Shown piece by piece: positions 1 through 64,000 of a stretch of DNA of 64,000 nucleotides. A model generated the notes under the pieces. That model saw only the letters and a list, made by a program, of their open reading frames with translations, was not told the origin of the DNA and searched no databases. A program made the translations under genes and the position numbers. Where the stretch lies: assembly GCF_022662105.1 (NCBI RefSeq), contig NZ_JAKMCP010000006.1:1-64000 (forward strand), read 5' to 3'. How positions within the stretch are numbered: position 1 is the first letter of the stretch; each line of letters starts with the position of its first letter. Source of the stretch: Aestuariivivens sediminis (GTDB lineage: Bacteria > Bacteroidota > Bacteroidia > Flavobacteriales > Flavobacteriaceae).

Positions 1-2
1 TC

Positions 3-1292
3 CTTCCCTTCACCTTGCCTGGAGATGGTGCTGAAACGGTTAACTGTCCTGACGATGCGGTAGCTCCTGGAGCACCAACACTACAGGATACCTGTGGTAA
101 TGACCTGATGAGCGAGCTTACAGGAGACACAGGAGCCGTAGAGTGTGAGGGTACAAGAACATTTACCTATACCTTTACCGACTGTGCCGGTAACAGTGCA
201 ACCTGGGATTATGTCTACACTATAGATGATAATATCGATCCAGTAATTACGCCTTTAGATGGTGGCTATGTTTGTAACGGTGAAGTACCGGAATATTTAG
301 AAACTACATGGAGTGATAATTGTGGTGATGGAGGTACTATTATGGCCTATGCCAATATGGTAAGTAGTGATGAATGTTCAGCAATTTATGAGTATGTGTT
401 TAATGTGTCGGATTGTGCAGGAAATGCAGCAGAAACTGTTACGGTCGAATACATCAGCGAATGGGATAAGGTCGGAAACTGTGAAACGGCTTTTGCAAGA
501 GCAGATGAAGGCGCAGAATGTTTTATCCCGGACTTTAAACGTTGGGGTTGGACCAATTACTTCGAATGTGAAGGCACTTATGAATTGCCGTTATATGCCG
601 GAGCAGCACAATGTGATGTGTCTAAAGGCGCTCTTGTAGGTACTGTGACGGTTGATTACACTGGTGGTATGGTTACTGTAACCTATGGCGATTTAGCCCC
701 TGGTTACGTTATGACCGAAGCCCATGTCTATGTAGGTTGTGAACCCTATCCTCAAAAGAATGGATCGGACACAGTTGCACCAGGACAATATCCGTATAAT
801 CCGTCCAACCTAGGTACCGTGCAGAATTATTCTGTTAAGGTTACCGATATTAGTGGACCAATATATGTGATTGCTCATGCGGTAACCTGTGAGGTTCTTT
901 GTATGTGTTCACCTTCTGAGAGTGATTTATTATCAGAAAATGAAGGTGGAATGGTATCATTTGACGGTGGCTTTACCTGTGCAGGTGGTGGCTCTTGTGA
1001 GCCTGAACTGGTTCAAGACCTTGGAACTGTAGATTTCAAAGCTTACCCGGTACCATTTGATCAGGAAGTGAATATTAACTATTCATTCGATTACGATACC
1101 GATGTTAGTATTGACGTATTTGATATGAAGGGTGCCTTAATCAGATCATCTGAAAACACCCAATATATTAAAGGGTCTTTGGAAACCACGACTATTGATC
1201 TTTCAGGAACCGATAATCAAATGTTCTTTGTAAGGTTAACGACAGCGGAGGGAACTATTGTTAAAAAAATAGTATCGTCCAGTCCACAATAG
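3..1292 (+). CDS. Secreted Cys-rich repeat protein with T9SS type A sorting domain (5' partial)
   Basis: The reading frame is open to the left window edge, so this is the C-terminal part of a larger protein. The visible 430 or so residues contain repeated Cys-rich segments of the type DCAGN plus an aromatic stretch and 'DNIDPVI', resembling HYR/Ig-like repeats of large flavobacterial surface proteins. The last ~85 residues form a typical type IX secretion sorting domain: 'AYPVPF' opening, 'VSIDVFDMKGALI', and an 'FFVRLTTAEGTIVKKIV' ending. The protein is therefore predicted to be exported by the Sec system, carried across the outer membrane by T9SS and anchored or released at the surface. A bidirectional-looking terminator follows. 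The function of the missing N-terminal part cannot be told. Confidence 0.85.
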   Translation, partial: LPFTLPGDGAETVNCPDDAVAPGAPTLQDTCGNDLMSELTGDTGAVECEGTRTFTYTFTDCAGNSATWDYVYTIDDNIDPVITPLDGGYVCNGEVPEYLETTWSDNCGDGGTIMAYANMVSSDECSAIYEYVFNVSDCAGNAAETVTVEYISEWDKVGNCETAFARADEGAECFIPDFKRWGWTNYFECEGTYELPLYAGAAQCDVSKGALVGTVTVDYTGGMVTVTYGDLAPGYVMTEAHVYVGCEPYPQKNGSDTVAPGQYPYNPSNLGTVQNYSVKVTDISGPIYVIAHAVTCEVLCMCSPSESDLLSENEGGMVSFDGGFTCAGGGSCEPELVQDLGTVDFKAYPVPFDQEVNINYSFDYDTDVSIDVFDMKGALIRSSENTQYIKGSLETTTIDLSGTDNQMFFVRLTTAEGTIVKKIVSSSPQ

Positions 1293-1314
1293 GATATTTA
1301 ACTAAATTTAAATA

Positions 1315-1346
1315 AAAAAGAGCCGCTCAATGCGGCTCTTTTTTTT
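1315..1346 (+). terminator. Rho-independent terminator
   Basis: A perfect GAGCCGC/GCGGCTC stem (1320-1326 and 1332-1338) with a 5-nt loop lies between an A-run and a T-run of eight. It can terminate the upstream plus-strand gene, and the flanking A-run lets it serve the converging minus-strand gene too. Confidence 0.9.
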
Positions 1347-1393
1347 GATGTTACTACTGTATTTTAAAATAGTTGCACTTAAATATTATTAAA

Positions 1394-2239
1394 TTACTGT
1401 TTTAATATTTTAATGGTGTAATAACTTTTATAGTTTCTAACTTTAGCAATATAAATACCTCTATTAAAATTAGAAAGATCAATATATTCCTGAGTGGAAT
1501 TAAGTTTTTTATTTAATACTTCTTTCCCAAGTACATTAAACAGGGAGATTTCGCTAAAAACTTCTGAATCTGATTTTAAAACGAGTTTCTGATTGGCTAA
1601 GTCATAGTAATGTCTAACGGAATTTAAATTCGAAATTTCCTCCGGTGTACTCAAAAGTGCTGAACTAACAGAAACATCATCAATATTTAAAATAAATTGA
1701 CTTCCTGAAATATTTTCATGTCGAAATGCCAAATAAATCATATTTCCTGCAAGAGAAGAAATATCTAAACTACGAGTAACAAAGGTCCCACTTCCTCCAA
1801 CTTCATCAGCATATTCACCACGCTGTACAGGACTTGATTGAAAATCAGAAATCTGATTACCGGTTGAAGCATAAACCGTGTAGTATTCGTGCGAGTATGT
1901 CGCATTTTCTCCTCTTACTTTCCAGGTAACTTGAATATTATCACCTGAATTAAAAGAAGTCAAATCAATACTATTGGAGTAAATCCAATTATCGGGGTTT
2001 AAATCACCCTGAACTGAGTTCCATGATCTAGAGGTTAAACATTTGTGTCCTCCATAGGTGGCACCATATTCTCTCCAGTACCAATTATTACCATCACCGT
2101 CCTTGTCAGAAACATTCCAACATACACCAATTACCGAAGAATCGTCAAAAGTTTCAGTAACAGGTAATGTATCATAACATTGGGCAATTAATGGGTAATT
2201 TGCACTTATAATACAAATTAATAGTAGTAGTCTTTTCAT
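1394..2239 (-). CDS. Secreted choice-of-anchor-J-type protein with T9SS sorting domain
   Basis: 281 residues from the ATG at 2239; a TTG 21 bases upstream is in frame, but the signal peptide (MKRLLLL ... LIAQ) starts naturally at the ATG. Residues ~25-185 look like a choice-of-anchor J / cleaved-adhesin beta-sandwich, with 'ETFDD' at the start, 'DNWIYSNSIDL' and 'FILNIDDVSV' at the end. This fold is common as a binding module in Bacteroidota surface proteins. The last ~75 residues form a T9SS type A sorting domain ('ISLFNVLGKEVLNKKL ... GIYIAKV'). Nothing else is present, so this is probably a small surface or secreted binding protein with unknown ligand. It converges on the preceding gene across the shared terminator. 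Confidence 0.8.
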   Translation of the reverse strand: MKRLLLLICIISANYPLIAQCYDTLPVTETFDDSSVIGVCWNVSDKDGDGNNWYWREYGATYGGHKCLTSRSWNSVQGDLNPDNWIYSNSIDLTSFNSGDNIQVTWKVRGENATYSHEYYTVYASTGNQISDFQSSPVQRGEYADEVGGSGTFVTRSLDISSLAGNMIYLAFRHENISGSQFILNIDDVSVSSALLSTPEEISNLNSVRHYYDLANQKLVLKSDSEVFSEISLFNVLGKEVLNKKLNSTQEYIDLSNFNRGIYIAKVRNYKSYYTIKILKQ

Positions 2240-2466
2240 AATCAAGTAGGTTAAATTCAAGCTAAAAATACAAATAATTTACTTTTAAACGAATAATATA
2301 GTATTTTATCGATAAAAGGTTTTATTTTGTAGGGTTATGAATACATATAATTGCATTTCATCGATAACACCGGTATTATTATAGACATATTCACAAAATA
2401 AACAGGGCTGTTAATATTCCTTAATAATTTTAGTGCAATTGTTCACGATAAACTTAATAAAGGTGT

Positions 2467-2474
2467 TATTTTTG
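2467..2474 (+). promoter_or_regulatory. -7 promoter box of the helicase gene
   Basis: TATTTTTG matches the Bacteroidota -7 consensus TAnnTTTG and sits 18 bases before the ATG at 2493. A GTG further upstream in the same frame would lie before the box, so it cannot be the start of the main transcript. The -33 TTG candidate (2439-2441) is spaced slightly long. Confidence 0.6.
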
Positions 2475-2492
2475 CACATTGCAATTTTTTTT

Positions 2493-4046
2493 ATGAGTGT
2501 TTCCACATTAGAATTAGAAGAACGTAAAGCAGGTAAGGATTTATACAGTTACCAAAAGGGCGCTATCAACAAAATTTTTAAGGCCTTTGAAGAATCACCT
2601 GAGGATTACCATCTCTTGTATCAATTACCGACAGGAGGAGGGAAGACAGTTATCTTTTCCGAAATTGTAAGGCAGTATTTAAAGCACCACCATAAAAAAG
2701 TTCTGGTAATGACCCACCGGATTGAACTTTGTAAACAAACCTCTAAAATGCTTACCGAGTTTAACGTGGTTAACAAAGTCGTTGACAGTAAGGCTGATTT
2801 GAGCGATCAGGGAGAATACAGCTGTTTTGTGGCCATGGTGGAAACCCTAAATAACCGCTTACATGACGATAAACTGGATATTTCAGATATTGGCCTCGTT
2901 ATTATAGACGAAGCGCATTACAATTCATTTACCAAGTTATTCAAATTTTTTAGTCAGTCCTTTATCCTTGGTGTCACGGCAACCCCCCTGAGTTCGAGTA
3001 TTGAATTACCGATGACCGACAATTACAATGAACTTATTGTCGGGGAAAGTATAGAGTCCCTTATTCAGAACGGTTTTTTATCCCGGGCTGAAATGTATTC
3101 CTATAATGTAGGGCTTACCTCTCTGGTGGTTGGCGCCAATGGTGATTATACCGTAAAATCATCGGAAGACCTGTATACTGCCGACGATATGCTATCGAAG
3201 CTGTTGTATGCCTATGAGGAGCGTTCTAAAGGCAAGAAAACCCTAATTTTTAATAATGGTATTAATACCTCCCTGCATGTCTATGAAACCTTTAAAAGGG
3301 CAGGATATAAAATTGCACATTTAGATAATACCAATACCAAAAAGGAACGGGCCATGATTTTAAAATGGTTTAAAAACACCCCCGATGCCATTTTAACCTC
3401 CGTGAGTATATTGACGACCGGTTTTGATGAACCCACAGTGGAAAGTATTATTCTCAACAGAGCTACAAAATCCTTGACCCTCTATTATCAAATGATTGGT
3501 AGGGGATCACGTGTTTTAAAAAATAAAAACACGTTTACGGTAGTCGATTTAGGCAATAACTTTCATCGATTTGGTCCATGGGGCGATAATCTGGACTGGC
3601 AACGCATCTTTAAATCGCCCAATTATTATTTAGACGCTCTATTGAGCGACGAAGAGCTTGAAAGCAATTTCAAATATGAGATGCCCGATGAGTTGCGTGC
3701 TGAGTTTTCAAATTCTAAAGAGGTCTATTTTGATATCCAAAAAACCTATGTGGATTGTATTAGAAACGGAAAATCCTCCAAATCCGTTCTAAAACTGTCT
3801 ATAAAACAGCACGCCGAAATTTGTGTCGAGAACAGCGAAGATGTTTATGATGCTTTAATTCTGGCAAAAAAACTCGGAGATGATATTGATTTTAGAATTA
3901 ACCGCTATACCAAATGCATTAGCAAAAGTACCTTTAACTTTGTAGAATGGCTTAAAGGGGATTACCGAAAAAAGCTAAATACCTATATACGTCAAAATTT
4001 TGATGACGTCTATGCCTCTATTCATGGCTATCCGCCGAAGGACTGA
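2493..4046 (+). CDS. DEAD/DEAH-box helicase, RadD/YejH-like
   Basis: 517-residue superfamily 2 helicase. A Q-like 'LYSYQKGAI' precedes Walker A 'PTGGGKT'. The Walker B/DEAH box is 'VIIDEAHYN', motif III is 'GVTATP', and motifs V-VI are 'TTGFDEP' and 'YYQMIGRGSR'. These occur in order over about 370 residues and are followed by a ~150-residue C-terminal region with no recognised domain. The arrangement is that of RadD/YejH-type helicases, which act in DNA repair in E. coli. It lacks a nuclease domain, and there is no adjacent methylase, so a type I/III restriction subunit is unlikely. The start is fixed by the -7 box 18 bases upstream. It appears to be a single-gene unit. Confident as a helicase, less so for the precise subfamily. 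Confidence 0.85.
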   Translation: MSVSTLELEERKAGKDLYSYQKGAINKIFKAFEESPEDYHLLYQLPTGGGKTVIFSEIVRQYLKHHHKKVLVMTHRIELCKQTSKMLTEFNVVNKVVDSKADLSDQGEYSCFVAMVETLNNRLHDDKLDISDIGLVIIDEAHYNSFTKLFKFFSQSFILGVTATPLSSSIELPMTDNYNELIVGESIESLIQNGFLSRAEMYSYNVGLTSLVVGANGDYTVKSSEDLYTADDMLSKLLYAYEERSKGKKTLIFNNGINTSLHVYETFKRAGYKIAHLDNTNTKKERAMILKWFKNTPDAILTSVSILTTGFDEPTVESIILNRATKSLTLYYQMIGRGSRVLKNKNTFTVVDLGNNFHRFGPWGDNLDWQRIFKSPNYYLDALLSDEELESNFKYEMPDELRAEFSNSKEVYFDIQKTYVDCIRNGKSSKSVLKLSIKQHAEICVENSEDVYDALILAKKLGDDIDFRINRYTKCISKSTFNFVEWLKGDYRKKLNTYIRQNFDDVYASIHGYPPKD

Positions 4047-4100
4047 ATTCTTTATAATGACGTAAATTAAGGCGTCTCTTTCGCTAAGCACAATTTTGAT

Positions 4101-4187
4101 CCCATGGCCTTAAATTGTTTGTTAACAATGTCTGCATCTTTTAAAAATAAGTTTACTTTTACCAAACTTTTTGGCCTATGGCCTTAA
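4101..4187. repeat. Imperfect direct repeat upstream of the EamA gene
   Basis: CCCATGGCCTTAA (4101-4113) recurs as CCTATGGCCTTAA (4175-4187), and each is followed by a CATCTTTTAAA block, at once in the second copy and after about 20 extra bases in the first. This looks like a partly deleted tandem duplication in the 160-bp gap. No gene is seen in the gap. Confidence 0.5.
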
Positions 4188-4206
4188 CATCTTTTAAATT
4201 CCATTC

Positions 4207-5124
4207 ATGAGTGTGCCGCGCAAAACCATTTCCATCTTACTCGCTTTTTTTGCCATTTATGTCATATGGGGATCCACGTACCTCTTGAATAAAATAGCGG
4301 TGAGTGAATTACCTCCTTTTAAATTAGCCTCTATACGATTTCTTGTATCGAGTGTTTTTATTTTCATTATTGCCAAGGTTTTAAGAGTCCGGATAACCAT
4401 TACAAAGAGGCAATTTAAAAATACCATTATTGCCGGTTTTCTATTCCTAACCTTTGGGAATGGCGTAGTGGTATGGGCCTTAAAATTTGTGGACAGCGGT
4501 TTCGCCGCCCTGGAAATATCGGCACAACCTTTAGTGGTTTTACTATTAATGTGGTTGATTCAGGGTAAAAAAATATCGGCCATGTCTTATATTGGAGTCC
4601 TTTTAGGATTTATTGGAATTTACCTTTTGGTCAGTCAAAAACAATTAATCAGTCAAGACAACCAGGTCGTGGGTATGATCATGATCTTTGTGTGTATGGT
4701 GAGTTGGGCCTATGGAAGTTTATTTGTGGGCAGGGCAGATATGCCGGCTAATTACTTTGTGAATACGGGATACCAAATGTTAACGGGAGGTATTATGTTA
4801 GCTATGGCCAGTTTTTGTTTTGGTGAAACATGGTCACTGCCTTCAACATGGAGTAGTAATGTGCAATGGGCCATGCTGGGGCTGATATTTTTTGGAAGCA
4901 TCATAGCCTTTACGGCATTCAATTATTTACTCAAAGTCGTTTCACCCGAAAAAGTTTCTACCAACACCTATGTAAACCCTATTATAGCCCTTATTTTAGG
5001 ATGGTGGATCCTTGATGAACGAATTACATTGCAGTCCATTATAGCTGCTGTGGTTTTGCTTACCGGGGTATATTTCATAAATTCCAAACGGGTTCTGACC
5101 AAACCCAGGATTATTGGGCGCTAA
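4207..5124 (+). CDS. EamA/DMT-superfamily transporter
   Basis: 305-residue integral membrane protein with about ten hydrophobic segments arranged as two halves, the pattern of EamA (drug/metabolite transporter) proteins. The N-terminal hallmark 'VIWGSTYLLNKIAV' and the second-half 'VSPEKVSTNTYVNPIIALILGW' are typical of the RhaT/YdcZ-like branch. Proteins of this family export amino acids, nucleosides or drugs; no substrate can be assigned here. The start is the ATG at 4207. No close neighbour suggests an operon: 72 bases separate it from the next gene. Confidence 0.85.
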   Translation: MSVPRKTISILLAFFAIYVIWGSTYLLNKIAVSELPPFKLASIRFLVSSVFIFIIAKVLRVRITITKRQFKNTIIAGFLFLTFGNGVVVWALKFVDSGFAALEISAQPLVVLLLMWLIQGKKISAMSYIGVLLGFIGIYLLVSQKQLISQDNQVVGMIMIFVCMVSWAYGSLFVGRADMPANYFVNTGYQMLTGGIMLAMASFCFGETWSLPSTWSSNVQWAMLGLIFFGSIIAFTAFNYLLKVVSPEKVSTNTYVNPIIALILGWWILDERITLQSIIAAVVLLTGVYFINSKRVLTKPRIIGR

Positions 5125-5196
5125 CCAAAAGTTACCTAAGTCTTTAGCTTATTTTATACCTATTATTTGTAATTTGCACCCCTTTAAGAATGAGGA

Positions 5197-6246
5197 ATGA
5201 AAGTACCTAAACGAATCAACGACATTCGCAGAAACGTTATGCATCGCATAACCAAAAATATAGGTCGTTCCCATAGGGAGCCGGTATTTGGTTCACTCCA
5301 TGTCGAGGCCATTAAAAACGTATTAATTGTAAGACCCAATCACCGTTTGGGAAATCAATTATTATTAACGCCCATTGTACAGGAAGTCATTAATACCTTT
5401 CCATATTGTAAAATTGATTTGTTTGTAAAGGGTGGTGTTGCTTTTCCGGTATTTGAAAATTATGATCAAATACATCAAATCATTCCGCTTCCTAAAAAGC
5501 CATTTAATAATCTGTTTACCTATATGGCCAAGTGGATAGGGTTAAGAAGAAGACGTTATGATTTGGTTATTAATGCCGACCGAAATTCCGCTTCAGGTCG
5601 ATTACTAACTCAGATCAGTAAAGCCAATTTCAAAGTGTTTGGTGAGATTTACGAAAATATTCAAAAGGTACATTCGGACTACCACCATATTGCAAAGTAC
5701 CCTGTTTATAATCTAAGGTACTATTTGTCTCAATTAGGCATTGAACAAGATCATAGCGATGTACCTGTATTGGATATAAAACTCAGTGAGGATGAAATAT
5801 CCCGGGGGAAAGCCATTTTGGATGGCATTATTAACAACGACAAAAAGTCCATTTGTATTTATACCAATGCCACGGGAGATAAATGTTACTCTGAAACTTG
5901 GTGGGAAACCCTTTATGATAGGCTATTAGACGAATATCCGGATTATAACATTATTGAAATGTTACCCATTGAGAATATTTCAAAGATTCATTTTAAGGCG
6001 CCTAATTTTTACAGTAAGGATATACGCGAAATGGGTGCCATTATCGCAAACACATCCATTTTTATAGCTGCAGATAACGGGGTCATGCATTTAGCCAGTG
6101 CCGCTTTGACTCCAACGGTTGGGTTTTTTTCGGTAACCAATCCACTCGTTTATGCTCCTTATGGAAATGGTAGCATAGCCTTGGATACCAACAGTACAAC
6201 CATAGAGGATTGGATCAAAGCCATTACTGCCATTCTCGGTATTTAA
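5197..6246 (+). CDS. Glycosyltransferase family 9 (heptosyltransferase-like)
   Basis: 349 residues. The N-terminal 'KNVLIVRPNHRLGNQLLLTPIV' and the C-terminal 'IFIAADNGVMHLASAALTPTVGFF' are the GT9 signatures for the acceptor-binding half and for nucleotide-sugar binding. GT9 enzymes transfer ADP-heptose or related sugars to the LPS core or other surface glycans. No LPS-core or O-antigen genes flank it, so the acceptor is unknown. TTTG-rich sequence about 30 bases upstream (5165-5177) may be a promoter, but the match to TAnnTTTG is imperfect. The stop overlaps that of the converging small gene by 4 bases. Confidence 0.8.
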   Translation: MKVPKRINDIRRNVMHRITKNIGRSHREPVFGSLHVEAIKNVLIVRPNHRLGNQLLLTPIVQEVINTFPYCKIDLFVKGGVAFPVFENYDQIHQIIPLPKKPFNNLFTYMAKWIGLRRRRYDLVINADRNSASGRLLTQISKANFKVFGEIYENIQKVHSDYHHIAKYPVYNLRYYLSQLGIEQDHSDVPVLDIKLSEDEISRGKAILDGIINNDKKSICIYTNATGDKCYSETWWETLYDRLLDEYPDYNIIEMLPIENISKIHFKAPNFYSKDIREMGAIIANTSIFIAADNGVMHLASAALTPTVGFFSVTNPLVYAPYGNGSIALDTNSTTIEDWIKAITAILGI

Positions 6247-6515
6247 GCACTTTTTTTGGTCTGGTACGTAATATTGTTTTTGATGTGCAGCAGGTGGTTA
6301 ACCACGGCAGACAATTCAAATTGCAGGTATTTTTTGTTCTTTTTGCTCAAATTGCTAATTTCATGAGCGTATAAAATGGCGTTCCCCTTTTTCACCGAAA
6401 TGAAAAAAAGATCCTCTTCTGCATTTAAACTGACATTACTTCGGTAATTACTTTCAAGGAGTAACCAGAAGGATAAACTGTTAATTTGATTGAATAAGGC
6501 AAAATGCGTATCCAT
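6243..6515 (-). CDS. Small hypothetical protein (90 aa)
   Basis: No family recognised. Starts with ATG at 6515. The N-terminal half alternates hydrophobic and polar residues ('FALFNQINSLSFWLLLESNYRSN') and the C-terminal half is a likely helix rich in Lys and Asn. There is no signal peptide. It converges on the GT9 gene with a 4-base overlap, a common arrangement for real compact genes. It could still be a chance frame, so confidence is moderate. Confidence 0.45.
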   Translation of the reverse strand: MDTHFALFNQINSLSFWLLLESNYRSNVSLNAEEDLFFISVKKGNAILYAHEISNLSKKNKKYLQFELSAVVNHLLHIKNNITYQTKKSA

Positions 6516-6764
6516 AACAACAGGGTTTTAAGATTTGGTATTTTAAAACTAGATAAGCGGTGTTTTGAAAGCAAAAAATATTGACAGGTGGCTCATTATT
6601 TCGGTAAAAGGCTTAGGAATAACACGTTATCCGAAAAAATATACCTTTCGAGGATATTTGAAAAAATGGTTACGAAGCACTTTAATACCTGAAGGGTATC
6701 GGAATTCTTAGTATTATATTTTGTAAATTAGTGATTGTAAAATGCTTATAAAAAAAAAGTGAGT

Positions 6765-7313
6765 ATGAAACGTGTGATCCCCTTACGTTTTTTATCCATG
6801 CTTCTATTGGTGGCATGTGCATCGACAAAACCCACGGCTTCAGCAGAAGAATTAAAAGCTCTGGAAACCATTGTAAGCTCCGGAACTTTTGAAGTTGAAT
6901 CAAATTTCGCCTACCCACAGGTGAGCAATGCGGTACAACAGGTCCTGAACTCAGGGCTATTGCAACCGGGAAGCAATGCAGGAGGCATCAGTTTAATCGG
7001 AAATCCCAATTATTTAAGGATCCGTAACGACAGTGTATTCTCTTATTTACCCTATTTTGGCGAACGCCGTATGCGGGCAGGCTATGGCTCGGGTGATGGA
7101 GCCATTCAACTTAAAAGTATCCTGAGTGATTATACCATTAATAAAAATAAAAATGGGAGTTACCGTATTAATTTTAGTGCCGATGGCCAGTCCGAAAACT
7201 ATCGCGTAGTCCTTGACGTGTTCCCCAATCTCAAAACTTCTATGCTATTGAATGGGGTCTACCGGCTTCCCATTCAGTATAGTGGGACCATAAAGCAGTT
7301 AAAAATGGAGTAG
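6765..7313 (+). CDS. DUF4251 domain-containing lipoprotein
   Basis: 182 residues. A signal peptide with lipobox 'LLVACAS' gives a lipidated Cys18. The rest resembles the DUF4251 family of Bacteroidota: 'LKALETIVSSGTFEVESNFAYP' near the start, 'YLRIRNDSVFSYLPYFGERRM' in the middle and 'YSGTIKQL' at the end. The function of the family is unknown; it is predicted to sit in the periplasm or outer membrane. The ATG at 6765 is preferred over a GTG six bases upstream. About 250 bases before it hold no convincing gene. Confidence 0.75.
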   Translation: MKRVIPLRFLSMLLLVACASTKPTASAEELKALETIVSSGTFEVESNFAYPQVSNAVQQVLNSGLLQPGSNAGGISLIGNPNYLRIRNDSVFSYLPYFGERRMRAGYGSGDGAIQLKSILSDYTINKNKNGSYRINFSADGQSENYRVVLDVFPNLKTSMLLNGVYRLPIQYSGTIKQLKME

Positions 7314-7544
7314 GGCATGAGCTTGTGCTGTTCTATTTTGGTTGAATGAGAGAGACCCTTAAAAAGACTTAAGTCGCCGGGATGGTAGTTAAAAAACCAA
7401 TTTAATCGATAAACGAAAGCCCCTGTTTTAGCGGTATGCCATGATTTATTCACTTTATCGTGTATTTCTTGAGTTCATATGATTTTTTAGGTGTTAACCT
7501 CTTCTATTATATACTTTTAACAATGAATAGAAACTGGATACCCC

Positions 7545-8183
7545 ATGAAAACGCTATTAGCCCTAACCTGTTTTGCATGTATTGTAAATGTAAATACGTC
7601 ATTTGCACAAGACGTCATCGCAAAAAATGATACGCATAGTCCACTATATGATTATTCCGAACGGCATTTAAACCATATGGATACCATTCCCGGCTTTAAT
7701 GAGCAGGACAGCAAACTGAAAATATCGGGTACCATTTACTATAATGACGGTGTTACACCCGCTAAGGATGTTATTGTATATGTCTATCAACCCAATGCGG
7801 ATGGTGATTTTAAAACCCATAAAACTACCAGTGGCAAAAAATATATAGAACATAGGGCATGGGTAAAAACCAATGCCGATGGCGAATATACCATCTATAC
7901 GTTTATTCCCGGTGCGCCTTATGTACCGCTTACATATCCTCGTAAACGAGGTATGAAACAAATTCTTCCGGTTATAAAAGTCCCCGGTAAACCCGAATAT
8001 GACTTCGATGCCTTTATTTTTGATGACGATCCGGCCATTTCTGACCGTTGCAGAAAAAAACTGGAACGTATGGACTACCAAGGCATGTTGACCCTAAGAA
8101 AAGAAGGTGATCTGTATGTGGCCGAAAAGAATATTGTGCTGAAAGATCAACATCCTGCACATACTGTGGTGGCCTCCTTGTAA
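7545..8183 (+). CDS. Secreted intradiol-dioxygenase-like protein lacking His iron ligands
   Basis: 212 residues with a signal peptide (MKTLLALTCFACI ... SFAQ). The core from residue ~55 to 165 follows the intradiol ring-cleavage dioxygenase fold: 'ISGTIYYNDGVTPAKDVIVYVYQPNADG', then 'TNADGEYTIYTFIPGAPYVPL', then 'YDFDAFIFDDDP', which matches the TQLYFxxDP region. Catalytic members bind Fe(III) with two Tyr and two His, the His in an 'RPxHIH' motif. Here that stretch reads 'RKRGMKQILPVIKV' with no His. The protein is therefore probably a non-catalytic or differently acting relative. It stands alone; the 230 bases upstream hold nothing recognisable. Confidence 0.65.
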   Translation: MKTLLALTCFACIVNVNTSFAQDVIAKNDTHSPLYDYSERHLNHMDTIPGFNEQDSKLKISGTIYYNDGVTPAKDVIVYVYQPNADGDFKTHKTTSGKKYIEHRAWVKTNADGEYTIYTFIPGAPYVPLTYPRKRGMKQILPVIKVPGKPEYDFDAFIFDDDPAISDRCRKKLERMDYQGMLTLRKEGDLYVAEKNIVLKDQHPAHTVVASL

Positions 8184-8205
8184 CCTTTCCCCAGAAATTC
8201 TCGAA

Positions 8206-8251
8206 ATGTCGTAAAATCATTAACGACATCTCATAATGTTGCGATATATCG
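8206..8251. promoter_or_regulatory. Two dyads upstream of the redox lipoprotein pair
   Basis: ATGTCGT (8206-8212) is inverted as ACGACAT (8223-8229), followed by the perfect 10-bp palindrome CGATATATCG (8242-8251). They lie 107-152 bases before the tlpA-like start and are likely regulator sites. Parts (CATAATGTTG, CGATATA) resemble the element at 13661. Confidence 0.4.
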
Positions 8252-8357
8252 TAATTCCCGTTATGATATGAATTCTTCTATATAATTGATTTACAAATAG
8301 TTAAATTTATGGCATGAGATTGGAATGATAGATTTTGTTAATATCATCTATACCATC

Positions 8358-8954
8358 ATGAAAACATGCTTCAACTTAAGATTTTTATCCTTATGCTTGG
8401 TGTTAGGCGTATTAAGTACGGTAACCCTGACCTCCTGTAAAAACAATAACACCGAAACGACCATGGTGTCTCGTAATACCATGGAAACCCCTATGGTAAA
8501 AGCCCCGGATTTCGAACTCTTATCAACCGAGGGAACCCCGATTAGGTTGTCGGACTATAGCGGTCAGGTGGTGGTTCTTCATATCGCCACAACGTGGTGT
8601 CCATACTGTAATGCCGAAGCCCCATATTTGGAGCAATTAAGCAGAGACTATAAGGATAGGGGTGTGGTGGTCTTAATTATTGACGTTAAAGAACCAAAAG
8701 CACTGGTTCAGGAAAAATGGGTTCAACAACACCAACTGAGTTTTCCTGTTGTATTAGATACGGATGGTACAGTGGCTGCCAGTTTCGCTCCCAAAGAGGT
8801 CTTACCCGAGCTGGCCAGAGATGAGATCATGCTGGCCTCCAATATTATTATTGATCAAAACGGAAACATGCAATTCATGAGTTTATTGGATACTAAAAAT
8901 TTCGATTCTAAACTCATCCATGTTAAAAATAAACTCGATGAGCTGCTCTACTAA
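8358..8954 (+). CDS. TlpA/ResA-like thioredoxin-fold lipoprotein
   Basis: 198 residues. Signal peptide with lipobox 'LTSC' (Cys27). The thioredoxin-like domain runs from residue ~47, with 'APDFELLSTEGTPIRLSDYSGQVVVLHIATTWCPYC' split by the active-site CPYC at residues 81-84, a cis-Pro region 'FPVVLD' and 'SNIIIDQNGNM'. TlpA/ResA proteins reduce disulfides, for example in apocytochrome c, or handle peroxides at the periplasmic face. An upstream in-frame ATG (8325) would put 11 odd residues before the signal peptide. The gene overlaps the start of the next one, a DsbD-N-domain lipoprotein, so the two are probably translated together and act on one redox pathway. Confidence 0.85.
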   Translation: MKTCFNLRFLSLCLVLGVLSTVTLTSCKNNNTETTMVSRNTMETPMVKAPDFELLSTEGTPIRLSDYSGQVVVLHIATTWCPYCNAEAPYLEQLSRDYKDRGVVVLIIDVKEPKALVQEKWVQQHQLSFPVVLDTDGTVAASFAPKEVLPELARDEIMLASNIIIDQNGNMQFMSLLDTKNFDSKLIHVKNKLDELLY

Positions 8955-9450
8955 ATATCGCATTTTTATACTCCTGTTTTATGCGTTAGGCTGCCTGTCA
9001 TGTGGAAAAACCCCTAAAGCCAGTCATCTGTCTCAAAAGGACATAAAACATGAGCAGTTTGTGAGCTTAGTGGGCCTTGAAGTTAGTGATCACACCGCGT
9101 CTGAAGTGGCATTGAAATTTACATTTACCATTACTCCGGGTTACCACATTCAACCGGATGTTGTGGATTGTGATAATTTTATCGCAACGCAGTTTAAAAT
9201 AGCACCATCCCTGAATTACGATGTAAAATCGATGGTATTTGAATTTGAACCCCGAACATGGCATATGGACCACTACCGTGACTTTAAAGTGATTTCTGAG
9301 GGTTTTACCATTAGCGTTGTTCTGGAAGGGCAACAAATGCATTTAACCGATTTGAAAAAGCACACGGCCGAATTATTTTATCAAGCCTGTGATGCCAAAA
9401 AATGTTTTTTTCCGCGGACTTTAGTCATTCCATTAGATAGGATATCATAG
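8938..9450 (+). CDS. DsbD N-terminal-domain lipoprotein
   Basis: 170 residues starting at an ATG inside the end of the tlpA-like gene (17-base overlap). The signal peptide ends in a lipobox around Cys19/Cys22. The remainder matches the periplasmic alpha domain of the thiol:disulfide interchange protein DsbD: 'TPGYHIQPD', and the conserved Cys pair in 'YQACDAKKCFFPRTLVIPL', equivalent to the DsbD-alpha 'YQGC....C.PP' motif. It has no transmembrane or thioredoxin domain, so it is a free-standing electron acceptor or donor module. It likely exchanges electrons with its TlpA-like neighbour; that partnership is inferred from the overlap. Confidence 0.75.
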   Translation: MSCSTKYRIFILLFYALGCLSCGKTPKASHLSQKDIKHEQFVSLVGLEVSDHTASEVALKFTFTITPGYHIQPDVVDCDNFIATQFKIAPSLNYDVKSMVFEFEPRTWHMDHYRDFKVISEGFTISVVLEGQQMHLTDLKKHTAELFYQACDAKKCFFPRTLVIPLDRIS

Positions 9451-9513
9451 GCGCATAGGACCGTATCACCTTAATTTCTTATTTTTATATTTTAGTATAC
9501 ATTAAAACCCGCT

Positions 9514-10329
9514 ATGGATCTCAATAGCCTATACCGGCAGTCCAAAATATGGAAATCCACACCCAAAATGCCGGCCTTGTTTTTAGGCCATGGTAGTCCT
9601 ATGAATGCTATCGACGATAATCCTTTTGTTCAGGGTTTTAAAACCATAACCAAAAAAATTCCGACGCCGAAGGCCATTTTGTGTATTTCAGCGCATTGGG
9701 AAACCAAAGGAACAAAGGTTACGGCTATGAAGATGCCGAGAACAATTCATGATTTTGGTGGTTTTCCCAAAGCCTTGTATGACATACAATACCCTGCACC
9801 CGGTAGTCCGGAATTGGCTAAAGAAACCGCGCAATTAATGGCACCGCTATCGGTTACTATGGATTATGATTGGGGTTTGGATCACGGTGCCTGGAGTGTG
9901 ATCAAGCATCTGTATCCCGAGGCTAACATTCCCGTGATCCAAATGAGTTTAGATTATACACAGGGACCTGAATATCATTTTACACTAGGCCAAAAGTTAA
10001 GGGTATTGAGGCACAAAGGCATTTTGATTATAGGTAGTGGCAATATGGTACACAATTTACGTCGTTTACATTTTTCGCTTAACCAGGGCTACGATTGGGC
10101 ATTGGAAGCCAGGGCCTTTATCAACAATAAAATCGTCCTTCGGGATTTTAAATCCCTTTTCGATTATCATTCCAATAAAGCCTTACAATTGGCGATACCG
10201 ACACCGGAACATTTTTTACCCTTACTTTATACGCTGGCACTTCAGGAAACTGATCACGACCATTTGAGTTTATTTAATGATGATTTGGTTATGGGCAGCA
10301 TTAGTATGACCTCTGTATTCATAGACTAA
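9514..10329 (+). CDS. ygiD: 4,5-DOPA-dioxygenase-extradiol-like protein (LigB superfamily)
   Basis: 271 residues. The LigB-superfamily metal ligands are visible as His in 'GHGSPMNAIDD', His in 'ISAHWETKG', His in 'GLDHGAW' and His in 'GNMVHNLRRLHF'. This is the YgiD / plant DODA subgroup, which opens the ring of DOPA-like catechols in the plant and some bacterial enzymes; YgiD-like proteins bind zinc. The start at 9514 gives a short N-terminal extension before 'MPALFLGHG', and the Met there (residue 19) could also be the start. It is followed 96 bases later by the MarR operon, which may respond to related aromatic compounds; that link is inference. Confidence 0.85.
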   Translation: MDLNSLYRQSKIWKSTPKMPALFLGHGSPMNAIDDNPFVQGFKTITKKIPTPKAILCISAHWETKGTKVTAMKMPRTIHDFGGFPKALYDIQYPAPGSPELAKETAQLMAPLSVTMDYDWGLDHGAWSVIKHLYPEANIPVIQMSLDYTQGPEYHFTLGQKLRVLRHKGILIIGSGNMVHNLRRLHFSLNQGYDWALEARAFINNKIVLRDFKSLFDYHSNKALQLAIPTPEHFLPLLYTLALQETDHDHLSLFNDDLVMGSISMTSVFID

Positions 10330-10377
10330 TACTATGACTGGTTTTAACCGGTTTATCAATATATTTAATCAACTATG

Positions 10378-10408
10378 TAGTTAACTAACTATATTTTTAT
10401 TATCTTTG
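10378..10408 (+). promoter_or_regulatory. Promoter and palindromic operator of the MarR operon
   Basis: TATCTTTG (10401-10408) is an exact TAnnTTTG -7 box 17 bases before the ATG. Upstream is the perfect palindrome TAGTTAACTA (10378-10387), with matching TA pairs continuing after a 2-bp break. It lies around -36 to -27, where a bound MarR protein would block transcription, so autorepression is likely. Confidence 0.6.
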
Positions 10409-10425
10409 CGGTATAATTGTGACAC

Positions 10426-10938
10426 ATGGAAAGAGACTACATCAAAGCCCTGGGTTATAGGGCCCTGGACAATAGACTAAAGCGTATTAGCGATCGGATG
10501 GCACACGATACGAGAAAATTCTTTAAACAAATGGATATCGATGTGGAACCCAGCTGGCATTTAGTATTTAAATTATTAAGGGATCACAACAGACTCACCA
10601 TGGTTGAAATTGCAGAGCAGCTTGGTTATTCCCATCCCTCGATGGTGGTCATGCTAAAAAAAATGACGGCTAAAGGCTATATCGTTTCCGAAAAGGACCC
10701 CTTGGATAAAAGAAAACAAAACATCACGCTAACCCCAAAATCCTATAATCTTCTTCCCAAATTAGAACATATATGGTCCTGTTGCGAAAACGCTATCTAT
10801 AAGATGTTAAATGAAGATCTCGCTATAATTAGGCATCTTGATCGTATTGAGGCCTCCTTGAAAGCCATGTCTTTTAATGAGCGTTTTACTCAGGAATATC
10901 AGAAAACCAAATCCTTAAAACCACAACACCATGATTAA
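10426..10938 (+). CDS. MarR-family transcriptional regulator
   Basis: 170 residues with a winged helix-turn-helix from ~55 to 125: 'MVEIAEQLGYSHPSMVVMLKKM' (helix-turn-helix) and 'KDPLDKRKQNITLTPK' (wing with the usual D..R residues). MarR proteins are dimeric repressors released by small, often aromatic ligands. The gene is first in a three-gene unit: the next frame overlaps its end by 8 bases and RidA follows 25 bases later. The upstream palindrome over the -33 region suggests it controls its own operon. The C-terminal ~45 residues form the dimerisation helix. Confidence 0.85.
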   Translation: MERDYIKALGYRALDNRLKRISDRMAHDTRKFFKQMDIDVEPSWHLVFKLLRDHNRLTMVEIAEQLGYSHPSMVVMLKKMTAKGYIVSEKDPLDKRKQNITLTPKSYNLLPKLEHIWSCCENAIYKMLNEDLAIIRHLDRIEASLKAMSFNERFTQEYQKTKSLKPQHHD

Positions 10939-11656
10939 TTCAAAAAACGATGTACAGCTCTCCCGACGTGGTCTTATTAAAACCCTGGGGCTCGGGATAA
11001 GCCTATCTGCACTTCCATCCTTTATGTACGCTGCAATGACGGATGTGCCACAAGCTGCATTGGACCATGGGGAACGCATTATTCCAGTAAAGGAAAAAGA
11101 ACTTAATGACATGCAAAAATTTATTGAAGATTGCGTTGCGGCCAACAAGGAATCCGATCCCCAGGAAGCCGTTAAAGCGGTTTTGGCCAGAGGGGTTTAC
11201 GAGCATAAAGCCATGTTAAAGGCCATTGGAGAACCAAGGGAAGCGGGTTTAAAAGTATTTCTTCGGTCCAGGGAATTGACCATTTTTGCAGCCACCTGGA
11301 CCCCGCAAATGAACCTTATGCCACACAATCACCGGATGTGGGCCAATATTGGTATCTATACGGGACGGGAAGACAATATTCTTTGGCAAAGAAAAACGGA
11401 TGGTTTGGAAGCTCATGATGTACGGTGTTTATTTGCAGGCGATGTGGCCACCCTTAATACCAACGCCATCCACTCGGTAACCAATCCGTTACAACGATTT
11501 ACCGGTGGACTGCATATTTATGGTGGTGATTTTTTTGCCACCGAACGCTCCCAATGGGATCCTGAAACCCTTGAGGAAGAACCTTCCAATGGCGATGTGA
11601 TACGGGACATATTCAATAAAGCCAATGATCAAATGCGACGTATAAAAGGGGAGTAG
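10931..11656 (+). CDS. Twin-arginine-exported cupin, cysteine-dioxygenase-like
   Basis: 241 residues. The N-terminus carries a Tat signal: 'SRRGLIKTLGLGISL'. After about 110 residues a cupin core appears, with metal-binding 'MPHNHRMWANIGIYTGREDN' (His-x-His ... ) and a later His in 'TNAIHSVTNP', as in the cysteine dioxygenase / COG5553 predicted metal-dependent beta-helix enzymes. It probably oxidises a thiol or another small substrate in the periplasm using a folded, metal-loaded enzyme, which would explain Tat export. It overlaps the MarR gene and precedes RidA. The substrate is not known. Confidence 0.65.
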   Translation: MINSKNDVQLSRRGLIKTLGLGISLSALPSFMYAAMTDVPQAALDHGERIIPVKEKELNDMQKFIEDCVAANKESDPQEAVKAVLARGVYEHKAMLKAIGEPREAGLKVFLRSRELTIFAATWTPQMNLMPHNHRMWANIGIYTGREDNILWQRKTDGLEAHDVRCLFAGDVATLNTNAIHSVTNPLQRFTGGLHIYGGDFFATERSQWDPETLEEEPSNGDVIRDIFNKANDQMRRIKGE

Positions 11657-11681
11657 TTACTTCCATTAAAAAAACAACACG

Positions 11682-12071
11682 ATGAAACGCATCTTAATAT
11701 CAAGTGGCAGCCCCTATGAAGACCTTGTAGGTTTTAGCCGTGCTGTGCGTGTGGGACCCCATATTACAGTTGGCGGAACCGCCCCAATAGATACAAACGG
11801 AAAAACGGTAGGACAGGGTGATATTGCTGCACAGACCAAACAATGTTTGGAAGTGATTAAAATGGCCCTGGAAGCAGCCGGATCGGGTTTAAACGATGTG
11901 GTCAGGACCCGTATGTTCCTGACCGATATAACCGATTGGGAAACGGCGGCAGCGGTGCGTTCTTCCTATTTTAAAACCATCAAACCCGTTGATACTATCG
12001 TGCAGGTCACCCGCTTTATTAACCCGGAATGGTTAATAGAAATTGAGGTGGATGCTATTGTGGCTTCCTAA
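11682..12071 (+). CDS. RidA-family (YjgF/UK114) enamine/imine deaminase
   Basis: 129 residues of the Rid fold: 'FSRAVRVGPHITVGGTAPID' and 'QTKQCLEVIKMALEAAGSGLNDVVRTRMFLTDI' followed by the substrate-binding region 'VTRFINPEWLIEIEVDAI'. The Arg of 'VTRF' sits where RidA binds the carboxylate of 2-aminoacrylate and related imines. RidA proteins hydrolyse reactive enamines to ketoacids. Third gene of the MarR operon, 25 bases after the cupin gene; together they suggest removal of a reactive nitrogen- or sulfur-containing product. No strong terminator follows. Confidence 0.85.
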   Translation: MKRILISSGSPYEDLVGFSRAVRVGPHITVGGTAPIDTNGKTVGQGDIAAQTKQCLEVIKMALEAAGSGLNDVVRTRMFLTDITDWETAAAVRSSYFKTIKPVDTIVQVTRFINPEWLIEIEVDAIVAS

Positions 12072-12112
12072 GTAATTCGGTTTCCCTGTTTTCTTCCAAA
12101 ACGTTTTTGTGG

Positions 12113-12170
12113 TTGGTCATTTTTACATGACCAAAGTCATAAAAAATGGGACTATCCTTTTTTACCTTTA
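12113..12170 (+). promoter_or_regulatory. Crp-type palindrome and promoter of the repeat lipoprotein
   Basis: ATGACCAAAGTCAT (12127-12140) is a 5-4-5 palindrome. Exactly 22 bases later comes TACCTTTA (12163-12170), a near-consensus -7 box. The promoter of the EF-G2 gene has the same palindrome, spacing and box type. The left half also forms an inverted repeat TTGGTCAT/ATGACCAA (12113-12120 and 12127-12134). The predicted 5' leader before 12354 is about 175 bases long. Confidence 0.55.
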
Positions 12171-12299
12171 GATGTTTCTAAAGTTAAATGTCATAATCAT
12201 GAAATGAGCCATAACAATTCTTGATACCCACAAGATAATTATTGGCAAACCGAAGGGTCACGACCACTTTAAAAAAATAATTGTGATGTGAGTCATTAC

Positions 12300-12322
12300 A
12301 CCTGCCTGACGGCAAGGCAGGT
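12300..12322. repeat. GC-rich intergenic palindrome
   Basis: ACCTGCCT and AGGCAGGT form a perfect 8-bp stem around a 7-base loop, unlike the AT-rich surroundings. A related CTGCC/GGCAG palindrome is found at 27351. Such elements look like dispersed extragenic palindromes. Confidence 0.6.
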
Positions 12323-12353
12323 CTGACCGATAAAAAATAATAAATTTAAACAG

Positions 12354-13511
12354 ATGAAAAATGCAACCTTTCCATTAGTTAAAAGAACGTGCTATTCTTT
12401 ATTTACTCTTGGTTTTATCTTGTTATTAACGGCCTGTAACAATAAACCTTCAAAAGATAAAACCAATACGACTGAACCGAATAACCTGGCAAAATTTGAA
12501 ACCATTTATTGGAACGTGAAAGCCATCCATCCCAACGGACAAAGCCTGGACATTAAAATGTTTGATAATGCAGGAGAAGGTTTCGACATCAAAGCCATTC
12601 AAAACTCCGATCAAGATTACTTAATGGACGTAAAAGCCATGGTCAATGATGAGATCTTACCTGTTAAGATATTAGTGAGTGAAAATCAATTTACTCCTGT
12701 GGTAGCCATTACAAACTCAGGTAGTGCCTATAAACTCAAAGCCGTAACTCCAGAAGGGGAGGAATTGGAAATAATAGGTGTCGCCAGATATGGTAACATT
12801 GTCATTATGAAAGCCCTGACCAAAAAGGGAAAGTTCTATGGTGTAAAAGCCATTTCCCCAACGGGACAACTTAATGATATTAAAGGCATAAAAGTGAATT
12901 CCCAAGACAGGGAGATGACTTTAAAAGGCCATAGCATCTATGCTCATGTAAAAGCAATGCATCCATCCGATAATGAAGATCACTTTATTCTGCCGAAGAA
13001 AAATATAACCAAAGGCGCTTACAAAAGTGATTTTGAAACCATTATATGGAATATTAAAGCAATAACTCCCGATGGTAAAAATCTGGATATAAAGGCTATT
13101 GACCCCAAAGGCAATACCTTTGATGTAAGTGCGGTGCAAGATTCCAAACAACATAGCTTCTTGAACATTAAGGTCTTTGTTGAAGGTGTTGAATTACCTG
13201 TTAAAATAATGCAAAGAGCAGCCTCAGATACCTATTCACCCATTAAGGCTATTGGACCAGACGGTACTATTTACGATATCAAGGCCTTAACGGAAGACCA
13301 GAAAAAACTGGATGTAAAAGGCATTAGTCGATCCGGTAATATCATTCATGTTAAAGCCATTAATGAAAATGGAGAGCATTATGCAGTTAAGGCTTTTGCT
13401 CCAGACGGAAAACTTAATGCCGTAAAGGGGATTAAGATTTTTGACAGACCTGTGGAGATGAAAGTACAAGACCATCCTGTATATGCGCATTTAAAAGCTA
13501 TTAGCCAATAA
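12354..13511 (+). CDS. Lipoprotein with duplicated KA-x-x-P-x-G repeats
   Basis: 385 residues. Signal peptide with lipobox 'LLTAC' (Cys28), then two homologous halves (about residues 46-205 and 225-384). Each half begins 'FETIxWNxKAIxPxG'. Within each half a short motif, hydrophobic-K-A-hydrophobic-x-P/x-x-G, recurs about every 15-25 residues, near 17 times in all (NVKAIHPNG, DIKAIDPKG, HVKAINENG, AVKAFAPDG). This suggests a beta-solenoid or propeller-like surface protein anchored in the membrane. I do not recognise the family and assign no function. Its promoter resembles that of the EF-G2 gene, so it may be induced under the same condition. Confidence 0.75.
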   Translation: MKNATFPLVKRTCYSLFTLGFILLLTACNNKPSKDKTNTTEPNNLAKFETIYWNVKAIHPNGQSLDIKMFDNAGEGFDIKAIQNSDQDYLMDVKAMVNDEILPVKILVSENQFTPVVAITNSGSAYKLKAVTPEGEELEIIGVARYGNIVIMKALTKKGKFYGVKAISPTGQLNDIKGIKVNSQDREMTLKGHSIYAHVKAMHPSDNEDHFILPKKNITKGAYKSDFETIIWNIKAITPDGKNLDIKAIDPKGNTFDVSAVQDSKQHSFLNIKVFVEGVELPVKIMQRAASDTYSPIKAIGPDGTIYDIKALTEDQKKLDVKGISRSGNIIHVKAINENGEHYAVKAFAPDGKLNAVKGIKIFDRPVEMKVQDHPVYAHLKAISQ

Positions 13512-13660
13512 AAATTGGAAATCATATCGACAGACCTATAGGCACCGCATTTTGTTTTACAAAACAATCGGGTGTTTGGCAGCGGCCGTTTCCCAAATTG
13601 ATAGGTTACGAAATTATAGATAGGAGGATTGGTGTTACAATAACTATCCCGCAAATCATT

Positions 13661-13709
13661 TTGACATAATGTTGTAACGATATAAGCCTAAAGGCATTAT
13701 ATTTACAAT
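13661..13709 (+). promoter_or_regulatory. Repeated TTGACATAAT element before the DUF3500 gene
   Basis: Begins TTGACATAAT, continues with CGATATAAG and ends with CATTATATTTACAAT, which includes the box TATATTTA (13698-13705) 23 bases before the ATG. A near copy lies at 15180-15226, beyond the gene. Probable regulated promoter. Confidence 0.45.
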
Positions 13710-13728
13710 AATCCTAACTATAAAATTG

Positions 13729-14913
13729 ATGAAACCTTACACTGTCCAATTTATTTTATTTCTGACATTATGCGCATTATCCAATCCGGTTTGCGCTCAA
13801 TTAACCTGGCAGGAACAACAATCTTTGAAGAAGGAGAATGAAGGCTTGAAAGCGCCCTTCAAAGGAATTACCACCAATGGAACAATTCAGGAAGGTCTTT
13901 TTAAACTGTATTCTACCGGAGTCACAACCGAACCCGTCCGGAATGCCGCTGTTGCCTTTCTCGAATCACTGGATGATGTGCAGCGGGAAAAAACAAAATT
14001 TTCCATAGATGACGATGAGTGGCGCAAATGGATGAATCAGGACTATTATGTTAGACAAGGTGTTGGTTTTATTGAAATGTCCGAAAAACAGCGGAAAGCC
14101 GCTTTTGATCTCATGGGGGCGTCCTTAAGCGCAAAAGGATTGAAATTGAGCCAGGACATTATGAAATTGAATTATACCCTGGGAGAGATCAGCGGAAATA
14201 TGGAAAGATATGGTGAATGGCGTTATTGGATAACGATTATGGGCGAACCCTCGGAAACGGAACCATGGGGTTGGCAAATGGAAGGACACCATCTCATTAT
14301 TAACTATTTTGTTTTAAGAGACCAGGTCGTGATGACACCATTATTTGTTGGATCGGAACCCGTCATTGCTGACATTGGAAAGTACAAAGGGGTTTCGATT
14401 TTGCAGGACGAGCAGGATTCGGGATTGAAAATGCTTAGGGCTTTGAACGATGAGCAAAAAAGTAAGGCTATAATTGCGCCGTCTACTGCAGGGAATAACG
14501 TCCTGACCGCTGCCTGGTCGGATAATGTGATACTGGACTATGCCGGTATAAAAGCATCGTCATTTACCCGTGCACAAAAGGATCAGTTACTTTTGCTGAT
14601 ACAACTGTATGTTGACCATATGGATGATGGTCATGCGAAAGTCAAGATGGATGAGGTACAAAAATACATTGATGATACATGGTTTGCCTGGATTGGGGGT
14701 AGCGGAGATGATGCTGTTTACTATTACCGGATTCATAGCCCGGTTATTATCATTGAATTTGACCATCAGAAACCATTGGGAACAAAAAAATTATATGGAA
14801 ATGACGTCCATCGGCAACATATCCATGCGGTGGTTCGTACACCGAATGGCAATGATTATGGTAAGGACCTGCTCAGGCAACATTACCTGGAGCATCCGCA
14901 TGAGCATAAATAA
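13729..14913 (+). CDS. DUF3500 domain-containing secreted protein
   Basis: 394 residues from the ATG at 13729 (a TTG one codon earlier is in frame). Signal peptide 'MKPYTVQFILFLTLCALSNPVCAQ'-like to residue ~24, then a single long DUF3500 domain: 'WGWQMEGHHLIINYFV', 'MTPLFVGSEPV', 'TWFAWIGGS..DAVYYRIHSPVIIIEFDHQ', and a His-rich tail 'HRQHIHAVVRTPNGNDYGKDLLRQHY'. The many conserved His and Asp residues suggest a metal-binding enzyme, but the family has no proven activity that I know. It is a single-gene unit flanked on both sides by copies of the TTGACATAAT element. Confidence 0.8.
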   Translation: MKPYTVQFILFLTLCALSNPVCAQLTWQEQQSLKKENEGLKAPFKGITTNGTIQEGLFKLYSTGVTTEPVRNAAVAFLESLDDVQREKTKFSIDDDEWRKWMNQDYYVRQGVGFIEMSEKQRKAAFDLMGASLSAKGLKLSQDIMKLNYTLGEISGNMERYGEWRYWITIMGEPSETEPWGWQMEGHHLIINYFVLRDQVVMTPLFVGSEPVIADIGKYKGVSILQDEQDSGLKMLRALNDEQKSKAIIAPSTAGNNVLTAAWSDNVILDYAGIKASSFTRAQKDQLLLLIQLYVDHMDDGHAKVKMDEVQKYIDDTWFAWIGGSGDDAVYYYRIHSPVIIIEFDHQKPLGTKKLYGNDVHRQHIHAVVRTPNGNDYGKDLLRQHYLEHPHEHK

Positions 14914-15351
14914 ACCATATGCCTGCCTTTAAAGAAACAATTTTTCATAACGGCAATTTAGAGTATCACATGTTTTGGGAGCTGTTCCTTGAGAATCGCG
15001 TATTTAAAAAATTCCCGGTAATTGTACAGAATTTTAAAATTATACGAAAATCAAAACGATAAAATTTAATGACCCAAGTATTGCGTATTCTTTTAAATCT
15101 AAATACTTTCTGGAATATTTTACATTATAGAGAATTATAGCTGCACATTAATAAACACAACAACGAAGCCACAATTAGCTTGACATAATTACTATCGATA
15201 TAAGTCTGCGACATTATATCTGCAATTATGTCAAATATCGCCCAAAAGCGCTATTACGCTAATTGTTGTAAAATGTCCTATAATTTATATTATGTCAAAT
15301 AGAATATACAGGCATCCCTGACCCTGGCACATAAGATACCACGGATAACTT
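14914..15351. other. Non-coding stretch with repeated TTGACATAAT sites
   Basis: No convincing gene. It contains TTGACATAAT at 15180-15189, the same word inverted at 15225-15234 and again at 15289-15298, and a second copy (15180-15226) of the element seen before the DUF3500 gene. A 24-codon frame at 15228-15302 overlaps these sites and is probably chance. The first 260 bases are featureless AT-rich DNA. Confidence 0.5.
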
Positions 15352-15519
15352 CTACTCTGTATCCTCATGTGGTTTCTTATATTTTAAATAGCCGTTACCC
15401 TTCAGTTTAAACGCTTTGTACTCTTCCTTGCTAAACGACATGAAGTTAGATGACCGTCGGTAAGCATCTTGAAAATCGGCGTACTTCTTTTTGCGGGATG
15501 TCGAGTTTTTGGTTTCCAT
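15352..15519 (-). CDS. Small basic protein, 55 aa
   Basis: A clean ATG-to-TAG frame of 55 codons: a polar N-terminus 'METKNSTSRKKKYADFQDAY', then 'RRSSNFMSFSKEEYKAFKLKGNGYLKYKK' (written here in two parts) and an acidic end. It is highly charged, lacks a signal peptide or Cys, and has the codon pattern of neighbouring genes. Aromatic residues spaced along a Lys-rich chain are common in small nucleic-acid or ribosome-associated proteins, but no family is recognised. It lies alone, divergent from the VTT-domain gene. Too short for routine gene calls. Confidence 0.6.
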   Translation of the reverse strand: METKNSTSRKKKYADFQDAYRRSSNFMSFSKEEYKAFKLKGNGYLKYKKPHEDTE

Positions 15520-15623
15520 AAGTGGTACTTTTTATGAAATTTTCAACTGATTTTCGCAATGACTTGAAGCTATACCATTGCCAAATTCTTTATAAATATA
15601 GTATTTATTCTTAAATGGTGACG

Positions 15624-15631
15624 TATCTTTG
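15624..15631 (+). promoter_or_regulatory. -7 promoter box of the VTT-domain gene
   Basis: TATCTTTG is an exact TAnnTTTG box 22 bases before the ATG at 15654. It rules out the in-frame ATG at 15615, which lies upstream of it. Confidence 0.65.
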
Positions 15632-15653
15632 CATTCTATTTATCCCGAATTGC

Positions 15654-16271
15654 ATGAAAAACCCCTCTAAGGAAAAGACACAAAAGACACGTTTACAACT
15701 CTTGCACCAGTACTATAGTTATACCGGGTTTTATGTATTTATATGGAACAGTTTAAAGAAAGCCCTTCCCATTATCACTGGCTTAGTGCTTGCTATTGTT
15801 CTCACAAATCATTTTTTTAACATCAGCGAGGGCCTGGTCTATTTAACCGAAACTTTACATCCTTTGGGTGTTTTGGGATTCTTTTTTGCTTCTGAGACCT
15901 TTTTAGGACTCATACCTCCGGAAATTTTTATCGCCTGGTCCGACAAAATGAGTTTGCCATGGTTATTTTTGTCTCTCTTGGCCATGCTGTCCTACGCCGG
16001 TGGTTTAATAAGCTACGCCTTTGGCAAAGGAATTACCCTACTTCCCAAGGTACATGATTATATGGCTCGAAAATTGGAAAAACAATTGAAACAGTCCCGT
16101 AAATGGGGTGTTTTTCTCATTGTTGTTGGAGCCCTATTGCCACTGCCCTTTTCCATTTCCTGTTTAACGGCCGGCCTCATACACGTTTCGTTTCGTAGGG
16201 TGATGCTTTTTGGTTCCTTAAGGATATTGCGCTTTTTTTTATACGGACTTGTGATCTTTCACGTCGTATAG
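15654..16271 (+). CDS. YqaA-like membrane protein (VTT/DedA superfamily)
   Basis: 205 residues with a soluble basic N-terminus, one membrane segment near residue 40 and three or four further hydrophobic segments. The central 'HPLGVLGFFFASETFLGLIPPEIFIAWSDKM' is the VTT (SNARE-associated, DedA-like) hallmark, and 'GALLPLPFSISCLTAGLIHVSFRRVM' is the second conserved part. DedA-type proteins act in lipid scrambling or undecaprenyl-phosphate recycling; for the YqaA branch the role is unknown. The start is set by the -7 box. Confidence 0.75.
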   Translation: MKNPSKEKTQKTRLQLLHQYYSYTGFYVFIWNSLKKALPIITGLVLAIVLTNHFFNISEGLVYLTETLHPLGVLGFFFASETFLGLIPPEIFIAWSDKMSLPWLFLSLLAMLSYAGGLISYAFGKGITLLPKVHDYMARKLEKQLKQSRKWGVFLIVVGALLPLPFSISCLTAGLIHVSFRRVMLFGSLRILRFFLYGLVIFHVV

Positions 16272-16323
16272 TCCCTACCACAATTACATATAGTACACGG
16301 TGAGATGGATCGTTAGAAGATAT

Positions 16324-16369
16324 AAAAAAAGGCTATACGATTGTGCCATGCTCCATATCGATAGCCTTT
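16324..16369 (-). terminator. Terminator of the EF-G2 operon
   Basis: AAAGGCTAT (16328-16336) pairs with ATAGCCTTT (16361-16369), with an additional CGAT/ATCG inner stem. On the minus strand the hairpin is followed by seven T, directly after the 126-aa gene. Confidence 0.85.
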
Positions 16370-16408
16370 AAAATGTAATGTTATTTCAGGAATTACCCCA
16401 TCTAAGGG

Positions 16409-16789
16409 TTAAAGCCATTCCCTAAAGAAATCCATCATTTCCTCTTTCAAATCATAATGCATTTTTATATACGTACGCATATCGTCCTTTAGGGTATTTT
16501 GTTCGCCTTGTAAGCGACCATCTATATTTTCATTGAAATCTGCCTTATAAATATTGGCCAGTTTATTCCGGCATCGGTGCTTTAATTTTGAAATGGCCGC
16601 TTTCTCAATCATAATTCTGTTTTGAAAATTTTCGATCATCATGGTGGCCTTTTTATCGTACTCACGGCTGGCTATTTCTTCCAATTTCTCTTCAAACGTA
16701 TCCATTTCATCAAAATGAAACCGTAGTTCTCTTTTCCAGGTGTCCAAATTAAATTTGAGGTCACTTAAATAATTTGCTTTAACTATCAT
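16409..16789 (-). CDS. Coiled-coil protein downstream of EF-G2
   Basis: 126 residues, no signal peptide or membrane segment. Almost wholly helical in appearance, with heptad-like stretches ('FHFDEMDTFEEKLEEIASREYDKKATMM', 'LKDDMRTYIKMHYDLKEEMMDFFREWL') and high Lys/Glu content. No family is recognised. It follows the EF-G2 gene by 16 bases and shares its terminator, so the two are co-transcribed. It may be a ribosome- or EF-G2-associated accessory protein; that is inference from position only. Confidence 0.7.
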   Translation of the reverse strand: MIVKANYLSDLKFNLDTWKRELRFHFDEMDTFEEKLEEIASREYDKKATMMIENFQNRIMIEKAAISKLKHRCRNKLANIYKADFNENIDGRLQGEQNTLKDDMRTYIKMHYDLKEEMMDFFREWL

Positions 16790-16805
16790 GCTTTGACTTT
16801 TAAAA

Positions 16806-18914
16806 TTACACTTCAGCTTTTACTAATTGTTGTTGTATGTTACTTGGTACCAATTGGTACGACGAAAATTTAGAACTAAAAGTGGCCTTTCCCTGGGTTA
16901 ACGATCTTAAATCAGTGGAATAGCCGTAAAGTTCGGCTGCCGGAATGGTGCATTTTAATATCTGATAACGATCCAGATTGGCAAACCCCTGAATTATGGA
17001 GCGTCGCGATTGTAAATCGGTCATGACATTACCTACCATATCTTCCGGCACCTTAACGGTTAACTCATTTGTGGGTTCCAACAGTTTAGGTTTGGCATTT
17101 AAAAAAGCCTCCCTAAAGGCATGTGCCCCTGCAATTTTAAAAGAAATATCATTTGAGTCTACCGGGTGCATTTTACCATCATAAACCATCACTCGCACAT
17201 CCCTGATATAAGAACCTGTTAAAGGACCTTCCTCCATAACCTCCATAATACCTTTCATAATAGACGGCAAATAGCGTAAATCAATAACGCCACCAACAAT
17301 ACAATTGTAAAATACCAATTTACCACCCCAAGGTAAATCAACTTCCTCCTTACCTCTAATATTAAAGCCTTCAGGTTCCGGCATGCCTTCAATCCAGGGC
17401 TCTATTTTTAAGTGTACCTGTGCGAATTGTCCTGAACCGCCCGATTGTTTTTTATGTCGGTAATTGGCTGTTGAAGAACGCTGGATGGTTTCTCTATATT
17501 TAATTTTTGGTTTGCTATAGGTGACATTTAACCGATATTCATTAACCAACATCCAATCGATTATGGACAAATGTAACTCACCTTGACATCCTAACAACAA
17601 TTCTTTGGATTCCTTTGAATAAGTTATCTCAACGGTAGGATCTTGCTTGTGAATGCGCCTCAGCGCTTCACTAAGTTTTTCGTCATCGGCCTTATTCTCC
17701 ACCGATACCGCTTTTTGAATTCTAGGTTCCGGATATTGTATGGGCTTAATCGTAATTGGTTTGTTACCACTGTATAAGGTATCTGTAGTCTCTGTAAATT
17801 TCAACTTCAATGTGGCTCCAATATCCCCAACCGTTAATTTATCGACAGGTTCTCGATTTTTACCATCCATAATGAAGAGTTGGTTGATGACCTCGGTTTC
17901 TCCCGATCTGGAATTGGTCAGCTTATCATTGACATTGATTTCACCTGACTTTACCTTAAAAAAAGTGATTTTTCCCAAATTGGATTGGTAAAGGGTCTTA
18001 AAAACAAAAAGCGATGTTGGAGCGTTCACCTTTGGAACAATCTCATCGCCTTCTACGCTTTGCTGCGATTTTAAATCGGCGGCCGCAGGAGCCACATTAT
18101 CAATGAAGCCCATAAGCCTTCCACTGCCCATGTCCATTAAGGCAGATACACAGAAAACGGGGAACAGATCATGGTTAAGCATACCAATTTTAATTCCCTG
18201 ACGCATTTCATCCTCACTCAGGGTGCCTTTATCAAAATACAGCTCCATGAGTTCTTCGTCATTTTCGGCAGCCTTTTCCACCAGTTCATTATGCAGGGCA
18301 TCAGCCTTTTCTTTTTCGCTATCCGGGATCGCTAATTTTTCCGGCTTGCCCCCTTCCGGCCCAAATTTGTAACACTTCATTTTTAAAACATCAACAATGC
18401 AATGGGCCCCATCCAGTTTAATGGGATACTGAATTTGAACCGCGTTGTTGCCCACCAAAGTTTTTATACTTTTAAAGGCATCGTCAAAATGACAATCGGG
18501 ATGATCAATTTGGTTTATAATAAATAAGGTTGGCTTGTTATATTTATCGGAGTAATTCCAGATAATTTCAGTGCCAACCTCTACGCCTTGCCTACCGTTT
18601 ATCACGGTGGCAATCGTGTCTCCCACCCTGATGGACGAAATAATTTCCCCGATAAAATCATCTAAACCAGGTGTGTCTATAATATTAATTTTGTAATTGC
18701 GCCATTCGGTATGTATGGGTGTTGCAAATACTGAGGCCTGACGTTCGTGTTCAACGTCATGATAATCGGATACCGTGTTCTTATCTTCAATAGTCCCACG
18801 TCTATTTATCAGTCCTGCCTCAAACAACATAGTTTCACACAATGCGGTCTTTCCACTGTTATGCGCTCCAACCAAGACCACATTCTTAATGTGCTTATCA
18901 TCAAATATTTTCAT
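16806..18914 (-). CDS. fusA2: EF-G paralogue of the Bacteroidota EF-G2 type
   Basis: 702 residues with the full EF-G domain order: G domain (1-270), domain II (~295-380), III-V to the end. The GTPase motifs are altered. G1 is 'GAHNSGKT', the G2 region 'ERQASVFATP' replaces RGITI, G3 is 'DTPGLDD' with Leu in place of the catalytic His of DTPGH, and G4 is 'NQID' instead of NKxD. In Bacteroides thetaiotaomicron an EF-G paralogue with a changed G domain (EF-G2) has been reported to support translation without GTP hydrolysis and to be switched on during carbon limitation by the Crp-family regulator Cur. This protein fits that family. A Crp-like palindrome stands 22 bases before its probable -7 box. 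Confidence 0.85.
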   Translation of the reverse strand: MKIFDDKHIKNVVLVGAHNSGKTALCETMLFEAGLINRRGTIEDKNTVSDYHDVEHERQASVFATPIHTEWRNYKINIIDTPGLDDFIGEIISSIRVGDTIATVINGRQGVEVGTEIIWNYSDKYNKPTLFIINQIDHPDCHFDDAFKSIKTLVGNNAVQIQYPIKLDGAHCIVDVLKMKCYKFGPEGGKPEKLAIPDSEKEKADALHNELVEKAAENDEELMELYFDKGTLSEDEMRQGIKIGMLNHDLFPVFCVSALMDMGSGRLMGFIDNVAPAAADLKSQQSVEGDEIVPKVNAPTSLFVFKTLYQSNLGKITFFKVKSGEINVNDKLTNSRSGETEVINQLFIMDGKNREPVDKLTVGDIGATLKLKFTETTDTLYSGNKPITIKPIQYPEPRIQKAVSVENKADDEKLSEALRRIHKQDPTVEITYSKESKELLLGCQGELHLSIIDWMLVNEYRLNVTYSKPKIKYRETIQRSSTANYRHKKQSGGSGQFAQVHLKIEPWIEGMPEPEGFNIRGKEEVDLPWGGKLVFYNCIVGGVIDLRYLPSIMKGIMEVMEEGPLTGSYIRDVRVMVYDGKMHPVDSNDISFKIAGAHAFREAFLNAKPKLLEPTNELTVKVPEDMVGNVMTDLQSRRSIIQGFANLDRYQILKCTIPAAELYGYSTDLRSLTQGKATFSSKFSSYQLVPSNIQQQLVKAEV

Positions 18915-18938
18915 AGTACCTATTCGTTTAGTTTGAAA

Positions 18939-18982
18939 TAAAACTACAAGCTTTTAAAGTGATAAAAAATGACCTAAGTCAT
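18939..18982 (-). promoter_or_regulatory. Crp-type palindrome and promoter of the EF-G2 operon
   Basis: The palindrome ATGACCTAAGTCAT (18969-18982) is followed on the minus strand, after exactly 22 bases, by TAGTTTTA (18939-18946), a near-consensus -7 box 25 bases before the ATG. The dyad centre would be near -42, the usual position of a class II Crp/Fnr activator. The promoter at 12127-12170 has the same geometry. Confidence 0.6.
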
Positions 18983-19226
18983 TTGAAAAAGTTTAATAAA
19001 TTTCTATTTAGTTATATTAATCATACACGCATCGTAGGAATCCAAATTGTTTAAAACCAAATTCTGACAGCAAATCCCTATGGTTTTTAAAACGTTTGAG
19101 GCTATGTTTTTCAGTTTTCTGACTCCCGTTGTCATCAAAAAACCGATTCGCGGATTTTTTAAGGTGTCGTACACCCCCCCTTAAAAATACATTTATTTCA
19201 ATTTGTATGCAATTTTTTTCCAATTT
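18983..19226. other. Intergenic stretch without a convincing gene
   Basis: A minus-strand frame of 68 codons (19017-19223) fills most of it but has an unnatural composition and no promoter. It is read as chance. No terminator for the oxidoreductase operon could be made out. Confidence 0.5.
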
Positions 19227-21386
19227 TTAAACCAAACTAAGGGGCAAATTACGGTAACGTCTTCCGGTTAACCTCCTTAAAGCGTTTCCAATTGCCGCAC
19301 CGATGGGTCCCAATGGTGGTTCACCTACCGGGCCGGCATCATCCATACCTTGCAAGAGAACCACATCGATGTCTTTTGGGGCATGTCTCATCAAGGCCAT
19401 TTCATACGGGCCATATACAGTGGGATACAATGCACCATCTTTAACATACATCCGCTCGTATAAGGAGGCGCTTAACCCCATAATGATGGCCCCTTCACAC
19501 TGGGCCCTCACCTGATCCGGATTTACGACAACACCCGGGTCTAAGGCGCAAGTGACCTTATGCACCTTTATGTGATTATCGTCTATAGAGACTTCTACCA
19601 CCTGGGCACAAGGTGTGCCGGAATCAACCGATGCTGCAAAACCCATAGCCCTGCCATTCCGTACCTCATCCTGATATCCGGAAGTCTTTACGGCTGCTTT
19701 AATTACTGCTTTCAGGCGTTGTCCCGCCTCATCATCATGGATTTGTTCCAAACGGAAATGAACAGGGTTTTTACCACTCCTTATCGTTAATTCATCCATA
19801 AAACTCTCAATAGCGAAGGTGTTGGCCAACAGGCCCAAACTGCGCCACCAACTCGTGGCAAAGGGCAAGTCCACATGCCAGGAAACAACTTTTTGATTGG
19901 GAATTCTACTATATCTAATATAAGCTCCCCTAATTGCTCCAATATCCGCCCCGATTAAAGGAAGTACAAAATGGGGTAAAATGGGTGAATTATGTGCTAC
20001 ATCACCGCTTGAAACCTGATGTTCTATAGCCTCAATAAGCCCATCATCATTTAATTTTGCTTTGAGAATATGATGAGTTGGCGGGCGAAACATATCATTT
20101 TGAAACTCTTCTTTTCTATTAAAGAAATATTTAATCGGTTTACCAATGGCTTTGGACATCAGGGCTGCTTGCATGGCATGTGGCGTGTGTAAACGTCTTC
20201 CAAATCCCCCTCCCAAATAGGTTGGTATAATAGTTACCTGCTCTTCCCTAAAACCGAGACACTCAGCCACTTCCTTTCTGGTGATACCGACCACCTGAGT
20301 GGAGATTATAATGGTTGCGCGATCGGCCTCAACCGAGGCTACTACCCCATTGGGTTCAAGTTGGGCATGAGCCCCTATGGGGGAGGTAAAAGCCATGGTT
20401 AATACATCATCTTCCTGTAACACCTTATCTGAATTCCCTTCTTTTTGTATGATCTGGGAACGCCCATTCCCGACCTTAATCAGGTCTTCAATATCCTTCG
20501 ACTGCCAGTGACGTTCTACCTTCCAGTTGACTTTTATGGCGTTTTTGGCGTTTTCGGCCTCCATATAGGAGTGCGCAATAACGCCAACAAAATCGGATTC
20601 TTTTACAATTTGTACCACACCGGGCATCTGTTCGGCGTCCGAAGTATCGGCATCGATAAAGGTTGCCCCTATCCTATCCGGTCTTACCACGGCACCATAC
20701 AACATATTGGGCATTTCGGCATCCATTCCAAAAATAGGTTTTCCAAATACTTTGTCATACAAATCAATTCTAGGGATGGGTTTCCCAATAAACCTGTAAT
20801 CCTTTAATTGTTTTAATGTCGGCGAAACCTCCGGAAGTGTCCATTCGGTTACACCTTCCATTACTTCGGCATAGCTCATCGTTTTACCATTGGCGGTAAG
20901 AGTCCCGTTTGAGACCGTTAAATAACGCATTTCCACACCAAGCTTAGCTGCTGCTTCGGCTTTTATAATTTCACGAGTCACGGCAGCCAACTCTCTGAGA
21001 GGGTGCCATAAACCAGCAATGGAAAGACTCCCTCCTGTACTCAGACCATCTATATTACCACTGTCTGTACTGGCATGAACCACTTTTATTTGATCCATGG
21101 AAATTTCGAGCTCATCGGCAGCCATTTGGGCTAATCCGGTAAATATCCCTTGTCCCATTTCTACCTTTGGTGAATGTAGAATTATGGTGTTATTCTTGGT
21201 GATTTCAAACCAGAGCATGGGGTCGTTCGTATTACCTACATACAAAGCATCCGTGGTATCAACAAATTTAAGCGCCTTACGTCTTAATGCATTTCTAAAA
21301 ACATAGGTCCCTACAGCCAAAACACCTATGGTACTCAAACCACCACGTATTAGAAACGTTCTTCTGGAGATTTTACCTTTACCCAT
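19227..21386 (-). CDS. iorB: Molybdopterin-binding subunit of an isoquinoline-oxidoreductase-like hydroxylase
   Basis: 719 residues with a Tat signal ('SRRTFLIRGGLSTIGVLAVGTYVF'). It has the xanthine-oxidase-family organisation: an N-terminal 'LHSPKVEMGQGIFTGLAQMAADELE', an 'FIGKPIPRIDLYDKVFGKPIFGMDAEMP' linker region, 'IPTYLGGGFGRRLHTPHAMQAALMSKAIGKPIKYFFNRKEEF' and the catalytic-Glu region 'GPVGEPPLGPIGAAIGNA'. This is the IorB class: membrane- or periplasm-facing aldehyde/N-heterocycle hydroxylases that pair with a small 2Fe-2S subunit and lack the FAD subunit. It follows iorA by 3 bases. The substrate is unknown; the natural electron acceptor is likely a cytochrome not encoded nearby. Confidence 0.85.
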   Translation of the reverse strand: MGKGKISRRTFLIRGGLSTIGVLAVGTYVFRNALRRKALKFVDTTDALYVGNTNDPMLWFEITKNNTIILHSPKVEMGQGIFTGLAQMAADELEISMDQIKVVHASTDSGNIDGLSTGGSLSIAGLWHPLRELAAVTREIIKAEAAAKLGVEMRYLTVSNGTLTANGKTMSYAEVMEGVTEWTLPEVSPTLKQLKDYRFIGKPIPRIDLYDKVFGKPIFGMDAEMPNMLYGAVVRPDRIGATFIDADTSDAEQMPGVVQIVKESDFVGVIAHSYMEAENAKNAIKVNWKVERHWQSKDIEDLIKVGNGRSQIIQKEGNSDKVLQEDDVLTMAFTSPIGAHAQLEPNGVVASVEADRATIIISTQVVGITRKEVAECLGFREEQVTIIPTYLGGGFGRRLHTPHAMQAALMSKAIGKPIKYFFNRKEEFQNDMFRPPTHHILKAKLNDDGLIEAIEHQVSSGDVAHNSPILPHFVLPLIGADIGAIRGAYIRYSRIPNQKVVSWHVDLPFATSWWRSLGLLANTFAIESFMDELTIRSGKNPVHFRLEQIHDDEAGQRLKAVIKAAVKTSGYQDEVRNGRAMGFAASVDSGTPCAQVVEVSIDDNHIKVHKVTCALDPGVVVNPDQVRAQCEGAIIMGLSASLYERMYVKDGALYPTVYGPYEMALMRHAPKDIDVVLLQGMDDAGPVGEPPLGPIGAAIGNALRRLTGRRYRNLPLSLV

Positions 21387-21389
21387 GGT

Positions 21390-21884
21390 CTAAGATTTTA
21401 ACGGATTTACAGTTTGTGATTGTAACTGGGACGCTTTGTGAATGGCCTTTCGCATTCTGTAATAGGTGGCACACCTACAAATGTTGATGATATTCCGATC
21501 TATATCCTCATCTGTAGGATTGGGAATTTTATTTAAAAGTGCTGCCGTTGCCATAATAAATCCGGGCTGACAATAGCCACACTGAGGAACAATTGCATCG
21601 ATCCATGCCTGTTGCACGGGATGTGGATGTTCCGGAGTGCCTAATCCTTCTATGGTAGTAATGTGCTTTCCTCCTGCCATTTCTACCGGAAAAGAACAAG
21701 CCCGTACGGCTTCACCATCAATATGAATGGTACAGGCTCCACAGGCAGCCATCCCACAACCAAATTTAGTGCCCTTGAGGTCCAGGATATCCCTAATGAC
21801 CCACAATAATGGGGTTTGTCCATCTTCTAGTTCAATGGTTTGTGATAGGTTGTTGATGGTAAAGGAAATTTCCATGGTATTCAT
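21390..21884 (-). CDS. iorA: 2Fe-2S subunit of the isoquinoline-oxidoreductase-like hydroxylase
   Basis: 164 residues from the ATG at 21884 (the ATG at 21875 is equally possible; a further upstream frame overlaps the preceding gene). First cluster: 'GTKFGCGMAACGACTIHIDG ... ACSFP', the plant-ferredoxin-like C-x4-C-x2-C set plus a fourth Cys. Second cluster: 'CGYCQPG' and 'NICRCATY'. These are the two [2Fe-2S] sites of small subunits in the xanthine-oxidase family. No signal peptide is present; it is expected to travel with the Tat-exported IorB. Middle gene of a three-gene operon. Confidence 0.9.
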   Translation of the reverse strand: MNTMEISFTINNLSQTIELEDGQTPLLWVIRDILDLKGTKFGCGMAACGACTIHIDGEAVRACSFPVEMAGGKHITTIEGLGTPEHPHPVQQAWIDAIVPQCGYCQPGFIMATAALLNKIPNPTDEDIDRNIINICRCATYYRMRKAIHKASQLQSQTVNPLKS

Positions 21885-21900
21885 CTTTTGGTAATTAATC

Positions 21901-22269
21901 TTATGGTAGAATAGCCCCTGCCTCAAACCGGGCTGTGACGGCCTTTTGATATTCTTTAAGTGTTACGGGAGGTGTCTTAGGTGGTGTACCATCGGCTCTA
22001 ATATCGGGTTCCCTGGCCCATAAAACCAGCGGATGTTCTGTTAAGTGGGGCTTCAGATCTTCATGGATTCTACCCTCACTAGTGCCTTTATTTAGAATGG
22101 AACGTACAATGGCATTTCTGGTGAAGCCTTCACAACCTATCGATACTTCCGTGCCGGTTGATAACTGGGTGTATTTGATAGCTTTTTGGCTCTCGGAAAC
22201 GCTTAAAAGCGCAAGGAAGGCAACAGGTGATATCTTCGAGAAAATAGCAAGCCGCAATTTGAATTTCAT
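21901..22269 (-). CDS. Unknown secreted protein heading the oxidoreductase operon
   Basis: 122 residues with a hydrophobic N-terminus (signal peptide or anchor to residue ~28). The rest is soluble: 'TQLSTGTEVSIGCEGFTRNAIVRSILNKG', 'EHPLVLWAREPDIRADGTPPKTPPVTL' and 'YQKAVTARFEAG'. There is no CxxCH haem site, although a cytochrome is often found with such hydroxylases. It lies 16 bases before iorA and is clearly co-transcribed, so it may be an accessory, electron-transfer or maturation protein. Family not recognised. Confidence 0.6.
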   Translation of the reverse strand: MKFKLRLAIFSKISPVAFLALLSVSESQKAIKYTQLSTGTEVSIGCEGFTRNAIVRSILNKGTSEGRIHEDLKPHLTEHPLVLWAREPDIRADGTPPKTPPVTLKEYQKAVTARFEAGAILP

Positions 22270-22419
22270 TAATTCAACATTTTATGATTATTTAAAGATA
22301 GCATTAGTATTTTAAAAAATAAATGAAAGGTGTTGCAATAATATGTTGTCCCTTTAGTCCTTCTTCTCAGTTCAATGATTCTCCATAAACTTTTATTAAA
22401 TCTTAAATTAGTTTGAATT

Positions 22420-22453
22420 TTGACAGATAATTGTATTTTGAGGTGTATTTTTG
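22420..22453 (+). promoter_or_regulatory. Promoter of the DUF3817-mechanosensitive channel pair
   Basis: TATTTTTG (22446-22453) is an exact TAnnTTTG box, with a -33 TTG at 22420-22422 (23-base spacing). It ends 16 bases before the ATG at 22470 and excludes the TTG start at 22431. Confidence 0.65.
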
Positions 22454-22469
22454 CAAAAAAAAAATTGGA

Positions 22470-22760
22470 ATGTCTTATATACGTATTTTTAGAGTGGTAG
22501 CCTTTTTGGAAGGGCTCTCGTATGTTCTGCTTCTCTTTGTGGCTACTCCCATTAAATATACTCTGGATGATCCTCAGTATGTAAAACTTTTGGGTATGCC
22601 TCATGGATTACTGTTTATCGCCTATTTCGCATTGTCCATTATTTTGAAACCAACATTAAAATGGACCAACAGGCAGTTCAACCATGTTCTTTTGGCCTCT
22701 GTTATTCCTTTTGGCACCTTTTATATTGACAAAAAATTTCTAAGTTTAAAACATGAATAA
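22470..22760 (+). CDS. DUF3817 membrane protein
   Basis: 96 residues, three membrane segments. The signature 'FRVVAFLEGLSYVLLLFVATPIKY' and 'LLGMPHGLLFIAYFALSI' is DUF3817 (YdzA-like), whose function is unknown. Its last 8 bases overlap the start of the mechanosensitive channel gene, so the pair is translationally coupled. Confidence 0.85.
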   Translation: MSYIRIFRVVAFLEGLSYVLLLFVATPIKYTLDDPQYVKLLGMPHGLLFIAYFALSIILKPTLKWTNRQFNHVLLASVIPFGTFYIDKKFLSLKHE

Positions 22761-24021
22761 CATAACCCATCTCGTTTACGATTACTTAATTAATAAAGGC
22801 TTATCCGAATCAACATCAGCCTACCTTAATATGTTCGCCTTGCTTTTTGGGTTACTTATAGTCGTTTTTATAAGCGATTTTGTTATTCGAAAATTAATTC
22901 GTGTTTCGTTTACCAAATTGGCTGTAAAGACGAAAACGAACTTTGATGATTTGTTGGTTACCAATAAGGTCCCCAGAAACATTGCCCATATCATACCGCT
23001 TTTACTTTCCATAAAGTTTATTCCGATAGTGTTTTATGATTTTCAAAATTTTGAAAACGTCTTTGAAAAAGGGTTGAAGATTTTTGCTATTGTTTTAACC
23101 CTATGGATCATACGCAGTATTCTAAATAGTATTAAGGATTATTTAAAGACGCTTCCCCGTTACAATGACAAGCCCATAGACAGTTATATTCAGGTGTTTA
23201 TGATCTTTGCTTGGGTCTTAGGAATTTTTTCTGCCTTTGCCATTGTGAGTGGCATTAAATTTATTGAGTTTTTGGCGGGTATAGGAACAGCCTCAGCTAT
23301 TATTATTTTAGTGTTTAGGGACACCATATTGGGCTTTGTAGCCAGTATTCAGGTGTCTATTAACGACATGGTACGCATTGGAGATTGGATAACTTTTGAG
23401 AAATACGGTGCAGATGGGGATGTCATTGAAATCAATTTAGCAACGGTAAAGGTTCAAAATTTCGATAAAACCATCACCACCATTCCCACTTATGCCCTCA
23501 TATCAGATTCCTTTAAGAACTGGCGCGGCATGACGAGCTCTGGTGGCAGACGTATTAAACGGGCCCTTTATATTAAGCAAAATGGGGTTAAGTATTTAAC
23601 TAAGAAGCAAGTTGAGGAGCTTAAAAAAATACAATTGCTCACCTCCTATCTGGAAACCAGGCAACACGACATCGATCAGTTTAATAAGGTCCAAGACATC
23701 GATAAAAATCTCCTGTTAAATGGTAGAAACCTCACCAATATTGGGGTATTCAGAAAATATATTGATGTTTATTTAAAACACCACTCTGCGATCAATAAGG
23801 ATATGATGATCATGGCCAGGCAATTGGCCCCCACTACTCAGGGCATTCCTATGGAAATTTATGCATTCAGCAGTGATAAGCGTTGGGAAAATTACGAGTA
23901 CATTATGTCTGATATCTTCGATCATTTAATCGCTGCCCTTCCCTATTTTGACCTAGAGATTTTTGAATTGCCCACAGGATCAAGCTTCAACAATACCACA
24001 CAAAAAAAGAGCCTTAATTAG
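22753..24021 (+). CDS. Mechanosensitive ion channel, MscS superfamily (YbdG-like)
   Basis: 422 residues: five hydrophobic segments in the first ~200, a glycine/alanine-rich pore helix ('FLAGIGTASAIIILVFRDTILGFVASIQVS'), then 'NDMVRIGDWITFEKYGADGDVIEINLATVKVQNFDKTITTIPT', the MscS beta domain in the variant with the insertion typical of YbdG/miniconductance channels. 'RRIKRALYI' also fits that group. It releases osmolytes on membrane tension during osmotic downshift. Start ATG at 22753 lies within the end of the DUF3817 gene. Confidence 0.9.
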   Translation: MNNITHLVYDYLINKGLSESTSAYLNMFALLFGLLIVVFISDFVIRKLIRVSFTKLAVKTKTNFDDLLVTNKVPRNIAHIIPLLLSIKFIPIVFYDFQNFENVFEKGLKIFAIVLTLWIIRSILNSIKDYLKTLPRYNDKPIDSYIQVFMIFAWVLGIFSAFAIVSGIKFIEFLAGIGTASAIIILVFRDTILGFVASIQVSINDMVRIGDWITFEKYGADGDVIEINLATVKVQNFDKTITTIPTYALISDSFKNWRGMTSSGGRRIKRALYIKQNGVKYLTKKQVEELKKIQLLTSYLETRQHDIDQFNKVQDIDKNLLLNGRNLTNIGVFRKYIDVYLKHHSAINKDMMIMARQLAPTTQGIPMEIYAFSSDKRWENYEYIMSDIFDHLIAALPYFDLEIFELPTGSSFNNTTQKKSLN

Positions 24022-24036
24022 AAAGCGCTTTTTTTT
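24002..24036 (+). terminator. Weak terminator overlapping the channel gene stop
   Basis: An A-rich arm ending GAGC pairs imperfectly with GCGC followed by eight T. One mismatch in the stem lowers confidence. Confidence 0.45.
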
Positions 24037-24093
24037 AAATTTATTACACGCCACAATATTAATTCCTGTTACACCACCTCAGTCACAGGCCTT

Positions 24094-25152
24094 TTAAATA
24101 TTTGCCGCTAACCAATCCCCTACTTCACTGGTCCCATAAGCCTTACCATCATTGGCAAGATCCTCGGTTACTATGCCTTCGGCGAGTGATTTATTGACGA
24201 CTTCCCTTATGGCCTGACCTTCTTCCGGAAGATGAAACGCTGTTTCAAACATCATTGCAGCAGATAGAACCGTTGCCAATGGGTTGGCGATATTTTTCCC
24301 TGCTGCCTGAGGGTAAGATCCATGAATGGGCTCAAATAATCCAATATCGGTTCCCATGGAGGCTGAAGGCATCAAGCCCATTGATCCTGATATAACAGAG
24401 GCTTCGTCGGTTAAAATATCCCCAAACAAATTTTCCGTAATTAACACGTCATAGCTATTTGGCCATTGTACCAAACGCATGGCCACTGCATCTACAAACT
24501 CATAGCTAACCTCTACTTCAGGATAATCCTTTTCCATGGCTTGAACCGTTTCTCGCCACAAACGAGATGTTTCCAAAACATTAGCTTTATCCACACAGCA
24601 TAACTTTTTTCTACGACTCATGGCCAATTCAAATCCTTTTTTAGCCAATCTTTGCACTTCTTTGCGCGTATAAACACAATTATCAAAAGCGGTTTCACCC
24701 TCATCTCTTCTGCCTTTTTCTCCAAAGTAAATACCACCGGTCAATTCACGTAAAAACACCAAATCGGTTCCCTCGATACGCTCTTTCTTCAAAGGCGATT
24801 TATCGATTAAAGACGGAAAGGTAAAGGTTGGACGAACATTTGCAAATAAGCCTAGTTTTTTACGCATTTTTAAAAGGCCTTGTTCTGGCCTTACCGGCGC
24901 CGAAGGATCATTATCAAATTTGGGGTGCCCAATGGCTCCGAATAATACGGCATCTGCATTGACGCATATATCATGGGTTTCATCCGGATAAGGTTCGCCT
25001 ACTGCATCAATAGCAGCAGCACCGGTTAATGCAGGTTTCCAAGTAATGTCATGTCCAAATTTATAAGCAACAGCATCACAAACTTTTACGGCTTGATCAA
25101 TGACCTCCGGTCCTATACCATCACCTGCTAAAAGGGCTATGTTAAATTTCAT
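24094..25152 (-). CDS. leuB: 3-isopropylmalate dehydrogenase
   Basis: 352 residues, the usual length. 'LLAGDGIGPEVIDQ' at the N-terminus, the substrate loop 'DLVFLRELTGGIYFGEKG', catalytic Tyr in 'NCVYTRKE', catalytic Lys in 'CCVDKANVLETSRLWRE' and metal-binding Asp in 'ITENLFGDILTDEASVISGSMGLMPSAS'. It oxidises and decarboxylates 3-isopropylmalate to 2-oxoisocaproate, the last specific step before leucine. Last gene of leuCDAB, 52 bases after leuA. Confidence 0.95.
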   Translation of the reverse strand: MKFNIALLAGDGIGPEVIDQAVKVCDAVAYKFGHDITWKPALTGAAAIDAVGEPYPDETHDICVNADAVLFGAIGHPKFDNDPSAPVRPEQGLLKMRKKLGLFANVRPTFTFPSLIDKSPLKKERIEGTDLVFLRELTGGIYFGEKGRRDEGETAFDNCVYTRKEVQRLAKKGFELAMSRRKKLCCVDKANVLETSRLWRETVQAMEKDYPEVEVSYEFVDAVAMRLVQWPNSYDVLITENLFGDILTDEASVISGSMGLMPSASMGTDIGLFEPIHGSYPQAAGKNIANPLATVLSAAMMFETAFHLPEEGQAIREVVNKSLAEGIVTEDLANDGKAYGTSEVGDWLAANI

Positions 25153-25204
25153 TTAAAAAAGTTATTTGTTAGATGTTATTTGTAAATCGTTTTATCGCTA
25201 TTTT

Positions 25205-26728
25205 CTAATTAATAATAATATTCAGCATTTTTTCAGTGGCCTTTATGGCCGATACCGTCTGATCGGAATCCAATCCACGAGTTTTAAACTCCTTATCAGT
25301 ACTTTTCCATGTTATAATGGTTTCACATAAGGCATCCGATCGACTTCCGGGTGGGATTCGAACAGCATAGTCTATAAGATCGGGTAAGGTCGTTTTCTTC
25401 CTTTTAAATATATTTCGAATGGCATTCATAAAGGCATCAAATTGCCCATCCCCTTGTGAATTTTCCTCATACGTTTCATTTTCAATTGTAACAGAAATCG
25501 TTGTCGAAGGTTTTAAGCCCTTTGAATGCGTCAATACATACGAATTAACTTTTACCTTTTCTTCATAGCTATTATCTAAAACATCAGAAATGATATAGGG
25601 TAAGTCTTCTTTGGTCACGACTTGTTTCTTATCACCTAATTCAATAATTCGCTGGGTTACTTTTTTTAAGTCTTCGTCATTTAACTGAAGTCCCAATTCC
25701 TGTAAATTTTTTTGAATATTGGCCTTACCGGAGGATTTTCCCAGAGCATATTGTCGCTTTCTTCCAAAACGCTCCGGCATTAAATCACTAAAATACAAGT
25801 TCTTTTTATTATCTCCATCGGCATGGATTCCAGCAGTTTGGGTAAACACATTGGCGCCAATAATGGGTTTGTTGGCAGGAATCATTACCCCTGTAAAGTT
25901 TTCTACCAATTTGCTTACCGTATACAATACTTTTTCATTAACCCTAATTTCAATTTCTGGCAGAAAATCATTAATAACGGCGATGGTGCTTGCCATTGGT
26001 GCATTACCTGCGCGTTCTCCCATACCATTAACGGTTAGATGCAAGCCATCTATTCCAGCCCTTATGGCTTCCAGAGCGTTGGAAACGCTTAAATCATAAT
26101 CGTTGTGTGCATGAAAATCAAAATGCAAATCGGGATAGGCTTCCCTGATTTCCTTTACAAAATCATAGGATTCTCTGGGGGTTAAAATCCCTAAAGTATC
26201 CGGTAACATAATACGCTTTACGGGTTGCGTGGCTAAAAATTCCAAAAATTCGAATACATAGGATTTGGAATTCCGCATGCCATTACTCCAGTCTTCTAAA
26301 TAAATATTTGTTTCAATACCTTTAGACTGGGCTAATTTAATCGCTTTTGAAATTTCCGTAAAATGCTGATTTGGAGTCTTTTTAAGCTGATATGTTAAAT
26401 GGTTTAATGAACCTTTTGTTAGCAAGTTTTGTACCTTGGCTCCAGCTTCTATCATCCAATTTATGGAAACCCCGTTGTCCACAAAGGTTAGGACTTCGAT
26501 AACATCGATAAATCCGGCCTCTTCTCCCCATTTGGTAATGGCCTTTACGGCTTGAAACTCGCCTTCAGAAACTCTTGCAGAGGCGATTTCTATTCGATCG
26601 ACCTTTAATTCTTCCAAAAGGAGTTTGGCTATGGTAAGTTTTTCAGATGCAGAAAACGACACTCCCGAGGTTTGTTCACCATCGCGTAATGTCGTATCCA
26701 TTATTTCAATTTGCCTTGTGGTCGCCAT
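25205..26728 (-). CDS. leuA: 2-isopropylmalate synthase (LeuA2/citramalate-synthase-like class)
   Basis: 507 residues. The catalytic HMGL-like barrel starts 'IEIMDTTLRDGEQTSGVSFS', with metal-binding His pair in 'FHAHNDYDLSVSNALEAI' and 'HLTVNGMGERAGNAP'. It is followed by a linker ('QTAGIHADGD') and a C-terminal LeuA regulatory domain (~370-507) for feedback control. The sequence belongs to the branch between classical LeuA and (R)-citramalate synthase; its place inside leuCDAB makes 2-isopropylmalate synthase the likely role. The start codon follows the leuD stop codon with no gap. Confidence 0.88.
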   Translation of the reverse strand: MATTRQIEIMDTTLRDGEQTSGVSFSASEKLTIAKLLLEELKVDRIEIASARVSEGEFQAVKAITKWGEEAGFIDVIEVLTFVDNGVSINWMIEAGAKVQNLLTKGSLNHLTYQLKKTPNQHFTEISKAIKLAQSKGIETNIYLEDWSNGMRNSKSYVFEFLEFLATQPVKRIMLPDTLGILTPRESYDFVKEIREAYPDLHFDFHAHNDYDLSVSNALEAIRAGIDGLHLTVNGMGERAGNAPMASTIAVINDFLPEIEIRVNEKVLYTVSKLVENFTGVMIPANKPIIGANVFTQTAGIHADGDNKKNLYFSDLMPERFGRKRQYALGKSSGKANIQKNLQELGLQLNDEDLKKVTQRIIELGDKKQVVTKEDLPYIISDVLDNSYEEKVKVNSYVLTHSKGLKPSTTISVTIENETYEENSQGDGQFDAFMNAIRNIFKRKKTTLPDLIDYAVRIPPGSRSDALCETIITWKSTDKEFKTRGLDSDQTVSAIKATEKMLNIIIN

Positions 26729-27325
26729 TTATAGCATCAAATCGTTTGCAAAGGATTCAATTTCATCTTTCATATTTTGAAGATAATCAATATCGTCGAA
26801 TCCATTTAGCATATTTTCTTTTTTGTAGCTGTTAATTTCAAATGTTTCCTTTGCTCCCGTCGCAAGAATGGTAATCGTCTGCTTGGGCAAGTTTACTTCA
26901 ATTTCTGTATTAGGATCTTTATAAATAGCTTCAAAAATTTGTTCTGAAAACTCAGGACTCACCTGTACCGGCAAAACACCAACATTCAAACAATTGTTTT
27001 TAAATATATCGGCAAAAAAACTTGACACTACACAACGAAAACCATAGTCGTAAACGGCCCATGCCGCATGTTCCCGAGATGAGCCGGAACCAAAGTTTTT
27101 ACCGCCTACCAAAATTTTTCCACTATACAACGGGTTATTTAGAACAAAGCTTTCTTTCGGCGTATCATCTGCATTATATCTCCAATCCCGAAATAAATTA
27201 TCTCCAAATCGTTTACGCTCCGTCGCTTTTAAAAAACGAGCAGGAATAATTTGATCGGTATCCACATTTTCTAGCGGCAAAGGAACTGCCGAGCTCGTTA
27301 AAACATTAAATTTATCGTATGCCAT
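26729..27325 (-). CDS. leuD: 3-isopropylmalate dehydratase small subunit
   Basis: 198 residues, typical length. '[16 protein letters not shown]' and '[38 protein letters not shown]' are the swivelling-domain signatures of LeuD. With LeuC it isomerises 2-isopropylmalate to 3-isopropylmalate. It follows leuC after a 106-base gap containing a GC-rich palindrome, and abuts leuA directly. Confidence 0.95.
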
Positions 27326-27350
27326 TTTTTTTGTATTCAGTCTGCCAGGA

Positions 27351-27364
27351 ATCTGCCGGCAGAT
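27351..27364. repeat. GC-rich palindrome between leuC and leuD
   Basis: ATCTGCCGGCAGAT is a perfect 14-bp palindrome, preceded by a further TCTGCC half. It resembles the element at 12300-12322 and may shape mRNA stability between the two genes. Confidence 0.55.
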
Positions 27365-27431
27365 ATTTTTATATTCTTTTTAAACATGTTTTTGGTAGTC
27401 AGTATGCATAATAGCCGTTTCAAAACCTTTT

Positions 27432-28826
27432 TTATAATAGTTCCCTCGGATCCGTAACAACTCCTGTTACGGCCGCTGCGGCAGCTACTAATGGACTTGC
27501 AAGCATGGTTCTTGAACCGGGACCTTGACGCCCTTCGAAATTACGGTTTGATGTACTTACAGCATATTTTCCCGCTGGAATTTTGTCGTCGTTCATAGCT
27601 AAACAAGCAGAACATCCTGGCTGTCTGAGGGTAAATCCTGCATTAGTGATGATATCCAAAATGCCCTCTTCCTTTATTTTATCTTCTACTTCATGGGAAC
27701 CGGGAACTAACCAAGCCGTGATGTGATCTGCCTTTTTCCGACCTTTGACTATGGAAGCAAATGCTCTGAAATCTTCAATTCGCCCATTGGTACAACTGCC
27801 AAGAAATACATAGTCTACTTTTTTACCAATCATGGAATCACTCTCACTGTAACCCATATAATCCAGGGATTTTTTGTAGGTCGCCACACCGCCCTCCACA
27901 TCTTCAGCATTAGGAATATGTTTAGAGATGCCAATACCCATCCCGGGATTAGTACCATAGGTAATCATGGGTTCTATGTCACTGGCATTGAAATTAAATT
28001 CCTTATCAAATACGGCGTTTTCATCCGTTTTTAAGGTTTTCCAATATGCAACTGCTTCATCCCAGGCGTCACCTTTTAGGGACAGTGGTTTATCTTTTAA
28101 ATACGAAAAAGTTGTTTCATCGGGGGCAATCATACCTCCCCTTGCTCCCATTTCTATGGATAGGTTACAGACGGTCATCCGTCCTTCCATAGTCATATTT
28201 TCAAACACATCACCGGCATACTCAACAAAGTATCCCGTTGCTCCCGAAGTGGTTAATTGGGAAATAATAAATAGCGCCACATCTTTGGGGGTCACGCCTT
28301 TGCTCAATTGGCCATTCACATTGATGCGCATTTTTTTGGGCTTAGGCTGCATGATACATTGCGTGGATAATACCATTTCTACCTCCGAGGTCCCAATACC
28401 GAATGCAATAGCTCCAAAAGCCCCATGAGTTGAGGTATGGGAATCCCCACAAACTATAGTAGCACCCGGGAAAGTAATCCCATTTTCCGGACCTACAACA
28501 TGAACGATTCCATTCTTTTTATGACCAAGACCCCAATGGCTAATACCATGCTCTTTCGCATTGGATTCCAAGGCTTTTAATTGTTTTGCCGATAAGGGAT
28601 CTTCAACCGGTAAATGTTGGTTGATTGTCGGTGTGTTGTGATCTGCGGTTGCAAATGTACGCTCGGGATATAGCACTTTGAGGCCTCTGTTTTTTAATCC
28701 TAAAAAGGCCACAGGACTCGTTACTTCATGTATAAAATGTCGATCTATAAAAAATACGTCTGGGCCACCTTCAATTTTTCTTACTACATGAGAGTCCCAA
28801 ACTTTATCAAACAATGTATTACTCAT
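27432..28826 (-). CDS. leuC: 3-isopropylmalate dehydratase large subunit
   Basis: 464 residues from the ATG at 28826, the standard LeuC length; an in-frame start at 28853 lies inside the promoter box and is rejected. The [4Fe-4S] ligands are in '[13 protein letters not shown]' and '[10 protein letters not shown]'. '[27 protein letters not shown]' is the aconitase-family substrate motif. It forms the catalytic dehydratase with LeuD. First gene of the leucine operon. Confidence 0.95.
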
Positions 28827-28850
28827 AATCGCTGTAATTGGTTCAGTTGA

Positions 28851-28879
28851 CAAATTTATAAAATACAGCTTGTTTTCAA
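28851..28879 (-). promoter_or_regulatory. leuC: Promoter of the leuCDAB operon
   Basis: On the minus strand TAAATTTG (28851-28858) is an exact -7 box with TTG 18 bases upstream (28877-28879). It predicts a leader of only about 20 bases, so there is no room for an attenuator downstream of this promoter. Confidence 0.65.
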
Positions 28880-28884
28880 GCCAA

Positions 28885-29269
28885 ATTTTGCAATCTATGC
28901 TACGATGGTCAACATTTTTAAATAATTCTTAATCATTATGTTTATATCAACCATTACGCTAATGAAATAAAGCGTTTATTGAAAATATTTTAAAGTCCAA
29001 AATTTACGAAAGCCAAGAAAAAAATTTAGTCAAAAGTGAACCTCCTTTTTTTAACCAAACTTGAATCCCTTAATGTCTCGGCATCCAAAGGTTCACAGAA
29101 ATTTCTGGTAATCTTATTTTTTGAGGCTATTATATCCCAATCCACCATAGATGGTTTGATTTAGTCCGCTTCCTTTACTTTAAATTCCTTTGATTAATTT
29201 TGATTAAAAGCTAACTTATATTTATTTAAACTCATAATATTGCGTTCATTAACGATACTTTAAAGTGGT
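28885..29269. other. Intergenic stretch upstream of the leucine operon
   Basis: About 385 AT-rich bases between leuC and the DUF72 gene. The only possible gene is the 40-codon frame at 29026-29148. An 8-bp inverted repeat GTGAACCT/AGGTTCAC (29036-29043 and 29089-29096) encloses 45 bases. No tRNA or riboswitch was recognised. Confidence 0.5.
29026..29148 (-). CDS. Possible 40-aa protein
   Basis: ATG-to-TAA frame of 40 codons whose product looks protein-like: starts 'MVDWDIIASKNKITRNF', continues 'CEPLDAETLRDSSLVKKRR' and ends 'FTFD'. Mixed charges and no long low-complexity run, in a region otherwise poor in open frames. It has no recognised family, and no clear -7 box precedes it. It contains the inverted repeat at 29036-29096, so the signal could instead be structural RNA. 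Confidence 0.3.
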   Translation of the reverse strand: MVDWDIIASKNKITRNFCEPLDAETLRDSSLVKKRRFTFD

Positions 29270-30148
29270 TCAAATGTTAGTGTAGGTGATTGGTACATTT
29301 AAATCACAACCCAGGCTCTTATTAATTTTCTTTATAAAATAAGCTGAGAGTAACGGAGATTCCTTTTCCATATTTTGATGAATGAAAAATGCGATTTCTT
29401 TTATTCCTAGGGATTTCCATTGTTCCAGGCGAGTTATCCAGTCGTCCAACCGTGTAAAATCGGTTTCATGATTGGCTCCAACAAACCTGATAAAAGCAGT
29501 TGTATTGGTTAAACGCATATGCAATAAATCGCGTCTACCCCCCGTATCTACCATCACATTGGAAACATTATGGGTTTCCAATAATTGGTACAGGGCTTCC
29601 GAAACCGTCCTGTCATTGTACCAATCGGTATGTCGAAATTCAATAGCAAGTGGAAATTCTTTAGGCCAATATTCAATAAAATCTACAACCCGGTCGAAAT
29701 TCTTGGGTGTGAAATTATTGTGCATTTGTAAAAATACCCTACCCAGTTTTTCCTGAAGATTGGAAGCATTATTCAAAAAATGCTGTACCACGTCTTTAGT
29801 TTCGGATAATCTTTTCCAATGACTGATTTCTTGATACAATTTTGGAAAAAATTTAAACTCCTCCGGCGTTTTATTATACCAAGCAGAAAATTGCTCATTC
29901 GGGAAAATGCGATAAAATGTCGCATTCAATTCAATGGAGTTAAACTGACTGGAGTAATATTTTAATTCATCTTTTGTTCCTCTCGGATAGAACCCCTTTA
30001 AGTCGGTCCTATTCCATTTAGCACAGCCTACATAAATTTTAGGGATATACGCATCCTTCTGCCTTTCCAATACCTTAAGGGTGTCGGGGTGATCATGAGG
30101 TAATTTAAAATCGATTAGTTCGGGATGGTCTACTCGGCCAAATTTCAT
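29270..30148 (-). CDS. DUF72 (YecE-family) protein
   Basis: 292 residues. The N-terminal 'IYVGCAKWNRTDLKGFYPRGTKDELKYYSSQFNSIELNATFYR' and later 'LAIEFRHTDWY' and 'TAFIRFVGAN' are the DUF72/YecE signature over a TIM-barrel-like fold. The biochemical role is unknown. A single gene with its promoter presumably in the 164-base gap that divides it from the divergent gene at 30313. Confidence 0.88.
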   Translation of the reverse strand: MKFGRVDHPELIDFKLPHDHPDTLKVLERQKDAYIPKIYVGCAKWNRTDLKGFYPRGTKDELKYYSSQFNSIELNATFYRIFPNEQFSAWYNKTPEEFKFFPKLYQEISHWKRLSETKDVVQHFLNNASNLQEKLGRVFLQMHNNFTPKNFDRVVDFIEYWPKEFPLAIEFRHTDWYNDRTVSEALYQLLETHNVSNVMVDTGGRRDLLHMRLTNTTAFIRFVGANHETDFTRLDDWITRLEQWKSLGIKEIAFFIHQNMEKESPLLSAYFIKKINKSLGCDLNVPITYTNI

Positions 30149-30312
30149 AAATTCATAATTAAGGTTGCACGCACTAGAAACCTGCTCTTTCCAAAGTTTT
30201 TAAAACATTAAATATAAATAAATGTTTCATGTTGATAACCTCGTTAATAATTAGAATTTTAAATGGCCATATCAGTTTTAATAATCTATAATTTTATTGA
30301 AAACACCAAATC

Positions 30313-30729
30313 ATGAACACAAGAGACCTTAGTCTGAAACAAATGAGACCAGAAATTTTGACCAACACCATTAATGATGACATGAGTAGCGAGGAACGTT
30401 TTCAAAACCTGGTTTTGCGACCGGTTATAAAGTTACAGAATGATTTGTTTATTGGTGTTTTTAAGAATTATATTACAAAACACAAATCGGTGTTTTATGG
30501 TCTTACCTTGCAAAAGCGAATGGATTATATTGAAAACGCCATCCATAAGGATATGAAATTTAGAAATTCTTTAAAGGGTATGGTAATTGGCCAGTTTACC
30601 TTGGAGGAATATGCTATTTATATTGAAAATTCCTGTGCTTTAAATAAACGCATGATGAACCTCGTCAAGGAACGCCTGCTTAGCAATATTCAATTATTGG
30701 ATAAACCTGAATTCTTAACAGCGGTTTAG
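30313..30729 (+). CDS. Conserved flavobacterial protein of unknown function (138 aa)
   Basis: All-alpha-looking cytoplasmic protein: 'EERFQNLVLRPVIKLQNDLFIGVFKNYI' and 'IENAIHKDMKFRNSLKGMVIGQFTLEEYAIYIENSCALNKRMMNLV'. I recognise it as a protein common in Flavobacteriaceae, often labelled 'glyoxalase' in databases. No vicinal-oxygen-chelate metal motif or beta-alpha-beta pattern is visible here, so that label looks unjustified. Its stop codon abuts that of the converging DUF2461 gene. Confidence 0.75.
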   Translation: MNTRDLSLKQMRPEILTNTINDDMSSEERFQNLVLRPVIKLQNDLFIGVFKNYITKHKSVFYGLTLQKRMDYIENAIHKDMKFRNSLKGMVIGQFTLEEYAIYIENSCALNKRMMNLVKERLLSNIQLLDKPEFLTAV

Positions 30730-31410
30730 TTATTGGATTAGTGGTACCCCATTTAAATCGGTAGTCAGAACATCGCTCATATAGTCAAAATAGGGTCGAA
30801 TTGCTTTGAATGCATGATCTACCTCATTAATGAAATTATTATCCAAAACCTGATTATCCGCAAACGTTTTAATAAAAATATATTGTTTCTTTTTTATTAA
30901 ATCGATGGCTTTATGGTCTCTGTCAAACCCTTTTGGAGCTGTTTTTACTTCGTCACCTACCAAACCTCCCCAAACGCTTTTAAAGGTTTTCTCATTGATG
31001 ATTTCTCTTATGTAATCATCATCCATTTCGAATTCCTTTCGGATCCGTAACAAGTCCGCCGGAGCAGGTTCCCAAAACCCTGTGGCGATAAAGCTTTCGT
31101 TATTAGGTTGGATATGTAGATAATAACCACCTCTTAATTTAGGCTTTGTTCTATGAAAGGAACCACCAAAGTGTGTTTTATAAGGCAATTTGTTTTTTGA
31201 AAAGCGCACGTCCCGGTAAATACGGAACATTTTCAATTTATCAATGTCGTCGTGTTTGTTGAGATTTGCCAGAACAGCATTGTAGACTTCCTTTACTTGG
31301 GCCTCGATAGCTTTGAATTCCTTTTTATTCTCATTAAACCAGTCACGGTTATTGTTTTTTTCCAATTTTTTAAAAAAATCTAAGGCTGATTTTGGTACTG
31401 TTGTATTCAT
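30730..31410 (-). CDS. DUF2461 / TIGR02453 family protein
   Basis: 226 residues from the ATG at 31410. 'LDFFKKLEKNNNRDWFNENKKEFKAIEAQVKEVYNAV' and 'FRIYRDVRFSKNKLPYKTHFGGSFHR' are the family hallmarks, with 'GGYYLHIQPNNESFIATGFWEP' in the middle. The family is widespread, cytoplasmic and of unknown function. It follows the esterase gene by 27 bases on the complementary order, but each is likely read from its own promoter. Confidence 0.88.
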   Translation of the reverse strand: MNTTVPKSALDFFKKLEKNNNRDWFNENKKEFKAIEAQVKEVYNAVLANLNKHDDIDKLKMFRIYRDVRFSKNKLPYKTHFGGSFHRTKPKLRGGYYLHIQPNNESFIATGFWEPAPADLLRIRKEFEMDDDYIREIINEKTFKSVWGGLVGDEVKTAPKGFDRDHKAIDLIKKKQYIFIKTFADNQVLDNNFINEVDHAFKAIRPYFDYMSDVLTTDLNGVPLIQ

Positions 31411-31437
31411 AGTATGATGTTTTAGAAACACATTGCT

Positions 31438-32259
31438 TTACATTGATCTATTCTTCTGGAAGTAATCATTAAAGAACAGTGTTTGATATTTAATGGCATT
31501 AGTCCAATAGGTCCAGTTATGCTTACCCGGACGTTCAATAAAATCATGCGCAATGTTTCTTTCAATCAGTTTTTTATGCAGTCTTTGGTTGGCATCGAAA
31601 AAGAAATCATCATGGCCACAATCAATAATAAGTTTTAAATCGCCGTCCAATAAATGTAAGAGGTTGATCACTGTATGGCTTTCCCATACCTCCTTATTTT
31701 CAGAATATTTACCCAGTCGCTCACTGAGGTTCCAATTATTTGGGAACGGACGAATATCAACGCCACCACTCATACTTCCTGCGGCGCCCCATATATCTTG
31801 ATGTCTAAACGCCAGATAAAGTGCGCCGTGCCCTCCCATACTTATACCTGTTATAGCGCGTCCCGTTTTTTCTTTTATCGTATTGTATTTATTGTCTATA
31901 GTAGTTACAAGCTCCTTATAAATATAGGTTTCATATTTCATGGTGCTATCTATGGGACTATCAAAATACCAGCCGGTAACTGCGCCATCTGGACATACAA
32001 TAATCATATTATAAGTATCTGCAATATTTTTGATATTTGGTACCGTGGTTACCCATTTTGAAAAATCATCACCAGCACCATGCAACAAATACAATACAGG
32101 AAATTCATCTTCTTGAGAAGCATAGCTGTCTGGAAAAATCACAACATTCTTTATAGGTTTGTTCATGGATTGACTCATTACCGTTAGCGTATCTACCTGT
32201 GATGCCATCATATGAAAACAATTGCATAGCATGGCAAAAAGAACGAGTTTAATTTTCAT
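31438..32259 (-). CDS. Secreted alpha/beta-hydrolase esterase (esterase D-like)
   Basis: 273 residues with a signal peptide (to about residue 20). The serine-hydrolase triad can be read: nucleophile Ser in 'AITGISMGGHGALYLAF', Asp in 'LIIDCGHDDFFFDAN', His in 'RPGKHNWTYW'. The oxyanion region is 'FPVLYLLHGAGDDFSKWV'. This is the PF00756 putative-esterase family, related to acetyl-xylan/feruloyl esterases and S-formylglutathione hydrolase. A periplasmic ester-cleaving role is likely; the substrate cannot be named. The 191 bases upstream hold a 7-bp hairpin (32316-32332) and no gene. Confidence 0.85.
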   Translation of the reverse strand: MKIKLVLFAMLCNCFHMMASQVDTLTVMSQSMNKPIKNVVIFPDSYASQEDEFPVLYLLHGAGDDFSKWVTTVPNIKNIADTYNMIIVCPDGAVTGWYFDSPIDSTMKYETYIYKELVTTIDNKYNTIKEKTGRAITGISMGGHGALYLAFRHQDIWGAAGSMSGGVDIRPFPNNWNLSERLGKYSENKEVWESHTVINLLHLLDGDLKLIIDCGHDDFFFDANQRLHKKLIERNIAHDFIERPGKHNWTYWTNAIKYQTLFFNDYFQKNRSM

Positions 32260-32450
32260 CTATTATTGATTTGATTAATATTATTGTATGCAAAGTTGAG
32301 AACTTAGCTAGGTAATGAAACCAAAGGTTTCAATAAAATTTTCCTCGAATATAATCTAAATTCTTAAGGTACTCAATACATTAAGAAGTAGAAATGTAAT
32401 TAGATTGGCATGACTAGACAACAAGACAAAGGAAACCTAAAAAAATAAGC

Positions 32451-33227
32451 TTAATCAAAGTCGATATATTTCAGAATTAACCCAGACGCCGGTGCTATAT
32501 AATTCATTTTTATTTCACTATCGGGTAATAGGCTCTTTTTAATATCCTCTAGCTTCAAATTTCCCTTACCCAGGTCAATTAAAGCTCCCATCATCAATCG
32601 AATTTGATTTCGCATGAACCCTTTGCCCCTCACTCGAAGGAGATACGATTTTTCGGGAAAATAATTAGCCTTATAGATGCGATTGTCAATGAGTTCACAT
32701 CTTAAAATCTCACGATCGTAAACACCAGTGTTAGTAGGTTTATAGCAATAGGATTTAAAATAATGTTCACCCTCAAACAGTTTGGCACCTTGTTTCATGA
32801 TATCGATATTTAAATCGTCTAAAATAGTGGTCATAATAGGAGCACAAAAGGGATGGCACTTTGCTCCATAGGTAAAAAGATAATGGTATTCTTTTGTTTT
32901 TGAATGCTGAATGATATTGAATTTCTCATCAACTTCCTTAATGTCAAGTGCTCGAATGTCTTGCGGAAGGTTATAATTAAACAAAGTCAAAAAGGCTTTC
33001 TCATCTTTGAGAGGTTCCGACAAAAACAGCTCAAAAGCGGCATTTTCTGCAGACACCATAGCGTCCGTACGTCCGGCGCACAGACTTTTAAACGGTTTAC
33101 CCTCCAGTATAAAATTTAAGGTTCTGTCTACCATTAAATGAAGTGTTTTCACATTGGGCTGCTTTTGCCACCCATGAAAACGGTAGCCCAAATACTGAAT
33201 GGTAATGACGTAATAGAATTTTTTCAC
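32451..33227 (-). CDS. truA: tRNA pseudouridine(38-40) synthase TruA
   Basis: 258 residues starting with GTG at 33227. 'IQYLGYRFHGWQKQPNVKTLH' and 'CAGRTDAMVSAENAAFEL' with the catalytic Asp match TruA; the usual GVHA after the Asp motif is VSAE here. 'FMRNQIRLMMGALIDLGKG' is the conserved C-terminal motif. It isomerises uridines 38-40 of the tRNA anticodon stem. Stands 79 bases before the end of hisIE on the same strand. Confidence 0.9.
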   Translation of the reverse strand: MKKFYYVITIQYLGYRFHGWQKQPNVKTLHLMVDRTLNFILEGKPFKSLCAGRTDAMVSAENAAFELFLSEPLKDEKAFLTLFNYNLPQDIRALDIKEVDEKFNIIQHSKTKEYHYLFTYGAKCHPFCAPIMTTILDDLNIDIMKQGAKLFEGEHYFKSYCYKPTNTGVYDREILRCELIDNRIYKANYFPEKSYLLRVRGKGFMRNQIRLMMGALIDLGKGNLKLEDIKKSLLPDSEIKMNYIAPASGLILKYIDFD

Positions 33228-33306
33228 TATAATGACTAATGTTCACGTTTTAAGGTGTGGTTTCATCCTTTAACCTTTAGTTACTTAAAATCTCTAACTT
33301 AAAACC

Positions 33307-33900
33307 TTACTTATGCCTTGTTTTTAATTCCGCTTCAATATCCTTTAAAGTAAACCCTTTAGCTTGCAGTAACATAAGATAATGGAATAGTAGGTCGGCC
33401 GATTCGTATAAAAACAAGTCGTCGTTATTATTCATCGCTTCAATAACGGTTTCCACAGCCTCCTCTCCTACTTTTTGTGCCACTTTATTGATGCCTTTAG
33501 CAAATAAACTGGCCACGTAAGATGTTTTGGTATCGCTATTCGCAACGCGTTCGGCTATAATTTCTTCTAAGGTTGAGAAAAAACCATATGTGGCCTTATT
33601 ATCTTCGCCCCAGCAGTTATCGGTTCCTTTATGACAGGTGGGTCCCGTTGGATTGACTTGAACCAGAAGGGTATCCTTATCACAATCATTTGCAATACTT
33701 ACCAGATGTAACACATTACCGCTTTCTTCACCTTTAGTCCATAAGCGTTGCTTGCTTCTGCTAAAAAATGTTACTTGTTTTGTTTCAATAGTCTTTTGGT
33801 ACGCTGCTTCATTCATATACCCTAACATTAATACTGTTTTGGTTACGGCATCCTGAATGATTGCAGGTACCAATCCCTTGGAATCGTATTTTATTTTCAT
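33307..33900 (-). CDS. hisIE: Bifunctional phosphoribosyl-AMP cyclohydrolase / phosphoribosyl-ATP pyrophosphatase
   Basis: 197 residues from ATG at 33900 (a GTG 18 bases upstream is less likely). HisI domain 1-~105: 'SRSKQRLWTKGEESGNVLHL', 'DCDKDTLLVQV', and metal-binding Cys in 'PTCHKGTDNCWG'. HisE domain ~110-197: 'KGINKVAQKVGEEAVETVIEAMNND' and 'ESADLLFHYLMLL'. It catalyses steps two and three of histidine synthesis. Last gene of the his operon, 141 bases after hisF. Confidence 0.95.
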   Translation of the reverse strand: MKIKYDSKGLVPAIIQDAVTKTVLMLGYMNEAAYQKTIETKQVTFFSRSKQRLWTKGEESGNVLHLVSIANDCDKDTLLVQVNPTGPTCHKGTDNCWGEDNKATYGFFSTLEEIIAERVANSDTKTSYVASLFAKGINKVAQKVGEEAVETVIEAMNNNDDLFLYESADLLFHYLMLLQAKGFTLKDIEAELKTRHK

Positions 33901-34041
33901 AATTCTATTTTGTTCCACATTTCCACTACCCCATTGGATAGACTAAAAGTCGGAATCTATAATTTAAATTCTATTTATTTGGTTTCCGATTGCACACCGG
34001 AATTCTCTCGGAGTACTCAGCACAATAATAAGAGATAACCA

Positions 34042-34797
34042 TTACAGTCTAACCTCAATATTGTGAGCTTTTAATTCATGTTTTAATTCAAAAATAGGGA
34101 TTTCTCCAAAATGAAACACACTTGCTGCCAATGCGGCATCCGCTTTACCTTCCTTAAAGGCATCAATAAAATGTTGCACATTTCCTGCCCCCCCCGATGC
34201 AATGATAGGTATGTTCAACTTGGCTGACAATTGTGCCAGTGCCCTATTGGCAAAACCATTTTTAGTACCATCGTGGTCCATGGAGGTAAATAATATTTCG
34301 CCGGCACCACGTTGTTCAACCTCTTTGGCCCATTCGAATAAATCTATTTCTGTGGGAATACTTCCACCGGCTAGGTGTACTTTCCAATCCCCATCAATTT
34401 GCTTGGCATCAATGGCAACCACGACGCACTGGCTTCCAAATTTATCCGCGAGTTCATTAATCAGTTCAGGGCGTTTAACAGCCGATGAGTTAATAGAGAC
34501 CTTATCCGCACCACATTTTAATAGCGCATCTACGTGTTCGACACTCGAAATACCACCGCCAACCGTAAAGGGTATATTAACCTGCTCCGCTACATGTAAT
34601 ACCATATCCAACACTGTTGCTCGTTCCTCTAATGTTGCCGATATATCTAAAAAAACAAGTTCGTCTGCTCCACGTTCGGCATATTGCTTTGCGAGAGCCA
34701 CCGGATCACCGGCATCGCGTAAATCCACAAAATTAACGCCTTTTACGGTACGTCCGTTTTTAATATCTAAACAAGGTATAATTCGTTTTGTTAACAT
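34042..34797 (-). CDS. hisF: Imidazole glycerol phosphate synthase, cyclase subunit
   Basis: 251 residues, standard length. TIM barrel with catalytic Asp in '[17 protein letters not shown]' and 'VVVAIDAKQ', and phosphate-binding 'GGGISSVEH' and '[11 protein letters not shown]'. It uses ammonia from HisH to close the imidazole ring and releases AICAR. 88 bases after hisA. Confidence 0.96.
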
Positions 34798-34884
34798 TGA
34801 TTTATTTTAATGTTACTATATCTTATGAAAGGTCAAAATAATGTATTATGCATACTAAGGACTCTATTCTTTCATAGGTCACGT

Positions 34885-35619
34885 TCAAATGAATTTTTCT
34901 AATTGTTTTAAACTGATTCTATTCTCATAAATGGCTTTTCCAATAATAACACCTTCACAACCTATGTCCTTCAAAACAGGTAATTCATCAATATCGGAGA
35001 TGCCCCCAGAAGCAATAAGTTTAATGGATTGATCACTACTACTGTTGGTACATTCTGCGATAATTTGCTGATACAATGTTACAGAGGGCCCCTGAAGCAT
35101 ACCGTCCTTTGAAATATCAGTACAGATAACATATTGAACACGCTTCTTTTGATAGGATTTTATAAATGGAATCACATCCTCTGTACTTTGTTCTTGCCAG
35201 CCACTAATGGATATTTTACCATGATCGGTATCGGCCCCCAAAATAATTTTTGCGGTTCCGTATTTTGCGATCCATCCTTCAAAGGTTTTGGGATCATTGA
35301 CTGCAATACTGCCGCCTGTAATCTGCCTGGCACCCGAATTAAAGGCAATGTGCAGATCTTCATTGGTTTTTAAACCACCACCAAAATCAATCTTTAAATT
35401 CGTCTTTGAAGCAATTTGTTCCAAAACTTTATAATTGACTATATGCTGAGCTTTGGCTCCATCCAGGTCTACCAAATGCAAATACTGAATCCCCGAATCC
35501 TCAAATGCCTTTGCTATTTCCAAAGGATTTTCACTATAAATTTTTTTTGTACCGTAATCCCCTTTGGTTAAACGAACACACTTCCCCTCAATAATGTCTA
35601 TGGCCGGTATAATTCTCAT
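34885..35619 (-). CDS. hisA: ProFAR isomerase
   Basis: 244 residues. '[20 protein letters not shown]' with the catalytic Asp, '[11 protein letters not shown]', '[13 protein letters not shown]' and '[13 protein letters not shown]' mark the HisA half-barrel repeats. It performs the Amadori isomerisation of ProFAR. Follows hisH by 57 bases. Confidence 0.96.
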
Positions 35620-35676
35620 ATGTTATGTCTCTTTAGGCCTCTTTGGTTTTTATTGCCTCAAAGGTCTCAATTTATA

Positions 35677-36282
35677 TTATAGTTCCAGGAAGTTTTTTAA
35701 AATTCTTTCTCCTGCCACACTGCTCTTTTCCGGGTGAAATTGTACGCCATAAAAGTTTTCATGCCGTAATGCAGAGGCATAATTTATGTCATAATCGGTT
35801 GCCGCTATGGTTTCATCACAATGTTCAGCGTAATAACTGTGCACCAAGTACATATACTCGTTTTCTCTAATCCCTTTGAATAAATCCGATTTTAAATTTT
35901 TTATAACGTTCCATCCCATTTGGGGAACCTTCACCGAATTGGAAAATCGTTTCACCTTAGTTTGAAATATCCCCAACCCATTGGTATGCCCTTCTTCGGT
36001 ATGCAGACACATCAATTGCATGCCCAAACATATCCCCAATACCGGTTGCTTGAGGGATGGTATTAATTTGTCCAATTGACTTTCTTTAAGCATAGTCATG
36101 GCAGAACGTGCTTCGCCTACGCCAGGAAAAATAATTTTATCAGCTAATTTAATTTCCTCGGGATTCTTGGATAAAACGGCATCATATCCCAAACGATTAA
36201 AGGCAAATTGTATACTTTTAATGTTACCTGCACCGTAATCTATAATGATTAATTTCAATTTAATAATATTAAAGTTAGACAT
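35677..36282 (-). CDS. hisH: Imidazole glycerol phosphate synthase, glutaminase subunit
   Basis: 201 residues from the ATG at 36282; a TTG eight codons later, just before 'LIIIDYGAGN', would give the more usual N-terminus. The glutaminase triad is present: nucleophile Cys in 'LGICLGMQLM', and His/Glu in 'GVQFHPEKS'. It supplies ammonia to HisF. Lies 50 bases after hisB. Confidence 0.95.
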   Translation of the reverse strand: MSNFNIIKLKLIIIDYGAGNIKSIQFAFNRLGYDAVLSKNPEEIKLADKIIFPGVGEARSAMTMLKESQLDKLIPSLKQPVLGICLGMQLMCLHTEEGHTNGLGIFQTKVKRFSNSVKVPQMGWNVIKNLKSDLFKGIRENEYMYLVHSYYAEHCDETIAATDYDINYASALRHENFYGVQFHPEKSSVAGERILKNFLEL

Positions 36283-36332
36283 TATAAGTAAAAGGATTTA
36301 AACCTTTACACTTGTTGTATATACTATTTACC

Positions 36333-37478
36333 TTATAACATTCCTTTGGTACTTGGCAAAAACATCTTATTGGCATCTCTCTTTACGGCCATTTTGATGG
36401 CTTTGGCAAAGGCCTTAAATATGCCTTCTATTTTATGGTGCTCGTTGGTGCCTTCTGCTTTTATATTTAAATTGCACTTAGCCCCATCGGCGAAAGATTT
36501 AAACAAGTGGAAAAACATTTCTGTTGGCATATCCCCTATTTTCTCCCGTTTGAATTCGGCATCCCATTCTAACCAATTTCTTCCGCCAAAATCTACTGCG
36601 ACCTGGGCGAGGCAGTCATCCATGGGCAAACAAAACCCATAGCGTTCTATTCCCAGCTTATTACCCAATGCTCTGTGAAACAATTCCCCTAAAGCAATCA
36701 TGGTATCTTCTATGGTATGGTGCTCATCGACCTCCAAATCGCCCGTAACCTTGATAGTTAAATCCATGGCACCATGACGTCCTATTTGGTCCAACATATG
36801 ATCGAAAAATGCCAGTCCTGTACTAATATTATTTTGTCCTGATCCATCCAGGTTTAGTTTAATATAAATCTGGGTTTCATTAGTATTTCGAGTTATCTCA
36901 GCCACGCGATCCTTTAGTTTTAAAAACTCATAGACCTTTGCCCAGTCAGTCGTAGTAAGTACAATGTGGTCCAAAATGTCCGGTCTGGAGGACTCTATTT
37001 CATTGGAGCCCACACCTGTCTTTTCATTTTCTGATAAAAGGATACCTTTTGCTCCCAAGTTTTTGGCCAGTTCCATATCGGTAATTCGATCCCCTAAGAC
37101 ATATGAATTTGCAAGATCATAATCTTTTGAAAAATAGTGGTTCAACATTCCTATCCTTGGTTTTCGTGTTGGTGCATTGTCTTCAGGTAGCGATCTATCT
37201 ATGTGAATTGCCGAGAATACCACCCCTTCTTTGGCTAATGCATCAATGATTTTATTATGTGCAGGCCAAAAGGTATCCTCCGGAAACAGCTCAGTTCCCA
37301 GTCCATCTTGATTGGTAACCATAACTAATTCGTAATCCAATTCGCTGGCAATTTTTGCCATATATTGAAATACTTTGGGGTAAAACTCCAATTTTTCCAA
37401 ACTGTCTAATTGATAATCCACAGGTGGTTCTAAAACCAATGTGCCATCCCTGTCTATAAACAATACCTTTTTACTCAT
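36333..37478 (-). CDS. hisB: Bifunctional histidinol-phosphatase / imidazoleglycerol-phosphate dehydratase
   Basis: 381 residues. HAD-type phosphatase domain 1-~170: '[14 protein letters not shown]', '[10 protein letters not shown]' and '[19 protein letters not shown]'. IGP dehydratase domain ~185-381: '[16 protein letters not shown]', manganese-binding '[15 protein letters not shown]' and '[19 protein letters not shown]'. This fusion is as in enterobacteria and is common in Bacteroidota. Preceded by a 128-base gap with a strong hairpin. Confidence 0.96.
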
Positions 37479-37559
37479 TATTTTAATTTCTGTCTCGACT
37501 GTTGCTATAAATTAACTCCAGCAAAGGTCGTTTTTTAATACTCATTTATGTTTGTTTGG

Positions 37560-37600
37560 ATTCGGCATGAACCGCGAAGGTTACAATGATTATGCCGAAT
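37560..37600 (-). other. mRNA hairpin between hisC and hisB
   Basis: ATTCGGCAT and ATGCCGAAT make a perfect 9-bp stem (37560-37568 and 37592-37600). An inner AACC/GGTT stem with a UUCG-like loop appears on the minus-strand transcript. No T-run follows, so it is not a terminator; it may protect or cut the polycistronic mRNA. Confidence 0.55.
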
Positions 37601-37606
37601 AGCCCA

Positions 37607-38644
37607 TTAACTTAATTCATGTAATGCTGTAATTAATGCTTTATTTTCATTGGCAATGCCAACGGTAAACCGTAAACAATTTTCGCAACCGGGCTGGGTC
37701 GATCTATTCCTAACCACTATACCCCTTTCAACTAACTGATGATATCGCATTGTAGCATCGTCTACCTTGACAAGTACAAAATTGGCATCCGTAGGATAAA
37801 CTTTAGTTACGAAAGAAATTTTATGCAACTCGTCGATTAATCGGTCTCTTTCATTTAAGATGGATTTAATTTGTTGCTCAGTCAAGGTTCTATTCTCTAA
37901 CTGCTCTATGGCTCTTTGTTGTGTTAACTCATTCACGTTATATGGAGGCTTAATGGTATTCAATACTGAAATAATGATTTTGGAAGCGTAACATATACCC
38001 AGTCGAATGCCGGCCATTCCGTATGCTTTGGATAAAGTTTGTGTAACAATTAAATTGGGATATTCGTTTAATCTGTTAATCCAACTGGGCTGTAACGTAA
38101 AGTCAATATATGCCTCATCTATAACCACAATACCTTGAAAGTTTTTGATTAATCTCTCTATGGATTCTGGTGAAAAACTATTCCCGCTAGGATTGTTAGG
38201 AGAACATAAGAATAAGAGTTTGCTATTCACATCAGCCATGGTCAAAATTTTGTCAACCTGTGGTTGAAAATCTTTGGTTAACGGCATTTCCTTTATGGCC
38301 ACGGCATTGATATTAGCCAATACACCGTACATGCCATAGGTAGGTGGTAAGGTAATAATATTATCCTTGTTGGGCTCACAAAACGCTCTGAATATTAAAT
38401 CCAACACTTCATCACTTCCATTTCCTAAAAGAATATGGTCTTGAGAAAGCCCTTTTAGTTCAGATAAAAGGGTTTTAACACGTCTCTGTAAGGGATCTGG
38501 GTACCGATTAACACCATTTTCAAATGGATTCTCATTGGCGTCTAAAAACACCATATTCTCTTTAAAACCTTGAAATTCATCTCTGGCCGACGAATACGGT
38601 TTAAGGTTTTTTATGTTAGGTCGTATTAAATCTAGAACATTCAT
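37607..38644 (-). CDS. hisC: Histidinol-phosphate aminotransferase
   Basis: 345 residues. PLP-dependent fold type I: 'LLGNGSDEVLDLIFRAF', 'FLCSPNNPSGN', 'VVIDEAYIDF', and the PLP Lys in 'TQTLSKAYGMAGIRLG'; the Arg of 'CLRFTVG' binds substrate phosphate or carboxylate. Converts imidazole acetol phosphate to histidinol phosphate. 64 bases after hisD. Confidence 0.95.
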   Translation of the reverse strand: MNVLDLIRPNIKNLKPYSSARDEFQGFKENMVFLDANENPFENGVNRYPDPLQRRVKTLLSELKGLSQDHILLGNGSDEVLDLIFRAFCEPNKDNIITLPPTYGMYGVLANINAVAIKEMPLTKDFQPQVDKILTMADVNSKLLFLCSPNNPSGNSFSPESIERLIKNFQGIVVIDEAYIDFTLQPSWINRLNEYPNLIVTQTLSKAYGMAGIRLGICYASKIIISVLNTIKPPYNVNELTQQRAIEQLENRTLTEQQIKSILNERDRLIDELHKISFVTKVYPTDANFVLVKVDDATMRYHQLVERGIVVRNRSTQPGCENCLRFTVGIANENKALITALHELS

Positions 38645-38708
38645 TTGTTTATCATTAATATGCCAGGATCACAATTAAACAAGCAACGTGTTATGATTGA
38701 GCATGGCA

Positions 38709-39995
38709 TTATTTTTTTAAATCCTTTAATCGGATGCTTACTGCATTTTTGTGCGCTTGCAAGCCTTCTGCTTCGGCCATTAGCTCAATAGTTTTTCCTA
38801 TATTTAAGATACCTTCTCTGGAAATTTTTTGAAAGGTCATACTCTTTAAAAAACTATCCAAATTAACTCCGGAATAGGCTTTACTAAATCCGTTAGTCGG
38901 TAAGGTATGGTTCGTTCCGGAAGCATAATCTCCTGCACTTTCAGGTGTGTAATCCCCAATAAAAACCGATCCTGCATTTATAATGCCATTAACAAAAAAC
39001 GCTTCATTTTTACTACATATGATAAAGTGTTCGGGGCCATACATATTAATCAATTCTAATGCGGTATTATCGTCTTCAACATAAATTAACTTAGAATTTG
39101 AAATGGCCTGTTCTGCAATATTCCGTCTTGACAACACCTGAAGTTGCGTCTGTATCTCCTCTGAGACCATGGCGATCATGTCTTTAGACGTAGACACTAA
39201 AATTACCTGGCTATCAGCACCATGTTCGGCCTGACTCAACAAATCCGAAGCAATAAAACCAGCATTTGCATCCTTATCGGCGAATACTAAAAGTTCACTC
39301 GGACCTGCAGGCATGTCTATGGCTACCCCATATTTTGTTGCTAACTGTTTAGCGACAGTAACAAATTGGTTTCCAGGTCCGAAAATTTTATAGACTTGCG
39401 GTATACTTTCAGTGCCAAAGGTTAGTCCAGCTATCGCCTGGATACCTCCAATTTTAAATATTTTTGTGACGCCACAGAGGCTGGCAGCATATAATATCTC
39501 TGGGGCTAACTTTCCCGATTTGTTTGGTGGAGAACACAATATAATTTCCTTACAGCCCGCAAGTTTAGCCGGAATGGCTAACATTAGAACGGTTGAAAAT
39601 AATGGTGCCGTTCCTCCTGGGATATATAACCCAACACTTTCGATAGGCCTTTTTTCCTGCCAGCAACGCACCCCCACTGTTGTTTCTATATCAATGGTTT
39701 GCGTTCTCTGAGCTGCATGAAATAATTCTATGTTTTGTTTTGCCCTTTTAATGGCGGTTTTTAGCGCTTCTGAAATCGTTTTAGAGGCTTCTTCAATGTC
39801 ATGAAGAGAAACTAAATTATCCTGTATAGTGACACCATCAAATCGTTCCGTGTAGTTTCTAACGGCCCTGTCTCCATATTCCTTTACATCCATAAACACT
39901 TCGTTTACAACCCCTTCTATATCGTCAATGGTTTGTGTTGGACGCTTCAAAATATCCGCCCAATTTACTTTATTTGGATTATCAATTATTTGCAT
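38709..39995 (-). CDS. hisD: Histidinol dehydrogenase
   Basis: 428 residues from the ATG at 39995, the usual HisD length; a longer frame reaching 40085 would overlap hisG. 'IYIPGGTAPLFSTVLMLAIPAKLAGC', 'GPGNQFVTVAKQLA', 'DMPAGPSELLV' and the zinc/catalytic region 'LLSQAEHGADSQVILV'. Oxidises histidinol to histidine in two NAD-dependent steps. 62 bases after hisG. Confidence 0.95.
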   Translation of the reverse strand: MQIIDNPNKVNWADILKRPTQTIDDIEGVVNEVFMDVKEYGDRAVRNYTERFDGVTIQDNLVSLHDIEEASKTISEALKTAIKRAKQNIELFHAAQRTQTIDIETTVGVRCWQEKRPIESVGLYIPGGTAPLFSTVLMLAIPAKLAGCKEIILCSPPNKSGKLAPEILYAASLCGVTKIFKIGGIQAIAGLTFGTESIPQVYKIFGPGNQFVTVAKQLATKYGVAIDMPAGPSELLVFADKDANAGFIASDLLSQAEHGADSQVILVSTSKDMIAMVSEEIQTQLQVLSRRNIAEQAISNSKLIYVEDDNTALELINMYGPEHFIICSKNEAFFVNGIINAGSVFIGDYTPESAGDYASGTNHTLPTNGFSKAYSGVNLDSFLKSMTFQKISREGILNIGKTIELMAEAEGLQAHKNAVSIRLKDLKK

Positions 39996-40057
39996 GGTTT
40001 TAATTTTAAGAAAAACAGGGAATGGCTTACTACAAGGTGACAGCAGTTCATCATATA

Positions 40058-40915
40058 CTAAAGTACCATTTTTTCTATTGGACACACTAAAATGCCTTGC
40101 GCTCCTTTATCCTTTAATTCATCAATAACATTCCAAAACTCATTTTTACTAATTACGGAGTGTACAGAGCTCCAACCTTCCTCAGCTAAAGGCAAAACCG
40201 TTGGACTTTTCATTCCGGGTAAAACACTTATGATATCCTTGAGTTTATCATTGGGTGCATTGAGCAGAACATATCTCGAATTCCTGCCTTTTAAAACTGA
40301 CTGGATTCTAAACTGTATGGTTCTTAAAATCGCTTTCTTTTCTTCACTTAATACCGGTGATACAGCAAGTACTGCTTCCGATTTTAATATCGTTTCAACT
40401 TCTTTAAGGTTGTTTTTAAATAAGGTACTTCCACTAGAAACAATATCACAAATCGCATCGGCCAAACCAATATTTGGTGCAATTTCCACCGAACCGTTGA
40501 TAATATGCAGATGGGCATTAACGCCTTGCTTTTCTAGAAAGCGTTGAACCGTAACCGGGTAAGATGTTGCTATACGCTTGCCCTCCAAATCCTTTATATT
40601 GCCATATTTTACGGATTTAGGCACGGCAATACATACCCTACATTTCGAAAACCCCAGTTTTTCAGCGATACCAATACCTTCTCCCTTTTCTATTAACACA
40701 TTTTCCCCAATAATGGCAGCGTCCACAACACCATCCTTCAGATATTGGGGGATATCACCATTTCTTAAATAAAACACTTCTACCGGAAAATCCCTTGCGG
40801 AAGCTTTTAACTGGTCTTTACCATTATCAATGGATATACCAATATCCTTTAAAATTTGCATGGAGTCTTCATTTAGACGTCCGGATTTTTGAATTGCAAT
40901 TCTTAATTTACTCAT
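40058..40915 (-). CDS. hisG: ATP phosphoribosyltransferase (long form)
   Basis: 285 residues: catalytic domains ~1-205 ('IAIQKSGRLNEDSM', 'RIATSYPVTVQRFL', 'DAICDIVSSGSTL') plus a C-terminal ACT-like domain ('YVLLNAPNDKLKDIISVLPGMKSPTV') for feedback inhibition by histidine. This is the first and committed step. The gene is first in the operon and lies behind the attenuator described at 40964-41078, so it is controlled both by translation of a His-rich leader and by allosteric inhibition. Confidence 0.96.
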   Translation of the reverse strand: MSKLRIAIQKSGRLNEDSMQILKDIGISIDNGKDQLKASARDFPVEVFYLRNGDIPQYLKDGVVDAAIIGENVLIEKGEGIGIAEKLGFSKCRVCIAVPKSVKYGNIKDLEGKRIATSYPVTVQRFLEKQGVNAHLHIINGSVEIAPNIGLADAICDIVSSGSTLFKNNLKEVETILKSEAVLAVSPVLSEEKKAILRTIQFRIQSVLKGRNSRYVLLNAPNDKLKDIISVLPGMKSPTVLPLAEEGWSSVHSVISKNEFWNVIDELKDKGAQGILVCPIEKMVL

Positions 40916-40963
40916 TTTTCTATTTGTTATGAGTTTGAAACAATCGGGTTAAGTTTTTAAATG

Positions 40964-40994
40964 AAAAACCCGCTTGATTGTCTCAAACGGGTTT
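40964..40994 (-). terminator. Attenuator terminator in the his leader
   Basis: On the minus strand AAACCCG (40988-40994) pairs with CGGGTTT (40966-40972), extended by an inner TTGA/TCAA, and is followed by a run of five T (40964-40968, partly shared with the stem). It lies 30 bases after the leader-peptide stop codon and about 50 bases before hisG. Confidence 0.8.
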
Positions 40995-41039
40995 ATAAAT
41001 ATCTTGATTTTATTCAATACATTTTCACTTCGCCTGAGA
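40981..41039 (-). promoter_or_regulatory. Antiterminator pairing of the his attenuator
   Basis: TCTCAGGCG (41031-41039), within the last codons of the leader peptide, can form nine consecutive pairs (seven Watson-Crick, two G-U) with CGTTTGAGA (40981-40989). The latter takes away the end of the left terminator arm. The two structures exclude each other. A third arm downstream (40933-40945) could also pair with 40976-40988. Confidence 0.7.
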
Positions 41040-41078
41040 GCAAATTTGAAAATGATGATGTGTTAGAATAAAATTCAT
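41025..41078 (-). CDS. hisL: his operon leader peptide
   Basis: ATG at 41078 opens a 17-codon frame MNFILTHHHFQICSQAK ending in TGA. Three consecutive CAT codons (7-9) are the regulatory His codons. A ribosome waiting there for charged tRNA-His leaves the 3' end of the frame free to form the antiterminator; a ribosome that reaches the stop codon covers it, and the terminator forms. The gene lies 109 bases before hisG on the same strand. The name hisL is given by analogy with enterobacteria; the sequence itself is unrelated. Confidence 0.8.
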   Translation of the reverse strand: MNFILTHHHFQICSQAK

Positions 41079-41226
41079 ATTAAATTTTGAGCTACAAATA
41101 TCTATAATTAATCCTTAAATAACCAAATAAAATAGGTCAAATTTAATAATATTAGAAATTCAACATTTTTTTTATTGCATTTTTACCTAAAACGCAACAG
41201 AATTCTAATATCATTAAAATTTTAAT

Positions 41227-42042
41227 TTATTGATTTCCCAGAATAATGGGTAAACCACTATCACCAGAACCAATAACGACAACTTTGCTATTGGGTGACT
41301 CCGCTAATTTTATTGTGGCCTCTATACCTTTGTCCTGTAAAATTTTATCGGTTAAAGAAGCGCTTAATATCCGGTTGGCATCCGCTTTTCCTTGTGCTTC
41401 AATAATTACTTTTTCTGCCTCCTTGGCCGCCGTAACCAACCTAAATTCGTATTCTAATGATTCTTGTTCTTGTTTTAACTTACGCTCAATAGCCTCCTTA
41501 ATGGTTGGTGGAAGGGTGACATCCCGAACTAAAACTTCATTAAGCTGCACATATTGCTTTTCTAAAATCTTTTTTGTTTCTACAAAAATCTCATCTTGAA
41601 TGGCATCCCGCTTACTAGAATACAATTGTTCCGGCGTATAGCGACCGACCACACTTCTTGCTGCACTTCTAATTGCAGGTTGAATAACACGTTGCAAGTA
41701 GTTCTCACCTAAAGTTTGATGCAGATTACCTAAATCCTGGTAAACGGGTTGATACCAGGCAGAAGCATCAATTTGAATTTCCAATCCATTGGATGACAAT
41801 ACTTTCATTTTTTCAAAAAGTTCCTGTTGACGTACTTCGTAAACATAAACCTTATTCCACGGGGCGACAATGTGAAACCCTTCCCCTAAAGGATCCTTAT
41901 CGGTTACAACACCCCCTCCAAAGGTTTTGTAAAGTACCCCTGCTTCACCGGATCCTATGGTTACAGCAGATTTTGACAGTATAATAACAAGTACTATGAC
42001 TCCAATTATAAAAGGTAGTGCAATTTTTGGTAATTTTTCCAT
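41227..42042 (-). CDS. Prohibitin-family SPFH-domain membrane protein
   Basis: 271 residues. One N-terminal membrane segment ('IALPFIIGVIVLVIILSKSAV'), then the SPFH/Band 7 domain ('GSGEAGVLYKTFGGGV', 'PWNKVYVYEVRQQELFEKMKVLSSNGLEIQID'), and a coiled-coil C-terminal part ('LKQEQESLEYEFRLVTAAKEAEKVIIEAQGKADANRIL'). Prohibitins form ring assemblies that scaffold membrane proteases and microdomains. Follows the VWA gene by 13 bases, so probably co-transcribed. Confidence 0.9.
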   Translation of the reverse strand: MEKLPKIALPFIIGVIVLVIILSKSAVTIGSGEAGVLYKTFGGGVVTDKDPLGEGFHIVAPWNKVYVYEVRQQELFEKMKVLSSNGLEIQIDASAWYQPVYQDLGNLHQTLGENYLQRVIQPAIRSAARSVVGRYTPEQLYSSKRDAIQDEIFVETKKILEKQYVQLNEVLVRDVTLPPTIKEAIERKLKQEQESLEYEFRLVTAAKEAEKVIIEAQGKADANRILSASLTDKILQDKGIEATIKLAESPNSKVVVIGSGDSGLPIILGNQ

Positions 42043-42055
42043 TCTATATATTTAT

Positions 42056-44089
42056 TTAAATTAATCCGTTATATTTTCTTAAAAACCACTCAGCTGACAG
42101 GCTGAATACAATTATTGAAAGTAGATATTTCCAATCTATCAAAGGTAAGCTATTTTTATGGCTTTTTTGAATGGGCAAAAAACGATTATCGTTTAAAAGG
42201 TCATTAACTAAATTATTTGCTTCATCAATAAAATAACTTCTTCCTTCACTGCGAGCAGCCAATCGCTGTAATTTTGCAACATTCGCATTTAAAAATTGTT
42301 GTTCCACATTGTACTCCAGAATTCGAAAGCTGCCTGACGTGGATAGGTTTTCATGGGCTGTTTTAACTGTAAAACTGTATTCTGATGGCCTTAAATTGCT
42401 TAAATCAACTTCGTAATTATTGTTTTTCAGAACAAAGGGAAACGTTTTGATTTCTTCAGAAATGTTATCCTTAACCACAATAGAGATTGATTCACGACTA
42501 TCGAACTGATAATTTTTATCAAAAAATTGTGCTTTTAAAATAACACCTGTATTGCCATCATAAAATGTTTCATATTCAAGATTTAAACGATTCCGTTGGG
42601 TATTGGACGCTAAATACTGGATGATTTTACCAACAAAATCATCAAATTCATTAAAAGACTTATAATTGAGATAACTCTGGGCCCGCCATTGCCAAATGTT
42701 TTCTCCAAGCAGTAGAACCTCTCTTACATGGTTAGATTCCATGGTTGCCAATAATGGCTCATCGGTAGGTATGTTGTTAATCGTTTTGTCTAAAATTGTT
42801 TCGTAAGGCGTTTTAAATTCGATGCTTCCATAATAGGATTTTAATGGCGGCAATGTTTCAAAACTAATATCTTCAACTAAGAATGGCGAAAAATTATTAT
42901 TCAGATCTGCTTGATAGTACTCATATTGTCCGGATATTTCAAATTGATAATTTTTACTAATTCGATTTAAAAAATTCAAGTCCGTATTTGGACCAATAAC
43001 CATTAATTTATTTTTACCGACCTTATCCAATGTTTCGATTAACAACCGAAATGCTCCATTGGGCTGATATAAAATAAGTAACTGAAAATCATCTATTTGC
43101 TTTATTGCCTCCTCAGGATTTAGAATCAAAACAGAACGTTGTTCGTTATGCTCTATACTTTTCTTAAAAGCGCCCAGGTCTGGATGCAAAATACTACTGA
43201 CAAGAGCAATTTTAGTTTTCTGATCCATCACTTCAACTGCAAAATCTTTTGAATTATTTATTTTATTTTTTTCATTATCAATTGGCAATAAGGTCGCTTT
43301 ATAAGTCCCCACTCCTGTTTTTAAAGCCGGTAAAGTAAAACTTAAAATTTTTGAATTGTTTAAATTATTAAAGCTAACATTTTGTGAAAAAACCGTGATG
43401 TTACCTTTAGTTACAATGAATTTGGAATTAATAGTTTCAGTTCCATTATAAACCAATATGGCCTCTATGGGGAATTGATTTTTTAAAAAAGCGTATTTGT
43501 TAACATTGAGCTGTTGAATTTTTAAATCGGTATAGGTTACTGTATCACCTAAGATTACCGGATAAACCATTTGATTGTATTTTGAAATCGAAAACTCATA
43601 ATCATTACCGTAAGTTTGATTACCATCCGTAATTAATAGGGTTGGTGATATGGTTTGTTTATAAATCTGCCCCAATTGATCAAACACATTATCTATGTTG
43701 GTTTGATTTTCTAAAAATGTAAGCGAATCTGTGTTTTTAAATTCTTCACCAAACGTATAAAAATCTAAATCGAATTTACGTTTTATGGATTCATTCTCCG
43801 TAATCTCCTGAACCAAATTTTTGACCTTTTCTTGCTGATTCAAATACCGAATAGAATTTGAATTATCTATAGCTATAATTAAATGAGGCTTTTCGATTGA
43901 AACGGATACCTGATCAAATTTAGGGTTAATGAGTAAGAGCAGAACTGAAAATAAGGTAAGAAACCTTAAAATTAAAAAGAGCAAGCTCAGTTTGGTAATG
44001 CTCTTTAATTTAATTATATATTGAAACCCTGCTAATAATAAGGCTAAGATTCCGGATAATATAATATATAAAATAGTCTCTGTGTTCAT
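42056..44089 (-). CDS. Membrane-anchored VWA-domain protein
   Basis: 677 residues from the ATG at 44089. Two N-terminal membrane segments, a VWA-like domain from ~75 ('PHLIIAIDNSNSIRYLNQQEKVKNL', with a D-x-S-x-S type MIDAS), then a long extracytoplasmic region of Ig-like pieces and a final membrane segment ('WKYLLSIIVFSLSAEWFLRKY'). The topology is that of the large BatA/BatB-related or CoxE-neighbour membrane proteins of Bacteroidota, where an AAA+ MoxR gene is often near; none is in this window. The function is unknown; likely envelope maintenance. Linked to prohibitin by a 13-base gap. Confidence 0.7.
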   Translation of the reverse strand: MNTETILYIILSGILALLLAGFQYIIKLKSITKLSLLFLILRFLTLFSVLLLLINPKFDQVSVSIEKPHLIIAIDNSNSIRYLNQQEKVKNLVQEITENESIKRKFDLDFYTFGEEFKNTDSLTFLENQTNIDNVFDQLGQIYKQTISPTLLITDGNQTYGNDYEFSISKYNQMVYPVILGDTVTYTDLKIQQLNVNKYAFLKNQFPIEAILVYNGTETINSKFIVTKGNITVFSQNVSFNNLNNSKILSFTLPALKTGVGTYKATLLPIDNEKNKINNSKDFAVEVMDQKTKIALVSSILHPDLGAFKKSIEHNEQRSVLILNPEEAIKQIDDFQLLILYQPNGAFRLLIETLDKVGKNKLMVIGPNTDLNFLNRISKNYQFEISGQYEYYQADLNNNFSPFLVEDISFETLPPLKSYYGSIEFKTPYETILDKTINNIPTDEPLLATMESNHVREVLLLGENIWQWRAQSYLNYKSFNEFDDFVGKIIQYLASNTQRNRLNLEYETFYDGNTGVILKAQFFDKNYQFDSRESISIVVKDNISEEIKTFPFVLKNNNYEVDLSNLRPSEYSFTVKTAHENLSTSGSFRILEYNVEQQFLNANVAKLQRLAARSEGRSYFIDEANNLVNDLLNDNRFLPIQKSHKNSLPLIDWKYLLSIIVFSLSAEWFLRKYNGLI

Positions 44090-44182
44090 GAATTTACGAC
44101 TTTTGAACCTTATCAAAGGCTCAGGGCAGGTTTTTTGCTTAACGATTTATTGATTGTCAAATCGTACTATGTAACCCGTAAT

Positions 44183-44929
44183 TTAAGTCAACATTCCACC
44201 ATCAACATGTAGTGTTTGTCCCGTAACATAGGCACTCATATCACTGGCTAAAAAGACACAGACATTGGCAATATCTTCCGGCGTTCCTCCTCGTTTCAAC
44301 GGAATAGCATCACGCCAACCTTTGACTACATTTTCATCTAATTTTGCAGTCATTTCGGTTTCAATAAATCCTGGAGCAACGACATTACTTCTTATATTTC
44401 TTGAACCTAACTCAAGTGCAACGGATTTGGAAAACCCAATAATTCCAGCCTTGGAAGCTGCATAATTGGTTTGGCCTGCATTGCCTTTAACACCAACCAC
44501 CGAACTCATGTTAATTATAGATCCTTTACGTTGCTTTAACATGGTACGCTGTACGGCTTTGGTCATATTAAATACCGATTTTAAATTAACCTCAATAACG
44601 GTATCGAAATCCTCTTCACTAATTCGCATTAACAAGTTATCTTTAGTGATACCTGCATTATTGACCAAAATATCAATACTTCCAAATTCGGCAACAACGT
44701 CATCTGCCAGTTTTTGAGCTTCGACAAAACTTGCCGCATTACTTTGATAGCCTTTAGCTTTAATGCCTTTAGCTTTTAATTCATCTTCTAATGCTTTTGC
44801 CGCTTCAACAGAAGAGCTATAAGTAAACGCCACATTGGCTCCCTGGTCTGCAAATACTTGGGCTATGCCCTTGCCAATTCCCCTACTCGCTCCTGTAACG
44901 ATAGCTGTTTTTCCTTCTAATAATTTCAT
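44183..44929 (-). CDS. fabG: 3-oxoacyl-[ACP] reductase
   Basis: 248 residues. NADPH-binding 'TGASRGIGKGIA' and 'LVNNAGITKDNLLMR', with the catalytic Ser-Tyr-Lys in 'NMSSVVGVKGNAGQTNYAASKAGIIGF'; 'APGFIETEMT' and 'VTGQTLHVDGGM' finish the standard FabG pattern. Reduces 3-oxoacyl-ACP in fatty acid elongation. Follows sucD after a terminator. Confidence 0.94.
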   Translation of the reverse strand: MKLLEGKTAIVTGASRGIGKGIAQVFADQGANVAFTYSSSVEAAKALEDELKAKGIKAKGYQSNAASFVEAQKLADDVVAEFGSIDILVNNAGITKDNLLMRISEEDFDTVIEVNLKSVFNMTKAVQRTMLKQRKGSIINMSSVVGVKGNAGQTNYAASKAGIIGFSKSVALELGSRNIRSNVVAPGFIETEMTAKLDENVVKGWRDAIPLKRGGTPEDIANVCVFLASDMSAYVTGQTLHVDGGMLT

Positions 44930-44996
44930 ATTCGGTATTTATTTTTTAGTAAAACGGTTAAAGTTCAAATATACTAATAACAAAATTGTATATATT

Positions 44997-45025
44997 AAAA
45001 AACCCCACAAAATTGTGAGGTTTTT
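44997..45025 (-). terminator. Terminator after sucD
   Basis: AACCTCACAA and TTGTGGGGTT form a stem with one mismatch and a 2-base loop, followed on the minus strand by six T. Separates sucD from fabG. Confidence 0.8.
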
Positions 45026-45043
45026 AGCTTTAAAAATAAGTCG

Positions 45044-45916
45044 TTAAGCCATGACTTCGGCTACTTTTTTTCCAATTTCGGCAGGTGAATCGACAACATG
45101 GATACCACAAGATCTCATAATTTTCTTTTTAGCCTGGGCAGTGTCATCACTACCACCAACTATAGCGCCCGCATGTCCCATTGTACGTCCAGCTGGAGCT
45201 GTTTCTCCTGCGATAAACCCGACTATAGGTTTTTTGCTTCCACTCTCTTTATACCAATTGGCAGCGTCTGCTTCTAATTGTCCACCTATTTCGCCAATCA
45301 TAACAACAGCTTCTGTTTCAGGATCATTAATTAATAGTTCCACTGCTTCTTTTGTTGTGGTACCAATAATTGGATCGCCTCCAATACCAATAGCTGTCGT
45401 AATTCCCAAGCCTTGCTTCACCACTTGATCGGCGGCTTCATAGGTTAAGGTTCCCGATTTAGAAACAATACCAACTTTTCCTTTTTTAAACACAAAACCA
45501 GGCATAATTCCAACTTTTGCTTCTTCAGGGGTTATCACCCCGGGACAATTTGGACCCACCAAACGACAATCTTTATTCTTGATGTAATTTGAAGCTATTA
45601 TCATATCGGCTACAGGAATACCTTCTGTAATAGTGATGATAACCTTGATACCGGCATCGGCAGCTTCTAAAATAGCATCGGCCGCAAAGGCTGGTGGTAC
45701 AAATATAATGGTAGTATCGGCACCAACCTGTTTTACGGCTTCTTGAACCGTATTAAATACAGGCTTTCCTAAGTGGGTTTGCCCTCCTTTTCCAGGGGTT
45801 ACACCCCCAACTATATTCGTGCCATACTCAATCATTTGACCGGCATGGAATGTCCCTTCACTTCCAGTAAACCCTTGAACTATAATTTTTGAATCTCTAT
45901 TTACTAAAACACTCAT
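45044..45916 (-). CDS. sucD: Succinyl-CoA synthetase alpha subunit
   Basis: 290 residues from the ATG at 45916, standard length. CoA-binding '[23 protein letters not shown]', '[22 protein letters not shown]', '[14 protein letters not shown]' and the phospho-His loop '[12 protein letters not shown]'. Catalyses the substrate-level phosphorylation step of the TCA cycle with SucC, which is not in the window. 65 bases after the lpxD paralogue, as part of a block well known in Flavobacteriia. Confidence 0.95.
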
Positions 45917-45981
45917 GTTTTTTTGTTTTTTTTCGTTAAAACGCGCCACAAAAGTAGCATATTGAAATGTATTTATAAAAC

Positions 45982-46920
45982 CTAAGGTTTGTTTTTTAAT
46001 TGCGCTATTATTTCGGGTATTTTTTTGATCATAGCCAACTCTTTTAATTTAAGTCTGGATTCTTCTGCAGGATAACCAAAATAGGTTTTATGACCTTCTA
46101 AAGATTTACTAATTCCGGATTGCGCAAGAATTACGGCCTTTTTCCCAATGGTTATGGCACTGGTGCTTCCTACTTGCCCCCAAATGGTGACTTCATCCTC
46201 AATAATGACACAACCCGCAATACCAACTTGTGAGGCAATCAGACAATTTTTCCCAACTACCGTGTCATGTCCAATTTGAATTTGGTTATCTAGTTTTGAA
46301 CCTTCATTTATAATAGTATCTCCCGTAACACCACGATCTATAGTGCATAAAGCTCCGATATGCACATTATTTTTAATGATCACTCTACCTCCGGATAATA
46401 ACTGATCATAACCTTCCGGTCGCTTTTTGTAATAAAATGCACTTGCCCCTAAAACGGTACCCGCATGAATAATTACATGGTCCCCAATTATCGTATCATC
46501 ATAAATGCAAACATTCGGATGAATCACACAATTGCTTCCAATGACAACATTATTACCAATGAAACAATGGGGTTGAACAATTGTACCCTGCCCAATTACT
46601 GCTGAGCTTGAAATGGATGTATCCGCTGATTTAAAAGGTTTAAAATGTTGGGTTAACTTATTGAAATCCCTGAAAGGGTCATCACTAACAAGTAAGGCTT
46701 TGCCTTCAGGACAATCCACTGTTTTATTGATTAAAATAACCGTTGCTGCAGATTGTAAGGCCTTATCGTAATATTTGGGATGATCTACGAATACGATATC
46801 TCCTGGCTCAACAACGTGAATTTCATTCATGCCGTATACAGGAAATGCATCCGGACCCACAAATTCACAATCAATTAACTCGGCTATTTCTTTTAAGGTA
46901 TATTGCTTTGGGAATTTCAC
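45982..46920 (-). CDS. LpxD-like acyltransferase paralogue
   Basis: 312 residues starting with GTG at 46920. N-terminal LpxD uridine-binding-like domain ('[17 protein letters not shown]'), then left-handed beta-helix hexapeptide repeats with the catalytic-His context '[15 protein letters not shown]'. It is shorter than and clearly diverged from the lpxD at 49747, where the context is '[15 protein letters not shown]'. It may acylate a second UDP-sugar or have another acceptor; the usual LpxD role is covered by the other copy. Stands 30 bases after efp. Confidence 0.8.
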
Positions 46921-46950
46921 AGGTTTAAATTCAGGTAATCTTATTAATTG

Positions 46951-47517
46951 TTATTCTTTAATCCGCTCTTTATAAGTTCCTTTTTCAGTTTCAATTCTAA
47001 TTTTATCGCCTTCATTAATAAATAAGGGGACGTTAACTTCTGCTCCAGTTTCTACGGTAGCTGGTTTTGTGGCATTGGTGGCCGTGTTGCCTTTAACCCC
47101 GGGCTCGGTATGTGTAATTTCCAAAATAACACTTGCAGGCATTTCGACAGATAGCGGCATATTGTCTTCAGTATTAATCAAAACGGTAACCACCTCACCT
47201 TCTTTCATTAAATCCGGTCTATCTAAAGCAGCTTCCTGCAATTGAATTTGCGTATAATCTTCGGTGTTCATAAAATGATAAAACTCACCATCGTTATACA
47301 AAAATTGAAACTTGTGTGTTTCAACACGAACATCTTCAATTTTGTGTCCTGCCGAAAAAGTGTTGTCAATCACCTTTCCCGTGGTCACACTTTTTAATTT
47401 TGTCCTAACAAAAGCCGGTCCCTTACCAGGTTTTACATGTAAAAATTCAATGATTTTATAAATATCATGATTATACCTTATGCATAATCCATTTCTAATA
47501 TCACTTGTACTTCCCAT
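46951..47517 (-). CDS. efp: Elongation factor P
   Basis: 188 residues in three beta domains. The loop 'EFLHVKPGKGPAFVRTKLKS' has the Lys that is modified in many bacteria to reach the peptidyl-transferase centre; 'DNTFSAGHKIEDVRVETHKFQFLYNDG' follows. EF-P relieves ribosome stalling at proline runs. Four bases after lpxA, so translated as part of the lpx operon. Confidence 0.95.
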   Translation of the reverse strand: MGSTSDIRNGLCIRYNHDIYKIIEFLHVKPGKGPAFVRTKLKSVTTGKVIDNTFSAGHKIEDVRVETHKFQFLYNDGEFYHFMNTEDYTQIQLQEAALDRPDLMKEGEVVTVLINTEDNMPLSVEMPASVILEITHTEPGVKGNTATNATKPATVETGAEVNVPLFINEGDKIRIETEKGTYKERIKE

Positions 47518-47521
47518 ATGA

Positions 47522-48307
47522 TTAATTTGATTTGAAATATCCTTTCATAATACCACGATGTGAATTTTTAATAAATTGAAGAATTTCATCACGTTCAGGA
47601 GTAGCCTCCATTTCAGCCTCAATAATTTCTGAGGCCTGGGTATTATTATAGTTTTTTTGATATAAGATTCTAAAAATATTTTGAATTTCTCTTATTTTTT
47701 CTGAAGTAAATCCCCGTCTTCTCAAACCTACGGAATTTATTCCCACATAAGATAAAGGCTCTCTTGCAGCCTTTACGTAAGGAGGCACATCTTTTCTAAC
47801 TAAGGATCCTCCGGTTACAAACGCATGATTACCAATTGAACAAAATTGATGAACAGCCGTCATACCCGCCAATACAACAAAATCACCTATGGTGATATGA
47901 CCTGCCAAAGTACTGTTATTAGAAAATATACAATTATTCCCTACTATACAATCATGAGCAATATGGCAATACGCCATAATTAAGCAATTGTTTCCAATTA
48001 CCGTTTTCATCCGATCTGCTGTTCCCCTATTAATGGTAACACATTCACGAATAGTAACATTATCACCTATTTCGACTGTCGTTTCTTCATCGTTATATTT
48101 TAAGTCCTGAGGTACTGCAGAAATAACAGAACCGGGAAAAATATTACAGTTTTTGCCAATTCTAGCACCTTCCATAATGGTGACGTTACTGCCTATCCAT
48201 GTCCCTTCACCAATTTTCACATTGTTGTGAATAGTAGTGAATGGTTCAATAACTACATTTTTTGCAATTTTTGCCCCAGGATGTACATATGCTAAAGGTT
48301 GATTCAT
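47522..48307 (-). CDS. lpxA: UDP-N-acetylglucosamine acyltransferase
   Basis: 261 residues. Hexapeptide-repeat beta helix with catalytic His in 'LIMAYCHIAHDCIVGNN', and C-terminal helical bundle ('SVGLRRRGFTSEKIREIQNIFRILY'). First step of lipid A synthesis, adding a 3-hydroxyacyl chain to UDP-GlcNAc. 46 bases after lpxC-fabZ. Confidence 0.95.
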   Translation of the reverse strand: MNQPLAYVHPGAKIAKNVVIEPFTTIHNNVKIGEGTWIGSNVTIMEGARIGKNCNIFPGSVISAVPQDLKYNDEETTVEIGDNVTIRECVTINRGTADRMKTVIGNNCLIMAYCHIAHDCIVGNNCIFSNNSTLAGHITIGDFVVLAGMTAVHQFCSIGNHAFVTGGSLVRKDVPPYVKAAREPLSYVGINSVGLRRRGFTSEKIREIQNIFRILYQKNYNNTQASEIIEAEMEATPERDEILQFIKNSHRGIMKGYFKSN

Positions 48308-48353
48308 TTTTTATGATGTTTAATTAAATAATACAGTAAAATAACACTATCGT

Positions 48354-49760
48354 TTATTTTACCTTAGTGATTTGGGCCATAAGTTCTGCTTCTGCACATA
48401 ATTTTCCATTAGCATAAGCATAACCTTGCATATGACAAATGCCTCGACGTATCGGAGTAATTAATGAACATTTAAATATTAGGGTATCCCCGGGAATTAC
48501 TTTTTGTTTAAATTTAACGTTATCCATTTTCATGAAAAATGTTAAATAGTTTTCAGGATCAGGTACCGTATTTAAAACCAAAATACCTCCGGTTTGAGCC
48601 ATAGCTTCAACTATTAATACACCGGGCATTACAGGAGTTCCAGGAAAATGGCCCTTGAAAAATTCTTCGTTCATGGTTACATTTTTTGAAGCTGTAACAT
48701 AGTTATCTGTAAGCTCAAAAACCTTATCAATCAATAAAAATGGCTGCCTATGGGGCAACATACCCATAATCTGTGTAACATCCATTAAGGGTACCTGGTT
48801 CAAATCGATGTTTGGCACATTATTCCGTCTTTCATTTTTTATAAGCTTGGATAATTTTTTGGCAAACTGGGTATTTACAAAATGACCTGGTTTATTGGCA
48901 ATAACCTTTCCCCTGATCCGTGTTCCTACTAAAGCCAGATCACCCAGGACATCTAATAATTTATGTCTGGCTGCTTCATTAGGGTGATGTAAGGTTAAAT
49001 TATCCAAAATCCCATTAGGTTTAACGGCAATATTGTCTTTTTTAAATGCCGCTCTTAATTTCTCCATGGTAGCTGGAGACAGGGGCTTATCTACATAAAC
49101 AATGGCATTGTTCAGGTCGCCACCTTTTATTAAGCCATTTTCCAATAGCATTTCTATTTCATGCAGAAAGCTAAATGTGCGCGAATTCGAAATGTCCTTT
49201 TTGAAATCCGAAATATGATTTAAAGTTGCATTTTGCGTGCCTAAAACTTTGGTGCCAAAATCCACCATAGTGGTAATTTGATATTCTTTTGCGGGCATAA
49301 CTAAAATTTCACTACCCGTTTCTTCATCAGTATAAGATACGATATCTGTTACAACAAACTCTTCCCTAAAGGCGTCTTGTTCGATTATCCCGGCTTTTTC
49401 AATGGCATTCACAAAAAACTTTGATGATCCATCCATAATAGGAGGCTCAGAGGCATTGAGTTCAATAATGGCATTATCGATATCCAAACCCACCAATGCT
49501 GCCAGAACATGTTCGGAAGTCTGTATCATGACTCCATTCTTTTCTAGACAGGTCCCCCGTTGGGTATTGGTAACAAAATTGGCATTTGCCTCAATAACCG
49601 GTTCACCCTCTAAATCTATGCGTTTAAAGGATAAACCTGAATTTGCCGGGGCCGATTTAAATGTTAAAGTAACATCTTTTCCAGTGTGCAGACCAACTCC
49701 ATTTAAAGATATTTCCTTTTGTATGGTTTTTTGCTTGGTTTCTGTATTAACTATTCCCAT
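48354..49760 (-). CDS. lpxC/fabZ: Bifunctional UDP-3-O-acyl-GlcNAc deacetylase / 3-hydroxyacyl-ACP dehydratase
   Basis: 468 residues. LpxC domain ~1-310 with zinc ligands in '[13 protein letters not shown]' and '[15 protein letters not shown]'. FabZ domain ~325-468 with '[19 protein letters not shown]' (catalytic His) and '[25 protein letters not shown]' (catalytic Glu). This fusion is characteristic of Bacteroidota and couples the committed step of lipid A synthesis to the dehydratase of fatty acid elongation, two enzymes that compete for 3-hydroxyacyl-ACP. Its first 14 bases overlap the end of lpxD. Confidence 0.96.
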
Positions 49761-50775
49761 TCAATTTTTTCTCTAAATCATTAATATCTTTTACAATCTT
49801 AGGTAAGTTTTTAAAATGTACATACGATTTATTGTAATCCCCATAACCAAGTGCAGGTGAACCTTGTAAAACCTCATTATCTTTAACATTACGAATAATA
49901 CCTGATTGTGCTTGAATTTTTACATTATTTCCTATAGAAAGATGACCTACAATACCAACCTGTCCACCAATTTGGCAATTTTCTCCGATTTTGGTAGATC
50001 CAGCAATACCTGTTTGAGCGGCAATTACTGTATTTTTTCCTATTTCAACATTGTGTGCAATTTGAATTTGGTTATCCAATTTTACTCCTTTGTGTATTAT
50101 AGTGGAGCCTAAAGTTGCTCTGTCTATGGTGGTGGCCGCACCAATATCTACAAAGTCTTCTAAAATTACGTTTCCAGTTTGGGGAACTTTAATGTATTCA
50201 CCATTTTCATTTGGTGAAAAACCAAAACCGTCCGCCCCAATAATAGCTCCGGAATTGATGACACAATGTTTACCTATTACACTTTCCGAGTAAATTTTTG
50301 AACCGGCAAAAATAATGGTATGGTCTCCAATGGTGACATTATCACCTATATATACATTGGGAAATATTTTTACATGGTCTCCCAAAATTACATTTTCACC
50401 TAAATATGAAAACGCTCCAATATATACATTTTCCCCATATTTCGAAGATTCTGAGATATAGGAAGGCTGCTCTATTCCTGTTTTATTAAGTTTTACCAAA
50501 TTATAATATTCTAACACTTTTGAAAATGCAGAATAAGCATCATCAACCTTTATAAGTGTTACGCCAAGATTATATTCCGGTTGAAATGTTTTATTGACAA
50601 TGGCAATAGAAGCCTTTGTGGAATATATGTATTGGGTATACTTAGGATTAGCAAGAAATGTTAGGGATCCCTTAGTGCCTTCCTCAATTTTTGAAAGTTT
50701 AGAAACTTCTATATCAGCATTTCCCACAACATCCCCTTCTAAAATTTCTGCTATTTGTTGTGCTGTAAATTTCAC
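49747..50775 (-). CDS. lpxD: UDP-3-O-acylglucosamine N-acyltransferase
   Basis: 342 residues from a GTG at 50775; the frame extends upstream to a TTG at 50811, but that codon lies in the -7 box. '[18 protein letters not shown]' is the normal LpxD N-terminus. The beta helix contains the catalytic His in '[17 protein letters not shown]'. Third step of lipid A synthesis. First gene of the lpxD-lpxC/fabZ-lpxA-efp-lpxD2 series. Confidence 0.93.
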
Positions 50776-50808
50776 ACGTTTTAGTTTGTTGGTTTGATTT
50801 AATTTTCG

Positions 50809-50816
50809 CAAAAATA
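50809..50816 (-). promoter_or_regulatory. -7 promoter box of the lpx operon
   Basis: On the minus strand TATTTTTG matches TAnnTTTG, 33 bases before the GTG start of lpxD. It supports the GTG rather than the TTG start. Confidence 0.6.
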
Positions 50817-50910
50817 TGAAAAATGTCCCAAAGTATAGCTTATTGTCTTATTTGGTTTCATTTGATAAACGTATTTATAAAAATTGTAAAACCATTATAT
50901 CAAGCTCGGT

Positions 50911-52134
50911 TTATGAATCATTTCCTTTGGGGTAGCATAGATAATATTTGGTTACCGTTTTTGATAATGAGGTTAAATTAAGCTGGTCTGAAACCGCATC
51001 AATATTTCCAATCTTCCCTGATTTGTACAATATGTTAATTTTTTTGTTCCTTGGTTCATATGCCTGATTTGAAATTTCACCCTTAAAAACAAAGTATTTA
51101 GCTTCGGTTTCAGACACGTTATGGGCTTTCATGAACGCCTCCAACTGTTTGTTAATGCTTTTTAATTTAATGGGTTTGGTTTTAATTTTTATCTTTAATA
51201 AGTTTCTATTGATTATCATGTCACATAAATTGCGTAAAACAAAATCCTCTTGTCGTTGCCATTCTTTCATGGCAGAAATAATATCGTAGTCATCTAAACT
51301 TGCGAAGATTTTTAAAGCGGCTTCATTAAAATGGTTATGTGAAATATCATTTTCCAGAAAAAAATGGAGTGCTTGACTTGATGGTAAACGTAGGCCTAAA
51401 TCCGTTAATTCCTTGGCACGTTTCAAAACTCTTATCAATAACTGCTCAGCGACCAGACCGGTTTTGTGCAAGTAGACTTGCCAATACATAAATCGTCTTG
51501 CAATAAGGAACTTTTCTACACTATATACACCCTTTTCTTCAACTACAAGATCATCATTCACCACATGCAGCATCGTAATTAAACGCTCACTATTTATATT
51601 ACCTTCGGCAACACCCGTATAAAAACTGTCACGTTTGAGATAGTCTGAACGGTCCATATCCAATTGACCGGAAACCAACTGACACAGAAACTTCCGAGGG
51701 TATTCCCCTTTAAAAATGTTTATGGCAAGCGTTAAATTTGAGTTAAATTCCATATTAAGCTGTTCCATAAACAACAGAGAAATTTCTTCATGAGATACAC
51801 CATTTACTATACTATGTTCCATGGCATGAGAGAAGGGACCATGGCCAATATCATGCAGTAGTATTGCAATATATAAAGCCTGCTCTTCATCTTCTGATAT
51901 GATAACACCCTTAAAACGAAGCACATTAACCGCCTTCTGCATTAAATGTACACATCCAATGGCATGATGAAATCTGGTATGATGTGCTCCTGGATAAACC
52001 AAATACGACATCCCCATTTGACTAATTCGACGCAAACGTTGAAAATATTTATGTTGGATTAAATCAAATATTAACGAATTTGGTATAGTAATAAATCCGT
52101 AAATTGGGTCGTTTAATATTTTAAGTTTATTCAA
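50911..52134 (-). CDS. HD-superfamily phosphohydrolase (COG1078 type)
   Basis: 407 residues starting with TTG at 52134; a stop codon lies two codons upstream and the next Met is far inside, so TTG is the only reasonable start. 'DPIYGFITIPNSLIFDLIQHKYFQRLRRISQMGMSYLVYPGAHHTRFHHAIGC' and the HD motif 'ILLHDIGHGPFSHAME' match dNTP-triphosphohydrolase-like HD proteins. It probably hydrolyses (d)NTPs or signalling nucleotides. A -7 box is seen 28 bases upstream. Confidence 0.88.
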   Translation of the reverse strand: MNKLKILNDPIYGFITIPNSLIFDLIQHKYFQRLRRISQMGMSYLVYPGAHHTRFHHAIGCVHLMQKAVNVLRFKGVIISEDEEQALYIAILLHDIGHGPFSHAMEHSIVNGVSHEEISLLFMEQLNMEFNSNLTLAINIFKGEYPRKFLCQLVSGQLDMDRSDYLKRDSFYTGVAEGNINSERLITMLHVVNDDLVVEEKGVYSVEKFLIARRFMYWQVYLHKTGLVAEQLLIRVLKRAKELTDLGLRLPSSQALHFFLENDISHNHFNEAALKIFASLDDYDIISAMKEWQRQEDFVLRNLCDMIINRNLLKIKIKTKPIKLKSINKQLEAFMKAHNVSETEAKYFVFKGEISNQAYEPRNKKINILYKSGKIGNIDAVSDQLNLTSLSKTVTKYYLCYPKGNDS

Positions 52135-52161
52135 ACTTTAAATTTTTATATTAACTTATTA

Positions 52162-52169
52162 CAAATATA
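52162..52169 (-). promoter_or_regulatory. -7 promoter box of the HD-hydrolase gene
   Basis: TATATTTG on the minus strand is an exact TAnnTTTG box, 27 bases before the TTG start. Confidence 0.6.
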
Positions 52170-52256
52170 ACTATATGACATCCATAATGGTGATGTGATG
52201 ATAAACAATTAGAAATTAATAAATTCAAACCTCTTTAAAAATACATTCAAATTACT

Positions 52257-53804
52257 ATGATAAACATACTTTGGGTCGATGATGAAATAGATTTATTAAA
52301 ACCTCATATCCTATTTCTGGAGAAAAAGAATTATGATGTGACTATTTGTACTAGTGGCACAGAGGCCATTGAAATTCTCGACAAACAAAATTTTGACATT
52401 GTTTTTTTAGACGAAAACATGCCTGGTCTTACAGGACTTGAAACCTTGAATGAAATAAAGGAAAAGCAGGATAATCTACCTGTGGTTATGATTACAAAAA
52501 GTGAGGAAGAGTATATCATGGAGGAGGCTATTGGCAACAAAATAGCCGATTACTTGATAAAACCTGTAAACCCTAATCAAATATTACTGAGCCTTAAAAA
52601 GAATTTGGACCATTCAAGATTAGTTTCAGAAAAGACTACCTCCAATTATCAGCAGGAATTTAGAAAAATAGCTATGGACATGGCTATGGTTAACTCGTTT
52701 GAGGATTGGGTTAGCCTCTATCAAAAGCTTATCTATTGGGAAATTCAACTAGAAGACATAGAGGATGCCGGAATGTTTGAAATTTTAGAATCTCAAAAAA
52801 CAGAGGCCAATATTCAATTTGGAAAGTTCATTGACAAAAATTATGCGAATTGGTTTAAACCAAATACTGAGGCCCCTATTATGTCGCATACCCTCTTTAA
52901 AGAAAAAGTGGTTCCTGAAATAAGCAAGGAACAACCTACACTATTTGTTGTTATAGATAACCTGCGCTATGACCAATGGAAGGCTTTCGAACCGGTTATA
53001 AACAATTATTACAAAAAGGAAAAAGAAGAGGCCTTTTTTAGTATTTTACCTACTGCTACCCAGTATGCCCGTAATGCCATATTTTCTGGTTTAATGCCCA
53101 GTGACATGGAAAAATTGTTTCCCAAGTATTGGAAAAATGATACGGATGAAGGAGGAAAAAATCTATTTGAAGCTGAATTTTTAGAAACTCAAATAAAAAG
53201 ACTCGGTCTTACCAATTTAAATTATGAATATCATAAAATCACCAACTTAAAATTAGGTAAACGATTAGTTGACAATTTCAAAGCCTTGAAAAATAATGAT
53301 TTAACGGTTATAGTATACAATTTTGTTGATATGTTATCGCATGCTAAAACAGAAATGGAAGTTGTCAAAGAATTAGCATCCAACGATAAGGCCTACAGGT
53401 CTCTCACACTTAGCTGGTTTAAAAATTCCCCGTTATTGGAAATAATACAAAAAGCGCAGCACATGGGGTTTAAATTAATATTGACCACAGACCACGGCAC
53501 CATTAATGTAAAAAATCCCTCAAAGGTTATCGGGGATAAGGAAACTAGTTTAAACTTACGTTATAAAACAGGAAGAAGCTTAACCTATGACAGTAAGGAT
53601 GTCTTTGTCGCAAAAGATCCGGGGGAAATTCATCTGCCTGCAATAAATATGAGCAGCTCATATATATTCGCCAAAGGCGATTTGTTTTTCGCCTATCCTA
53701 ATAATTTTAACCACTATGTTAGTTATTACAGAAACACTTTTCAACATGGTGGGGTTTCATTAGAAGAGATGATTATTCCATTGGTGATTTTCCAACCTAA
53801 ATAA
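52257..53804 (+). CDS. porX: PorX, response regulator of the type IX secretion system with PglZ phosphatase domain
   Basis: 515 residues. Receiver domain 1-~120 with acidic pocket 'ILWVDDEID', phospho-acceptor Asp in 'DIVFLDENMPG' and 'LIKPV'. A helical linker follows, then a PglZ/alkaline-phosphatase-like domain from ~210 ('TLFVVIDNLRYDQW', 'FSILPTATQYARNAIFSGLMP', 'LILTTDHGT', 'YRNTFQHGGVSLEEM'). In Porphyromonas, PorX works with the sensor PorY and the ECF sigma factor SigP to control T9SS genes; the PglZ domain acts on oligonucleotides. This fits the T9SS cargo genes at the left end of the window. Confidence 0.93.
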   Translation: MINILWVDDEIDLLKPHILFLEKKNYDVTICTSGTEAIEILDKQNFDIVFLDENMPGLTGLETLNEIKEKQDNLPVVMITKSEEEYIMEEAIGNKIADYLIKPVNPNQILLSLKKNLDHSRLVSEKTTSNYQQEFRKIAMDMAMVNSFEDWVSLYQKLIYWEIQLEDIEDAGMFEILESQKTEANIQFGKFIDKNYANWFKPNTEAPIMSHTLFKEKVVPEISKEQPTLFVVIDNLRYDQWKAFEPVINNYYKKEKEEAFFSILPTATQYARNAIFSGLMPSDMEKLFPKYWKNDTDEGGKNLFEAEFLETQIKRLGLTNLNYEYHKITNLKLGKRLVDNFKALKNNDLTVIVYNFVDMLSHAKTEMEVVKELASNDKAYRSLTLSWFKNSPLLEIIQKAQHMGFKLILTTDHGTINVKNPSKVIGDKETSLNLRYKTGRSLTYDSKDVFVAKDPGEIHLPAINMSSSYIFAKGDLFFAYPNNFNHYVSYYRNTFQHGGVSLEEMIIPLVIFQPK

Positions 53805-53894
53805 ATCCACAAAATGCAAATATAATCGATGAAATACACTTTTTTCTAGGTTTTTCTATTTTTTATTATTAATATTGTATAAAATTAAAACGTA

Positions 53895-54305
53895 TTGGAA
53901 ATTGTTTATGACCTTAATGAGGTTGATGATGTCGGTAAATGGCTTAGAGCAAATGTGAGTTCAAAAATTTTGCTTTTTAAGGGCGAAATGGGAGCAGGAA
54001 AAACAACCCTTATCAAATCATTTGTCAAAGCATTGGAGAGTGACGATGAAGTCAGTAGTCCAACATTTTCGATCGTTAATGAATACGAATCAAGACAGGG
54101 TACGATTTACCATTTTGATTTGTATAGAATTGAAGATATTGAAGAGGTCTATAATTTTGGAATTGAGGATTATTTGAATTCAGACAGCTGGATTCTTATT
54201 GAATGGCCTGAATTAATAAAGGAAATGATTTTTGAGAAATTTGATGAAATAATGGTTACAATTAAGGGTAATAGCTCTAGAAATTTAAAATTAAACTATT
54301 GTTGA
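53895..54305 (+). CDS. tsaE: tRNA threonylcarbamoyladenosine biosynthesis protein TsaE
   Basis: 136 residues with a TTG start at 53895; no ATG exists before the P-loop. Walker A 'GEMGAGKTTLIKSF', then 'SSPTFSIVNEYESRQGTIYHFDLYRI' and 'ILIEWPEL', the full TsaE signature. It is the ATPase that resets the TsaB-TsaD complex during t6A37 synthesis in tRNA. Located between porX and an unknown membrane gene. Confidence 0.92.
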   Translation: MEIVYDLNEVDDVGKWLRANVSSKILLFKGEMGAGKTTLIKSFVKALESDDEVSSPTFSIVNEYESRQGTIYHFDLYRIEDIEEVYNFGIEDYLNSDSWILIEWPELIKEMIFEKFDEIMVTIKGNSSRNLKLNYC

Positions 54306-54354
54306 GCATAATTTTTTACATCAACTTATCAAGCCGCAGATATACCATAACAAA

Positions 54355-54882
54355 ATGAAAGAAAATCATCGAAAAATAATAAAATCAGGAATTAGCAGAA
54401 AAAATTTAATTTTGGGGAGCTTAATTGCTACCCTGGTTGCTATAACGCCTTACTTGTTTTATATGTATGAAAACGTTCCTCAAGAAAAGGTATGGGAAAC
54501 ATTCTTATTTAAGTATACAGCGAATAATTATCAAACGGCATATTTGTTCATGTGGGTTTTAACGGGCAAACTAATCCCCCTTTATATTCTTTTTCTTTGG
54601 TTTTTTACTTGCAAACACTGGTGGTATCACACCTTATTAGTCCCCATAGCGATGTATGCCTATCAAATCTTCGATGTCATTAACAAGGATGCTGCTTTTG
54701 TCGATACCAATCAACTCATCTATTTGATTCCTATTATGGCTGTAATTATTCCTTCTATTTATTTGATTAGGGCTAGAATATTTAATAAAATAAATGAATC
54801 GAATAAATCTATGGAAGAACTGGAAGAAGAATTCAAGATATCACCAAAAAACTTTTGGGACAAAATTTCACAATATTTTTAA
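54355..54882 (+). CDS. Membrane protein of unknown function (175 aa)
   Basis: Four hydrophobic segments (about 20-40, 60-80, 90-110, 120-140) with a conserved-looking 'FFTCKHWWYHTLLVPIAMYAYQIFDVINKDAAFVDTNQLIYLIPIM', and a charged C-terminal tail ('SMEELEEEFKISPK'). Known to me only as a conserved hypothetical of Flavobacteriaceae near tsaE/porX. It may be co-transcribed with tsaE (49-base gap). Confidence 0.75.
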   Translation: MKENHRKIIKSGISRKNLILGSLIATLVAITPYLFYMYENVPQEKVWETFLFKYTANNYQTAYLFMWVLTGKLIPLYILFLWFFTCKHWWYHTLLVPIAMYAYQIFDVINKDAAFVDTNQLIYLIPIMAVIIPSIYLIRARIFNKINESNKSMEELEEEFKISPKNFWDKISQYF

Positions 54883-55203
54883 ACCACATGCATATCAAGG
54901 TAATGACTAATACCTGTTAATAACGGGTTTTACTCCTCTATCTGGAATGGAAAGAGCGTCTTTAACTCAACCATATTCTTCTTATTCTAGCCAACCCCTC
55001 TCCTTAATTTAAATTTTGATTTTTTGATGCATGATCTAGTTGAATATTACCATGATAATATTGAAATTTCTTTGGTTTTACGGTAAAACCACAGCAACAT
55101 TTTTCAAATTCTTTGTTTTTAACATAATTTTAACATTTGTACTAAATCTCAACATTTCTTTGTAGTTAAATTTGGGATAATTAATTAATTAATCCCTTAT
55201 ATT
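54883..55203 (+). promoter_or_regulatory. Regulatory region of the repeat-peptide gene
   Basis: 320 bases with no gene. It holds an AATATTA/TAATATT dyad (55043-55062), the perfect 19-bp palindrome TGGTTTTACGGTAAAACCA (55073-55091), an exact -7 box TAAATTTG (55167-55174) and a GGGAT/ATCCC hairpin (55174-55196) directly before the start codon. The gene is probably tightly controlled. Confidence 0.5.
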
Positions 55204-55419
55204 ATGAAAGCTAAAAAGTATTTTATTGCTGTTGCCATTTTAGGAGGTTTGTTTTTTTTAGCACAAACTACAACTAAAGACATGGAAGCAGCAAAAGTAG
55301 AAAAGAAAGCAATAACCAATGCAATGGTTGCTTTCAAAGTAGAAAAAAAGGCGATAACCAATGCCATGGTTGCTTTTAATGTTGAAAAGAAAGCAATAAC
55401 CAATGCAATGGTTGCTTAA
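55204..55419 (+). CDS. Short secreted peptide with three 14-residue repeats
   Basis: 71 residues. Signal or anchor segment 'YFIAVAILGGLFFLA' (6-20), a linker, then three near-identical units of 14 residues: KVEKKAITNAMVAF, the same again, and NVEKKAITNAMVA (residues 31-71). The units are predicted amphipathic helices with Lys on one face, like repeat antimicrobial or surface-active peptides. No homologue is recognised. It has its own promoter with two palindromes and a strong terminator, which supports a real, regulated and abundant transcript. Confidence 0.75.
   Translation: MKAKKYFIAVAILGGLFFLAQTTTKDMEAAKVEKKAITNAMVAFKVEKKAITNAMVAFNVEKKAITNAMVA
55294..55416 (+). repeat. Tandem 42-bp coding repeat (three copies)
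   Basis: Units at 55294-55335, 55336-55377 and 55378-55416 differ by only a few bases. Recent duplication is likely; repeat number may vary between strains. Confidence 0.85.
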
Positions 55420-55452
55420 TTTAAATGGTATTAATACGTTTAACTTTAGGAG

Positions 55453-55487
55453 AAATACCCAAATGATTATTTGGGTATTTTTTTTTT
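55453..55487 (+). terminator. Terminator of the repeat-peptide gene
   Basis: AAATACCCAAAT pairs perfectly with ATTTGGGTATTT (12 bp, 4-base loop) and is followed by a long T-run. It also separates the gene from the converging TonB receptor. Confidence 0.92.
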
Positions 55488-55504
55488 GCATAACTACCAA
55501 GACT

Positions 55505-57925
55505 CTACCTGTTTAATCTCTCCCTTTCCTCCAGATCAATTCCCTTGTTGTTCGTTCTTAAATTAAAATTACCGAACTTATAAATAAATCCAAAAGTGAA
55601 TAATCTATTTTCTTCGCTCGACTTGTAAAATAAATCTTGATTTAAGTATCTCGTTGTTGATGAAACATTTAAAGAATTAAAAGCATCCTGAACTCCAATA
55701 CTTAATGCCACCTTATTCTGCAATATTGATTTTCTTAAATTAAGGTTTAATCCTGAAATTGCTGATAACGCTTTAGGACCATCATATACTGAAGATATAT
55801 ACAAGAAAGAAACTTCTAAATCTAAACTCTTATCCGTTAGCAGATTAAAGTAATTGATGACATTAGCATACAAAGACCATTTTTCATTATTATATAATTG
55901 ATTGTTACTTTCTATTGCAAAGAACTGGTTGTCATAAAAGAAAATTGATGACAGTAAATACAGATTCCAACGCTTATCTAATTTAGTGTAGGTGGTAAAA
56001 TCCAAACCATATGTAATACTTCTATCAATATTCGTATTACTATACTTTATTAAATTATTTTCATTGTCTTGAAACACAACTTGTAAAGTCGGATTATTTT
56101 CATAGCGATAATATAATTCAAATGTAAAATCTTTATTAAAAGTATAACCCAAAGTTAAAACATCATCAATCTGAGGCCTTAGATTAGGGTCACCAGTAAC
56201 AAAAGCGTTATCATTCAAAAAGTATTTAAAGGGATTGAGCTGACTATATCTCGGTCTGTAAATACGTTTCTTGTAGTTAAAATAAAGTTCATTTTTATCG
56301 TTTATCCTGTTTAGAATATGAATGGAGGGAAAAACCTTTAAATAATCGTTACTGTTAATTTGATTAGCCGATAATGACTGACCTCTGGTATCTGTATATT
56401 CTGCTCTAAGCCCTGTTTTTAAAATCCATTTATCCCAATCCTTAGAAAAGCTTGCATAAGCCGAATAATTGGTTTCATCATAGAGAAATGTATCGGAATT
56501 ATCTTCGTCTATTTCTTTGGTGTTATCATTGAAAACATACTGTGTTAGGATACTTTTTGAATTAATATTGGATACCTTGACCCCAGTTTCAAATTGAAAT
56601 GAAGTGCCGGGGAATTCATAATCCAATTGCCCTGTATATAATTGTATTAATTGACTTGAAAACGTTTGAAATCTGTTGTTGCGTATTAAAGTATTATCAG
56701 GAAACAAATAATCCGTATCCACATTTTGAAAACTCGAAAAATCATAATTTGTGTGATGTGTACTTATTGATAACTTCTCTCCTTCTTTATTGAATTTATG
56801 CTCATAATCTAATGTAAAGGCTAAATTATAGGTTTCATCAACCAACCTATTATCGGTAACGAAGGTGGAATCCAATAATTTATTTGAATCAAAAACATCG
56901 GTAGCTGAATTTACAAAAGTTTTAGTACTCTCTCTGGGCGCAATTAACATATTGGTCGACAAACCTAAATTATTGTGCTTATCTAGTTCATAATTTATAT
57001 TGGTATTTATGCTTTTATCGGAAGTTTTTCTAGTTCTTTTATAATCCGTTTCCCAACTTGTGGCAAGATCCCCCTGATTTGAAAAAAAGTTTATCCGCTC
57101 CTTATTATTCCTGAATTCTTTTTGTGGACTATCGCTAAAATTAAGGTACGCATTTAACTTTTTACCCTTAAAAAAATGACTCGTACCCAGTGAATACTTT
57201 GGATATTGATATCCTTGTTTAAAATTACCAAACACACTTCCATTATAGCCTGCAATGATATTTTTGCTCATCACGATATTAATTATTGCGCCACCTTCAG
57301 CTTCGTATTTGGCAGGTGGATTGGTAATGACCTCAATGGATTTTAAATTGGTCGCTGTCGTGCCCTCCAGTAACCTTTGTATTTCATTGACCGACAAATG
57401 GACCCTTCGATCGTTTATATAAAACGTGGGAATTGCCTGTTTAATAGAAATGTTCCCATCATTAACAAAAACTCCTGGTGTATGCTTTAGTACATCGAGT
57501 ACATTATTGTTGGATAAAGTTGAGTTTTCTACGTTAAACACTAAACGGTCCACTAATCTTTTTATCGTAGGTCTTTTGGCCATGACCGTAACCCCATCCA
57601 GCTCTTCAGTATCTTCAATAAGGATTATCGATCCTAAAGCTGTACTCTGTGTTAAGTTTAAGTCCAAACTTTTTGTTTTAAATCCCAGATATCTAATTTC
57701 AATGCGGTACATCGCAGCAATGAGGTCATTAAAACTAAACATTCCTTGATCATCACTTACTGTACCGGTAGTAGGTTGTGATCCGTCTAAAGTCTCTAAA
57801 ATAATATTTGCGAAGGGTATGGGTTGTCTGCTTGCGTCTGTAATAGAACCTGTTATTTGTAACTCTTGTGAAAAACCGGATAAAAAACCTATTAATAAAG
57901 TGCCTAAAAATAACTTTAACCGCAT
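55505..57925 (-). CDS. TonB-dependent receptor-like outer-membrane beta-barrel protein
   Basis: 806 residues from the ATG at 57925. Signal peptide, then a carboxypeptidase-regulatory-like domain (~25-105, 'ITGSITDASRQPIPFANIILE'), a plug domain ('LKHTPGVFVNDGNISIKQAIPTFYINDRRV', 'IEVITNPPAKYEAEGGAIINIVMSK') and a C-terminal barrel ending 'FGFIYKFGNFNLR'. The type is the outer-membrane beta-barrel family OMP_b-brl_3 common in Bacteroidota, some of which import siderophores or peptides. No SusD partner is present. Transcription starts within a perfect 18-bp palindrome, so a dedicated repressor is expected. Confidence 0.85.
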   Translation of the reverse strand: MRLKLFLGTLLIGFLSGFSQELQITGSITDASRQPIPFANIILETLDGSQPTTGTVSDDQGMFSFNDLIAAMYRIEIRYLGFKTKSLDLNLTQSTALGSIILIEDTEELDGVTVMAKRPTIKRLVDRLVFNVENSTLSNNNVLDVLKHTPGVFVNDGNISIKQAIPTFYINDRRVHLSVNEIQRLLEGTTATNLKSIEVITNPPAKYEAEGGAIINIVMSKNIIAGYNGSVFGNFKQGYQYPKYSLGTSHFFKGKKLNAYLNFSDSPQKEFRNNKERINFFSNQGDLATSWETDYKRTRKTSDKSINTNINYELDKHNNLGLSTNMLIAPRESTKTFVNSATDVFDSNKLLDSTFVTDNRLVDETYNLAFTLDYEHKFNKEGEKLSISTHHTNYDFSSFQNVDTDYLFPDNTLIRNNRFQTFSSQLIQLYTGQLDYEFPGTSFQFETGVKVSNINSKSILTQYVFNDNTKEIDEDNSDTFLYDETNYSAYASFSKDWDKWILKTGLRAEYTDTRGQSLSANQINSNDYLKVFPSIHILNRINDKNELYFNYKKRIYRPRYSQLNPFKYFLNDNAFVTGDPNLRPQIDDVLTLGYTFNKDFTFELYYRYENNPTLQVVFQDNENNLIKYSNTNIDRSITYGLDFTTYTKLDKRWNLYLLSSIFFYDNQFFAIESNNQLYNNEKWSLYANVINYFNLLTDKSLDLEVSFLYISSVYDGPKALSAISGLNLNLRKSILQNKVALSIGVQDAFNSLNVSSTTRYLNQDLFYKSSEENRLFTFGFIYKFGNFNLRTNNKGIDLEERERLNR

Positions 57926-57930
57926 AAATT

Positions 57931-57950
57931 TGTTTGTATATACAAACATA
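57931..57950 (-). promoter_or_regulatory. Palindromic operator over the TonB-receptor promoter
   Basis: TGTTTGTATATACAAACA (57931-57948) is a perfect 18-bp palindrome. On the minus strand the -7 box TATGTTTG (57943-57950) overlaps it, so the palindrome covers about -12 to +6 and lies 6 bases before the start codon. Confidence 0.7.
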
Positions 57951-58109
57951 TAATAATTAATTTAAATCTTTATATGGGAAAACCACAGGAGTTATAGCTG
58001 AATTTCCTACGTGATTAAACGTGGGTGTGAAAAAGTTTAAATTATTAACCATCTCTGGTTAGGTATTAAAAATTAATTTGTAATTTCATTTTTTTTAACA
58101 CCTGAAAAT

Positions 58110-59309
58110 ATGTCTAAATCTTTGTCTCCCTTTACAAAGCAGCAGCTTTTGCCCCAAGAGGAAAAACTTGAGATTTTAAAAAGAAAGGGGGAATTATTTA
58201 TAGGCATACCAAAAGAAACAGCTTACCAGGAAAGCCGAGTTTGCTTAACACCTGACGCTGTATCAGCCTTAGTCAGTAACGGTCACAGGGTTTTAATAGA
58301 GTCGGGCGCTGGGAATAATGCCAGTTTTAGTGATAGAGATTACAGTGAGGCCGGAGCAGAAATTACAAAAGACAAAGCTAAAGTTTTTTCTTGTCCTATG
58401 ATTCTAAAGGTGGAGCCCCCTACCTTGGAGCAAATAGGACTAATAAATCCTCAAACTATTTTAATCTCAGCACTACAGCTTAAAACGCAATCAAAAAAGT
58501 ATTTTGAAGCCCTGGCATCCAAACGGATTACTGCCTTGGCATTTGAGTTTATTCGGGATGATGATGGCACCTATCCTGCTGTGAGGTCCTTAAGTGAAAT
58601 TGCAGGAACGGCATCTGTTTTAATTGCTGCAGAGTTATTGTCTGACCAAAAGGATGGTAATGGTTTAATGTTTGGTAACATCAGTGGCGTGCCTCCTATT
58701 GAAATCGTCATTATTGGCGCCGGTACTGTAGGACAGTATGCAGCCCGAAGTTGCATGGGACTGGGAGCCAATATAAAGGTTTTTGACAATTCTATAACAA
58801 AATTGAGACGGATACAAAACAACTTAGGTAAGCCACTCCATACGTCGACATTACAGCCTAAAAATTTAACAAAAGCACTAAAGAGATGTGATGTCGTAAT
58901 AGGTGCATTACGAGGTACAAATCGTTCTCCAATTGTTGTTTCTGAAGACATGGTTAAAACCATGAAAAAAAGAGCGGTAATAATTGATGTAAGTATTGAT
59001 ATGGGTGGTTGTTTTGAAACAAGCGAAGTAACAACACATAAACAACCCACATTTATTAAACATGGTGTTATACACTATTGTGTTCCCAACATACCTGCGC
59101 GATACCCCAGGACCTCCTCAGTCTCAATAAGTAATATTTTTACGCCTTATTTATTAAAGATTGCCGAAGACGGTGGAATAGAAAATTCGTTAAGATTTGA
59201 TAGAGGTTTAAAAAATGGATTGTACTTTTATCACGGAATATTAACCAGTAAACCTGTCGCTGAATGGTTCGACTTAAAATATAGTGATATAAATTTACTT
59301 ATTTTTTAG
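58110..59309 (+). CDS. ald: Alanine dehydrogenase
   Basis: 399 residues. N-terminal 'LFIGIPKETAYQESRVCLTPDAVSALVSNGHRVLIESGAG', NAD-binding Rossmann loop 'IVIIGAGTVGQYAAR', 'RSLSEIAGTASVLIAAELL' and 'YCVPNIPARYPRTSSVSISN'. It interconverts alanine and pyruvate plus ammonia with NAD. The N-terminal ~30 residues are longer than in most enzymes, a feature of the flavobacterial group. Divergent from the TonB receptor. Confidence 0.9.
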   Translation: MSKSLSPFTKQQLLPQEEKLEILKRKGELFIGIPKETAYQESRVCLTPDAVSALVSNGHRVLIESGAGNNASFSDRDYSEAGAEITKDKAKVFSCPMILKVEPPTLEQIGLINPQTILISALQLKTQSKKYFEALASKRITALAFEFIRDDDGTYPAVRSLSEIAGTASVLIAAELLSDQKDGNGLMFGNISGVPPIEIVIIGAGTVGQYAARSCMGLGANIKVFDNSITKLRRIQNNLGKPLHTSTLQPKNLTKALKRCDVVIGALRGTNRSPIVVSEDMVKTMKKRAVIIDVSIDMGGCFETSEVTTHKQPTFIKHGVIHYCVPNIPARYPRTSSVSISNIFTPYLLKIAEDGGIENSLRFDRGLKNGLYFYHGILTSKPVAEWFDLKYSDINLLIF

Positions 59310-59342
59310 TGGTGAATCCGCGTAAAAACACAATATATCTTA

Positions 59343-59705
59343 ATGAAGTTAATTCAAAGAGTTGGTTACTACCTCGGTGGTTTAGCCATAGGACTAATAA
59401 TTTTAGCCTTTTTTTTTAATGCCAAAAGAACCTCCTGCAGTTATGGTCCACAATCCAGAGTATTAAAAACTTTAAATTCTAAAAAAATCACATATGGAGA
59501 TGAGGTCAATAGGTCCGACTCATCCTTGGTGAAGAAAATACTCAATAATGGTCATGTGAATTTCTCTAAAAGCAACCCAAGAAAAGAGCCTTGTGGTTTA
59601 TATGTTATCGAAGAAGACCATGAGAACAAAATGATGATCTTAACTTTAGAAAATTGTGATAGCATGGTTAAAGTTTTAACTATTAAAAATAAAGCGTCCC
59701 ATTAA
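59343..59705 (+). CDS. DUF4258-like small membrane-anchored protein
   Basis: 120 residues. One membrane segment (8-25) followed by a soluble part with 'KRTSCSYGPQSRVLKTLNSKKITYG', two conserved Cys and the final 'IEEDHENKMMILTLENCDSMVKVL'. I recognise the pattern of a DUF4258 protein that sits next to the alanine dehydrogenase gene in many Flavobacteriaceae. It follows ald by 33 bases, probably one operon. The function is unknown. The stop overlaps that of the converging proline dehydrogenase by 4 bases. Confidence 0.7.
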   Translation: MKLIQRVGYYLGGLAIGLIILAFFFNAKRTSCSYGPQSRVLKTLNSKKITYGDEVNRSDSSLVKKILNNGHVNFSKSNPRKEPCGLYVIEEDHENKMMILTLENCDSMVKVLTIKNKASH

Positions 59706-60880
59706 TTATCAAGTTTTCTGCGTTTTTTTTCTTTAGACAAAAGACTTAGCTCCCTTCCCGTTTGTCCGGCAACAGATGTATTTTCCTCAGCCCTTCTTAT
59801 TAAATAGGGCATAACATCTTTCACCGGTCCAAAAGGAACATATTTGGCGACATTATAGCCTTTGTCTGCCAAATTAAAGCTTATGTGATCACTCATACCA
59901 TAGAGCTGTCCAAACCATATTCGTGGATCATTATTAGCAATCCCCTTCATTTTCATTTGTTCCATAATTAAATACGTGCTATCCTCATTATGCGTACCCG
60001 CAAACAAACTTACCTCATCCAAATTATCCAAAATGTATTTTGCCGCAGCATCAAAATTTGAATCTGTAGCAAATTTATTTTTACAAATTGGAGATTCATA
60101 GTTGTGTTCTTGGGCCCTTTCGTTCTCTTTTTCCATATAGGCCCCTCTAACCAACTTGTAACCTAAATAATATCCTTTGCTTTTTGCTAAAGCATGCTGA
60201 GCTTTTAAAAAGTCTAGCCTATCATGGCGATACATTTGTAAGGTATTGAAAACAACGGCCTTTTTGGTATTATACTTTTCCATCATTTTTGTAACCAGTG
60301 TGTCTGCTGCATCTTGCATCCAACTTTCTTCAGCATCTATCAAAAGGGCCAGATCATTGTCCTTAGCTTTTTTACAAACCGTATCAAATCTATTCTCCAC
60401 TTTTTGCCACTCCCTTAATTCCTCATTTGTCAACACATCCTCACTGCCTACCTTTTCAAATAACTTTAATCTACCAAAACCTGTTGGCTTAAAAACAGCA
60501 AAAGGCATGGCTTTACGCTCCTGAGCAAAATCCATAATATGCAACACGGTAATTAAGGCAGAATCAAATTCCGCCTCACTTTCTTTGCCTTCAACCGAAT
60601 AATCTAAAACAGAACTTACCCCCTTTTGATACATTTTGTCTATAACAGGTAAGCAATCATATTCGTTTACACCACCACAAAAATGATTAAACACAGTAAC
60701 CCTAATCAAACCTTCAACAGGTAAATTTGCTTTAATGGCAAAATTGGTTGCTGTCGTACCAATTTTAACCAGAGGTTGAATGGAAATCATTTTGAACAAA
60801 AAGTAAGCACGTTCAAGTTCAGCGTCACTTTTAAGGGCAAATGCAATTTGGGTATTTTCGAAAATGGGTTCGGTAATCAT
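59702..60880 (-). CDS. Proline dehydrogenase
   Basis: 392 residues, stand-alone PRODH barrel without the P5C-dehydrogenase domain of PutA. Substrate- and FAD-binding motifs include 'YKLVRGAYMEKENERAQEHNYESPI', 'FAGTHNEDSTYLIMEQM' and 'WFGQLYGMSDHISFNLADKGYNVAKYVPFGPVKDVMPYLIRRAEEN'. Oxidises proline to pyrroline-5-carboxylate and feeds electrons to the quinone pool. A -7 box lies 15 bases upstream. Divergent from aroB. Confidence 0.93.
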   Translation of the reverse strand: MITEPIFENTQIAFALKSDAELERAYFLFKMISIQPLVKIGTTATNFAIKANLPVEGLIRVTVFNHFCGGVNEYDCLPVIDKMYQKGVSSVLDYSVEGKESEAEFDSALITVLHIMDFAQERKAMPFAVFKPTGFGRLKLFEKVGSEDVLTNEELREWQKVENRFDTVCKKAKDNDLALLIDAEESWMQDAADTLVTKMMEKYNTKKAVVFNTLQMYRHDRLDFLKAQHALAKSKGYYLGYKLVRGAYMEKENERAQEHNYESPICKNKFATDSNFDAAAKYILDNLDEVSLFAGTHNEDSTYLIMEQMKMKGIANNDPRIWFGQLYGMSDHISFNLADKGYNVAKYVPFGPVKDVMPYLIRRAEENTSVAGQTGRELSLLSKEKKRRKLDN

Positions 60881-60894
60881 TATAAAATTTTATA

Positions 60895-60902
60895 CAAATA
60901 TA
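60895..60902 (-). promoter_or_regulatory. -7 promoter box of the proline dehydrogenase gene
   Basis: TATATTTG on the minus strand is an exact TAnnTTTG box, 14 bases before the ATG. An AGGAGTT/AACTCCT dyad (60904-60936) sits immediately upstream, between the two divergent promoters, and may be an operator. Confidence 0.55.
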
Positions 60903-60956
60903 TAGGAGTTAACTATAATTTTATATAAAAACTCCTTAATTTCACAGCCTTGAAAA

Positions 60957-62036
60957 ATGAATATGTTTATGGAGCCAATTGAAGCAAATAATTCTACTAT
61001 ATATTTTGATCACAACGGTTACGCCGCTTTGAACAGCTATATAGAAAATGGGAATTTCTCTAAAATTTTTATTTTGGTAGATGAAAATACACATACCCAC
61101 TGCTTGGCACATTTCATGTCAAAATTAGCCACCGATATTACTATTGAAGTTATAGAAATTGAAGCCGGTGAAATTCATAAAACTATTGAGACGTGTTCGG
61201 GTGTTTGGCAGAGTTTGTCTGAATTGGATGCCGACAGAAAAAGCCTAATGATAAATGTTGGCGGTGGCGTAGTGACAGATTTAGGTGGATTTGTGGCATG
61301 CACATTTAAACGTGGTATAAATTATATAAATGTTCCTACTACGTTATTATCGATGGTTGATGCCTCTGTGGGAGGAAAAACAGGTGTCGATTTGGGTCAT
61401 TTAAAAAATCAAATTGGAGTAATAAGTTCTCCGGACATCATAATTATTGACACTCAGTATTTAGTGACCCTACCAAATAATCAAATGAAATCAGGCTTGG
61501 CAGAAATGCTTAAACACGGTTTAATAAGTGATTTTAATTATTGGAATAAGTTTAATGATCTAAGCAATTTAAAGTTAGATGATTTAGAGGGCTTAATTTA
61601 TGAATCGGTTTTAATTAAAAAAGGTGTCGTTGATCAGGATCCTTATGAAGACAATTTAAGAAAGACCCTAAACTTTGGACACACTTTAGGCCATGCCATA
61701 GAATCCTATTTTTTGTCTAATTCGAAAAAACCGGATTTACTTCACGGTGAGGCTATTGCCATTGGTATGGTCATGGCATCATATATTTCCGTGCAACTAA
61801 CCAAATTTCCTGAAAAAGATGCCAATCATATTAAGACGATACTCAAAAATTTCTATGGACATGTCCGTATTTCTGAAGAAGAATATGCTACAATAATGGA
61901 CTTGCTTAAGTACGACAAGAAAAATGCACATGGAAATATAAACTTTGTCTTGTTAGAAGCCATCGGAAAACCAAAAATCGACTGTATCGTTCCAGATAAC
62001 ATTATAATTGAGGCATTTAAATATTACGCTACTTAA
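60957..62036 (+). CDS. aroB: 3-dehydroquinate synthase
   Basis: 359 residues. NAD-binding 'GGGVVTDLGGFVACTFKRGINYINVPTTLLSMVDASVGGKTGVDLG', zinc ligands in 'SGLAEMLKHGLISD', 'NFGHTLGHAIE' and 'LLHGEAIAIGM'. Converts DAHP to 3-dehydroquinate in the shikimate pathway. The N-terminal residues before 'MEPIEANN' may be over-called (Met 1, 3 and 5 are all possible starts). Confidence 0.93.
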   Translation: MNMFMEPIEANNSTIYFDHNGYAALNSYIENGNFSKIFILVDENTHTHCLAHFMSKLATDITIEVIEIEAGEIHKTIETCSGVWQSLSELDADRKSLMINVGGGVVTDLGGFVACTFKRGINYINVPTTLLSMVDASVGGKTGVDLGHLKNQIGVISSPDIIIIDTQYLVTLPNNQMKSGLAEMLKHGLISDFNYWNKFNDLSNLKLDDLEGLIYESVLIKKGVVDQDPYEDNLRKTLNFGHTLGHAIESYFLSNSKKPDLLHGEAIAIGMVMASYISVQLTKFPEKDANHIKTILKNFYGHVRISEEEYATIMDLLKYDKKNAHGNINFVLLEAIGKPKIDCIVPDNIIIEAFKYYAT

Positions 62037-62093
62037 TTTTTTGAAATATTTTTTTTTGTAACTTTATAGATATTGCGACTTAAATTAAGTTCT

Positions 62094-62127
62094 AAACTGA
62101 TGGATGTCTGAAGACATAGAACAGTTT
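62094..62127 (+). other. Nested hairpin between aroB and the acidic-protein gene
   Basis: AAACTG/CAGTTT (62094-62099 and 62122-62127) encloses ATGTCT/AGACAT (62104-62109 and 62112-62117), with symmetrical 4-base internal loops. Not followed by a clean T-run; may be an mRNA structure in the leader of the next gene. Confidence 0.45.
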
Positions 62128-62166
62128 GTTTGTTGTGTATATGATATATGTAATAAATGGTAACTT

Positions 62167-62472
62167 ATGAAAAGAATTATTGTCGATTACAAAAAATTAA
62201 AACCAGAAGTTTTAAAGGCATTAACAGAGAAATTTCCAGATGGTTATGGCGATGATGATATTATTACTTTTGATGATCATCACAACCAAACAATTGATGC
62301 CGTTGAGATTCGAACAGATAATACAATTTATTTAGTGAAGGTACACAGTCAATTGCATTATACAATGACTAATTTTGATAATGATAATTTTGAGGTCGAC
62401 GATATGGGACATGTTATCGTTGATTTAGATGAAGCCCACGACCCTGATCTTATACTAGATGAAGAAGAATAA
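62167..62472 (+). CDS. Conserved acidic protein of unknown function (101 aa)
   Basis: Starts 'MKRIIVDYKKLKPEVLKALTEKFPDGYGDDDIITFDDHHN', contains 'VEIRTDNTIYLVKVHSQLHYTMTNFD', and ends in an acidic tail 'DLDEAHDPDLILDEEE'. No domain recognised beyond being a conserved Bacteroidota hypothetical. Very acidic overall, which suggests interaction with a basic partner such as a nucleic-acid-binding protein. A leader hairpin precedes it. Confidence 0.75.
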   Translation: MKRIIVDYKKLKPEVLKALTEKFPDGYGDDDIITFDDHHNQTIDAVEIRTDNTIYLVKVHSQLHYTMTNFDNDNFEVDDMGHVIVDLDEAHDPDLILDEEE

Positions 62473-62527
62473 CAATCTGATTTACATTAAAATTAAGATT
62501 CTCATTTTTTGAATTAAATCCCTTTGA

Positions 62528-63007
62528 CTACATATCATTAAAAATAGAATGCATTAATCTTTTTTTGTCATTAATACTTTCTTCAAGGGAAATCATGGTT
62601 TCGGTCCTGTATACCCCCTCTATGTCATCCAATCTAAAAATAACTTCTTTCGCATGTTCAGTACTACGTGCTCGAATCTTACAAAAAATGTTAAATTTCC
62701 CAGTTGTAATATGTGCTACGGTCACAAAAGGTATTTCATTAATACGTTCTAAAACGAACTTGGTTTGAGAGGTATTGTTCAAAAAAACACCGACGTAAGC
62801 AATAAAGGAATAACCGAGTTTTTTATAATCTAAGGTCAAGGAGGAACCTCTTATAATACCAGCCTCTTCCATTTTCTTTACACGTACATGCACAGTTCCT
62901 GCAGAAATAAGCAATTTTTTTGCAATGTCGGTAAAAGGAATTCTGGTATTATCGATTAACATATCTAGAATTTGATGATCGATTTCGTCTAATTTAATTT
63001 TCCCCAT
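62528..63007 (-). CDS. Lrp/AsnC-family transcriptional regulator
   Basis: 159 residues from the ATG at 63007; a longer frame to 63028 would begin in the promoter. N-terminal helix-turn-helix 'LDEIDHQILDMLIDNTRIPFTDIAKKLLISAGTVHVRVKKMEEAGII', C-terminal RAM ligand domain ('FIAYVGVFLNN', 'FVTVAHITTGKFNIFCKIRARSTEHAKEVIFRLDDIEGVYRTETMISLEE'). Such proteins sense amino acids. Alanine and proline dehydrogenase genes a few kilobases away are typical Lrp-type targets, but no direct link is visible. Confidence 0.92.
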   Translation of the reverse strand: MGKIKLDEIDHQILDMLIDNTRIPFTDIAKKLLISAGTVHVRVKKMEEAGIIRGSSLTLDYKKLGYSFIAYVGVFLNNTSQTKFVLERINEIPFVTVAHITTGKFNIFCKIRARSTEHAKEVIFRLDDIEGVYRTETMISLEESINDKKRLMHSIFNDM

Positions 63008-63032
63008 AATTAATTTATTGTTAAACAAAAAC

Positions 63033-63080
63033 CAAAATTAACACATTTTTATTAAAAATTACGCATAAATGATGCAATTT
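63033..63080 (-). promoter_or_regulatory. Promoter and possible operator of the Lrp-type gene
   Basis: TAATTTTG (63033-63040, minus strand) is an exact -7 box 25 bases before the ATG. A loose dyad AATT-aC-GCAT/ATGC-aATT (63057-63079) near -40 could be an Lrp site for autoregulation. Confidence 0.45.
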
Positions 63081-64000
63081 ATTTCAACATTAATGCGATT
63101 TTATCATTTTTTATCATTACGAAAACGTTTTCGTCATTAACTTTTAATGGTGTTTTGTTTTCAGATAAAACCATGTTGCCATTGGCATCTAATTCTTTAT
63201 GGGCAAAATAGCCTGAAAGATCCTCAAATTTATGAATTACAGGAATAAACTGGATTTCATTCTCTATTAACCTCTCTTGATACATGATGCCAATATCTAA
63301 TGCAGCGTCATTTTCTCGTAATTTTGCATTTCTTATAATGATATCCAAAAAAAGCTTTTTGTTTTCTGGTATGTTGAAATATGACTTGAATTTTGTACCA
63401 GTGATGTTGTTTTTAGATATATAAATCAAGGATTCCAAAAGGGCCATGTAAATATATTTTCTGGTAATTTCACGGCCATAGTCATTCGCATAATGCCCAG
63501 CCTCAAAAAGCATCGTTGGAACATTTTTACTTTGAAATGAATCCCCAACACAGTTTAAATTAAAAGCATCATCATATACTCCAACTTGACCTGGAATCTC
63601 GTTCTGCAAAAGCGCATTCATTACTCCAATTATTTCCATTGCTACCTTTCGATTGGGAGTAATGGTACACGCTTCATCTTGAGCAGGCGCTAAAAACGAA
63701 ACTGTAGCGGGTTGGTTTGAAGAACCAGCACTAAAAATTGTACGTTGTCCATGCAGGTTATAACAAAAATGGGGCTCAAAACTATCAAATACCGACTTTA
63801 AGATTATACTCTCAGGTTGGGATAATAGCTGCGCATCTCTGTTTAAATCTACTGAATTGGCATTAACTCTAGTATAGGTCTTTGCACCATCCGGATTCAA
63901 AATTGGTATAATGTATAAGGAACAAGAGGAACGTATTGAAGTAATTATTTGATCTTTAACCAATAAGGTGTTAAAAATATCGAAAAGCGCTTTAGTGGTA
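63079..64000 (-). CDS. M14-family zinc carboxypeptidase (5' partial)
   Basis: The frame stays open to the right window edge, so the N-terminus, including the HxxE zinc motif, is missing. Visible are 'YIIPILNPDGAKTYTRVNANSVDLNRDAQ', the third zinc ligand His in 'CYNLHGQRT' and the catalytic Glu in 'TMLFEAGHYANDY'. The C-terminal ~115 residues form an extra domain with beta character. It is a predicted carboxypeptidase of the kind often found secreted in Flavobacteriia; the start is outside the window, so the signal peptide cannot be checked. Confidence 0.85.
   Translation of the reverse strand, partial: TTKALFDIFNTLLVKDQIITSIRSSCSLYIIPILNPDGAKTYTRVNANSVDLNRDAQLLSQPESIILKSVFDSFEPHFCYNLHGQRTIFSAGSSNQPATVSFLAPAQDEACTITPNRKVAMEIIGVMNALLQNEIPGQVGVYDDAFNLNCVGDSFQSKNVPTMLFEAGHYANDYGREITRKYIYMALLESLIYISKNNITGTKFKSYFNIPENKKLFLDIIIRNAKLRENDAALDIGIMYQERLIENEIQFIPVIHKFEDLSGYFAHKELDANGNMVLSENKTPLKVNDENVFVMIKNDKIALMLK

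Follow-up and report, generated by a model that had tools for sequence, protein, structure and literature searches.

A very probable His-codon attenuator ahead of the his operon in Bacteroidota, with a fifth pairing strand before hisG in Flavobacteriales

The stretch of DNA analysed here, 64,000 nucleotides long and referred to as the window, carries a complete his operon (hisG, hisD, hisC, hisB, hisH, hisA, hisF, and hisIE, assigned with NCBIfam models at their curated cut-offs) downstream of a short open reading frame with a run of His codons. This raises the question of whether entry into the operon is controlled by translation of that frame. A sequence-only reading of the same DNA had proposed classical His attenuation in a flavobacterium. 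The description of the host is correct at the family level, given that the nearest named hisG among the matches listed, in a scan from which the window's own genome or very close ones may have been omitted, is that of Aestuariivivens marinum, with 91% identity. The elements identified are collected in Table 1.

Table 1. Features of the his operon and of its upstream region in the window.
Feature	Positions	Strand	Basis
hisG, first gene of the operon	40058..40915	(-)	TIGR00070, E 7.4e-55
hisD, hisC, hisB, hisH, hisA, hisF, hisIE, remaining his operon	33307..40085	(-)	NCBIfam match for each, above curated cut-off
Candidate promoter: TTTGG (41127-41123), 19-nt spacer after TTTG, TAGATATTTG (41104-41095)	41095..41127	(-)	Boxes shared with part of the relatives
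Leader peptide ORF MNFILTHHHFQICSQAK-TGA, 17 codons, three tandem His codons (CAT CAT CAT)	41025..41078	(-)	Read in the sequence; His leader in close relatives
Strand 1, lower part, CATTTTCA (last His codon, Phe codon, CA), pairs with 41027-41020	41047..41054	(-)	Alignment columns 37/59
Strand 1, upper part, TTTGCT, pairs with 41034-41029 (GGCGAA)	41039..41044	(-)	41044-41029 is the best covarying column pair
Strand 2, 5' strand of the antiterminator, TCTCAGGCG, within the end of the leader ORF	41031..41039	(-)	Shuffle and permutation tests
3' side of the 1:2 protector (GGCGAA and TGAAAATG, with the stop codon)	41020..41034	(-)	93.5% of cells paired, 13 pairs, 79 distinct sequences
Small hairpin (TTGA/TCAA) between leader and terminator; possible pause or spacer hairpin	41000..41021	(-)	95.7% of cells paired
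Intrinsic terminator, 12-bp stem and U-run (strands 3 and 4)	40963..40994	(-)	99.3% of cells paired; compensatory changes 40991/40969, 40992/40968
Strand 3, 3' strand of the antiterminator, CGTTTGAGA, common to the 5' arm and loop of the terminator	40981..40989	(-)	Shuffle, folding, and permutation tests
Strand 5, GATTGTTTCAAAC, pairs with 40988-40976 (upper terminator arm and loop), 17 nt ahead of the hisG ATG	40933..40945	(-)	Shuffle, covariation, and permutation tests

The leader was found exactly as the sequence-only reading had described it, and the conservation of its His run, which that reading had named as a check, was examined among relatives. The close set consists of the best 80 loci of a HisG scan with at least 80 matches, one of which (L013) is without upstream DNA. 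An ATG leader with a His-rich stretch is found upstream of hisG in 79 of the remaining 79 loci and in the window, with a length of 15-18 codons in the close loci when the shorter in-frame start is taken, and nearly all of them have the leader end and terminator in common. An open reading frame with at least three His in eight residues occurs in 80 of the 80 close upstream regions (79 loci and the window), compared with 1 of 80 reverse complements and 2.1% of dinucleotide shuffles. It is clear that the observation is confirmed and lies far beyond chance.

The distribution of the element was explored with a covariance model (R1) built from the close-relative sequences. In a family survey independent of hisG, with one genome per genus, 126 of 159 genomes have a match at E<=1e-6, and in the order survey 105 of 296 genomes match at E<=0.01; among the genomes listed in the latter, those of the family number 49 with a match and 1 without, the list leaving off 171 genomes that had no match. 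The leader is found on 65 of 67 model hits in the order set and 106 of 107 in the family set, counts that are not independent given that the model itself contains the leader, and for two order matches (L147, L152) no hisG lies within the fetched stretch. For the phylum sample, HisG was the sole criterion (113 of 128 genomes matching), which makes it independent of the leader. The 69 of its 113 loci that were examined are not a random selection, being the 29 top matches that follow the window's own genome and 40 picked from the remainder, and 7 of the 69 duplicate loci of the order set. The four sequence sets overlap, and of the 323 upstream ends that they contain together, 311 are distinct. 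His leaders occur in 48 of these 69 hisG loci, a few of them doubtful (in L201, L204, and L208 the His codons are scattered in long frames, and the leader may be spurious), whereas the same criterion is satisfied by 2 of 69 reverse complements and 3.0% of shuffles. All 48 belong to the 54 loci whose hisG is at least 39% identical to that of the window (L156-L209), and no His leader was found in the 15 phylum loci whose hisG is divergent, at 26-35% identity (L210-L224). Leader and hisG type, therefore, seem to travel together. Because loci beyond the order of the window, and also beyond its class, carry the leader, His attenuation with the logic known from E. coli and an unrelated sequence would be widespread, and probably old, in Bacteroidota.

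The leader is followed by an intrinsic terminator, for which the sequence-only reading had given the stem AAACCCG/CGGGTTT. The hairpin and its U-run are present, and the reported stem is too short: it has 12 pairs, AAACCCGTTTGA (40994-40983) with TCAAGCGGGTTT (40977-40966), around a GACAA loop, and a folding energy of -16.5 kcal/mol. Three of the 12 pairs show changes on both sides in the alignment, and a hairpin with a U-run is found in all 79 close loci and in the window. At a threshold of -6 kcal/mol, no terminator was found in 13 phylum loci that have a His leader (L178, L180, L182, L184, L185, L188, L189, L194, L200, and L202-L205), which possibly have a weaker terminator or a translational version of the control. 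Weak AT-rich hairpins with a T-run can be seen by eye in L184 and L188.

The nine-pair antiterminator proposed earlier, formed by strands 2 and 3, is likewise present, 12 nt after the last His codon. In the window, its energy is -13.5 against a shuffle mean of -6.5, better than all 200 shuffles, and the corresponding pairing reaches p<=0.05 against shuffles in 74 of 80 close, 56 of 65 order, and 32 of 35 phylum loci. Within Flavobacteriaceae the antiterminator is nearly invariant, with 96.4% of cells paired, and by two of the five measures it exceeds shuffles only weakly (13/500 and 33/500); for this reason it is the distant relatives that decide. In these the sequence can be wholly different and yet complementary, as in L175 (GGGTAAGC/GCTTACCC), L176 (GGGCAGGTGG/CCACTTGCCC), and L187 (GAGCCGGG/CCCGGCTT). 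When strands were swapped among 22 loci outside Flavobacteriales, the cognate mean was -14.95 versus -10.73 for permuted strands, a mean cost of 4.2 kcal/mol that none of 2000 permutations abolished by equalling the cognate value. With all sets combined, which have 144 distinct terminator arms, the values are -13.54 and -10.94, again equalled by 0 of 2000 permutations. The cognate strand 2 ranks within the best 10% for only 32 of these 144 arms because most Flavobacteriales have one common core. As judged by comparison, the antiterminator is mutually exclusive with the terminator and under selection, and its strands are seen to change in step with the terminator across unrelated sequences. In one close relative (L064, 1322-1369) the leader ends three codons early, with a TAA replacing a Gln codon within strand 2; despite the early TAA, pairing of strand 2 is still possible via a U-G pair.

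Two hairpins come in addition to the elements of the sequence-only reading. The first is the 1:2 protector (41054-41020), where alignment columns 37/59 are C-G in 39, U-A in 27, U-G in 2, and unpaired in 11 of 79 rows, tracking a TGA or TAA stop, and where the pair 41044-41029 is C-G, U-A, or A-U among relatives. Over the whole helix, 80 cells are changed on both sides versus 25.2 in shuffles; pairs with a double change number 5 versus 3.6 (matched by 57 of 500 shuffles), and pair types 14 versus 12.6 (59 of 500). From these alignments, a protector hairpin that includes the regulatory codons is present and covarying, and the resulting four-strand anatomy is fuller than had been stated. The second is the small hairpin at 41021-41000, in which one pair has 16 double changes and 16 unpaired cells.

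Covariation of the helices among relatives, another check that had been named, was assessed with a tree-aware test in the style of R-scape, in which a G-test with average product correction is compared with a null where the parsimony changes of each column are re-placed on the tree. The first test used 110 distinct sequences, with 34 of 145 dropped (33 for a long stretch between terminator and hisG, and 1 for another terminator), and its two best column pairs are 41044-41029 in 1:2 (E=0.04) and 40981-40940 in strand 5 (E=0.05). The second test used 186 distinct sequences and dropped those with more than 66 nt (41) or less than 33 nt (13) from terminator to hisG, as well as 4 with another terminator, 3 without a leader, and 2 without a terminator. 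Its six best column pairs all fall in proposed helices, one in 1:2, two in strand 5, and three in the terminator. The pair 41044-41029 alone lies below 0.05 (E below 0.005, with none of 200 null simulations reaching it); for strand 5 the best pair has E=0.38, and the remaining top pairs have E of at least 5.

The effect of the ribosome on the exchange of these helices was explored by predicted folding. For window RNA ending with strand 3, the predicted fold is 1:2 without a ribosome and 2:3 when the A-site occupies any one of the His codons, whichever of the three it is; a ribosome with its A-site at the stop codon is predicted to leave the RNA unstructured. Together with the geometry of the leader, this agrees with the earlier claim that strand 2 is free when the ribosome is stalled on the His codons and covered when it reaches the stop. 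Among 249 Flavobacteriales leaders, a stalled ribosome gives upstream pairing of strand 3, by the lenient criterion of at least 6 nt, in all 249; with the ribosome at the stop the number is 54, and in its absence 121. For the 244 distinct sequences the numbers are 244, 53, and 120. Shuffled spacers gave 866 of 1245 when stalled and 726 of 1245 at the stop, and by these predictions real leaders switch more sharply than chance, under a criterion that is lenient. The predictions also place a limit on the protector, which is not decisive in all members, given that without ribosome strand 3 is kept free in 128 of the 249 and is paired upstream in the other 121. Once strand 4 is added, the window is predicted to fold into the terminator in every ribosome state, and with the A-site on the second His codon the minimum-energy fold contains the terminator in 244 of 244 distinct sequences and the antiterminator in 1. 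Antitermination would therefore have to be kinetic, with 2:3 forming first and lasting long enough. Such kinetic precedence of the antiterminator is the usual explanation of attenuators.

Taken as a whole, it is very probable that a ribosome-mediated transcription attenuator couples transcription of the his operon to charged tRNA-His. The conserved His run and the helices that covary among relatives support the proposal of classical attenuation; comparison shows the parts and their co-evolution, and the dynamics are modelled on those of known attenuators. When histidine is scarce, the leading ribosome would stall on CAT-CAT-CAT and mask the lower part of strand 1, and strand 2 would stay free; 2:3 would form once strand 3 emerges, the terminator would be delayed, and RNA polymerase would enter hisG. 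With ample histidine, the ribosome at the stop codon would mask strand 2, and the pairing of 3:4 would lead to termination. In an untranslated leader 1:2 would pair, which in about half of the members would also leave strand 3 available to the terminator. Flavobacteriales would have one further pairing, that of a fifth strand, once transcribed, with strand 3 and the terminator loop.

The candidate promoter was chosen with what we take to be the Bacteroidota promoter consensus, and its boxes sit upstream of the leader, between it and the upstream open reading frame 41227-42042, which lies on the same strand as hisG. A promoter-like pair (TTTG and TA-N2-4-TTTG, with a spacer of 16-24 nt) occurs in 35 of 108 upstream regions versus 1.8% of shuffles, with a spacer of 19 nt in 26 of the 35, and by this pattern it is absent from 73 of the 108. 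A promoter nearer 41139-41165 was also considered and dropped, the boxes common to relatives being those at 41127-41095.

The sequence-only reading had also pointed to a third arm just before hisG, which could add a translational layer. The arm (strand 5) is real and forms 13 bp with the upper terminator arm and loop, with an energy in the window of -17.9 versus a shuffle mean of -5.3, better than all 200 shuffles. It reaches p<=0.05 against shuffles in 66 of 80 close and 56 of 64 order loci, and in 10 of 34 phylum loci. The latter divide by order: it is found in 10 of 13 Flavobacteriales and was undetected in 21 of 21 loci from outside Flavobacteriales, all of which have leader and terminator. 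From this comparison, strand 5 is confined to Flavobacteriales among the loci tested. It was undetected also in L003, L009, L048, and L078, which have extra DNA between terminator and hisG. The insert in L003, L009, and L078 has short inverted repeats.

Because relatives have common ancestry, the comparison of cognate with foreign arms is the stronger test. The cognate strand-5 arm ranks within the best 10% for 145 of 229 sequences, and over 73 distinct loops the cognate pairing averages -12.4 kcal/mol versus -8.25 (SD 0.27) for permuted arms, with 0 of 2000 permutations equal to it. At columns 40981-40940 the tree has 33 and 34 changes, 13 of them on the same branch, and 8 of those lead from one pair to another. 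A strong 3:5 duplex (-11 or better) is present in 183 of 231 loci, where its difference from 3:4 has a median of -0.5 kcal/mol and 3:5 is the better of the two in 103; in the window 3:5 is better by 2.7 kcal/mol, and the free fold of the window with the first 30 nt of hisG keeps the terminator and not 3:5. The comparison indicates that the 3:5 pairing is real and balanced, with a putative function. A start-codon hairpin (ACTCAT/ATGAGT) that appeared in folds of the window was set aside; its CTCAT is present in 21 of 79 close loci.

Of the translational layer, what stands is that evolution has kept the 3:5 pairing. In the median locus the helix stops 16 nt short of the hisG start (10th-90th percentile 14-25 nt) and would, therefore, overlap only partially with an initiating ribosome. 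Most likely, strand 5 tunes the translation or the stability of hisG in read-through RNA, and the chance that it does so translationally comes close to even. The wider proposal, in which the Flavobacteriales his attenuator is a five-strand switch with two outputs and strand 3 chooses among 2:3, 3:4, and 3:5, is tentative and stands at somewhat below an even chance. If true, one ribosome-stalling signal would set both read-through and hisG expression, in cis or in trans via the released leader RNA. The fifth strand in this respect offers a concrete suggestion, open to test, of how an attenuator could have a second output.

Several other explanations bear on these strands. It is rather unlikely that strand 5 has no translational role and that the 3:5 helix instead serves to protect or process the hisG mRNA at its 5' end, for instance as a ribonuclease III site: the conserved pairing and position, the end of the helix well ahead of the start codon, and the near-equal energies of 3:5 and 3:4 would all suit it, but no result here favours cleavage, and the distance to the start codon is fairly constant, which points to a connection with initiation. 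Improbable, too, is an action in trans of the terminated leader RNA, whose terminator loop would pair with strand 5 of a read-through hisG mRNA. One complementarity could serve both cis and trans, and the attenuator-derived rnTrpL of Sinorhizobium is reported to act in trans in the available part of PMC7298713; nonetheless, proximity favours pairing in cis. Control of hisG that is purely translational, with hairpins gating the start and termination being incidental, would draw on the position of strand 5 shortly before the start and on its co-evolution with strand 3 and the loop, but is made very improbable by the absence of a detectable strand 5 from the 21 loci outside Flavobacteriales and by the U-run hairpins of every close locus. 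Finally, a constitutive terminator that insulates hisG from the upstream gene, next to a fortuitous His-rich frame, is scarcely credible: the terminator is strong, wins the equilibrium folding, and follows a same-strand frame, but the His runs far exceed those of shuffles, the antiterminator strands track the terminator across the phylum, and promoter-like boxes lie between the upstream frame and the leader.

Attenuation of the his operon by ribosome stalling is a known mechanism, here well supported by comparison, and the fifth strand is a new feature. Coupled attenuation requires that the ribosome on the leader follows RNA polymerase closely. In Bacteroidota, translation is generally considered to start mostly without Shine-Dalgarno pairing, and the his operon is, therefore, a clean test of the coupling of transcription and translation there. 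The E. coli his leader has seven His codons, and we know of no fifth strand before hisG in the enterobacterial his attenuator (RF00514). The window differs from that attenuator by its shorter His run and by having no Rfam match: a scan of the window gave no family at its threshold, His_leader (RF00514) was unmatched even at E up to 10, and the sole leader family listed was Trp_leader at chance level (E=1, 16.4 bits versus a threshold of 41). This agrees with the earlier statement that the sequence is unrelated to the enterobacterial leader. The Bacteroid-trp RNA motif (RF01692), which we take to be a Trp leader, belongs by name to another operon and has no match to the window. Like the window's element, it is likely cis-regulatory and from Bacteroidetes (Table 1 of PMC2864571, as far as that source was available). 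Likeness to the enterobacterial system lies in the leader peptide with a His run and in the alternative antiterminator and terminator before hisG (PMC9413887, in part). According to the same partial text, His attenuators are described in Proteobacteria and three Firmicutes lineages; those of Firmicutes share with the window a short peptide with three to five His codons and an antiterminator and terminator before his genes, and differ in phylum and in that no fifth strand is described in that part of the source.

For Flavobacterium psychrophilum, the available text of PMC9723704 gives strong indications of attenuation by leader peptides ahead of amino-acid operons and names a 5' element of hisG, found also in other Flavobacteriaceae genera and without Rfam hits, which probably is the element of the window. 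Flavobacterial leader-peptide attenuation and a conserved element 5' of hisG have, therefore, already been briefly noted there, and the idea of the sequence-only reading is not entirely new; the portion of that text available is without anatomy, covariation, phylum range, or fifth strand. In the accessible parts of two further sources, attenuation is named once, for E. coli and Salmonella, in a work on the his genes of the superphylum (PMC8305728), and leader-like small open reading frames are mentioned for Bacteroides thetaiotaomicron (PMC7366714). No description of the five-strand layout was found in the accessible literature that was searched. Two comparative surveys, Vitreschak 2004 and Lopatovskaya 2010, reportedly touch Bacteroidetes, and for this reason the element cannot be presented as the first His attenuator of the phylum. 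The core of the system is no surprise, in a lineage for which Rfam has no model; the puzzle posed by the extra strand is a clean one, and a model could be built from these alignments, as was done for R1.

Other loci of the same genome were inspected for similar leaders. A second copy of the attenuator was considered and rejected, the other model matches being the opposite strand of the window's own terminator, a site antisense to hisC, and a hairpin that ends another gene; one further match, at E=7.24, was not counted as a second attenuator. No upstream ATG frame with two Trp in ten residues was found at a trpE-like gene (L332). Directly ahead of pheA (PF00800), the reverse complement of L334 (1355-1414) has an aromatic-rich leader, MTTTVFYTYYNNWFYFFFS, followed by a terminator, which from its sequence is probably a Phe/Tyr attenuator; a pheA 5' element is also named for F. 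psychrophilum in the available text of PMC9723704. About 300 nt before ilvD, the reverse complement of L337 (1029-1091) has an Ile/Leu/Val-rich leader, MNRQRLHIISLIVLVVRSRH, and a terminator. Upstream of a thrA-like gene (815-aa frame), L338 (1324-1514) has a short open reading frame ending in FVTTTIITTPWGC and, by eye, a GTGATT/AATCAC hairpin followed by a T-rich run. The end of this leader is, presumably, much like that of the E. coli thr leader, and its ATCACAAC can pair with GTTGTGAT of the hairpin, which is the same design as at hisG.
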